From Porticoccaceae bacterium (GTDB lineage: Bacteria; Pseudomonadota; Gammaproteobacteria; Pseudomonadales; Porticoccaceae): 35,359 bases of DNA. Below, one piece after another: positions 1-35,359 of the stretch (position 1 is the first letter of the stretch; each line of letters begins with the position of its first letter). The position numbers and the translations under genes are program-made. A model generated the notes under the pieces. The model had not been told where the DNA came from, did no database searches, and was given only the letters and a program-made list of their open reading frames with translations. The stretch is from contig JABILI010000022.1 of the NCBI GenBank assembly GCA_018654575.1, forward strand, positions 1-35,359, written 5' to 3'.

Positions 1-23
1 ATCAGAGTTAAGGAATAGTATTT

Positions 24-677
24 ATGAAGGTGATTTTGTTAGGCCCACCTGGAGCAGGCAAGGGAACGCAGGCACAGTTTATTACTGAAAAGTATGCTAT
101 CCCGCAGATATCTACAGGTGATATGTTACGTGCTGCTATTAAGGCTGAATCTCCTTTGGGCATTGAGGTTAAAGATGTTATGGCATCTGGTGGACTGGTG
201 TCTGACGAGTTAATCATTGCGTTGGTAAGAGAGAGAGTGGGACAGTCGGATTGTCAAAATGGGTTTTTGTTTGATGGATTTCCACGAACAATTCCACAGG
301 CTACAGCGATTGTCGATGCTGGGATTTTGATTGATGCGGTAGTAGAAATTGCAGTGGTAGATGAGGAAATTGTTGCCCGATTAAGTGGGCGTCGAGTCCA
401 TGAAGGTTCTGGGCGTATCTATCACATTGAGCACAACCCGCCAAATAATGTGGGCCTAGACGATGAAACTGGTGAGCCACTGATCCAGAGACCGGATGAT
501 AGTGAAGAGACAGTTCGTAATCGACTCGATGTGTATCACAAACAAACTAAGCCATTGGTCAATTTTTATACCGAACTTGCTACTAGTGGTAATGCAGCGC
601 CAACATTTTCGTCTGTTAGCGGTTTAGGTTTGCTTTCGGATGTGCAGGAGCGACTTGTAGAAGCGCTGAACAAGTAA
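24..677 (+). CDS. adk: Adenylate kinase
   Basis: Adenylate kinase interconverts ATP + AMP and 2 ADP in the cytoplasm. The 217-residue protein starts with the P-loop [10 protein letters not shown] (residues 7-16), followed by the AMP-binding STGDMLR segment near residue 30 and the DGFPRT motif near residue 84. The LID region is the long bacterial type ([13 protein letters not shown] ... [16 protein letters not shown]) and lacks the four zinc cysteines, as in E. coli. Length fits the family. An AAGGA ribosome binding site lies 9 bases before the ATG. A strong intrinsic terminator follows at 780-809, so this is probably the last gene of its unit. Confidence 0.97.
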
Positions 678-868
678 AAATTAGCACCTATGTGTCAAGG
701 TGATTACGCAACTCTGCGCTTTTAACCTGTGGCCGCTGTAAGAAAATCCTGATAGCCTAACGAGAGCTAGACGGAAATGTCCTCAATCTTCCGGTTGGGG
801 ATTTTTTTTAGAGTCCATACTGGACCATCTAAGCGATAAGATATCGTTAAATAAGTGAGAAATGCCTG
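678..868 (+). other. Structured spacer between adk and tsaB
   Basis: No ORF with coding character and no tRNA cloverleaf is visible in these 191 bases. Upstream of the terminator there is a hairpin CACCT(685-689)/AGGTG(698-702) and a short TAGC/GCTA hairpin near 754-770. Downstream are two adjacent perfect 5-3-5 inverted repeats: GTCCA/TGGAC (813-825) and CGATA/TATCG (834-846). The second pair may act as an operator for tsaB; this is inference. Confidence 0.5.
780..809 (+). terminator. Rho-independent terminator after adk
   Basis: A nine-pair stem (780-788 with 793-801, two G-T pairs) closes a TTCC tetraloop and is followed at once by eight T residues (802-809). This is a textbook intrinsic terminator and separates adk from tsaB. 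Confidence 0.9.
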
Positions 869-1588
869 ATGACAACTGCCCTTGCCATTGAAACGTCTAC
901 CGCAGCCTGTTCGGTAGCTTTGTCATTTCGGGGGAGAATGACTAGGCGTTACTCCGAAGAACCTAGGTCCCACACCCGACTGGTAATATCGATGGTCGAT
1001 GAGGTTTTAGCTGAGGCTGGTGTTGAGCTCAATCAATTAGATGTCATAGGTACCACGGTCGGGCCTGGCTCTTTTACAGGGCTACGCATCGGTTTTGCTG
1101 TCGTCCAGGGTCTAGCGTTCGGGCTTGATATCCCTGTGATACCGATGTCTACCCTCCACGTTATGGTGGCCTCTTATAGTCGTTTGGCTCGAGATTCATC
1201 AAATGGTGAACCTAGTTCAGAGAGAATCATAATGCCGCTCATTGATGCTCGAATGGATGAGTTCAATTGTGGTTGCTATGGGGTAAATGATTTAGGATTT
1301 ATGACACCTCTGATTACAGATCAACTGCTCAGCAGGTCTAATGCACTGGTGCTTATTGAGGAGCACAAACCTGAGGTTATTATTGGGGAGGGGCATATGC
1401 TTTTTCTCGATGAAATGGAAAGTTCTACTCCCTTAGTCGCGATCTATCCGGATGCTCAAGACCTACTTTATCTGACCATGGAAGAGTTTCAGTGTGGAAT
1501 GGCAGTGCCGGTAGACTCGGTAGACTTGGTTTATCTGCGTGGGACAGAGGCCTGGCAAAAAAGAAAACGTTTAAGGGATTCTTTGTAG
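869..1588 (+). CDS. tsaB: tRNA threonylcarbamoyladenosine biosynthesis protein TsaB
   Basis: TsaB is the inactive-kinase-fold partner that binds TsaD and TsaE to make the t6A37 modification on ANN-decoding tRNAs. The 239-residue protein opens with the ASKHA-fold strand ALAIETST (residues 4-11) and carries the family signatures SHTR near residue 34 and GPGSFTGLRIG near residue 65-75. Length is typical. The ATG at 869 has a GTGAG ribosome binding site about 9 bases upstream. It follows the adk terminator, so it needs its own promoter. Its partner TsaE is encoded at 26976-27464 in this window; TsaC and TsaD are not here. Confidence 0.94.
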   Translation: MTTALAIETSTAACSVALSFRGRMTRRYSEEPRSHTRLVISMVDEVLAEAGVELNQLDVIGTTVGPGSFTGLRIGFAVVQGLAFGLDIPVIPMSTLHVMVASYSRLARDSSNGEPSSERIIMPLIDARMDEFNCGCYGVNDLGFMTPLITDQLLSRSNALVLIEEHKPEVIIGEGHMLFLDEMESSTPLVAIYPDAQDLLYLTMEEFQCGMAVPVDSVDLVYLRGTEAWQKRKRLRDSL

Positions 1589-1649
1589 ATTTTTCGGATA
1601 TTAATTGTCAGACAAAAGCGAGGATATTTTGAAAATAAGGGGCTTTGAT

Positions 1650-2519
1650 ATGGGAACAAAAGTAGGATTTATTGGGCTGGGAGTAATGGGCTATCCCATG
1701 GCTGGGTGGTTAAGCAAAGCCGGACATTCAGTGACTGTTTACAATCGGACAGGCATGGTTGGTGAAAGATGGATGACTGAGTTCTCTGGCAGTATTGCGA
1801 ATACGGCGGGTGGTGCGGCTAAAAATGCGGACATGGTTTTTATTTGTGTTGGTAATGATAAAGATGTATTGGACGTCACCATGGGAACAGAGGGTGTTTT
1901 TTCTACGATCAAGTCTGGGTCAATATTAGTTGACCATACTACTACCTCTGCTGATTTAGCAAAGAAGTTGGCAAATGAAGCTAGTCTGCGTGAATGCGGA
2001 TTTATCGATGCTCCTGTGTCAGGGGGACAACAGGGTGCAGAAGGCGGTCAGCTAACGGTAATGTGTGGAGGTAGTGGAGATGATTTTGCTAAAATAAAAG
2101 GTGTTGTGGCTTGTTTTTCAAAGGCAGTGACATTAATGGGCCCTACGGGGAGTGGTCAGCTCTGTAAGATGGTCAATCAGATTTGTATTGCTGGCTTAGT
2201 ACAGGGTCTTGCTGAGGGCCTTAATTTTGCTCAGCGAGCTGGGTTAGATGCGCGTCAGGTGGTCGATGTTATATCAAAAGGTGCCGCCCAATCGTGGCAA
2301 ATGGAGAATCGATATAAGACTATGTTGGCAGGGGAATACGAACATGGTTTCGCTGTGGAATGGATGCGTAAAGATCTATCTTTTGCTCTAGAAGAGGCCA
2401 AGACCAATGGTAGTGCCTTACCTGTAGCTCAACTTGTGGATCAATATTATGCGGAAGTTGAGGGCCTTGGAGGCGGTCGTTGGGACACCTCGAGTCTTTT
2501 GGCTAGATTACAAATCTAG
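1650..2519 (+). CDS. NAD(P)-dependent beta-hydroxyacid dehydrogenase (3-hydroxyisobutyrate dehydrogenase family)
   Basis: This enzyme family oxidises 3-hydroxyacids (3-hydroxyisobutyrate, tartronate semialdehyde, related) with NAD(P). The Rossmann motif GLGVMG is at residues 9-14, the substrate-binding DAPVSGG near residue 118, the catalytic lysine in GSGQLCKMVNQ is K173, and KDLSFALEEA lies near residue 241. A longer reading frame reaches back to a TTG at 1605, but AAGGGG at 1637-1642 sits 7 bases before the ATG at 1650 and the Rossmann strand begins just after it, so 1650 is preferred (289 residues, normal for the family). No valine-degradation genes are adjacent, so the exact substrate is undetermined. 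Confidence 0.88.
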   Translation: MGTKVGFIGLGVMGYPMAGWLSKAGHSVTVYNRTGMVGERWMTEFSGSIANTAGGAAKNADMVFICVGNDKDVLDVTMGTEGVFSTIKSGSILVDHTTTSADLAKKLANEASLRECGFIDAPVSGGQQGAEGGQLTVMCGGSGDDFAKIKGVVACFSKAVTLMGPTGSGQLCKMVNQICIAGLVQGLAEGLNFAQRAGLDARQVVDVISKGAAQSWQMENRYKTMLAGEYEHGFAVEWMRKDLSFALEEAKTNGSALPVAQLVDQYYAEVEGLGGGRWDTSSLLARLQI

Positions 2520-2523
2520 AGTT

Positions 2524-2550
2524 TTGGTCGGGTCTAAATCGCCTTATAAT
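2524..2550 (+). promoter_or_regulatory. Candidate sigma-70 promoter of apeB
   Basis: A perfect TATAAT lies at 2545-2550, just after the dehydrogenase stop codon. The only -35 candidate is the weak TTGGTC (2524-2529) at 15 bases spacing. The promoter would start transcription about 25 bases upstream of the aminopeptidase start. Confidence 0.45.
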
Positions 2551-2580
2551 GATACATTCGAGGTTAGGATTAATAGTTAA

Positions 2581-3924
2581 ATGGGATCGATAATGACAAA
2601 GCAAGACCAGAATAGTTTTAATGCTGATTTGTTGGCGTTCTTAGATGCTTCACCAACACCTTTTCATGCCGTTCTAAGTATGTCGAAAATACTTGGTAAG
2701 GCAGGCTTTAGTGAACTTAGTGAAGCTGATGAGTGGACACTAAAGGCAGGAGATAAGCACTTCGTGACTCGCAATGGTTCATCAATAATCTCCTTTGTGG
2801 TAGGCCATGATGATCTTGTTAATAATGGGTTAAGACTGGTTGGGGCTCATACTGACAGTCCTTGTTTAATGGTAAAGCCTCAGCCTGATATTAGCTATCA
2901 GGGCTATTTTCAGCTGGGCATTGAGGTTTATGGCGGTGCGCTATTAAACCCATGGTTCGATCGAGATTTATCTATTGCTGGTCGAGTGGTCTATCGAAAT
3001 ACCAAGAATCAGCTGAAACAAAAGCTAGTTGACTTTAAGACTGCGGTAGCGACGATACCCAGCCTAGCAATACACCTTGATCGGAATGCTAACACTGACC
3101 ATTCTATTAATGCTCAAACCGATATTGTTCCGGTGTTAATGCTAAAAAAAGAAGCTTCTATCGAGGCGAGTGAGAGCTCCCAAGAATTTCGGGGGCTACT
3201 AAGGGAGCGCTTTCTCAATGAAAATGACACCGTCCTTGATTACGAGTTATGTTTGTATGATACCCAGCCCGCGTCCGTCATAGGTCTTAAGAGTGAATTT
3301 ATCGCATCAGCTCGGTTGGATAATTTATTGAGCTGCTTTGTGGCGGCGCAGGCGATGATCAGTTCTAGTTCAGCTAATACGTGCTTGATGGTCTGTAATG
3401 ATCATGAGGAGGTAGGCAGCGTTTCTGCCATCGGGGCTGATGGCCCCTTCTTGGAGACTATTGTTGATCGATTATCTGGGAGTGGGTCGACTAGCCTCGT
3501 CAGTCGTATCATTAACAAGTCCTTAATGATGTCTTGTGACAATGCACATGCAACTCATCCAAATTTCTCAAATAAACATGATGGTGGACACCTTCCAAAA
3601 TTAAATGGGGGGCCAGTAATTAAGGTAAATGTAAAGCAGCGCTACGCTACAACTAGCCTGACTTCTAGCATTTTCAGGCAACTTTGTGATGAGTTAGATA
3701 TACCGGTCCAAACTTTTGTGTCTCGTAATGATCTTGGTTGCGGTAGCACAATAGGCCCGATCACTTCTGCAAGGCTTGGCGTGCCGACCCTGGATGTCGG
3801 TATTCCTCAGTTGGCTATGCACTCCTGCCGGGAAATAACGGGCGCTGACGATCCTTTGCGTTTATCCAGAGTGTTGCTCGAGTTTTTCAACAAAGTGGAA
3901 GCAATAACGGTAGGACTTGAGTAA
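2581..3924 (+). CDS. apeB: M18 family aspartyl/general aminopeptidase
   Basis: Cytoplasmic dinuclear-zinc aminopeptidase that removes N-terminal (often acidic) residues from peptides. Family motifs occur in order: FLDASPTPFHAV near the N-terminus, the zinc ligand region GAHTDSP, NPWFDRDLSIAGRV, SARLDNL, the catalytic/zinc glutamates in NDHEEVGS, SCDNAHATHPN, and the last histidine ligand in AMHSCREITGADD. The 447-residue length fits the roughly 430-residue family. Two in-frame ATGs compete: 2581 (AGGA 11 bases upstream) and 2593 (GGGA 6 bases upstream). The second gives an N-terminus closer to family members. It has its own candidate promoter and is followed by trpS. Confidence 0.93.
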   Translation: MGSIMTKQDQNSFNADLLAFLDASPTPFHAVLSMSKILGKAGFSELSEADEWTLKAGDKHFVTRNGSSIISFVVGHDDLVNNGLRLVGAHTDSPCLMVKPQPDISYQGYFQLGIEVYGGALLNPWFDRDLSIAGRVVYRNTKNQLKQKLVDFKTAVATIPSLAIHLDRNANTDHSINAQTDIVPVLMLKKEASIEASESSQEFRGLLRERFLNENDTVLDYELCLYDTQPASVIGLKSEFIASARLDNLLSCFVAAQAMISSSSANTCLMVCNDHEEVGSVSAIGADGPFLETIVDRLSGSGSTSLVSRIINKSLMMSCDNAHATHPNFSNKHDGGHLPKLNGGPVIKVNVKQRYATTSLTSSIFRQLCDELDIPVQTFVSRNDLGCGSTIGPITSARLGVPTLDVGIPQLAMHSCREITGADDPLRLSRVLLEFFNKVEAITVGLE

Positions 3925-3944
3925 CCTAGTATATCTATTATGAT
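3917..3944 (+). promoter_or_regulatory. Candidate sigma-70 promoter of trpS
   Basis: TTGAGT (3917-3922) and TATGAT (3939-3944) are separated by 16 bases. The -35 overlaps the end of apeB. Spacing and match are reasonable but unproven. Confidence 0.45.
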
Positions 3945-3973
3945 AGAGCTCGAATCAATATGGCAGATCACTT

Positions 3974-4978
3974 ATGAGTAAAAAGCGTGTTTTAACGGGG
4001 ATTACTACCTCTGGCACACCCCATCTAGGAAACTATGTAGGCGCCATAAGGCCTGCCGTTGAAGCTAGCTTAAGCGGTACCTTTGATTCGTTTTTTTTCT
4101 TAGCTGACTACCATGCTCTTATTAAATGCCAAGATCCTGATAGAGTTCATCAATCTACGTTAGAAATCGCGGCCGCATGGCTGGCGCTGGGCTTAGACCC
4201 CAAGAAGGTTACCTTTTATCGTCAATCCGACATCCCTGAAATACCCCAGTTAACTTGGCTTCTTACCTGCATGACAGCCAAAGGTTTAATGAACCGGGCC
4301 CATGCTTATAAAGGCGCAGTGCAAGCCAATGAAGAGGCCGGTGAGAATGCCGATTCCGCTGTGACTATGGGTTTATTTAGTTATCCTATATTGATGGCCG
4401 CTGACATCCTAATGTTTAATGCGCATAGAATTCCTGTAGGACGAGACCAGATTCAACACGTAGAAATGGCAAGAGATATTGCTCAGAGATTTAATCACCA
4501 CTACGGAGACCATTTCGTGCTTCCTAGTGCTCAGGTTGATGATGACGCTTCGGTTCTACAGGGTCTTGATGGGCGCAAGATGAGTAAGAGCTATGGCAAT
4601 ACTATTCCGCTATTTCTCAGTGAAAAACAGCTTAAAAAGCATATTAATAAAATTAAAACTAACCTTTTGGAACCGGGCGAACCAAAGGATCCGGGCGACT
4701 CGACGGTGTTTCAAATATGGCAGGCTTTTGCGTCGCCTGATCAGACAGAAACGATGCGTGCGGCCTTTGCTGATGGTATTGCCTGGGGTGAAGCTAAAAA
4801 GCAATTATTTGAGTTGATCAACGGCCAGTTAAAAGAGCCTCGAGAAAAGTATCTGGAATTGATTGAAAACCCATCGCGCGTAGAGAGCGTACTGCAGCAG
4901 GGCGCTGAAAAGGCTCGTCAGCATAGTCAGAATTTAATGTCAGTGTTACGTAATTCTGTTGGAATTAGGCCTTTATAA
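3974..4978 (+). CDS. trpS: Tryptophan-tRNA ligase
   Basis: Class Ic aminoacyl-tRNA synthetase that charges tRNA-Trp. The HIGH-like signature is [10 protein letters not shown] (residues 15-24) and the KMSKS loop is [10 protein letters not shown] near residue 200. The [10 protein letters not shown] segment and the [15 protein letters not shown] helix are typical. The 334-residue length is normal. The sequence before the ATG has only a weak ribosome binding site. A five-codon reading frame (3960-3977) starts just upstream and its TGA overlaps the trpS ATG. It probably has its own promoter. Confidence 0.96.
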
Positions 4979-5061
4979 TAGAGCGTCAGAAACCCATTAA
5001 TTTTTTGGCCTAAGTGGTGAGAATTCATTTTTACCCATGTATACTGTCGGCCCATATTGAG

Positions 5062-5077
5062 CACCACTTGATTGGTG
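5062..5077. promoter_or_regulatory. Inverted repeat upstream of the cytochrome c5 gene
   Basis: Perfect CACCA-N6-TGGTG repeat lying 49 bases before the cytochrome start. It overlaps TTGATT (5068-5073), a possible -35 element with a poor -10 downstream. A regulator site is possible; identity unknown. Confidence 0.3.
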
Positions 5078-5125
5078 ATCTGAATCGATATTTATCGTAG
5101 TGTTTGAACTTCATTGGAGCCCCTT

Positions 5126-5560
5126 ATGAGCCGACCGAATCTGGTTTTAGTATTTGTAGTGACTAGTCTATTATTGTGGGGCTGTAGCAGCAGTGACGAG
5201 GGTTTGACGTTGACGGCAAGTCAAGAGCAACAGATTGCCGAGCGGATAGCGCCAGCTGGTCATAGTGTAATGGAGGGTCAGGTCGTTGTTGCCAGTCCAG
5301 CAATGAGCTCTGGAGCTGGTCGGGCCGGTGATGACATTTACAACACCAGCTGCATGGCTTGCCATAATTCTGGTGTCGCCGGTGCTCCAATGTATGGAGA
5401 TGTTAGTGCTTGGGCTACGCGATTAGAGCAAGGCATTGAAACTGTTTATGCCAATGCGATCAATGGCATACGGGCTATGCCCGCACGTGGAACCTGTATG
5501 ACATGCAGTGATGACGAAGTTAAATCGGCGATTGACTACATTTTGGATAACAGTAAGTAA
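5126..5560 (+). CDS. Cytochrome c5 family protein, probable lipoprotein
   Basis: Small periplasmic monoheme c-type cytochrome, an electron shuttle. The haem site is CMACH (C76-C79-H80), the sixth ligand is probably M118 in AMPARG, and the C124/C127 pair in CMTCSDDEV is the extra disulfide typical of cytochrome c5. The N-terminus is a hydrophobic signal ending LLLWGC, so Cys20 could be a lipidation site; Trp at -2 is unusual for a lipobox. An upstream TTG at 5114 is in frame, but GGAG at 5116-5119 sits 6 bases before the ATG at 5126, which decides the start (144 residues). Partner oxidase or reductase genes are not in the window. Confidence 0.88.
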   Translation: MSRPNLVLVFVVTSLLLWGCSSSDEGLTLTASQEQQIAERIAPAGHSVMEGQVVVASPAMSSGAGRAGDDIYNTSCMACHNSGVAGAPMYGDVSAWATRLEQGIETVYANAINGIRAMPARGTCMTCSDDEVKSAIDYILDNSK

Positions 5561-5644
5561 AAGCACCCTACATAAGCGCTTAATTTGTCTGATTTTAGTT
5601 AGCATGACTACGGAAACTAGACAGGACAAGCGCCTTGTGAAGGG

Positions 5645-6529
5645 TTAGTGTAATAAGCCAGTACTTGGATTAAACATTGTCGTTACCTGGTCTTTGGTGA
5701 ACTCATATTTTTCCGCACAAAACTGACACGTTATCAATACCTGACCTTGCTCTTTACAGGTTTCAAGTAATTCCTCAATACCTAGGGACACCAATGCTTG
5801 CTCGGTTCTATGCCTAGAGCAACTGCAGAAAAATGATAATCTCTGAGCTTTAAATAGCCGAACGTTCTCTTCATTGAACAACCGATATAATTGATCATTA
5901 TGCGACAATTCAAGTTGCTCTCCAGACTTAATAGTAGCGAATAAAGTACATAGATGCTGCCACTCATGTTGCTGTTCGGTCATCGTTTGACTACTAGGCA
6001 TTTGCTGGATCAATATCCCAGCAGCGCAGGTTTCATTGGAGGCGAGTCTTATTTTCGTCGGTAACTGCACAGATTGCTCGAAGTAGTATTCCAGGCAATC
6101 GCTTAGGTTATCGCTTTCTATGGGCACAATACCTTGGTAGCGCTCACTATTTTCAGGCTCGACGGTAATGGCGAGTGTCGACTTATGCAAGAGAGCTGAG
6201 ACTCCTTGTCGCTCGCTCCACTGTTTGGAGGTAAGATCTTCAAAATGACCACGCACGATCCCGCGCAACTGTTGACCTTGGCTGCATTCAGCCATAATCA
6301 TAGATATTGGGCCGTTTCCTGAAGCTTGTATGCTCACTATTCCTGGATACTTAAGTGAGGAACTAAGTAGGCTGGCGGCTGCCAAAAACTCACCAAAGAG
6401 TAAGGCGACTGACGTGGGATAATTTTTCGAGACGACCATCTTTTGATAGCTCGACGCCAAGGTAGTTATTTCACCTCTTGTGTCTGTGCCATCAAAAAGA
6501 AAACGTTGCAGAGTATCTTGATCTTTCAT
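5645..6529 (-). CDS. hslO: Hsp33 redox-regulated chaperonin
   Basis: Hsp33 is a cytoplasmic holdase chaperone switched on by oxidative unfolding. The C-terminal zinc redox switch is present: CSC in FFCSCSRHR and CQFC in LITCQFCAEKYEF, matching the CxC ... CxxC pattern with all four cysteines. The N-terminal half has the family LQRFLFDGTDTRGE start and the ALLFGEFLAAASLLSSSLKY helix. The 294-residue length is normal. It is convergent with the cytochrome gene and lies 39 bases from hslR on the same strand, the classic hslO-hslR association. Confidence 0.96.
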   Translation of the reverse strand: MKDQDTLQRFLFDGTDTRGEITTLASSYQKMVVSKNYPTSVALLFGEFLAAASLLSSSLKYPGIVSIQASGNGPISMIMAECSQGQQLRGIVRGHFEDLTSKQWSERQGVSALLHKSTLAITVEPENSERYQGIVPIESDNLSDCLEYYFEQSVQLPTKIRLASNETCAAGILIQQMPSSQTMTEQQHEWQHLCTLFATIKSGEQLELSHNDQLYRLFNEENVRLFKAQRLSFFCSCSRHRTEQALVSLGIEELLETCKEQGQVLITCQFCAEKYEFTKDQVTTMFNPSTGLLH

Positions 6530-6568
6530 AGGGGCCGTATTCTACTTTAAGGTTAGAGTTCAGTAAGA

Positions 6569-6943
6569 TTAAATTTTTATAAAACGATGGATTTGTCGAC
6601 GTTGTTTCTTGTTGGGTCGAGTCGATGCTGGCGTGGATCCGTGAAAGGCTCGTTGTTCAGCGGACTTTTTCTCTCTGGCTTCAAGGCTAGACTCTGTTTC
6701 TTCGTAAAGAAGTTGTGCTTCAGGGGCTCCGCGTCGATGCTCAGAAGCTGTGATGACACATACAGTTTTCTCGACGTCTCCCTGACGAATCGAGAGCATA
6801 TTGTTTGCTTCAAGCATCCTGCTCGGTTTAGCTTTTTGACCATCGATATGAATTTTTCCAGTATCGATGGCAGTTTTTGCGAGCGCGCGCGTTTTAAAAA
6901 AACGTGCAGCCCACAGCCACTTATCAAGTCGCACCTTCACCAT
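6569..6943 (-). CDS. hslR: Hsp15, ribosome-associated heat shock protein with S4 domain
   Basis: Hsp15 binds stalled 50S subunits carrying peptidyl-tRNA after heat shock and helps recycle them. The S4 RNA-binding domain fills the first half (RLDKWLWAARFFKTRALAKTAI at residues 5-26 is diagnostic), and the basic C-terminal tail (RPNKKQRRQIHRF) is typical. The 124-residue length fits. Its ATG lies two bases beyond the yrfG stop codon with AGGTGG inside the yrfG end, so the two are translationally coupled. Confidence 0.95.
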   Translation of the reverse strand: MVKVRLDKWLWAARFFKTRALAKTAIDTGKIHIDGQKAKPSRMLEANNMLSIRQGDVEKTVCVITASEHRRGAPEAQLLYEETESSLEAREKKSAEQRAFHGSTPASTRPNKKQRRQIHRFIKI

Positions 6944-6945
6944 GG

Positions 6946-7614
6946 CTATTGACCACCTGCTGTCGAGAGAATTTCTGAAAAGTTACTGACCGAGTTAAAT
7001 TGTGTCGACGTAACAGACGCACGTTGACTATCAGGCTTAGCAATGCTGAGTAAATGGGCAATGCCATAAGCCTTGGCGGCACTTAGTACTGATTCTGAAT
7101 CATCAATAAATAAGGTTCTTTCTGGATCAAACGGGCATTCTCCCTGAAGTCGACGCCAAAATTCCTGCGCTTCTTTTGGGTGCCCATATTGGTGAGATGA
7201 AATTACCTTGTCGAACAATGGCTCGATACGCGTAACTGAGAATTTTAATGCGACAGCATCAGGGTGGGCATTAGTGATCAGCACGCATTTTTTTTGATGG
7301 GCTTTTATCGCTTTTAGGAAACTATATGCTTGAGGTCGCTCGTTAATGAGGTGGCTTATCTCTTGTTTTAACGCGATGATATTGACACCTAATTGACTAG
7401 ACCAGTAGTCAGTGCAATACCATTCGAGGGTGCCTTGCTTGTCAAATAACTGTTGGCGTAGAGAATCGATTACGTCTCCATCGCTATCTTGGTTTTGGGC
7501 AGCGTAACGTTTTGGTAAATGTTCTAGCCAGAAGAAATTATCAAAGTGCAGGTCAAGTAGAGTGCCATCCATATCTAAGAGCACTGTATCTATATTCTGC
7601 CAGTCTATATTCAT
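6946..7614 (-). CDS. yrfG: HAD-family GMP/IMP nucleotidase, YrfG-like
   Basis: HAD-superfamily phosphatase; the E. coli homologue dephosphorylates purine nucleotides. Motif I is DMDGT (residues 15-19), motif II is ITNAHPD, the motif III lysine is in GHPKEAQEF, and motif IV is LFIDDSESVL. The 222-residue length agrees with YrfG. It sits between mrcA and hslR on the same strand, as in enterobacteria where yrfG neighbours hslR-hslO. Substrate is inferred from family and context only. Confidence 0.88.
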   Translation of the reverse strand: MNIDWQNIDTVLLDMDGTLLDLHFDNFFWLEHLPKRYAAQNQDSDGDVIDSLRQQLFDKQGTLEWYCTDYWSSQLGVNIIALKQEISHLINERPQAYSFLKAIKAHQKKCVLITNAHPDAVALKFSVTRIEPLFDKVISSHQYGHPKEAQEFWRRLQGECPFDPERTLFIDDSESVLSAAKAYGIAHLLSIAKPDSQRASVTSTQFNSVSNFSEILSTAGGQ

Positions 7615-7674
7615 TCATTAAATCTCGTTTAATCTAGCGGCCAAATTGGCATCATTAGCATTTATCTTAATGAT

Positions 7675-10185
7675 TTAAAACAAATCATCTGGTAGCGGTT
7701 GTTCAGACTCGGTGCTGGAATTTTCGTCATCGGGCGCTGCGGGGACATTTTCAGATTTAAAGAACTCGTAAATGCCTTGCTGATTAGGAAGCACTCTTTT
7801 CCCCGTTTTGGCATCAATTTTCACCATAACGATACCTTTTGGTTGGCGCTTTATCGTAATAGATTTTTCCGACAGTGCTTCGCCCATAAATTGAATCCAT
7901 ATTGGCAGGGCGGCAGACCCACCATATTCGTTGCGGCCTAAAACTGAATTATCGTCAAAGCCTACCCAGGCTGTCGCTACCAGATCGGGGGAATAACCAG
8001 AGAACCATGCGTCTCGCGGACCGTTTGTAGTACCTGTTTTACCGGCGATATCAGAGCGATTTAATACTTTAGCCTTTCTGCCTGTTCCCCGTAAAATAAC
8101 ATCTTTTAGCATAGAGTCCATTAAGAATGCAGTTTGTTGATCAATGACCCTCTCAGCCGGTGTCGAGATAGCTGTGGGCTCCAATGTTAAGCTTTGCTTT
8201 ACCTTTTCCCAGCTGTACATATCGCCTTCCGAGCGAGAGTTTTGTTCAATATTACTGAATAATTGCTCTAACTGTTGCTCGACTGTGTCATTTGATAAAT
8301 TGTTAGACGTCTGTGGTAACTGGTTATCTCTAATGTTTTCTGGCTTGCATGGATCGCAAGCCAGCTCAGGCTGTGCTTGGAATATCACATTGCCATTTCG
8401 GTCTATCACTCTATCTAAAATATGGGAATTGACTCGAAAACCGTCGTTGGCAAACATGGCATAACCTGTGGCGATGTCAATTGGCTTCAAGGCATGACTG
8501 CCTAGGGCTACTGATAAATCCGATGGCATATTGCTGGCATTGAAGCCAAATGATTGTAGGCTCTCTAAAGTGCGGTCAACGCCCATTCTGCGAAGTAAAC
8601 GAATAGAAACAAGATTTCTTGACCGGTACAGGGCTTCCCGAAGGCGAGTCGGGCCATAAAATTTTCCGCCATCATTCTCAGGGCGCCAGGTATCTTCAAG
8701 TTTGGCGTCTTCAAATACTACGGGAGCATCATTGATAATTGATGCTGTTGTGAAGCCATTCTTTAAGGCTGTAGTATAAATAAAAGGCTTAAAGTTGGAG
8801 CCCGGCTGTCGGGTTGCTTGGGTGACACGGTTAAACGTGCTTTGACGATAATCGAATCCGCCCACTAGAGCTCTGATAGCGCCATTGAAAGGGTCAAGAG
8901 CAACCATTGCCGACTGGATTAGAGGAATTTGGGCCAGGGTAACGCGACCATTTTCATGCTCCTCTATCCGAATCAGGTCCCCGGTTTCAAATATACTCGC
9001 AGCAGAATCAATTAGGGGCGATCGGGCATTCACTGTTTTAAATAGGCGCAGGCTATCTAGTCCATCGGCCCAGTTAAGTATTGCGGATTCACCATTCTTT
9101 TTTAGTAATATTAACCGATCATCATGGACGCTAGTGATAATTGCTGGTTGTAGCAGACCGATTATTAGTGTTTTTCGTAGAGTTTCTCGCCATGTTGTCG
9201 GGTCAATATTTTTAAGTTCTGCACCTCTATAGCCATGTCGTTTGTCATAGGCCCTTATTCCCGATTGGACTGCACTAACAGCACTTGCTTGGGTAGATGA
9301 GTCTATTGTGGTGATCGCCGTATAACCTTCTGTGTATGCTTTTAGGCCAAACTTAGCGATAACTTGTTGGCGGACCATTTCCGCCGCATAGGCTGCGTCT
9401 AACTCCGATTGAGATCTGTGTAGGGTCGCATTATCCACCTCTAATACAGCCGCTCGATACGCTCCTTCACTGATTCTACCCAAGTTATACATTCGTCCGA
9501 GGATCCAGTTTCGACGGATGGTTGCCCGCTCTGGGTTAGCTAGAGGGTTATAAGACGACGGAGCTTTAGGTAATCCTGCAACCATGGCTATCTGGGCTAG
9601 GCGTAATTCACTCAGAGGTTTCCCGTAATAGACATGGGATGCTGCCGCAAAGCCATAGGCCCTGTTACCGAGAAAAATTTTGTTGACATAAAGCGACAGA
9701 ATTTCTTGTTTGGTAAGCGCCTTTTCTATTCTAAATGTCAGTAATATTTCGTTAAACTTCCGCGTAAATTCTTGGCGCTTAGATAGGAAGAAATTGCGGG
9801 CCACCTGCATGGTAATAGTGCTTCCGCCGCTCCTAATACGACCCTCTGTGGCAAGCTGAACTACGCCTCGCATTAAGCCGGAGACCACAACCCCATTGTG
9901 TTCAAAGAAGCTGTCATCTTCTGCGGCCAAAATCGCGTCAATCATCAAGGTCGGTATTTCATCAAAGTCTATTGGCGATCGTTTTTTCTCTCCAAATTCG
10001 CTGATGATTTTCAAATCTTGAGAGGTAACTCTCAACGGAATTTGCCAGCGAGTGTCTTTTAATTCATCTATGGAGGGTAATTTAGGGCTGAGGTAAAGAA
10101 AAAGACAGGAGCAGACTAAAAGAAAGCCGCCGAGTCCCGATATGATGCATACCGCGGTTATTTTAAAAGCTTTACCAAGGTTCAT
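7675..10185 (-). CDS. mrcA: Penicillin-binding protein 1A, bifunctional transglycosylase/transpeptidase
   Basis: Class A PBP that polymerises and cross-links peptidoglycan at the inner membrane. One transmembrane segment spans residues 10-32. The GT51 domain shows AAEDDSFFEH with catalytic E89 and GGSTITMQVARN. An OB-like insert (about residues 300-410) separates it from the transpeptidase domain, where the nucleophile is S463 in PGSNFK, the SxN motif is SRN, and the KTG box is K716-T-G in AGKTGTTNGPRDAWF. The 836-residue length is normal. The C-terminus is acidic and Ser/Glu rich. In Pseudomonas the pilMNOPQ operon lies next to this gene; here aroK follows directly, divergently. Confidence 0.96.
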   Translation of the reverse strand: MNLGKAFKITAVCIISGLGGFLLVCSCLFLYLSPKLPSIDELKDTRWQIPLRVTSQDLKIISEFGEKKRSPIDFDEIPTLMIDAILAAEDDSFFEHNGVVVSGLMRGVVQLATEGRIRSGGSTITMQVARNFFLSKRQEFTRKFNEILLTFRIEKALTKQEILSLYVNKIFLGNRAYGFAAASHVYYGKPLSELRLAQIAMVAGLPKAPSSYNPLANPERATIRRNWILGRMYNLGRISEGAYRAAVLEVDNATLHRSQSELDAAYAAEMVRQQVIAKFGLKAYTEGYTAITTIDSSTQASAVSAVQSGIRAYDKRHGYRGAELKNIDPTTWRETLRKTLIIGLLQPAIITSVHDDRLILLKKNGESAILNWADGLDSLRLFKTVNARSPLIDSAASIFETGDLIRIEEHENGRVTLAQIPLIQSAMVALDPFNGAIRALVGGFDYRQSTFNRVTQATRQPGSNFKPFIYTTALKNGFTTASIINDAPVVFEDAKLEDTWRPENDGGKFYGPTRLREALYRSRNLVSIRLLRRMGVDRTLESLQSFGFNASNMPSDLSVALGSHALKPIDIATGYAMFANDGFRVNSHILDRVIDRNGNVIFQAQPELACDPCKPENIRDNQLPQTSNNLSNDTVEQQLEQLFSNIEQNSRSEGDMYSWEKVKQSLTLEPTAISTPAERVIDQQTAFLMDSMLKDVILRGTGRKAKVLNRSDIAGKTGTTNGPRDAWFSGYSPDLVATAWVGFDDNSVLGRNEYGGSAALPIWIQFMGEALSEKSITIKRQPKGIVMVKIDAKTGKRVLPNQQGIYEFFKSENVPAAPDDENSSTESEQPLPDDLF

Positions 10186-10214
10186 TACCTGAGGTTCCTG
10201 ATCATTACGGATTC

Positions 10215-10239
10215 ATTATATAGCTATCCTTTCATTATA
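10215..10239 (-). promoter_or_regulatory. mrcA: Candidate -10 elements for mrcA
   Basis: Two perfect TATAAT hexamers occur on the minus strand, at 10215-10220 and 10234-10239, 30-55 bases upstream of the mrcA start. Neither has a good TTGACA-like -35, so an activator-dependent promoter is plausible. Confidence 0.4.
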
Positions 10240-10251
10240 GAGCTTTGATAA

Positions 10252-10267
10252 CGTGAAGTGCATCACA
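10252..10267. promoter_or_regulatory. CRP/Vfr-like binding site between mrcA and aroK
   Basis: CGTGA-N6-TCACA matches the CRP consensus TGTGA-N6-TCACA at nine of ten positions. It lies 67 bases upstream of mrcA, just beyond its two candidate -10 boxes, and about 200 bases upstream of aroK, so mrcA is the more likely target. Spacing to the -10 boxes is not a textbook class I or II arrangement. Confidence 0.45.
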
Positions 10268-10465
10268 GAAATAAAGAAAGTGTGTTGTTACCGTGGAATC
10301 ACTATATTTTTCAATCGGAAGAGGTTAATAGCGTAGATAAGGTACCATTTTAGGAGATTTTCCGGGACTAGGTTGATTGTTCAAAAAAGAACTGCGTATT
10401 ACGGATAAACGTGAAATACTTATCTTTATAACCCCTAAGGTAATAGACGATAGTTTTGTGGATAA

Positions 10466-10984
10466 ATGACTAGAAAGCATATTTTTTTAATAGGTCCAAT
10501 GGGCGCCGGTAAGTCTACCATTGGTAGGGAAATGGCTAATGCATTGGGCAGGCCATTTCTTGATATCGACCATGAAGTTGTTAAATCTAGCGGGGCTGAT
10601 ATTCAATGGATATTCGACGTCGAGGGTGAAGAGGGTTTTCGTGAGAGAGAGTCTAGTGCGCTTCGGTATGCTATTGATAACGCTGTTGCAGCGGTTATAG
10701 CAACAGGGGGTGGTATTGTTCTGCGTGATGAGAACCGTATTGCTATGGCTGATGCCGGTCAAGTGGTTTATTTGTCGGCAACCAAGCAGCAGCTGTATGA
10801 ACGTACTAAGAGAGATAAAGTGCGACCTTTACTACAGGTCGATGATCGGAAAGCTGTTATCGACAGCCTATTTAATGAGAGAGATCCCCTTTATCGAGAA
10901 GTCGCTAGCCTCATTTTTTCGTCTAATGAAACCAAAGCCTCTAAGGTCGCTATGGAGCTTATTAGGACACTAGCAAATAATTAA
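10466..10984 (+). CDS. aroK: Shikimate kinase
   Basis: Phosphorylates shikimate at the 3-position in the chorismate pathway. The P-loop is GPMGAGKSTIGREMA (residues 10-24), the shikimate-binding DID motif is at LDIDHEV near residue 34, and GGGIV lies near residue 80. The LID region KRDKVRPLL follows. The 172-residue length is typical. It forms the usual aroK-aroB pair with aroB 91 bases downstream. The ribosome binding site is weak (GTGGA close to the ATG). Confidence 0.96.
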   Translation: MTRKHIFLIGPMGAGKSTIGREMANALGRPFLDIDHEVVKSSGADIQWIFDVEGEEGFRERESSALRYAIDNAVAAVIATGGGIVLRDENRIAMADAGQVVYLSATKQQLYERTKRDKVRPLLQVDDRKAVIDSLFNERDPLYREVASLIFSSNETKASKVAMELIRTLANN

Positions 10985-11075
10985 TTGTTGTTGGTTCCTA
11001 CTTCAAATTAAAAGGGTTAAGCAAATCTGTAACTAACAGGTTAAAATAGAGCGCTTATTTGTAAGGGCGCTTGTT

Positions 11076-12191
11076 ATGATGAATAATTCAAAAAGTCTTG
11101 ACTCCAAGGCTTCAAAACATATCACGGTTGATTTAGGGGATAGAAGCTATCCTATCAATATCGGTCCCAAGCAAATTTCTTTGGTTGATCTTAATCAATA
11201 TATTCAGGGCGGAAAGGTTCTGATTGTTACTAATGACACGATCGCTCCTCTTTACCTAGAATCTGTCATGGCAGGTTTGGAAAACAAGAATATTGATGTA
11301 GTGACCTTGCCAGATGGAGAGCAATTTAAAAATCTTGATCATTTGAACAGTATTTTTACCAAACTTCTCGAGCAAAACCATGACCGAAAGACCACCCTAA
11401 TAGCATTGGGAGGCGGAGTTGTGGGAGATATGGCGGGTTTTGCAGCAGCGTCTTATCAGAGAGGTGTTCCTTTTATTCAAATCCCAACTACTCTATTGGC
11501 ACAGGTGGATTCGTCAGTCGGCGGTAAAACGGGAGTGAACCACCCTTTGGGCAAAAACATGGTGGGTGCCTTTCATCAGCCAGCCGCCGTAATTATAGAT
11601 ACCGACACCCTTAATACGCTGCCTGACAGGCAATTTTCTGCTGGGATGGCTGAAGTCATTAAATATGGATTGATAGTAGACTATCCGTTCTTTGAATGGC
11701 TGGAAACGAACGCTGACGCGATAATCCGGCGAGATAAAGCGGCATTGAGTGAGGCTATTGAGAGATCCTGTATCAACAAAGCAAAGATAGTGAGTGCGGA
11801 TGAAAAGGAGCATGGCATTAGAGCTATCCTTAATTTCGGTCATACCTTTGGCCATGCCATTGAGACGTTTCAGGCTTACCGGGGATGGCTGCATGGAGAA
11901 GCAGTAGCCGCCGGCATGGCAATGGCACTTGATTTGTCGATGAATGCTGGAAATCTTTCTCAGGAGGATGTTGATCGAAGTAACGCGCTAATGAGTTTTT
12001 TTTCATTACCTGTTGCTGCCCCAAAGGACATGACGGCAGATGACTTCATGAAACTTATGTATAGCGATAAGAAGGTGCTTGACGGGCAATTGAGGCTGGT
12101 TCTTTTAAGAAGTCTAGGACAGGGCTATGTTAGTCAGGACTTTGCTCAGAGATGGATAGATGCCACCCTTGCTAAGTTTTGCCGTTGTTAA
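11076..12191 (+). CDS. aroB: 3-dehydroquinate synthase
   Basis: Converts DAHP to 3-dehydroquinate, second step of the shikimate pathway, using NAD and a divalent metal. Visible motifs are [19 protein letters not shown] (NAD site), [19 protein letters not shown], and the metal-ligand segments [14 protein letters not shown] and [14 protein letters not shown] at 11063-11067 precedes the ATG by 8 bases. The 371-residue protein has about 14 extra N-terminal residues before the usual [12 protein letters not shown] start; the ATG at 11079 is an alternative. The gene normally downstream in this locus, the SPOR-domain gene damX, is missing. Confidence 0.96.
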
Positions 12192-12440
12192 TTGATTAGA
12201 TTGAATCTTAATCATCTTCTTAAACGAATAAGTGACCACTAATAACTAAAAGTTTAGTGAATACTTGTTATCAGCGCAAAATTGGTCAAAAGAGCTAACC
12301 TGCCTGACCTTTAAGGCGCAATCGAATAGCCTAAATCGGGCAAAAAGTGTAGAATATCGACCCTTTCGGCAAAAAAAATGCCGTATACGAGTGCGCGCGC
12401 AAGTATTGCAGTAATAGCCCCCAACTAAGAATCAGTGCTT
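12192..12440 (+). promoter_or_regulatory. Leader region upstream of the glutamate synthase-like gene
   Basis: About 245 non-coding bases. Visible elements are an AT-rich imperfect hairpin near 12193-12214, an inverted repeat CACTAA-N11-TTAGTG (12237-12242 and 12254-12259), a TAGAAT -10-like box at 12350-12355 without a clear -35, and a small hairpin CGGCA/TGCCG (12367-12383) with an A-only loop and no T tract. The region probably holds the promoter of the 12.4-19.7 kb gene pair. Confidence 0.4.
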
Positions 12441-15400
12441 ATGAATGATGTAAAAAACTTTGGCCTCTACGACAGTACTTTTGAAAAAAGTAGCTGTGGC
12501 GTGGGTTTTCTTACCAGAAAAGACGGTAAGCAAACGCATGAATTATTGATTAAAGGGCATGAAGCGCTTTGTGCGGTGCCTCATCGCGGAGGTATGTCAG
12601 CTGAAGGGGTTGGTGACGGAGCTGGAGTCTCAATTGACTTGTCAGTTACATTTTTCAGCAGAGTTGTCGGCGCTAGTCTAGTGCCTGGTGAGTTTGGAGT
12701 GGGTAATTTTTTCTTGCCGAATGATCAAAGTCAGCATGTTAGAGCTAAAAAACTGATTGATGACGCTCTTAGAGCCGAGGGTATGATTACGCTAGGCACG
12801 CGCAGTGTAGACGTCGATAATTCAGTGTTGCGTCCAGCGGCAATTAAATATCAGTTATCTATAGCGCAATGGGTTTTCGCGGCGCCAAAAGGAATAAGAG
12901 GCGCAGCTCTAGAAAAAAGCATTCATAAAGCGTTACTCTCAATAGAGTCAGAGGCTTATGTCGATGAGAATCTTGAAGGAATGTATCCTCTTTCAATGTC
13001 ATCTCGCATGCAGGTGCTTAAAGGGCGCCTAAATTCGCACGAAATTGTGCCTTATTTTTGTGACCTTAATGATGTGGATCAACGTATTCATACGCTCTAC
13101 TTCCATACTCGATTCTCAACGAATACAGACCCTCATCCCTCTATGGCCCAGCCATTTAGGCTGATGGCGCACAATGGAGAGTTGAATACTGATAAAAAGA
13201 ATCGATTGTCTGAGGCCGCCATTGCGAGGGCTAAAGAAAACAATATTATCAGGCCAAAAGGGCAGTCAGATAGCTGTCGTTTAGATCAAACATTACATTC
13301 TCGTGTCGTTGAAGACGACCTGGATTTAGTGACTGCGGTTGTGTCTATGATGCCACCGGCTTGGGAAAACGATACAACCTTATCGTCTCCTGTGCGCTCT
13401 ATGCTTGAATACTTTTCTTTGTATGAAGAGAAAAATGATGGTCCCGCTGCGCTTATTTTTGGCGACGGCTCGATAATTGGGGCGCGCTTAGATCGTCTTG
13501 GCTTGCGGCCATTAAGATCAATAGAAACAAAGCGTTATCTTGCGGTGATGTCTGAAGCAGGCCAGGTAGATTTTGGTGATGAGGCTGTATTAAGCCGCGG
13601 ACGGATTGAGGCTGGCGGTATGCTGTATTATGACCACCAAAAACAACGTTCTTTTACTACCTCTGAGGCTCTTGAACTCTTGGCCAGTCAGCGCGACTAC
13701 GCAAAACTGGTGGATCATGCACGCATCCTAATCGAAGACCTGCCACCGGTTCCTGAATCTGAGAAAACATCCTCGTCGCGCTATTCCGGTAATTTGTCTT
13801 TGGCGGGTCGATATGTCGCCTATTCACAGAATCAAGAATGCTTTCGATTTATGATGGATCCAATGCTGGCCACGGGTACTGAAAAGGTGTCGGCAATGGG
13901 TTATGGCAACGCGATTAATGCGCTGTCAGATAATGAAGGCGGTGTTGCTAAATATTTCTCTCAGCGGTTTGCGCAGGTCACTAATCCTCCTCTAGATTCA
14001 ATTCGTGAAGCTGAAGGGATGACGTTGCGGGTGGCTTTGGGGACCAAGCCTAATATTGGAGCAAAGGCGGGCAGGCAGATTGTGGTCCAGTCCCCGATTC
14101 TCAGTCACTCACAAATGCTGAGTATTGGCGCTCAAAAAGAGACACCGGTTGGTCATTTCCCAATGCTTTATGAGCCTGTATTCGGTAATATGAGTGCCAA
14201 CGAAGAGTCCTTGGTCAACGCGATTGATGGAATCTGTGATTCTGTAGAACACTTTGCTAGAGAGCATGGTGGCATAGCTATCATCAGCGATCGACATGTT
14301 TCTCGTGCTAATACGTCTATATCAATGACCTTAATCGTATCCGCTATTAATCAACGGTTAATAGAGTCAGGTCTGAGATTACGAGTATCACTTATTGTTG
14401 AAAGTGGACAAATTTGCTCCTCTCATCATGTTGCCTGCGCTCTTGGTTTTGGCGCATCAGCTGTATATCCCATGGGATTGCAGATGCGGGCGGAAGAAAA
14501 ATTTGCGGATAACGTCGATGGGGCTTACCTAAAGTTCACCAAAGCTGCGGAAAAGGCGTTGATGAAGACAATGGGCAAAGTTGGCCTGTGCACTGTTGAA
14601 AGTTATTCTGGTGGCGAGTTTTTTGAGCCCAACTTTTTAAATACTAATGATCCCATATTTCGGCGTTATTTTCCTAATATGAAATCCCCTGTGGGAGGCG
14701 TAGGTTTCACTGAAATCGCTCAGGCTGCTGCTGATTGGCATGAGCGTGCTCTTGCCTGTGAAGTAGAGAGCGATATACCTATGTTGGGATTATTTAAGGA
14801 ACGTGCAGAAGGCGCGGGTCATTCCTATGGGGTGACAGCGGTACGAAGTTTTGTTGAGCTCACCGAGGAAGATATTAGTTTTGATAAGAAAGGTGATGGT
14901 GATACTAATACTACTGAAGCTCTGCGGTTACTGACACTAAATCGTATGGAGGGTGCTTTCGGTATCAGTGATGAAGGCTACACTAATACCAGCTTTGATA
15001 GACTTACCCAGTCTGAAATTAATAATTTTAATATCACGCCCGGCTATAGAGACTTCTCGCGCGCTATGACTGAAGAGAGAGCGCGACGGCCTGCGGCACT
15101 TCGCGATGTTTTAGCATTTCCCGCTGACATTAGTTTTCTTTCAGAAGCTGACGATTTTCGTCATGAGATGATGTTATTCAATCGCGCAGGCAATAACCAT
15201 TTTATTATTCGAGGACTTGCATGTGAGGTTATCGGAGATGATACCTTCGCTTTGCAATTAACCGGTCCACTGCCTGATAGGGGAGATCGATTACAGGCCT
15301 TGGCTAAGTCATGCTCAGATCGTTTTGGTGTGCACATCGTTGACCAATCAGTTAGCGGGAAAATGCTATCTATTGTTGCTGCGGGGGAAGCTAGGGATTA

Positions 15401-17921
15401 CTTCGCTCGACTTCGTTCGGCACCTTCATTAGTGGACCTCAGTGATGTTCAGCCGGCCAGCGAAATCACACCACTTCTGGCATCCGGAGCAATGAGTCAT
15501 GGTGCATTGGTGGCTACAGCCCATGAAGCGGTTGCGCATGGCACCAACATGGTAGGTGGAATGTCTAACTGTGGTGAGGGTGGGGAGCATATATCTCGTT
15601 ACGGGACCATTAGAGCTTCACGTATCAAGCAGTTTGCATCAGGACGATTTGGTGTTTGGGCTGGTTATCTTGCTGACCCAATGCTTGAAGAAATTGAAAT
15701 TAAAATTGGTCAAGGTGCTAAGCCTGGAGAGGGTGGACAATTACCTGCCCCTAAAGTAAATGTAGAAATAGCGGCTGCTCGTGGAGGCGTTCCTGGAGTA
15801 GAGCTGATATCGCCGCCACCCCATCATGACACCTACTCAATTGAGGATTTGGCTCAACTTATTCACGATGCGAAAGCGGCGCGAGTCCGAGTGATTGTAA
15901 AGCTTGTGTCATCTGACGGTATAGGTACGATTGCTGTGGGCGTTGCGAAAGCGGGCGCAGACGTCATTAATGTTGCAGGTAGTACTGGTGGCACTGGCGC
16001 TGCTTCTGTTACCTCGCTTAAATACACGGGCCGCGCTGCTGAGATCGGTATTGCCGAGGTCCACCAAGCTCTTTGCGCCAATGGCCTGCGTGAGAAGGTG
16101 GTCTTACGCTGTTCCGGAGCTCATCAGACTGGGTCAGACGTGGTTAAGTCCGCTCTTATGGGGGGTGATAGCTTTGAGTTTGGCACCACTGCTCTAATGA
16201 TGCTGAAGTGCGTCATGGCTAAAAATTGTAATATAAAATGTCCTGCGGGCTTAACAACAAATCCAGAAGTATTTGATGGTGACCCACGAGCTTTAGGGCA
16301 ATATCTACTCAATATAGCTCATGAAGTTAGAGAAATTCTGGCACAACTTGGGTTACGCTCATTGCGTGAGGCTCGAGGGCGATGTGATTTTTTGCACTTG
16401 CTAGATCACCCATCATCGGTTGGTCAGCTCGATCTGCGTGCAATGTTGACCGTGGTTGAAGAATACAAGATTGATAATCCGATCTATATGGAGCGAGATT
16501 TTACGGTGGATGATGGCTTCCTGGCCGTGATCCGAGATGCCTTAATTGATAAAAAACAAGTATGCACTCAACTGCCTGGCAGTCAGTTTCTTAATAACTG
16601 TAATAAGAGCGTTGGTGGTCAGTTGGCCATAGACATTGAGCGAATGCTTAATTATGAACTTCGAGAGTCACAATTACCCGCAGTCTTGAAAGATGGCCGT
16701 GGACGCCGATTTCTCGCTAGTAGAGCTGTACGAATCGCCACTCACGGTACTGCGGGGCAGTCCTATGGCGCTTTTTGTAACGATGGTATGGTCTTAGAGC
16801 ATACTGGTACTTGCAATGATGGCGTTGGGAAAACTGCGTGCGGAGGAGAAATTATTATTCATGCGCCGCCTGGTGGTAGTGACAAGCCTGGGACTAATGT
16901 CTTAATTGGTAATTTCGCATTGTTTGGTGCAACCGGAGGTCGCATATTCATTGAAGGTCAGGCCGGAGATCGATTTGCCGTGCGCAATTCTGGTGCGACT
17001 GCCGTAGTTGAAGGCGTCGGTGATTTCTGCGCTGAATATATGACAAACGGAGCGGTGCTTAACTTAGGTTCGTTTGCCAAAGGTTTTGGCAATGGTATGT
17101 CAGGTGGTTTTGCCTATCAGTACGACCCCTATGGAAAATTCACCAATAGTATTAGCCATGACTCGGTAATACTAGGCTCGCTAGCAGATTCGGCGGAAGA
17201 GGCTGAAATACACGCTCAGGCCGTACATACGTTGTTGGAGTGGCATGTTGATGCTACCAGCTCTAAAAAAGCGACTTGGCTATTGGAACACTGGGCTGAA
17301 GAGCGAGCCAATTTTGCGTATATCACTCCTAAAGCGCTGCTGCAGTACCAAGATTATGAAGCAATTTTAGAGGTTAAATCACGCAAGGAGCTTTTGGAAG
17401 AGCTCGCGGTTGCTCTTGCCGCATTTCAAGTCAATAAATTAAAGCGTGCGTGGCGTTCGGGTGAGCCCGTGATAAAGGGCAGCGTGCCAGATATTGAACT
17501 GGCTAGTAGTGATATGTATGAGCTAGTTAATACCTACTCTGTGCTAGATGCAGCACAAAAAATATCATTAAAACGTTTACCTAATGTGGCCTCTATAGAG
17601 CATCCAGATGCAATTAAGGCAACTCGCAATCTCATACTAACAGAGGACTTTTCTCTCATGAACGGGTTGTTGAGGCATGCGCGAGAAGCGATTTCCGCGT
17701 ATAGTGCACCCGAATTAGCGGCGATGATTGCGGGTAAACGGCTCAATGATTTTAAGGAGACGTTGAGGTTGCGAAACATTCTATCAATGGATAGTCCCGC
17801 GACCTATGGTTGGATCTTGTATCAACAGCAAAAAAACAAAATTGCGTTGGGGCATGTCCCCAGCTTTGAAGAGCTTTTTGCACATAATGCTCTAAATGAT
17901 ATCTTACCCAATGTGGGTTAA
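12441..17921 (+). CDS. Atypical glutamate synthase large subunit (GltB-like), about 1826 residues
   Basis: Has the full GltB domain order. A class II glutamine amidotransferase has candidate nucleophile C19 (CGVGF; the 18 preceding residues would be a propeptide), HTRFSTNT and AHNGELNT. The central domain follows. The FMN/glutamate synthase domain shows GEGGE, IKQFASGRFGV, GAKPGEGGQLP, SPPPHHDTYSIEDLAQLI and KLVSSDGIGT near residue 1154. Candidate iron-sulfur cysteines are C1257, C1263 and C1267. The GxGxG beta-helix spans about 1436-1563. E. coli GltB has about 1486 residues; the excess here is an insert at about 894-994 and a long tail after 1565. ATG at 12441 is preferred over GTG at 12435, which is too close to the ribosome binding site. 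No gltD follows; a diflavin reductase does, 15 bases on. Expected role is glutamine + 2-oxoglutarate to glutamate; the divergent motifs leave other amidotransfer chemistry possible. Confidence 0.85.
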   Translation: MNDVKNFGLYDSTFEKSSCGVGFLTRKDGKQTHELLIKGHEALCAVPHRGGMSAEGVGDGAGVSIDLSVTFFSRVVGASLVPGEFGVGNFFLPNDQSQHVRAKKLIDDALRAEGMITLGTRSVDVDNSVLRPAAIKYQLSIAQWVFAAPKGIRGAALEKSIHKALLSIESEAYVDENLEGMYPLSMSSRMQVLKGRLNSHEIVPYFCDLNDVDQRIHTLYFHTRFSTNTDPHPSMAQPFRLMAHNGELNTDKKNRLSEAAIARAKENNIIRPKGQSDSCRLDQTLHSRVVEDDLDLVTAVVSMMPPAWENDTTLSSPVRSMLEYFSLYEEKNDGPAALIFGDGSIIGARLDRLGLRPLRSIETKRYLAVMSEAGQVDFGDEAVLSRGRIEAGGMLYYDHQKQRSFTTSEALELLASQRDYAKLVDHARILIEDLPPVPESEKTSSSRYSGNLSLAGRYVAYSQNQECFRFMMDPMLATGTEKVSAMGYGNAINALSDNEGGVAKYFSQRFAQVTNPPLDSIREAEGMTLRVALGTKPNIGAKAGRQIVVQSPILSHSQMLSIGAQKETPVGHFPMLYEPVFGNMSANEESLVNAIDGICDSVEHFAREHGGIAIISDRHVSRANTSISMTLIVSAINQRLIESGLRLRVSLIVESGQICSSHHVACALGFGASAVYPMGLQMRAEEKFADNVDGAYLKFTKAAEKALMKTMGKVGLCTVESYSGGEFFEPNFLNTNDPIFRRYFPNMKSPVGGVGFTEIAQAAADWHERALACEVESDIPMLGLFKERAEGAGHSYGVTAVRSFVELTEEDISFDKKGDGDTNTTEALRLLTLNRMEGAFGISDEGYTNTSFDRLTQSEINNFNITPGYRDFSRAMTEERARRPAALRDVLAFPADISFLSEADDFRHEMMLFNRAGNNHFIIRGLACEVIGDDTFALQLTGPLPDRGDRLQALAKSCSDRFGVHIVDQSVSGKMLSIVAAGEARDYFARLRSAPSLVDLSDVQPASEITPLLASGAMSHGALVATAHEAVAHGTNMVGGMSNCGEGGEHISRYGTIRASRIKQFASGRFGVWAGYLADPMLEEIEIKIGQGAKPGEGGQLPAPKVNVEIAAARGGVPGVELISPPPHHDTYSIEDLAQLIHDAKAARVRVIVKLVSSDGIGTIAVGVAKAGADVINVAGSTGGTGAASVTSLKYTGRAAEIGIAEVHQALCANGLREKVVLRCSGAHQTGSDVVKSALMGGDSFEFGTTALMMLKCVMAKNCNIKCPAGLTTNPEVFDGDPRALGQYLLNIAHEVREILAQLGLRSLREARGRCDFLHLLDHPSSVGQLDLRAMLTVVEEYKIDNPIYMERDFTVDDGFLAVIRDALIDKKQVCTQLPGSQFLNNCNKSVGGQLAIDIERMLNYELRESQLPAVLKDGRGRRFLASRAVRIATHGTAGQSYGAFCNDGMVLEHTGTCNDGVGKTACGGEIIIHAPPGGSDKPGTNVLIGNFALFGATGGRIFIEGQAGDRFAVRNSGATAVVEGVGDFCAEYMTNGAVLNLGSFAKGFGNGMSGGFAYQYDPYGKFTNSISHDSVILGSLADSAEEAEIHAQAVHTLLEWHVDATSSKKATWLLEHWAEERANFAYITPKALLQYQDYEAILEVKSRKELLEELAVALAAFQVNKLKRAWRSGEPVIKGSVPDIELASSDMYELVNTYSVLDAAQKISLKRLPNVASIEHPDAIKATRNLILTEDFSLMNGLLRHAREAISAYSAPELAAMIAGKRLNDFKETLRLRNILSMDSPATYGWILYQQQKNKIALGHVPSFEELFAHNALNDILPNVG

Positions 17922-17936
17922 GACCGAGGCCTTTTG

Positions 17937-19688
17937 ATGAAGCTCCCATTTATTCCTGAAGATGCTCCGTTTACCGGTGACCAAAAATCTTGGTTAGCAG
18001 GATTTTTGGCGGGCATGCAGTCGGCAAAGGCGATGGTTGGAAGTCAGGCCGGCGCATTACTTAAGTCAGGGGCAGTATCAGCGCCCGTGCTTAATATTCT
18101 TTATGGTACTCAAACAGGTAATACTGAAGGTCTGGCGATGGATGCGGCAGACGTAGCACGAGGTCAAGGGTTTGAGCCAATAGTGCAGGGTTTAGATGAT
18201 GTCTCGATTGAGGAATTCTCTGCGATGGAGCGAGTCATTATTGCCATAGCGACGTATGGTGAGGGAGAGATGCCTGATAATACCCAGTTATTTTGGGAGG
18301 CTCTTTCAGCTTCCAATATGCCTCAATTACCGGCAATGCAATTTGGCATTCTAGCGCTAGGGGATACTGGCTACGATGAGTTTTGCCAAGCAGGTAAATT
18401 ACTGGACGTTCGGCTTGAGCAACTTGGAGCCAAGCGGTTGGTTGACCGGATAGACTGTGATGTTGACTACGAGGATATGGCTGAGGAGTGGATGGCTAGA
18501 GTGATTCCTCTTGCTAACGATGGCAGTGCAGTAGCACCTAAGGCAGATGTGATACCAGCCGTGGTCAAATCAATATGGAACCGTAAGAATCCTTTTCCAT
18601 CGACTATAACGGCCAACGTTCTATTGTCTGGAGAATCATCAGCTAAGGAAATACGTCATTATGAGTTTGATCTTGCCGATAGTAATCTAAGCTATGAAAC
18701 TGGCGATGCGCTAAACGTGATGCCAATTAACAACGGTACTTTAGTTTCCAGTCTTCTACAAAGGTTGGTCATAGCGCCAGGCACAGTGCCTGAGGGTGAA
18801 ACTAAAACGATTGACGAATTGCTGACTTATAACTATGAAATATCGACACCCTCGCGCGAATTTTTAGCCGCGATAGAGAGACAGGCGGAGAATGATTTCT
18901 TTAGCAATGTAATGAGTAATGGCGACAAAGAAGCCTTAGCTGATTACTTATGGAGTAAGGATACGCTTGATTTATTAAATTTAAATCCTAGTGTCATGTT
19001 GTCACTTGAAGAATTCTTGGCACTATTGAGGCCATTACAGCATCGTGCTTATTCTATTTCTTCTAGTCCCAAGCAGCATCCGGGGTCTGTGCATTTGACC
19101 GTCGCCTCGGTGCGCTGGCAAGCAGAGGGTAGAGAGCATCAGGGTGTTTGCTCAACATTTTTGGCTGATCGGGTTATAGAGGGCGGTAAAGTAGGAATCT
19201 TCGTCTCGCCCAATAAAGCATTCCGTATTCCGGACAATGACGATGCGCCAATAATAATGGTTGGTCCAGGTACCGGAATTGCTCCATTCAGAGCTTTTTT
19301 GGAAGAGCGCCAGGTACGCAATGCAAAGGGTCCGAATTGGTTGTTCTTCGGCGATCAGACCAGAGCCGCTGACTTTATTTATGAAGAGCAGTTACTGGAA
19401 ATGCAAAATTCTGGACTGTTAACTCGTCTTGATTTGGCATTTTCGCGGGATCAAAAAGAGAAAATTTATGTCCAAACCAAAATGCATGAACAGGGCGCAA
19501 GTATCTATGAGTGGCTTGAGCAAGGCGGCTATTTTTATGTTTGTGGTGATGCAACGCGCATGGCTAAAGACGTAGATCAGGCGTTATGCGACCTCATAGC
19601 TGAGCATGGCGACCTGACTGCTGACAAATCTGGAGAATACGTTAACAACCTAAAACGTGAAAAGCGTTATCTGCGAGACGTATACTAG
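17937..19688 (+). CDS. CysJ-like NADPH diflavin reductase
   Basis: Moves electrons from NADPH through FAD to FMN. The 583 residues match CysJ in length and order: an N-terminal FTGDQKSWLAGFLAG segment, flavodoxin domain with FMN loop ILYGTQTGNTE (54-64), TYGEGEMPDN and ALGDTGYDEFC, FAD domain with RAYS (370-373) and GVCS (403-406), NADPH site GPGTGIAPFRAF (from 443), YVCGDATRMAKDV, and the CysJ-type C-terminus RYLRDVY. ATG at 17937 is chosen over the TTG one codon earlier; CGAGG precedes it by 7 bases. It is 15 bases after the GltB-like gene, so surely co-transcribed, and occupies the position of gltD before hemE. No sulfite reductase haemoprotein (cysI) is adjacent. It may feed the GltB-like protein (inference) or be a misplaced cysJ. 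Confidence 0.88.
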   Translation: MKLPFIPEDAPFTGDQKSWLAGFLAGMQSAKAMVGSQAGALLKSGAVSAPVLNILYGTQTGNTEGLAMDAADVARGQGFEPIVQGLDDVSIEEFSAMERVIIAIATYGEGEMPDNTQLFWEALSASNMPQLPAMQFGILALGDTGYDEFCQAGKLLDVRLEQLGAKRLVDRIDCDVDYEDMAEEWMARVIPLANDGSAVAPKADVIPAVVKSIWNRKNPFPSTITANVLLSGESSAKEIRHYEFDLADSNLSYETGDALNVMPINNGTLVSSLLQRLVIAPGTVPEGETKTIDELLTYNYEISTPSREFLAAIERQAENDFFSNVMSNGDKEALADYLWSKDTLDLLNLNPSVMLSLEEFLALLRPLQHRAYSISSSPKQHPGSVHLTVASVRWQAEGREHQGVCSTFLADRVIEGGKVGIFVSPNKAFRIPDNDDAPIIMVGPGTGIAPFRAFLEERQVRNAKGPNWLFFGDQTRAADFIYEEQLLEMQNSGLLTRLDLAFSRDQKEKIYVQTKMHEQGASIYEWLEQGGYFYVCGDATRMAKDVDQALCDLIAEHGDLTADKSGEYVNNLKREKRYLRDVY

Positions 19689-19726
19689 GTCTAATCGATT
19701 AATCAATGAACCAATCTAAATAATTT

Positions 19727-20782
19727 ATGAAACAACTTAAAAATGATCGCTTTTTAAAGGCTTTATTCCGTCAACCTGTTGATAAAACGCCAGTATGGAT
19801 GATGCGTCAGGCTGGCCGTTATTTGCCTGAATATCGACAGGTCAGATCAAAGGCTGGCGATTTTATGAGCCTTTGTAAAAATACTGAGCTGGCATGCGAG
19901 GTAACCTTGCAACCCCTAGAGCGGTTTGAGTTAGACGCAGCCATCTTATTTTCAGACATTTTAACCATCCCAGATGCCATGGGACTAGGGTTATATTTTG
20001 AGGAAGGAGAGGGCCCAAAGTTTCGTAAACCTGTTAGAAGCGAAGCTGACATAGAGCAGCTGCAGGTCGTTAATACCGCCAAGGATCTGAGTTATGTTAC
20101 TGATGCGGTGAGCATGATCCGGCGAGAATTAAATGGTCGAGTACCCTTGATAGGATTCTCGGGAAGTCCCTGGACGTTGGCCACTTATATGATTGAGGGC
20201 CAGAGCAGTCGAGACTTTGCTAGAGCTAAAACAATGCTCTATACCCAGCCTGAGTTAATGCACCAGTTACTCGAAAAGCTGACATTGTCTGTTATTGATT
20301 ATTTGAATGCTCAGATTCGCGCTGGAGCGCAAGTGGTGCAGATATTTGATACTTGGGGCGGAGCATTGGAGCATCAAGCCTATAAGATGTTTTCATTGGC
20401 CTACATGCAGAGAATCGTTAAAGGCTTAATTACTCATGCAGATGGGCGAGATGTGCCTGTTATTCTTTTTACTAAGGGCGGCGGCCATTGGTTAGAAGTA
20501 ATGGCTAGCACGGGCTGTCACTGTCTAGGGCTGGATTGGACTGTAGATATAGGAGAGGGAAAAAAACGTGTCGGTAGTCAGGTGTCGCTCCAAGGCAATA
20601 TGGACCCAGCGGTTTTACGAGCTGACAAGCAAACCATTGAAAGCCAAGTACAGACTATTTTGCAGTCCTTCGGTTCAGGCAATGGCCACATATTTAACCT
20701 TGGCCATGGCATTACTCCAGATATTGATCCCGCCAAAGCAAAAATATTTGTTGACGCCGTACATCGTTTTTCTGAGGGTTGA
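19727..20782 (+). CDS. hemE: Uroporphyrinogen decarboxylase
   Basis: Decarboxylates the four acetate side chains of uroporphyrinogen III to give coproporphyrinogen III in haem synthesis. Signature [16 protein letters not shown] lies at residues 21-36. Others are [12 protein letters not shown] with the catalytic Asp region, [24 protein letters not shown], and [13 protein letters not shown] near the C-terminus. The 351-residue length is normal. Its place after the glutamate synthase locus is conserved with Pseudomonas. It converges on psd with only 17 bases between stops. Confidence 0.97.
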
Positions 20783-20799
20783 TGAAGGACAGCATTGGG

Positions 20800-21654
20800 T
20801 TATCTTAGAGTAGCAATGCCTTCACCCATGGAAATAGCCGTCTGCGGCAATAGAGTATCTAATCCACTGACCGCATCCTTTTCAAAGAGTAAAATAATCG
20901 TTGACCCGAATTTAAATCGACCGATTTCATCGCCTTTGGTATAAATTAAAGATTGATCAGAGAAGACATTTTCTCTCACAGCCCCGGGGCCGGGTTGCTC
21001 AAATCCACCCCAAATAGTTTCAATGCCCGCCACTAGCATAGCGCCGACAAAGATCACTGAAAACTGACCCGCCAGATCAGACTCAAATTCACAGACTAGC
21101 CGTTCATTTCGGGCAAATAACCCATTTAGGCTCTGTGCTGTCAGGTCATTCACGGAAAATAATTCTCCCGGAATGTAGCGTGTCCGCAGTAGCTTTCCGG
21201 TGACGGGCATATGCACCCGATGATAGTCTTTAGGTGACAGATAAATAGTCGCAAAACTGCCATCTTTGTAACGATTTGCCTCGGTTGATTTTCCTAGTAT
21301 GCGACTGACTGAATAATCAATCCCTTTGGCTTGTAGTATTTTATTTTCGCTAATATTGCCGGCCTGACTTACGACGCCGTCTGCTGGGCAGGCAACACTA
21401 TCGCGACCGAGATCAATAGGTCTTGCGCCTTCTTTTAAGGCCCGGGTAAAAAAAGCATTAAAACTTTCATAATCATCGAGACTATCGCTTTGAGCTTCTT
21501 GCATGTTGATATTAAAGGCAGTGATGGCTCGCTTTATGAGAATATTTTTTAACCATGGGCGTTTTGACTCTGCCAGTCTTCCTATCATGCGTGAGAGTGC
21601 GTGCTTGGGTAAGATGCGTTGTGCAGCAACAAAAAAATCTGCGCGGTGACTCAT
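20800..21654 (-). CDS. psd: Phosphatidylserine decarboxylase proenzyme
   Basis: Makes phosphatidylethanolamine at the inner membrane; the proenzyme cleaves itself to create a pyruvoyl cofactor. The self-cleavage motif is FGST near the C-terminus (usual bacterial form LGST), so S251 should become the pyruvoyl group. ACPADGVV carries the catalytic Asp and YHRVHMPVTG the histidine. Two in-frame ATGs exist, 21669 and 21654; the second has a GAGA-like site upstream and an N-terminus (…AAQRILPKHALSRMIG) that aligns with family starts, so 284 residues is preferred over 289. It lies beside rhdA as in Pseudomonas. Confidence 0.93.
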   Translation of the reverse strand: MSHRADFFVAAQRILPKHALSRMIGRLAESKRPWLKNILIKRAITAFNINMQEAQSDSLDDYESFNAFFTRALKEGARPIDLGRDSVACPADGVVSQAGNISENKILQAKGIDYSVSRILGKSTEANRYKDGSFATIYLSPKDYHRVHMPVTGKLLRTRYIPGELFSVNDLTAQSLNGLFARNERLVCEFESDLAGQFSVIFVGAMLVAGIETIWGGFEQPGPGAVRENVFSDQSLIYTKGDEIGRFKFGSTIILLFEKDAVSGLDTLLPQTAISMGEGIATLR

Positions 21655-21705
21655 AATTTCGATTCTCATATTTAGAAAGCAATAGTCAAAATGAGTGTTG
21701 GACTG

Positions 21706-22530
21706 TTAGATGCCATACTCAATTGGTGTGTGGTCAAGATTACCCCATTCTGCCCATGAACCGCCATAGCCGGCTATTTTATCGTAACCAAGAATTCGGG
21801 CGACCATATAGGTAAAGCCAGAACGATGATGTTGTTGGCAGTGTGTAGCAATACGTTTGTCTTTAGTTAGTCCTGCGCCATCCAAAATGGCTTGTGCGTC
21901 CTTATGAACGCGTAAATTCGTTTGGGTGCTCATTAAGGTGGTCCACTCAAGATTAATTGCACCAGGAATGTGGCCGCCTCGCGCTGCACTAACAATTTCA
22001 CCTGAGTACTCTGCTGGATTTCTGGCATCCCATATAACGAAATCGTTATCGCCCATGGAGGCTATAATTTCATCTGCAGAGATAGAAACAGCCGGATAGG
22101 CAAAGTCAACGCCAATGCAAGCTTGACTAGCGTTTGGCAGGTTGGGTGAACTCTCTGTCGGAAACCCTTCTTTTATCCAGGCCACTATGCCCCCATTTAA
22201 ATAGGACCAATTATGCAGTCCAACTAAATCCATTATCCAAGTAAACCTGCCCGCCCAGCCGCCGCCCTCATCATCGTACACAATGACTTGCTTGGTGTTA
22301 TCAATACCGAGATAGCTAATTAGCGATTCGACCTCACTAAAGGTCGGACATTTACCCATTGCTGGGGGGCTGTTGGACATCAAAGCGCTGTAAGGAAGAT
22401 GCACAGAGCCAGGCACATGCTGCAGGGAATACAACGAAAGGCTACTTAGATCAATAATAATTAAGCGCTCATCATACAGCAGAGACTCTAGCTCCTGAGG
22501 TTCGATTAGGCGGGGTATTTTGTCGGTCAT
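21706..22530 (-). CDS. rhdA: Thiosulfate sulfurtransferase, RhdA-type rhodanese
   Basis: Two tandem rhodanese domains in 274 residues; the N-terminal one is structural (lacks the Cys) and the C-terminal one carries the active site C231 in HCQQHHRS. This resembles the RhdA loop of Azotobacter and Pseudomonas (recalled as CQTHHR) rather than the enterobacterial SseA CGSGVT loop. The WDARNPAEY and GHIPGAINLEW segments are rhodanese hallmarks. It transfers sulfane sulfur to thiol or cyanide acceptors. Location next to psd supports the rhdA assignment. Confidence 0.9.
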   Translation of the reverse strand: MTDKIPRLIEPQELESLLYDERLIIIDLSSLSLYSLQHVPGSVHLPYSALMSNSPPAMGKCPTFSEVESLISYLGIDNTKQVIVYDDEGGGWAGRFTWIMDLVGLHNWSYLNGGIVAWIKEGFPTESSPNLPNASQACIGVDFAYPAVSISADEIIASMGDNDFVIWDARNPAEYSGEIVSAARGGHIPGAINLEWTTLMSTQTNLRVHKDAQAILDGAGLTKDKRIATHCQQHHRSGFTYMVARILGYDKIAGYGGSWAEWGNLDHTPIEYGI

Positions 22531-22585
22531 TAAGCATCCTTTATGCTGATATATAAAGCTGTGCAGATTTAGATTTTAGCAGATA

Positions 22586-23617
22586 TTAAAATCTAGTAGA
22601 TTCTTGAGATAAAAGAATCTGACGATAGTTATGGAGTCGAATGGCCAGTACTTTTTTATCTGCAACGGCGGCTAAAAGACTACAGCCAATCTCCTTATCA
22701 TGATTACAGTCTCGGAACTTGCAGTATCCAAGATAGGGACGAAAATCAATAAACCCATCGATAACTTTCTCTTTGCTCAGGTGCGTCAAGGCAAATTCCC
22801 GAATACCGGGAGAGTCGATTAATACACCACCACCAGCAAGGTGAAAAAGTTTAGAGATGGTTGTGGTGTGAGTGCCTTTTTCTTTGCCCACCGACAGAGG
22901 GCCAACCGGCATATGAGCTTGCGGTTGTAAAAGATTAATCAAAGACGATTTACCAACACCAGACTGACCGACAAAAATAGCTGTTTGGTCAGCCAAATAG
23001 TCTTGGAGGGCTTCAATACCCTCACCCGTTTTGGAGGAAACCTGAATAATGTCATAGCCAATAAAGGTGTAGTCATCTATCAATTGCTGAATATCGTTAT
23101 AGTCACTTTCATGCAACATATCGATCTTATTCAACACCAGCAATGGTTTAATACCATGAGCTTCTGCAGCCACCAAATAGCGATCCAACAAATTACTAAA
23201 GGCAGTAGGCTTTGGCGCAAATACAATGGCTATTAAATTCACATTAGCCGCTACTGGACGCAGTTTTCCATAAATGTCTGGGCGAACCAGCTCAGACTCT
23301 CGCGGTTGCCTTGCAACCACGACTCCATGGGGTTCAGCAAAGCGCCATATCACCTTGTCTCCAGTGACTAGACTGTCCAGGTTGGCACGCATGTGACAGC
23401 GCACTACCTGACCTTTCATCGGCTCTTCTGAGGCTTCAATATTTACTTGAGAGCCAAAATTGGTGACTACAGTACCTAGAGTCTCGGGGCCAAGTTTGGC
23501 AAGGTTCCCAATATCTTCCTCAGCAATCGCATTCTTGGTGATCGCGCGCTCACGGCGACGAGATTGAATCGATTGAATACGATCTTTTTGGCGATCACTG
23601 AGCCTGCGCTTACTCAT
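22586..23617 (-). CDS. rsgA: Small ribosomal subunit biogenesis GTPase RsgA
   Basis: Circularly permuted GTPase acting in late 30S maturation. Motif order G4 (LNKIDML), G1 (GQSGVGKSSLINLL), G3 (DSPGIREF) shows the permutation. An N-terminal OB domain precedes, and a C-terminal zinc knuckle has CKFRDCNHDKEIGC. The very basic N-terminus (KRRLSDRQKDR … SRRRER) is typical. The 343-residue length fits. It is divergent from orn, a conserved arrangement. A 10-bp direct repeat (23610-23619 and 23633-23642) covers its start and creates an eight-codon upstream frame ending on the rsgA ATG. Confidence 0.96.
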   Translation of the reverse strand: MSKRRLSDRQKDRIQSIQSRRRERAITKNAIAEEDIGNLAKLGPETLGTVVTNFGSQVNIEASEEPMKGQVVRCHMRANLDSLVTGDKVIWRFAEPHGVVVARQPRESELVRPDIYGKLRPVAANVNLIAIVFAPKPTAFSNLLDRYLVAAEAHGIKPLLVLNKIDMLHESDYNDIQQLIDDYTFIGYDIIQVSSKTGEGIEALQDYLADQTAIFVGQSGVGKSSLINLLQPQAHMPVGPLSVGKEKGTHTTTISKLFHLAGGGVLIDSPGIREFALTHLSKEKVIDGFIDFRPYLGYCKFRDCNHDKEIGCSLLAAVADKKVLAIRLHNYRQILLSQESTRF

Positions 23618-23778
23618 AGGATGTAAAAATGATTACTCATAGATAACAGCTTCCTGGATGACATGTAGCCATTTCTGGCCTTATGGGGTGTAAGGATATA
23701 GCATTAGCGTTCTAAGTAACATTTTCCTAGCACCACAACTAGACTGATCGATACCAAAGGTCAAAAATAGGTACCTAC
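23618..23778. other. Divergent rsgA/orn promoter region
   Basis: 161 bases between two divergent genes; both promoters should lie here. No convincing -35/-10 pair or terminator was seen. The 10-bp repeat TTACTCATAG near the rsgA start is the only clear structure. Confidence 0.35.
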
Positions 23779-24327
23779 ATGACAAAAATTGATCCTCATA
23801 ATCTAATCTGGATTGATCTAGAGATGACAGGGCTAGATCCTCAGGTCGAGCGAATTATTGAAATTGCGACCGTGGTGACTGACTCGCAGTTAAATGTGTT
23901 AGCCGAGGGTCCCTCTATGGTGATTACACAGAGTGACGCCTTGCTAGATGGTATGGACGAGTGGAATACTCGACAACACGGTGGGTCAGGATTGACTGAG
24001 CGAGTGCGCAATAGCCAAATCAGTGAAATTGAGGCTATGTCTGCAACCATCGAGTTTTTAAGTGGCTGGGTTGGACCGGGTCAATCGCCCATGTGCGGTA
24101 ATTCAATTGGCCAGGATCGGCGATTCTTAGTCCGTTATATGCCCGAATTAGCTTCGTTTTTTCATTACCGTAACCTTGACGTGAGTTCACTTAAAGAACT
24201 AGTTGTGCGATGGCGACCTGACTTGGTTGATGGTTTTTCTAAAAAGGGCAGTCATTTGGCCATGGATGATGTCTATGATTCGATTGGAGAACTGGCCTAC
24301 TACCGGGAAGTTTTTATTCGGACTTAA
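23779..24327 (+). CDS. orn: Oligoribonuclease
   Basis: Essential 3'-5' exonuclease that degrades 2-5 nucleotide RNAs (and pGpG). DEDDh motifs are visible: Exo [11 protein letters not shown] (residues 11-20), Exo [19 protein letters not shown], and Exo [17 protein letters not shown]. The 182-residue length is exact for the family. Its end overlaps the convergent queG end by 14 bases. Confidence 0.97.
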
Positions 24328-25402
24328 GTTTGTCCTGTTGTTGCCGAATTGCCCATTCGACGTGTTCTCTCACAAGTGCTGAAGGATGTTCTGCCTTCGC
24401 CTCTAGATGGCTAAGGATTTCTTTTGATCCTTTAGCATTACCCAGTCCGACAGCAATATTCCTCAGCCAGCGTTCATGGCCAATACGGCGGATAGGCGAG
24501 CCTTGAGTCTTGTCGAGGAATTCCTCTGGCTCCCAGTTAAACAGAGTCACCATCGAGGGGGAGTCTAGATTATGCCGTGGGGTAAAGTCATGTTCCTTAG
24601 TAGGTGCGGAAAAACGATTCCATGGGCAGCTAATTTGACAGTCATCACAACCAAAAATTCGGTTTCCCATTAGCGGTCTTAGCTCTTCTGGGATAGCATC
24701 TTTATGCTCAATCGTTAGGTAGGATATACAACGTCTCGCATCTAAGACGTAGGGCTCTGGAAACGCATCGGTTGGGCAGACGGTAATACACGCTTTGCAT
24801 TTCCCGCATTGGTCGTCTTGTTTTTGCGAGTCGACAGGCAACTTTAATGACGTATATATCTCGCCCAGGAAAAACCATGATCCTGCGTCTTCATTAAGCA
24901 GTAGTGTGTTTTTACCGATCCAACCCAACCCTGCCTGTTCAGCGATAGGTTTCTCCATGACGGGCGCACTATCGACAAACGGACGTTGTGATAACTCGAG
25001 CTCTGGTATTTCGTCTTCTATCTTTTTCATTAAAGCGGCGAGTCGACTGCGAACAACCTTGTGATAGTCTCGCCCCAAAGCATAACGAGAAATATAGGCT
25101 TTGTTGTCATCCTTTAAGACGGCAATCATCTTGTCGTCGGCAAGATAGTCCATGCGTACAGAAATAACGCGAACAGTGTGGTTAACTAGCTTGTCTACCA
25201 CATAACGTTTATCGCCATGTTCAGACATCCAGGCCATCGAACCCTGAAAACCTTTCTCCAGCCATTGATGAAGTCGCTCAGAGGCTAGGTCTAGATTTGG
25301 TTCGACGATAGAAACCTGCTGAAAACCCAGGTCTGAACCCCAGGCTCTAATTTTTTTGGCTAAATTATCTAGTTTCTCTGATTCACTGATCAATTCATGC
25401 AT
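24314..25402 (-). CDS. queG: Epoxyqueuosine reductase
   Basis: Cobalamin- and iron-sulfur-dependent enzyme that reduces epoxyqueuosine to queuosine in tRNA wobble position 34. Two [4Fe-4S] motifs appear: [13 protein letters not shown] and a second set in [10 protein letters not shown] plus an upstream [20 protein letters not shown] and the GRDYH region are family markers. The C-terminal 60 residues look like a HEAT-type repeat for tRNA binding. The 362-residue length fits. It is divergent from nnr across 56 bases and overlaps orn at the 3' end. Confidence 0.95.
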
Positions 25403-25458
25403 GGTTTCAATGCTATTCTGACTTATAATTACCCTAATTTTACTGGGATATATGCTCC
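25403..25458. promoter_or_regulatory. Divergent queG/nnr promoter region
   Basis: A 56-bp spacer. A plus-strand TATAAT at 25424-25429 suits nnr, with a poor -35. A GGGA site at 25445-25448 precedes the nnr ATG by 10 bases. Confidence 0.4.
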
Positions 25459-26979
25459 ATGTCGCATACTCTTCTTCAAGATGCCTTATTTAATGCCAAA
25501 ACAGTTAGGGAGTTAGATCGCCTAGCCACCGAAAATGCCGGTATATCCAGCTTTGATTTGATGCAAAAAGCGGGTGCCTTTTCCTTTGCTGAGTTAATGG
25601 AAACCTTTGGCGAACCTAGTTTTTTACACGTCTTCTGTGGAGGAGGTAATAATGGAGGTGATGGGTACATTATTGCAGCGCTGGCCGCAACGAGTAACAT
25701 CTCGGTAACGATCTATGAGGTCGGGAATACTGCGGCAATCTCTGGCGACGCCGAACTGGCAAAACAATTGTGCCTCGAAGCTAATATAAATATGCAAGAG
25801 CCCTCTATTGACTCCGATCTTTCGCAAGGTGTGATTGTTGATAGCTTACTGGGCACTGGATTTAGCGGCCCTCTTAGAGGTAATTTTGCCTTAGCTATCG
25901 AGGTAATTAATAGCTCCTTTCTGCCTGTACTGTCTATCGATGTTCCCTCGGGCTTAAGCAGTGATACAGGTGCGGTCGAAGATATAGCGGTGAAAGCTGA
26001 TTCGACCGTGACATTTGTTGGAGCCAAACAGGGTTTGTTTACAGGGCGGGGTCCTGCGCTGTGTGGCGAGATTGTTTATGATTCACTAGATATACCAGAA
26101 TCTGTATTACAAAAAATGGCACCCTCAGCCCAACTAATGGACCTGTCTGAGCTCATTGAATATATGCCAGAACTTGAGGCAGATGTGCATAAAAACCAAC
26201 GAGGCCATTGCATGGTTATCGGAGGGGACTTGTGTTTTGGAGGTGCGGCAATAATGGCAGCAGAGGCATCCTTAAAGACGGGTTCTGGATTGACTAGTTT
26301 GGTGACTCGACCCGATCATGTCACCGCAAGTCTAGCTCGGCAGCCAGAGGTTATGGCCTGCGCCGTGGCCTCAGGTCAGCAATTAGAGCCATTGCTAGAT
26401 CGGCCTACTGTTTTAGTTATAGGACCTGGGTTAGGACGGTCTTCTTGGTCGGAACAGCTGATGCAAAAAGCCATGGCAACCGACCTGCCAATGGTTGTAG
26501 ATGCCGATGGACTGAATATAATATCGGAAGGTCGCGTTGTGACTAATCATCAGAATAGGTCGTGGATTATGACCCCTCACTCTGGCGAAGCAGCGAGACT
26601 CTTAGGTATTTCTGTTGAAGACGTTGAAGCGGACCGCTTTGAGGCTGTTCGTCGATTACAAGAAAAATACAATGCTATTATTATCCTCAAAGGCGCGGGA
26701 ACCCTCGTGTCGGCGCAAGCTGGAGAGCCTATAAAAGTTTGCCCCTATGGGAATCCTGGTATGGCTACTGGTGGCATGGGCGATATTTTAAGCGGTGTGA
26801 TTGGTAGTTTGATTGCTCAGGGCATGGACCTGCAGACTTCAGCTGAATTAGGCAGTTGCCTGCATTCAGCTGCTGCTGATATGGCTGTGCAGAATAGAGG
26901 ATACAAAGGCTTGGTCGCAACAGACATATTGCCATATTTAACTGAAGCTATGAATCAATGGGATCAGGAGCTTTCGTGA
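25459..26979 (+). CDS. nnr: Bifunctional NAD(P)H-hydrate epimerase and ADP-dependent NAD(P)H-hydrate dehydratase
   Basis: Repairs hydrated NAD(P)H. The N-terminal YjeF_N epimerase domain (about 1-215) has CGGGNNGGDGY and SIDVPSGLSSDTG. The C-terminal dehydratase of ribokinase fold (about 225-500) has GHCMVIGGD, GPGLGRS, DADGLN and the catalytic GMGD in TGGMGDILSGV. The 506-residue fusion is normal for Proteobacteria. It heads the long plus-strand cluster; its stop overlaps the tsaE GTG start. Confidence 0.96.
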   Translation: MSHTLLQDALFNAKTVRELDRLATENAGISSFDLMQKAGAFSFAELMETFGEPSFLHVFCGGGNNGGDGYIIAALAATSNISVTIYEVGNTAAISGDAELAKQLCLEANINMQEPSIDSDLSQGVIVDSLLGTGFSGPLRGNFALAIEVINSSFLPVLSIDVPSGLSSDTGAVEDIAVKADSTVTFVGAKQGLFTGRGPALCGEIVYDSLDIPESVLQKMAPSAQLMDLSELIEYMPELEADVHKNQRGHCMVIGGDLCFGGAAIMAAEASLKTGSGLTSLVTRPDHVTASLARQPEVMACAVASGQQLEPLLDRPTVLVIGPGLGRSSWSEQLMQKAMATDLPMVVDADGLNIISEGRVVTNHQNRSWIMTPHSGEAARLLGISVEDVEADRFEAVRRLQEKYNAIIILKGAGTLVSAQAGEPIKVCPYGNPGMATGGMGDILSGVIGSLIAQGMDLQTSAELGSCLHSAAADMAVQNRGYKGLVATDILPYLTEAMNQWDQELS

Positions 26980-27464
26980 AGGGGCAAATAGTTGCTACAG
27001 CGAACCTCAATGTCGTTGGAGAAGAGGCCATGGTTGCCTTTGGATGCAGTCTCTCGTCAAGTTTGCCGAAGCCACTAATTATTACGCTGCAGGGCGATCT
27101 AGGTGCTGGAAAAACAACCCTTAGTAGGGGCGTGCTTCAGGGTTTAGGGCACAAAGGAGCTGTCAAAAGTCCAACTTACACCTTGGTTGAGCCCTATAAG
27201 CTAGATGTTGGCGTAGTGTACCATTTTGATTTGTATCGACTGGTGGACGCGGAAGAGCTCGACTACATGGGCTTTGCTGATTACTTGGAAGATGCGGCGC
27301 TCTGTTTGATAGAATGGCCAGAACGTGGCGAGGGGTTTTTACCCACTGCAGATGTTAGTATTAGCATCAAGCATGAGAAAAGCGGACGCCATGTTACTGT
27401 GGATGCTTATTCAGTTAGTGGTGAGGAGCTAGTTCGCCAAATCGTTAGAGGCGCCAGCACATAG
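26976..27464 (+). CDS. tsaE: tRNA threonylcarbamoyladenosine biosynthesis ATPase TsaE
   Basis: P-loop ATPase that powers the TsaBD complex in t6A synthesis. The Walker A is GDLGAGKTT, followed by KSPTYTLVEPY, FDLYRL and the Walker B-like LIEWPERG. An upstream ATG at 26958 is in frame, but AGGAG at 26966-26970 lies 5 bases before GTG 26976, which overlaps the nnr TGA as GTGA. This gives 162 residues and a start near the conserved domain, so GTG is preferred. Between nnr and amiB, as in many gammaproteobacteria. Confidence 0.94.
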   Translation: MKGQIVATANLNVVGEEAMVAFGCSLSSSLPKPLIITLQGDLGAGKTTLSRGVLQGLGHKGAVKSPTYTLVEPYKLDVGVVYHFDLYRLVDAEELDYMGFADYLEDAALCLIEWPERGEGFLPTADVSISIKHEKSGRHVTVDAYSVSGEELVRQIVRGAST

Positions 27465-27495
27465 TTACATCAATATAATAAGAGCAAGGCATCCA

Positions 27496-28842
27496 TTGGA
27501 AGTAAGCGGCCATAAAAATTTGAAGACATTAACAGTTGGGCTCCCTTGTTGGATGGTCGCACTTATGTTGTTGATGGCGACCCCTGTAATCGGGTCGGAC
27601 ATAGAGTCCGTGCGTTTATGGCACTCTCCTGATTATACGCGCTTAGTGATTGATTTAAGCGAGGCAGCTGAGCATCAACTGATCACCCTCAAAAACCCCG
27701 ATCGATTAGTTATTGACTTGGTCGATGTAGATCTAAAAACCACGCTGGAAAAACTTGATCTGAGTAAAACACCAATTGCGGCTATTCGCCATGCAGCGCG
27801 CAATAAAACTGACCTGCGGATAGTCCTAGACTTAAATAATAGTGTCAGTCCGAAAAGTTTTACCCTTAAAGCCAATGAGAAATATGGCAATCGATTGGTA
27901 GTCGATCTTTATGGTAAGGCAAAATCGGTCAGTAAAACTGTGGATAAGATACTAGAACGTAAAAACCGTAAAATTATTATCGCTATTGATGCGGGCCACG
28001 GTGGAGAAGACCCCGGGGCTCTCGGACCAAAAAAAGTTCTAGAGAAAACAGTAGCGTTGCAAATTTCTAAGAAAATTGAAAAACTTTTTGATCAAAACAC
28101 GTATTTTGAAGGCGTTTTGATTCGTACTGGTGATTACTATGTTGGCCACCGAAAGCGCATGGCCATTGCTCATAAGAAGGGAGCGGATTTTTTTATCTCT
28201 GTACATGCCGATGCTTTCACTGATCTATCAGTTAATGGTGCGTCGGTCTACGCCTTGTCAACTAAAGGTGCTACTAGTGAGGCCGCTAGATATCTAGCTT
28301 CTAAGGAAAATAGAGCTGATCTCATTGGTGGTGCTAGCACCTTAAGTTTAGATGATAAAGATGATGTTCTGGCTGGGGTTTTGCTTGATCTTTCAATGAA
28401 TGAAACGTTGCGTCGAAGTCTTGAAGCTGGCAAGTATGTTTTGAATAGCATGGGAAGAGTGATCAAATTACACAAAAAACGCGTAGAGCAAGCCTCGTTT
28501 CTAGTGCTTAAGTCACCTGACATTCCTTCGTTATTGGTTGAGACGGGTTACATCTCCAATCCTCGAGAGGCTGGAAAGCTGAGCAGCGAAAGCCATCAGA
28601 GAAAAATAGCGCAGGCAATATTTGACGGGTTAGTCGACTATTACACTCTAATGCCGCCAGTGGGAACCTTATTGGCAAGTAGCGATGCTCAACAAAAAAG
28701 AACCTATGTTATTGCTCCTGGGGACACGCTTTCTGAGATTGCTCAGCGTTATAACACTTCAGTGAGTAAAATATTAAGATACAATAATCTGGCGTCCAGC
28801 TCGATTCGTGTTGGCCAAAAGATTTCTATTCCACCAAGCTAA
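27496..28842 (+). CDS. amiB: N-acetylmuramoyl-L-alanine amidase with AMIN and LysM domains
   Basis: Periplasmic zinc amidase that cuts septal peptidoglycan for daughter cell separation. A TTG start at 27496 is preceded by AAGG 6 bases upstream and gives a signal peptide (hydrophobic WMVALMLLMATPVIG) with cleavage near residue 33. The AMIN domain follows (about 35-140), then Amidase_3 with zinc ligands in IDAGHGGEDPGA, the E of LEKTVAL and SVHADAF, and catalytic Glu in LVETGYISN. One LysM repeat ends the protein (YVIAPGDTLSEIAQRYN). Start on TTG is unusual but no in-frame ATG precedes the hydrophobic core. Confidence 0.94.
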   Translation: MEVSGHKNLKTLTVGLPCWMVALMLLMATPVIGSDIESVRLWHSPDYTRLVIDLSEAAEHQLITLKNPDRLVIDLVDVDLKTTLEKLDLSKTPIAAIRHAARNKTDLRIVLDLNNSVSPKSFTLKANEKYGNRLVVDLYGKAKSVSKTVDKILERKNRKIIIAIDAGHGGEDPGALGPKKVLEKTVALQISKKIEKLFDQNTYFEGVLIRTGDYYVGHRKRMAIAHKKGADFFISVHADAFTDLSVNGASVYALSTKGATSEAARYLASKENRADLIGGASTLSLDDKDDVLAGVLLDLSMNETLRRSLEAGKYVLNSMGRVIKLHKKRVEQASFLVLKSPDIPSLLVETGYISNPREAGKLSSESHQRKIAQAIFDGLVDYYTLMPPVGTLLASSDAQQKRTYVIAPGDTLSEIAQRYNTSVSKILRYNNLASSSIRVGQKISIPPS

Positions 28843-28883
28843 AGTGAGCTCCGACATTAAACGTTATTCTAAGGTTTGTAATC

Positions 28884-30713
28884 ATGCCTAGCATTCATAT
28901 CCTCAGTCCACAGCTGGCAAACCAGATCGCCGCAGGAGAAGTTGTAGAGCGTCCTGCTTCAGTGCTTAAGGAGCTCTGTGAAAACAGTCTAGATGCGGGC
29001 GCACAGCGAGTGGATGTTGAGGTTGAACAGGGTGGTATCAAACTAATTAAAGTGCGAGACGATGGGTGTGGTATCTCTGAGGCCGATTTACCTCTGGCTT
29101 TAAGCCGGCATGCGACGAGTAAAATTACTGATCTAGATGATCTAGAGGCGGTTTCTACCTTGGGGTTTCGCGGCGAGGCTTTGGCTAGTATAGCGTCGGT
29201 ATCACGGTTAACACTCACATCAAACTCTGGAGACAGCAAAGGATGGAAAGCGATCTCTGAAGGCCGAGATATGAACGTAGAACTGCAGCCAGCACCGCAT
29301 CCTACTGGGTCGAGCGTTGAAGTGAGGGATCTGTTTTTTAACACGCCAGCTAGGCGTAAATTTTTGCGCACTGAGGGCACAGAATATAAACGCATTTATG
29401 ACGGCATTAAAAAACTAGCACTTAGCAGAATGGACGTGGCATTTAGTTTGCGTCATAACCAAAAGGTACAGTTCAATTTACGCCCCGCCACAAGTCATGC
29501 AGAGCAAGAAAAACGGGTTGCCGACATATGTGGTCCACTATTTATGGAGCAGGCGCTTTACATTGATAATGATCGCACAGGTATCCGGTTATGGGGGTGG
29601 ATAGGGCTGCCCACTTTCTCTCGCAGTCAGCCAGACCTCCAGCATTTCTTCGTTAACGGTCGTTCTATACGTGACAAAGTTGTTTCTCACGCAGTCCGTC
29701 AGGCTTATCAAGACGTGCTCTACCATGGCCGTCATCCCGCCTACGTTTTGTTTTTAGAGATTCTACCTTCGGATGTGGATGTCAATGTGCATCCCACTAA
29801 ACATGAGGTGCGTTTTCGTGAGAGTGGGTCAATTCATAGCTTTGTGTCCAGCACATTAAAAAATGCCCTAGCCAGCGATCGGCCTCAGGACCATTTAAAA
29901 GCAGATTCAGGAGACTCTCTAGCAGGGATGGAAGGTCTGACACAGGGAAACTCTCTAGACAATCAGTCGCAACAGTCATCATTGTCTTTACTAAGTACGC
30001 CTTCTTCTGGTTATCAACAAACATGGCAGGGATCGCAGCCGAGATTTAATGGCGTGAACACACCCTTGAGTAATTATCAGAGTCTTTATTCCGGGCAGAA
30101 CCAGGATCAGGCTGAGGAAGACCAAGAGATTCCACCACTGGGGTTTGCGATCGCTCAGCTAAAAGGTATTTTTATTCTTGCAGAAAACAGCCATGGATTA
30201 ATCGTTGTCGACATGCATGCTGCCCACGAACGAATAACATATGAGCAGATGAAACAGGCTTTTGAAGACCAAAGTCTAGCGGCACAGCCACTATTAGTGC
30301 CAGAAAGCTTAGCGCTGAGCCAACGAGAAGCCGATATAGTTGAGGCTCATTATGGATTGTTTGAGCAGCTTGGTTTTAGTGTTGAGAGGGTCGCACTAGA
30401 AAGTGTAATTGTAAGAGAAATACCGGCTATTTTGCGTGGGTCAAAAGTTGAAGGTTTATTGCGAGATGTAGTCTCTGATTTATTAGAACATGGGACCTCA
30501 GAGCGTATTAGAGAACATATTAATGAGATTCTTTCCCCTATGGCCTGTCACGGCTCGGTGCGAGCCAATCGAAAGCTCAGCATCCCTGAGATGAATGGAT
30601 TACTGCGTGATATGGAAATAACTGAGCGCAGCGGGCAATGTAACCATGGACGACCGACCTGGTATCAATTAACACTGGATCAGCTCGATAAGCTTTTTTT
30701 ACGCGGACAATAG
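28884..30713 (+). CDS. mutL: DNA mismatch repair protein MutL
   Basis: GHKL ATPase linking MutS recognition to strand incision. N-terminal motifs are [27 protein letters not shown] and TLGFRGEAL. The linker (about 350-410) is Gln/Ser rich. The C-terminal dimer domain has an endonuclease-type motif D443 [11 protein letters not shown], plus ACHGSVRA and QCNHGRPT, which are the metal-site motifs of MutL in organisms lacking MutH. The usual Gln of DQHA is Met here. The 609-residue length is normal. Miaa follows after 11 bases. Confidence 0.96.
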
Positions 30714-30724
30714 GTAACCTCGCT

Positions 30725-31696
30725 ATGTCGGTATCAACGTTACCCCCCGCTATTTTTGTCATGGGCCCAACGGCTTCAGGGAAAACAGACATAGCGATTA
30801 GCCTTCGTGGGCACCTGCCTGTCGATATTATTAGTGTTGACTCTGCTCAGGTATACCGCCAGATGGATATAGGCAGCGCGAAACCAGGTCGAGACACGCT
30901 CAAAAAGCACCCGCATCAACTCATCGATATTAGAGACCCTATTGACGCTTACAGTGCTGGGGATTTTCTTAAAGACGCGAGAGAGAAAATGACTGAGATC
31001 TCCGCTGCAGGTCGTATACCTCTGCTTGTAGGCGGCACCATGCTCTATTTTAAAGTATTACTTGAAGGTCTTGCCGAGCTTCCCCAGGCGAATCAAGCTA
31101 TTCGCGATGAGTTGCAGGAGCGAGCTAATAAATCTGGTTGGCCTAGTTTGTATGAAGAACTGAAGCGTGTTGATCCAAACACGGCTGGACGATTACATCC
31201 AAATCATTCGCAGAGAATTCAACGAGCCCTTGAAGTCTATTTGATCACAGGGTCACCACTCTCAGAGCTGCAATCATTATCAAAAGGACAGGGTATTGAG
31301 GATGAATACCAGGTCATCCAGTTAGCATTGGTATGTAACAACCGCTCTTTATTGCATGAGAGGATCGCCCAGCGATTTCATCTTATGATGGAGCTGGGGC
31401 TTGAATCAGAGGTCAAGGCGCTTTATCGGCGCGGTGATCTAACTGCTGCGTCAACTGCAATGAGATCTGCGGGTTATCGTCAGCTTTGGGATTATTGCGA
31501 TGGCCAATTAACCCTTGATGAGGCGATAGAGAGGGGCATTATTGCTACTCGTCAATTAGCCAAGCGACAGATTACTTGGTTGCGCAATTGGCCTAGCGCG
31601 CATGAAATTCAAGTCGATAATGGGGAGCAATATCACAGCTGCATAAATATAAGCAATCAAAGCTTGAAAATACTAAGGGAGCACCTCATATTGTAG
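30725..31696 (+). CDS. miaA: tRNA dimethylallyltransferase
   Basis: Adds a dimethylallyl group to A37 of tRNAs reading UNN codons. P-loop GPTASGKTDIAI (residues 14-25), DSAQVYRQMDIGSAKP, LIDIRDPIDAYSAGDF, GGTMLYFKVLLEGLAELP and QRIQRALEVY are all present. The 323-residue length is normal. It sits in the conserved mutL-miaA-hfq-hflX order, and hfq begins 107 bases downstream. Confidence 0.97.
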   Translation: MSVSTLPPAIFVMGPTASGKTDIAISLRGHLPVDIISVDSAQVYRQMDIGSAKPGRDTLKKHPHQLIDIRDPIDAYSAGDFLKDAREKMTEISAAGRIPLLVGGTMLYFKVLLEGLAELPQANQAIRDELQERANKSGWPSLYEELKRVDPNTAGRLHPNHSQRIQRALEVYLITGSPLSELQSLSKGQGIEDEYQVIQLALVCNNRSLLHERIAQRFHLMMELGLESEVKALYRRGDLTAASTAMRSAGYRQLWDYCDGQLTLDEAIERGIIATRQLAKRQITWLRNWPSAHEIQVDNGEQYHSCINISNQSLKILREHLIL

Positions 31697-31772
31697 AGGT
31701 AAGGAGCAATAAAGAAAGCTTCTAACGGCGGCCCGCAATCCCGCTTACATTTTTGCTGTGATCCATACAGCC

Positions 31773-31778
31773 TATATT
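31773..31778 (+). promoter_or_regulatory. hfq: Candidate -10 of an hfq promoter
   Basis: TATATT lies 26 bases upstream of the hfq start within the 107-base miaA-hfq spacer. TTGCTG at 31753-31758 is a possible -35, but the spacing is only 14 bases. AAGGAG precedes the hfq ATG. Confidence 0.3.
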
Positions 31779-31803
31779 GAATAGTCAATAAGGAGAAATC
31801 TCC

Positions 31804-32070
31804 ATGTCAAAAGGTCATAACCTACAGGATCCTTTTCTTAATGTGTTGAGAAAAGAACGAGTTCCGGTGTCAATATTTTTAGTTAACGGTATTAAACTCC
31901 AAGGCCAGGTTGAGTCATTTGATCAGTTTGTTGTCCTGTTAAAGAATACAGTCAGTCAAATGGTGTACAAGCATGCCATTTCTACAATTGTACCCTCTCG
32001 TGTCGTGCGACTTCCCAGTAGTGGTGCTGATGAAGATGATGGCGGCGATTATAGCGATGACCAAATCTAG
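31804..32070 (+). CDS. hfq: RNA chaperone Hfq
   Basis: Hexameric Sm-like protein pairing small RNAs with mRNAs. The 88 residues contain Sm1 ([23 protein letters not shown]) and Sm2 ([12 protein letters not shown]), with the start [12 protein letters not shown] typical of the family. The C-terminal tail is short and acidic ([13 protein letters not shown]), which in E. coli-type Hfq helps release RNA. AAGGAG gives a strong ribosome binding site. The stop is three bases before the hflX start. Confidence 0.98.
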
Positions 32071-32073
32071 CCG

Positions 32074-33369
32074 GTGGCATTGTTTTTTGAGCGACCAGAG
32101 TCTGGCGAACGAGCGGTACTGGTTCATATTAAGCTTAATAGCGAATCTGAACCTGAAGACCCTAGAGAATTTGAAGAGCTAGTGCTTTCTGCTGGAGGCG
32201 ATCCTGTGGAGTTTATTACTGGCTCCAGAAAATCTCCCAGCGCCAAGACTTTTATAGGCACAGGTAAGCTCGATGAGATAAATGCGACGGTAAAGAGTGC
32301 CGATGCCGAATTGGTGATATTTAATCATAATCTGTCGCCGAGTCAGGAGCGTAATCTAGAAGCCGTTTTGCAGTGCAGGGTCTTGGACAGAACAGGGCTT
32401 ATTTTAGATATTTTTGCTCAGCGTGCGCGAACTCATGAAGGTAAGTTACAGGTCGAGCTTGCGCAACTTCAACATCTCTCATCACGCCTGGTTCGAGGTT
32501 GGACCCACCTTGATCGTGAAAAGGGCGGCATTGGTATGCGTGGGCCTGGTGAAACTCAGCTTGAGTCTGATCGCCGTATGGTTAGAGATCGTATTAAATT
32601 AATCAAACAGCGCCTCGAAAAAGTTCGCAAACAGCGAGATCAGGGTCGAAGAGGGCGTCAGCGCTCTGAAATACCCACCGCATCTCTCGTCGGGTATACG
32701 AACGCAGGTAAATCAACCCTTTTTAATAAATTAACTAACGCTGATGTGTTCGTTGCAGATCAATTATTTGCGACACTAGATCCGACAATGCGCAGGCTGG
32801 ATATTGCTGATATCGGCACGGTTGTTTTTGCTGATACGGTTGGTTTTATTAGCCATTTGCCTCACCGTTTGATTGATGCGTTTAGAGCGACCTTGGAAGA
32901 GGCTGTATCGGCTGATTTATTACTTCATGTTGTCGACGCCGCCGCAGAAGATCGCGCCACTAATATCGTGCGTGTTGATGAGGTGCTAAAAGAAATTGAG
33001 GCTGACAAAATTCCATCCTTAATGATCTATAATAAAGGTGATCTGCTTGATGATTTCTCACCTCGCATTGATCGCGATGCGGAGGACTTACCCGTTGCTG
33101 TTTGGGTGTCTGCTTTAGCGGGTCAGGGCATGAACTTGGTGTTACAAGCAATAATTGAAAGATTACCCAGTAAGATTGTCCACCAGCATTTGCAATTGCA
33201 GCAGAGTCAGGGTTCATTTCGTGCTGCCTTGTACCGTCATAAAGCTGTTTTGAATGAAAGCGTGAGTCAGAAGGGCGCTATAAATTTGGAAATTCAATTG
33301 TCTGAGAACGATTTTTTCCGTATTTTAAAGGCTGAAGGGTTGAAAATAGATGATTTGGTCACATTATAA
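32074..33369 (+). CDS. hflX: Ribosome-associated GTPase HflX
   Basis: Splits stalled or heat-damaged 70S ribosomes. An N-terminal HflX domain includes SRLVRGWTHLDREKGGIGMRGPGETQLE; the GTPase domain has G1 GYTNAGKSTLFNKL, G3 DTVGFI and G4 YNKGDLL. The GTG start at 32074 gives MALFFERPESGERAVLVHI, which aligns with family N-termini. There is little ribosome binding site, so translation is probably coupled to hfq, whose stop is 3 bases upstream. The 431-residue length is normal. Confidence 0.96.
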   Translation: MALFFERPESGERAVLVHIKLNSESEPEDPREFEELVLSAGGDPVEFITGSRKSPSAKTFIGTGKLDEINATVKSADAELVIFNHNLSPSQERNLEAVLQCRVLDRTGLILDIFAQRARTHEGKLQVELAQLQHLSSRLVRGWTHLDREKGGIGMRGPGETQLESDRRMVRDRIKLIKQRLEKVRKQRDQGRRGRQRSEIPTASLVGYTNAGKSTLFNKLTNADVFVADQLFATLDPTMRRLDIADIGTVVFADTVGFISHLPHRLIDAFRATLEEAVSADLLLHVVDAAAEDRATNIVRVDEVLKEIEADKIPSLMIYNKGDLLDDFSPRIDRDAEDLPVAVWVSALAGQGMNLVLQAIIERLPSKIVHQHLQLQQSQGSFRAALYRHKAVLNESVSQKGAINLEIQLSENDFFRILKAEGLKIDDLVTL

Positions 33370-33390
33370 AGCTGTTGTGTGAAAATAAAC

Positions 33391-33429
33391 TGTACCTAAT
33401 CGTACATTGGAGCCGTATCACTTTATAAT
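33391..33429 (+). promoter_or_regulatory. Inverted repeat and -10 box upstream of hflK
   Basis: TGTAC-N6-GTACA (33391-33406) is a perfect repeat, and TATAAT (33424-33429) begins 17 bases after it, so the repeat covers the expected -35 position. It fits an operator-controlled promoter for hflKC. The regulator is not recognised. Confidence 0.45.
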
Positions 33430-33470
33430 CATCGTCTTAAACGAGACATTAATTAAACGCGGAGAATATT

Positions 33471-34601
33471 ATGGCCTGGAATGAACCGGGTGGTGGAAAA
33501 GATCCTTGGGGTGGCAACAGAAATGATCAAGGCCCACCGGATATTGATGAAGCCCTTAAGAAATTAAAAGAAAAATTCTCCTTGTTTGGTTCTGGAGGTG
33601 GTTCTGGAGGTGCGAGCCTTAAAAGTCTTTTGCCAATGGCTCTTTTAGTCCTACTTGTGGTTTGGGGGCTTCTTGGTGTTTATCAGGTTGATGAGAAAGA
33701 GCAGACGGTTATTCTTCGTCTCGGCAAATACCGTGAAACGGTTGGTTCTGGTCTGCACTGGAATCCACCGCTTGTGGACTCGCGCACCACTGTCAGTGTG
33801 ACAGAAGAACGCCAGTACTCGACTCGTGGGCTTATGCTAACCCAGGACGAAAACATTGTAGAGGTAGCCCTTTCTGTTCAATACAACGTTGAGGCCAGCG
33901 CAAAAGACTTTGTGCTGAGTATTAGGGCGCCAGAACTTAGTTTACAGCTGGCGACTGACAGTGCATTGCGCCATGTGGTAGGAAGCACAGGACTTGATGG
34001 TGTGATTTCTACGGAGCGTGAACAGGTAGCCATTGCGACTCAAGAGAAGCTTCAAGATCTGCTTGATCTTTATTCCAGCGGTATTAGCGTGGTTAAGATT
34101 AACATCGAAGATGCGAAGCCGCCGAATGAAGTTAAGGCGGCCTATGATGATGTCATTAAGGCTCGAGAAGACCTCGAGCGGCTCGTTAACGAAGCTCAGG
34201 CCTACTCAAATGGGGTTATCCCTGAAGCTCGCGGTGAAGCTCAGCGCTTGAGAGAAGAAGCGCAAGCTTATCTGTCACAGGTAGTGTCTAAAGCTCAGGG
34301 TGAAGCCAATCGTTTTATTAAGCTTTTAACGGAGTATCAAAAGGCGCCGGAAGTCACGCGTAAGCGCCTTTATATAGATGCGATCGAGCAGGTTATGACC
34401 AATAGCACTAAGATTTTGGTAGATACCGAGAGTGGCAATAATATGCTTTATTTACCTTTAGATAAGCTGGTCCAGCAGGGGGGTGGCTCATCCAGTCGCG
34501 GCATTGAAAGTAATAATCAGCTGATCGACCGTGTAGCCAACGAAGTGATTGAAAAGCTTCAGAGAAATAGCAATCAAATCCAATCGGAGAGACGCCGATG
34601 A
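33471..34601 (+). CDS. hflK: HflK, FtsH protease modulator subunit
   Basis: Inner-membrane band 7/SPFH protein that with HflC forms the cage around FtsH. The N-terminus is Gly/Pro rich and cytoplasmic (AWNEPGGGKDPWGG), followed by one transmembrane segment (about residues 50-70, LLPMALLVLLVVWGLLGVY), the SPFH domain starting VDEKEQTVILRLGKY, and a coiled coil rich in Glu/Ala/Arg (about 230-300). The 376-residue length is normal. Its TGA overlaps the hflC ATG in ATGA. Confidence 0.96.
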   Translation: MAWNEPGGGKDPWGGNRNDQGPPDIDEALKKLKEKFSLFGSGGGSGGASLKSLLPMALLVLLVVWGLLGVYQVDEKEQTVILRLGKYRETVGSGLHWNPPLVDSRTTVSVTEERQYSTRGLMLTQDENIVEVALSVQYNVEASAKDFVLSIRAPELSLQLATDSALRHVVGSTGLDGVISTEREQVAIATQEKLQDLLDLYSSGISVVKINIEDAKPPNEVKAAYDDVIKAREDLERLVNEAQAYSNGVIPEARGEAQRLREEAQAYLSQVVSKAQGEANRFIKLLTEYQKAPEVTRKRLYIDAIEQVMTNSTKILVDTESGNNMLYLPLDKLVQQGGGSSSRGIESNNQLIDRVANEVIEKLQRNSNQIQSERRR

Positions 34602-35359
34602 GCACTTTAATGAAATTAGCGATTGTATTATTGGTGACATTAATTGGTGTCACCAATACTATTTATGTGGTCAGCGAGGTTGAGCGTGGTATAAAGCTGC
34701 GCTTTGGTGAGATGGTTGAGGTTGATATAGCGCCGGGTCTGCACATTAAGGTGCCTTTTGTTGATGACGTGCGTCTTTTTGATGCTCGTATATTGACTGT
34801 CGACGCCGAACCGGCCAGTTTCTTCACCATTGAGAAGAAACGTTTAATCGTTGACTCCTATGCCAAGTGGAAGATTTCCAATGTCGAGACCTACTACAAA
34901 GCGACAAATGGTGTTGAGAGGACTGCGGAGAATCGTCTGGCTAAACGCGTTAATGATGGACTGCGAAATCAGTTTGGTACCAGAACATTGCACGAAGTGG
35001 TGTCTGGTGAGCGCGATTTACTGATGAAAAATATCACTCAAGACTTAAACAGCTCGGTGCGTGATGAACTTGGCATTGAAATTGTCGACATAAGGGTCAG
35101 GCGTATCGATTTGCCATCTGAGGTAAGTAGCCAAGTGTTCCGTAGAATGACTGCGGAGCGAGACAAAGAAGCGCAAGAGTTGCGTTCAACAGGTAAAGAA
35201 AAGGCTGAGCGAATTAGAGCATCAGCTGACCGTGAGCGTACTATTGAATTGGCTAATGCTTATCGAGATTCTGAAGAGCTTCGTGGTGAAGGCGATGCCA
35301 AGGCTGCTAGTGTATATGCTGATGCCTATCAACAAGACGCTGAGTTCTATGCCTTTATG
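34598..35359 (+). CDS. hflC: HflC, FtsH protease modulator subunit (partial, cut by window end)
   Basis: The ATG overlaps the hflK stop (ATGA), and 254 codons are read before the window ends without a stop. The protein begins with a transmembrane segment (LAIVLLVTLIGVTNTIYVV), then VSEVERGIKLRFGEM, typical of HflC. The SPFH core (PGLHIKVPFVDDVRLFDARI) and the Arg/Glu/Ala coiled coil (ERDKEAQELRSTGKEKAERIRA) follow. The C-terminal part lies outside the window. It acts with HflK on FtsH at the inner membrane. Confidence 0.95.
   Translation, partial: MSTLMKLAIVLLVTLIGVTNTIYVVSEVERGIKLRFGEMVEVDIAPGLHIKVPFVDDVRLFDARILTVDAEPASFFTIEKKRLIVDSYAKWKISNVETYYKATNGVERTAENRLAKRVNDGLRNQFGTRTLHEVVSGERDLLMKNITQDLNSSVRDELGIEIVDIRVRRIDLPSEVSSQVFRRMTAERDKEAQELRSTGKEKAERIRASADRERTIELANAYRDSEELRGEGDAKAASVYADAYQQDAEFYAFM

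Follow-up and report, generated by a model that had tools for sequence, protein, structure and literature searches.

Does glutamate synthase, a principal route by which ammonia enters amino acids, always receive its electrons from GltD or ferredoxin? The partners named in a 2021 review are of the GltD type (separate or fused) and ferredoxin (PMC8097209). The question is raised by a stretch of 35,359 nucleotides (hereafter the window) from a SAR92/HTCC2207-like gammaproteobacterium, in which aroK, aroB, a long gltB, a diflavin reductase gene and hemE follow one another (names through Pfam; Table 1). The first-pass annotation had described a GltB-like gene of about 1826 codons, followed after 15 bases by a CysJ-like reductase gene, between aroB and hemE; coordinates and Pfam agree, and the observed gene pairing is confirmed. 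With a probability of about 0.82, we propose that the long GltB and the diflavin reductase form a glutamate synthase whose electron-input subunit is of a third kind, besides GltD and ferredoxin, an arrangement that may spare iron. A literature search, with subscription journals mostly outside its coverage, found no paper describing this pair.

Anatomy of the gene pair

Table 1. Features of the locus (positions within the window).
Feature	Position	Strand	Basis
aroK	10466-10984		Pfam naming
aroB, left flank of gltBD slot	11076..12191	+	Pfam; synteny
Long-type gltB, glutamate synthase large subunit, 1826 aa	12441..17921	+	ATG 12441 to stop 17921
Class-II glutamine amidotransferase domain, catalytic Cys19 at domain start	12495..13706	+	PF00310, E 3e-83
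Central domain of long GltB	13815..14627	+	PF04898, E 5.9e-72
Family-specific insert, ~aa 838-982, edges approximate	14952..15386	+	Absent from canonical GltB
FMN/synthase domain of long GltB	15420..16355	+	PF01645, E 9e-103; aligned to 1ea0/6s6s
Presumed [3Fe-4S] ligands Cys1257-x5-Cys1263-x3-Cys1267	16209..16241	+	Alignments
GXGXG domain of long GltB	16698..17201	+	PF01493, 178.9 bits
Family-specific C-terminal tail, aa 1634-1826, predicted all-helical	17340..17918	+	Alignments, structure prediction
Diflavin (FMN-FAD-NADPH) reductase, proposed electron-input subunit replacing GltD	17937..19688	+	Pfam, adjacency, motifs
Flavodoxin (FMN) domain of reductase	18096..18488	+	PF00258, E 8.3e-30
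FAD- and NADPH-binding domains of reductase	18582..19577	+	PF00667, PF00175
hemE, right flank of gltBD slot	19727..20782	+	Pfam; synteny

The long GltB contains the GATase_2, Glu_syn_central, Glu_synthase and GXGXG domains in order, all above the Pfam cut-offs. Its overall identity to canonical GltB is only 36-37%, and its score against the NCBIfam glutamate synthase equivalog NF008730 (1041 bits) is below the cut-off of 1047. The nucleophile Cys19 and the three cluster cysteines are kept in 50 of 50 full-length members. The cluster cysteines are spaced x5, x3, versus x5, x4 in canonical GltB, and a deletion of 4-5 residues follows. Solved structures, the A. brasilense chain included, have one residue more between the second and third cysteines, so the cluster type of the long GltB is presumed. 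A loop of the FMN domain reads SGA-Q-T in the long GltB versus DGGLKT in the canonical form. The spacing from GEGGE to IKQ equals that of E. coli GltB and falls five residues short of that in the A. brasilense chain, bearing out the earlier statement that the ferredoxin-loop insertion is absent; these alignments rule out a glutamate synthase of the ferredoxin type. From this anatomy, the long GltB would be expected to make glutamate from glutamine and 2-oxoglutarate.

Two further segments distinguish the family. Over the aligned stretch of residues 806-1000, the long GltB has 189-198 residues versus 41 in canonical GltB, and the last ~80 residues of the insert are predicted to be alpha/beta. 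The tail of the window copy contains no cysteines. Pfam searches with insert and tail (35 members each) gave no more than sporadic hits (best E 0.02 and 0.0093). In fold searches, which speak for the families that they covered, E stayed at 0.3 or above for every PDB match of the tail (best VIA Z 5.8); the insert weakly resembled ArgR C-terminal and KipI-type domains (E 0.06-0.3, Z ≤5.6), a likeness that was not used.

The reductase has Flavodoxin_1, FAD_binding_1 and NAD_binding_1 domains, and the SRDQ..K.YVQ motif is kept, motifs having been compared over 58 members. It starts at ATG 17937, 15 bp after the gltB stop, with GAGG directly upstream and a TTG at 17934; an in-frame GTG at 12435 precedes the gltB start. 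A scan for sigma-70 promoters and terminators gave fewer matches than in shuffled sequence.

Pairing, distribution and co-variation

Within the genus, the two genes adjoin in the window and at each of the 13 other loci with a long gltB. When only the tail served as query, a scan recovered 47 loci in Gammaproteobacteria, Alphaproteobacteria and Actinomycetota, hence in two phyla; a diflavin gene adjoins at 47 of 47, and none of them has a match like E. coli GltD at E ≤1e-8. The pairing is therefore not attributable to chance, and the adjacency in relatives for which the first-pass annotation had called is present. Five of five further carrier genomes in a 398-genome phylum sample were also paired, no diflavin protein being identical to the others, as were plasmid copies in five of five records opened (of nine found). 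These counts include related genomes, and copies within a lineage should not be taken as independent. The carriers comprise some ocean bacteria and scattered soil bacteria, a breadth that, like the possible link to iron, goes beyond the first-pass annotation.

Among 50 genomes of the genus, the pair occupies the gltBD slot in 14, GltD is found in 34, both in none and neither in two (incomplete genomes), which fits the earlier proposal that the reductase displaced GltD. Canonical GltD had no match in any of the 14 carriers. A second gltBD was also sought in the window genome: the GXGXG search matches the long gltB only, and the sole Fer4_20 match (60 bits) is a 590-residue oxidoreductase with C-terminal 4Fe-4S motifs, read as not GltD. 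Replacement of GltD by the reductase in the gltBD slot is thus supported. GltD could not be found in the window's lineage, nor in a few small genomes among the other carriers checked; in most of the larger carrier genomes examined, the pair seems to be an accessory form accompanied by GltD-type proteins. Among 24 carriers outside the genus set, 19 have a Fer4_20 match elsewhere and five have none, and in one genome (G159) the order is gltB-gltD-long gltB-diflavin.

The pairwise distances of long GltB and diflavin reductase are strongly correlated (r=0.955, n=49; 0 of 2000 permutations as high). In the GltB tree, 37 long GltBs lie on one side of a single split and 16 canonical ones on the other (SH-aLRT 100). 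The flanking-gene tree as built, which took in L125/L126 and L151, places L125/L126 (joint branch 1.45) among the six canonical rows and so requires two switches between the long and canonical forms. In the diflavin tree, whose outgroup was only two CysJ and three other rows, the GltB-linked rows are not on one side of any branch.

Electron donor and product

The comparison with known systems was based on solved GltBD structures (6s6s/6s6x and 7mfm, structure-search matches) and E. coli gltBD. The pair shares with NADPH-dependent GltBD the four domains of the large subunit, the catalytic cysteine, the three cluster cysteines, the genome slot in this genus and, presumably, NADPH as donor. It differs in that GltD is absent, with a diflavin protein lacking any Fe-S site instead, and in the insert, tail and shorter cluster loop of the long GltB. 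As in ferredoxin-dependent glutamate synthase (1llw/1ofd), the large subunit alone holds FMN and cluster and a one-electron carrier protein would donate, here the proposed flavodoxin domain; unlike in that enzyme, there is no ferredoxin loop and a dedicated NADPH reductase adjoins. In the mechanism that we propose, NADPH would reduce the FAD of the reductase, which would reduce its FMN; the reduced flavodoxin domain would then dock on the long GltB, with tail, insert or the remodelled loop after the cluster as candidate sites, and hand electrons one at a time to the [3Fe-4S] cluster. The cluster would reduce the FMN of GltB, and this FMN would reduce 2-iminoglutarate formed from 2-oxoglutarate and glutamine-derived ammonia.

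The reductase could instead be the sulfite reductase flavoprotein CysJ, lying next to gltB by mere position. It is 36-42% identical to CysJ and resembles it (6efv, 9c91) in flavodoxin-FAD-NADPH architecture, N-terminal segment and NADPH motif; it passes the PRK06214 cut-off (447.5 vs 432 bits), the window genome has a cysI, and four annotated plasmid records name the pair glutamate synthase (or "glutamate synthase-related protein") and sulfite reductase alpha/flavoprotein subunit. Against this, it misses the cysJ equivalog cut-off TIGR01931 (584 vs 668 bits), its neighbour in every locus examined is the long gltB and not cysI, and a PF01077 search found no sulfite reductase in nine of the 14 genus carriers, the result on which a CysJ identity was rejected. 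The other five have a separate cysJI, and the cysI of the window genome adjoins its own cysJ, so that the cysI in need of this reductase, named earlier as a possible refutation, is not seen. This alternative is largely refuted and very improbable; "CysJ-like" holds as a statement of homology and fails as a statement of role. Could the reductase serve another acceptor, such as a HemS-like haem protein, while the long GltB uses ferredoxin or free flavodoxin? Haem breakdown requires a reductant, 19 of 57 loci have a HemS-like gene after that of the reductase, and in five Rhodococcus loci a flavodoxin gene follows. However, HemS-like genes occur at none of 24 gammaproteobacterial loci, where the pair is kept nonetheless, and the absent ferredoxin loop, the failure to find GltD in the genus carriers and the correlated distances also make this improbable.

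The long GltB might also have another product or a regulatory role. Its low identity to canonical GltB and altered FMN-domain loop are in keeping with this, as are the GltD-type domain in 19 of 24 other carriers and the NAD-type glutamate dehydrogenase (GDH) in most of the genus. Yet the long GltB has retained all four domains together with the catalytic and cluster cysteines, it sits in the gltBD slot as the only GltB found in the window genome, it stands in tandem with gltBD in G159, and one genome (G059, 80% complete) has the pair and neither a PF05088 GDH nor a Fer4_20 match. We regard a different product or role as unlikely, to much the same degree as another acceptor. A large NAD-type GDH was found in 39 of 50 genus genomes, including the window genome (pieces on contigs C81 and C3), so the pair as sole glutamate source is unsupported and was dropped. 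A PF00208 match in G000 (24 bits, just above cut-off) was rejected as a GDH, the protein (L184) reading as a zinc-type/quinone oxidoreductase. Glutamate formation through electrons from the diflavin reductase is the reading that we retain.

Iron and biological meaning

Replacing GltD may save iron, with about 3 instead of about 11 Fe per protomer, because the two [4Fe-4S] clusters of GltD are dropped. In iron-sparing flavodoxin-for-ferredoxin replacement, a flavin carrier takes the place of an Fe-S carrier; the present case is alike in this, and unlike in that a whole subunit of a biosynthetic enzyme is exchanged and the large subunit co-varies. In another system, glutamate synthase mRNA has been proposed as an iron-sparing target (PMC9410917).

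Thirteen of the 14 Actinomycetota loci are preceded by sites resembling the IdeR box (3-7 mismatches of 19), a result that none of 200 permuted motifs equalled, and the signal was also observed on seven lineages (0 of 500 controls as good). A matched control with the canonical gltB genes of nine of these actinobacteria likewise gave IdeR-like sites (score 21.7, equalled by 1 of 500 controls), in five of nine genomes and mostly as one site common to four Rhodococcus. Upstream of the alphaproteobacterial loci, an Irr/ICE-box signal was weak (11 of 200 control motifs as good), and inspection for a RirA box, without permuted controls, showed nothing striking. In one Ketogulonicigenium plasmid copy, siderophore-uptake genes lie ~2 kb beyond the pair. 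A Fur-box search upstream of the gammaproteobacterial loci gave no signal (162 of 200 control motifs as good) and HemS-like genes are lacking at all 24 of these loci, so the iron reading is without support in the window's lineage. Selection of the pair for sparing iron is suggested with less confidence than the electron route. The route could be as proposed and its benefit lie elsewhere, in tolerance of oxygen or Fe-S damage, or the replacement could be due to chance. Fewer [4Fe-4S] clusters would also mean less oxidative damage, and the missing Fur-box signal and the sites before canonical gltB point the same way; the haem-utilisation and flavodoxin third genes, the siderophore genes near one plasmid copy and the IdeR-like sites in several actinobacterial lineages do not. 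We consider this possible, though the less probable account.

This reading also corrects the plasmid-record labels glutamate synthase and sulfite reductase alpha/flavoprotein subunit; from the latter, annotators could wrongly conclude that sulfate is assimilated by genomes in which no sulfite reductase was found. The diflavin route, if true, would be the third besides GltD-type partners and ferredoxin, and would free glutamate synthase from two low-potential [4Fe-4S] clusters. We lean, somewhat, toward a broader picture in which a third glutamate synthase class in at least two phyla provides Fe-S-poor nitrogen assimilation, serving actinobacteria, and alphaproteobacteria such as Azorhizobium, as an isozyme for iron starvation and wholly replacing GltBD in some surface-ocean lineages limited by iron (SAR92, SAR116). 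If so, nitrogen assimilation could be tied to iron supply in ocean and soil.

Gene order and partner subunits within the genus

A GltB-like gene followed 15 bases on by a CysJ-like gene, with aroB and hemE as flanks, had been described in the first-pass annotation, and open reading frames and Pfam assignments agree: the neighbors are aroK, aroB, and hemE, the large subunit (long GltB) has all four glutamate-synthase domains, and the diflavin reductase has flavodoxin, FAD, and NAD(P) domains. Each protein scores below its NCBIfam equivalog cut-off (gltB, 1041 bits vs. 1047; cysJ, 584 vs. 668), and the reductase passes the cut-off of PRK06214, the "sulfite reductase subunit alpha" model. The genome (2.42 Mb, 97.55% complete) also encodes a large NAD-GDH, thus the pair need not be essential. 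By GltB, the closest named relatives are Porticoccaceae and SAR92 MAGs (92–96% identity), with HTCC2207-titled MAGs slightly more distant.

Coordinates of the paired genes in the window
Feature	Start	End	Strand	Remark
long gltB ORF	12441 (ATG)	17921	+	ORF reading
diflavin reductase ORF	17937 (ATG, GAGG ahead of start)	19688	+	15 bp after long gltB

Displacement of GltD by the reductase had been proposed, and within the genus the two never co-occur. The reductase is present in 14 of 50 genomes (69–100% identity) and canonical GltD (Fer4_20, E about 1e-40) in 34 others, an exclusion that represents one or a few events and not 48 independent cases. Three other genomes contain reductase fragments only (E above 1e-4); some of the compared genomes are incomplete, and neither protein was found in G012 (71% complete) and G067 (73% complete). 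The order long gltB, reductase, hemE is shared by the window and all 13 fetched genus loci, with aroB ahead in 13 of these 14 and a contig end at the remaining one. Canonical gltB occupies the same aroB–hemE slot in 6/6 fetched loci, where GltD lies, by coordinates, between gltB and hemE.

Weaker Fer4_20 matches (about 60 bits) in the window's genome (G000) and in G015 were not counted as GltD. The G000 match is a 590-aa protein (L002:1453–3225, contig C71) that combines a GltD-like oxidoreductase part with 4Fe-4S motifs at its C-terminus; of the 14 carriers of long GltB, only G000 and, by the similar Fer4_20 match, G015 have it.

The reductase might instead serve sulfite reduction. Sulfite reductase (PF01077) was detected in 37 of the 50 genus genomes; only five of these belong to the 14 carriers, and they are exactly the carriers with a second CysJ-like gene, which adjoins the sulfite reductase. 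The other nine carriers (G006, G015, G024, G026, G030, G032, G059, G066, and G068; 74–94% complete) have no match to this sulfite/nitrite reductase family, and sulfate assimilation by this route is perhaps impossible in their lineages. A role in sulfite reduction was therefore rejected.

Distribution of the pair beyond the genus

GTDB species genomes were scanned with the C-terminal tail of long GltB alone, requiring exact peptide patterns, so that the counts are lower bounds: 121 stretches matched, of which 47 encode a relative. By record title, they come from Porticoccaceae, other Gammaproteobacteria, SAR116, Shimia, Pseudovibrio, Hyphomicrobium, Azorhizobium, Ancylobacter, Methylopila, Hansschlegelia, Mycobacterium and relatives, Rhodococcus, and Nocardia. 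Adjacency in relatives, which bears on the proposed displacement, held throughout, at 13/13 other genus loci and at 47/47 loci found by the tail; in the 10–21 kb of DNA covered at each of the latter, nothing resembled E. coli GltD at E ≤ 1e-8. At one locus (L146:10612–12121), on a MAG contig that contains Ns, the reductase match is split in two, through assembly error or decay. The tail also occurs in 6 of 398 Pseudomonadota genomes, the window's own among them, and the reductase adjoins it in the other five, with GltB identity down to 50%. Of nine plasmid records with the tail, five were examined; four are annotated and label the large-subunit gene as glutamate synthase (or glutamate synthase-related protein) and its partner as sulfite reductase alpha/flavoprotein subunit, and the unannotated fifth contains the pair by tblastn.

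Pairwise distances of GltB and reductase are correlated (r = 0.955, 49 loci; 0/2000 permutations as high). In a quick tree of the FMN domain, one branch divides 37 long from 16 canonical GltBs (SH-aLRT 100); the reductase tree has too few outgroups for a single origin to be read from it.

Canonical and long forms can share a genome. In G159 (L182, L185), canonical gltB-gltD lies directly upstream of the long pair, and both electron routes are thus encoded side by side. Among the genomes of 24 of the 31 loci L132–L162, 19 have a Fer4_20 match, and the five without one are 1.4–2.6 Mb in size (titled SAR116 cluster, Rickettsiales, Porticoccaceae, Gammaproteobacteria, and Rhodospirillaceae). In large genomes, the pair is therefore mostly an accessory form, and small genomes may have it as their only one. 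A second diflavin reductase is encoded some 3 kb ahead of long gltB at a mycobacterial locus (L134:349–1938, minus strand) and in a similar position at L135, L138, L140, and L162; these are 43–45% identical to the window's reductase, and the L134 copy is about 50% identical to mycobacterial GltB-linked reductases.

Protein features and the putative electron route

Long GltB aligns at 36–37% identity with E. coli GltB and same-genus canonical GltB. The catalytic Cys19 and the cysteines 1257, 1263, and 1267 are each kept in 50/50 full-length members, and the latter three align with A. brasilense Cys1102/1108/1113, which we take to be the cluster ligands. The spacing is C-x5-C-x3-C instead of the canonical C-x5-C-x4-C, and 4–5 residues are absent right behind the third cysteine, so that the surface beside the cluster is remodeled. 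The alignments contain no ferredoxin-loop insertion in long GltB, as the first-pass annotation had read. Two additions are family-specific: an insert between the central and FMN domains, where the stretch measures 189–198 aa vs. 41 aa in canonical GltB, and, at the C-terminus, a tail of about 190 aa. The model predicted for the tail is all-helical (pLDDT 83.5), with no confident match in the PDB; that of the insert is less certain (pLDDT 70), with a final part predicted as alpha/beta and only weak likenesses in fold searches.

At least 95% of 58 reductases compared retain the core residues of the motifs for FMN, FAD, and NADPH, among them SRDQ..K.YVQ and, at the C-terminus, the RDVY shared with CysJ. 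Only three cysteines are conserved at ≥90%, thus nothing points to an Fe-S site. Identity is 41–42% between E. coli CysJ and its best-matching members, and 37% between the window's reductase and the CysJ of its own genome.

According to PMC8097209, electrons in the known enzyme pass from NADPH through the FAD and two [4Fe-4S] clusters of GltD to the [3Fe-4S] cluster and FMN of GltB. The two GltD clusters are without counterpart in the long pair. The reductase would supply a route from NADPH through FAD to FMN, and its flavodoxin domain would naturally serve to pass single electrons to the [3Fe-4S] cluster, a proposed role that resembles that of ferredoxin in plant-type glutamate synthase. Candidate docking sites are the tail, the insert, and the changed cluster loop, which are all specific to the reductase-paired family. 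No description of the pair was found in the open literature, nor in passages of PMC11768086.

Possible link to iron

The reductase-paired form would hold 3 iron atoms per protomer, against 3 + 8 in the known enzyme. As one sign of an iron link, glutamate synthase mRNA is listed among "putative or demonstrated" RyhB targets; prediction and structure probing also make it a target of the iron-sparing RNA IsrR, with no effect of IsrR on its stability observed (PMC9410917).

Neighboring genes give further signs of the link. Nineteen of the 57 loci carry a HemS-like gene 3′ of the reductase (L144 by a short match only): 10/18 alphaproteobacterial, 9/15 actinobacterial, and 0/24 gammaproteobacterial. 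Among 14 of these 19 genes scanned with Pfam, 11 are above the cut-off, and L136, L145, and L168 are similar by BLAST only. HemS/ChuX-type haem-utilization genes follow the reductase at L134, L137–L140, L145–L147, L149, L155, L156, L160, L162, and L171, with L145 and L162 assigned by similarity only. Their position beside glutamate synthase could reflect a shared iron response. A flavodoxin gene directly follows the reductase, as third gene, in 5/6 Rhodococcus loci (L153 by Pfam; L148, L150, L152, and L154 by tblastn), and in Ketogulonicigenium, genes for siderophore uptake are located about 2 kb past the pair.

Promoters were scanned with box consensuses. Against an iron link, no Fur-box signal was detected upstream in the Gammaproteobacteria, the window's own lineage, and the Irr-box signal in Alphaproteobacteria is weak. 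In its favor, in Actinomycetota, IdeR-box-like sequences (3–7 mismatches of 19) occur within 350 bp upstream in 13/14 long gltB loci, with 0/200 permuted palindromes scoring as high (seven lineages, 0/500). The same test is also positive for the canonical gltB of nine of these actinobacteria (score 21.7, 1/500, compared with 27.7 and 0/500 for their long pairs), and such sites are thus not special to the reductase-paired form; those before canonical gltB are at L187 and L189–L192 (M. wolinskyi and four Rhodococcus). IdeR-like sites before both forms hint at iron control of the two and would fit an iron-controlled exchange between them.
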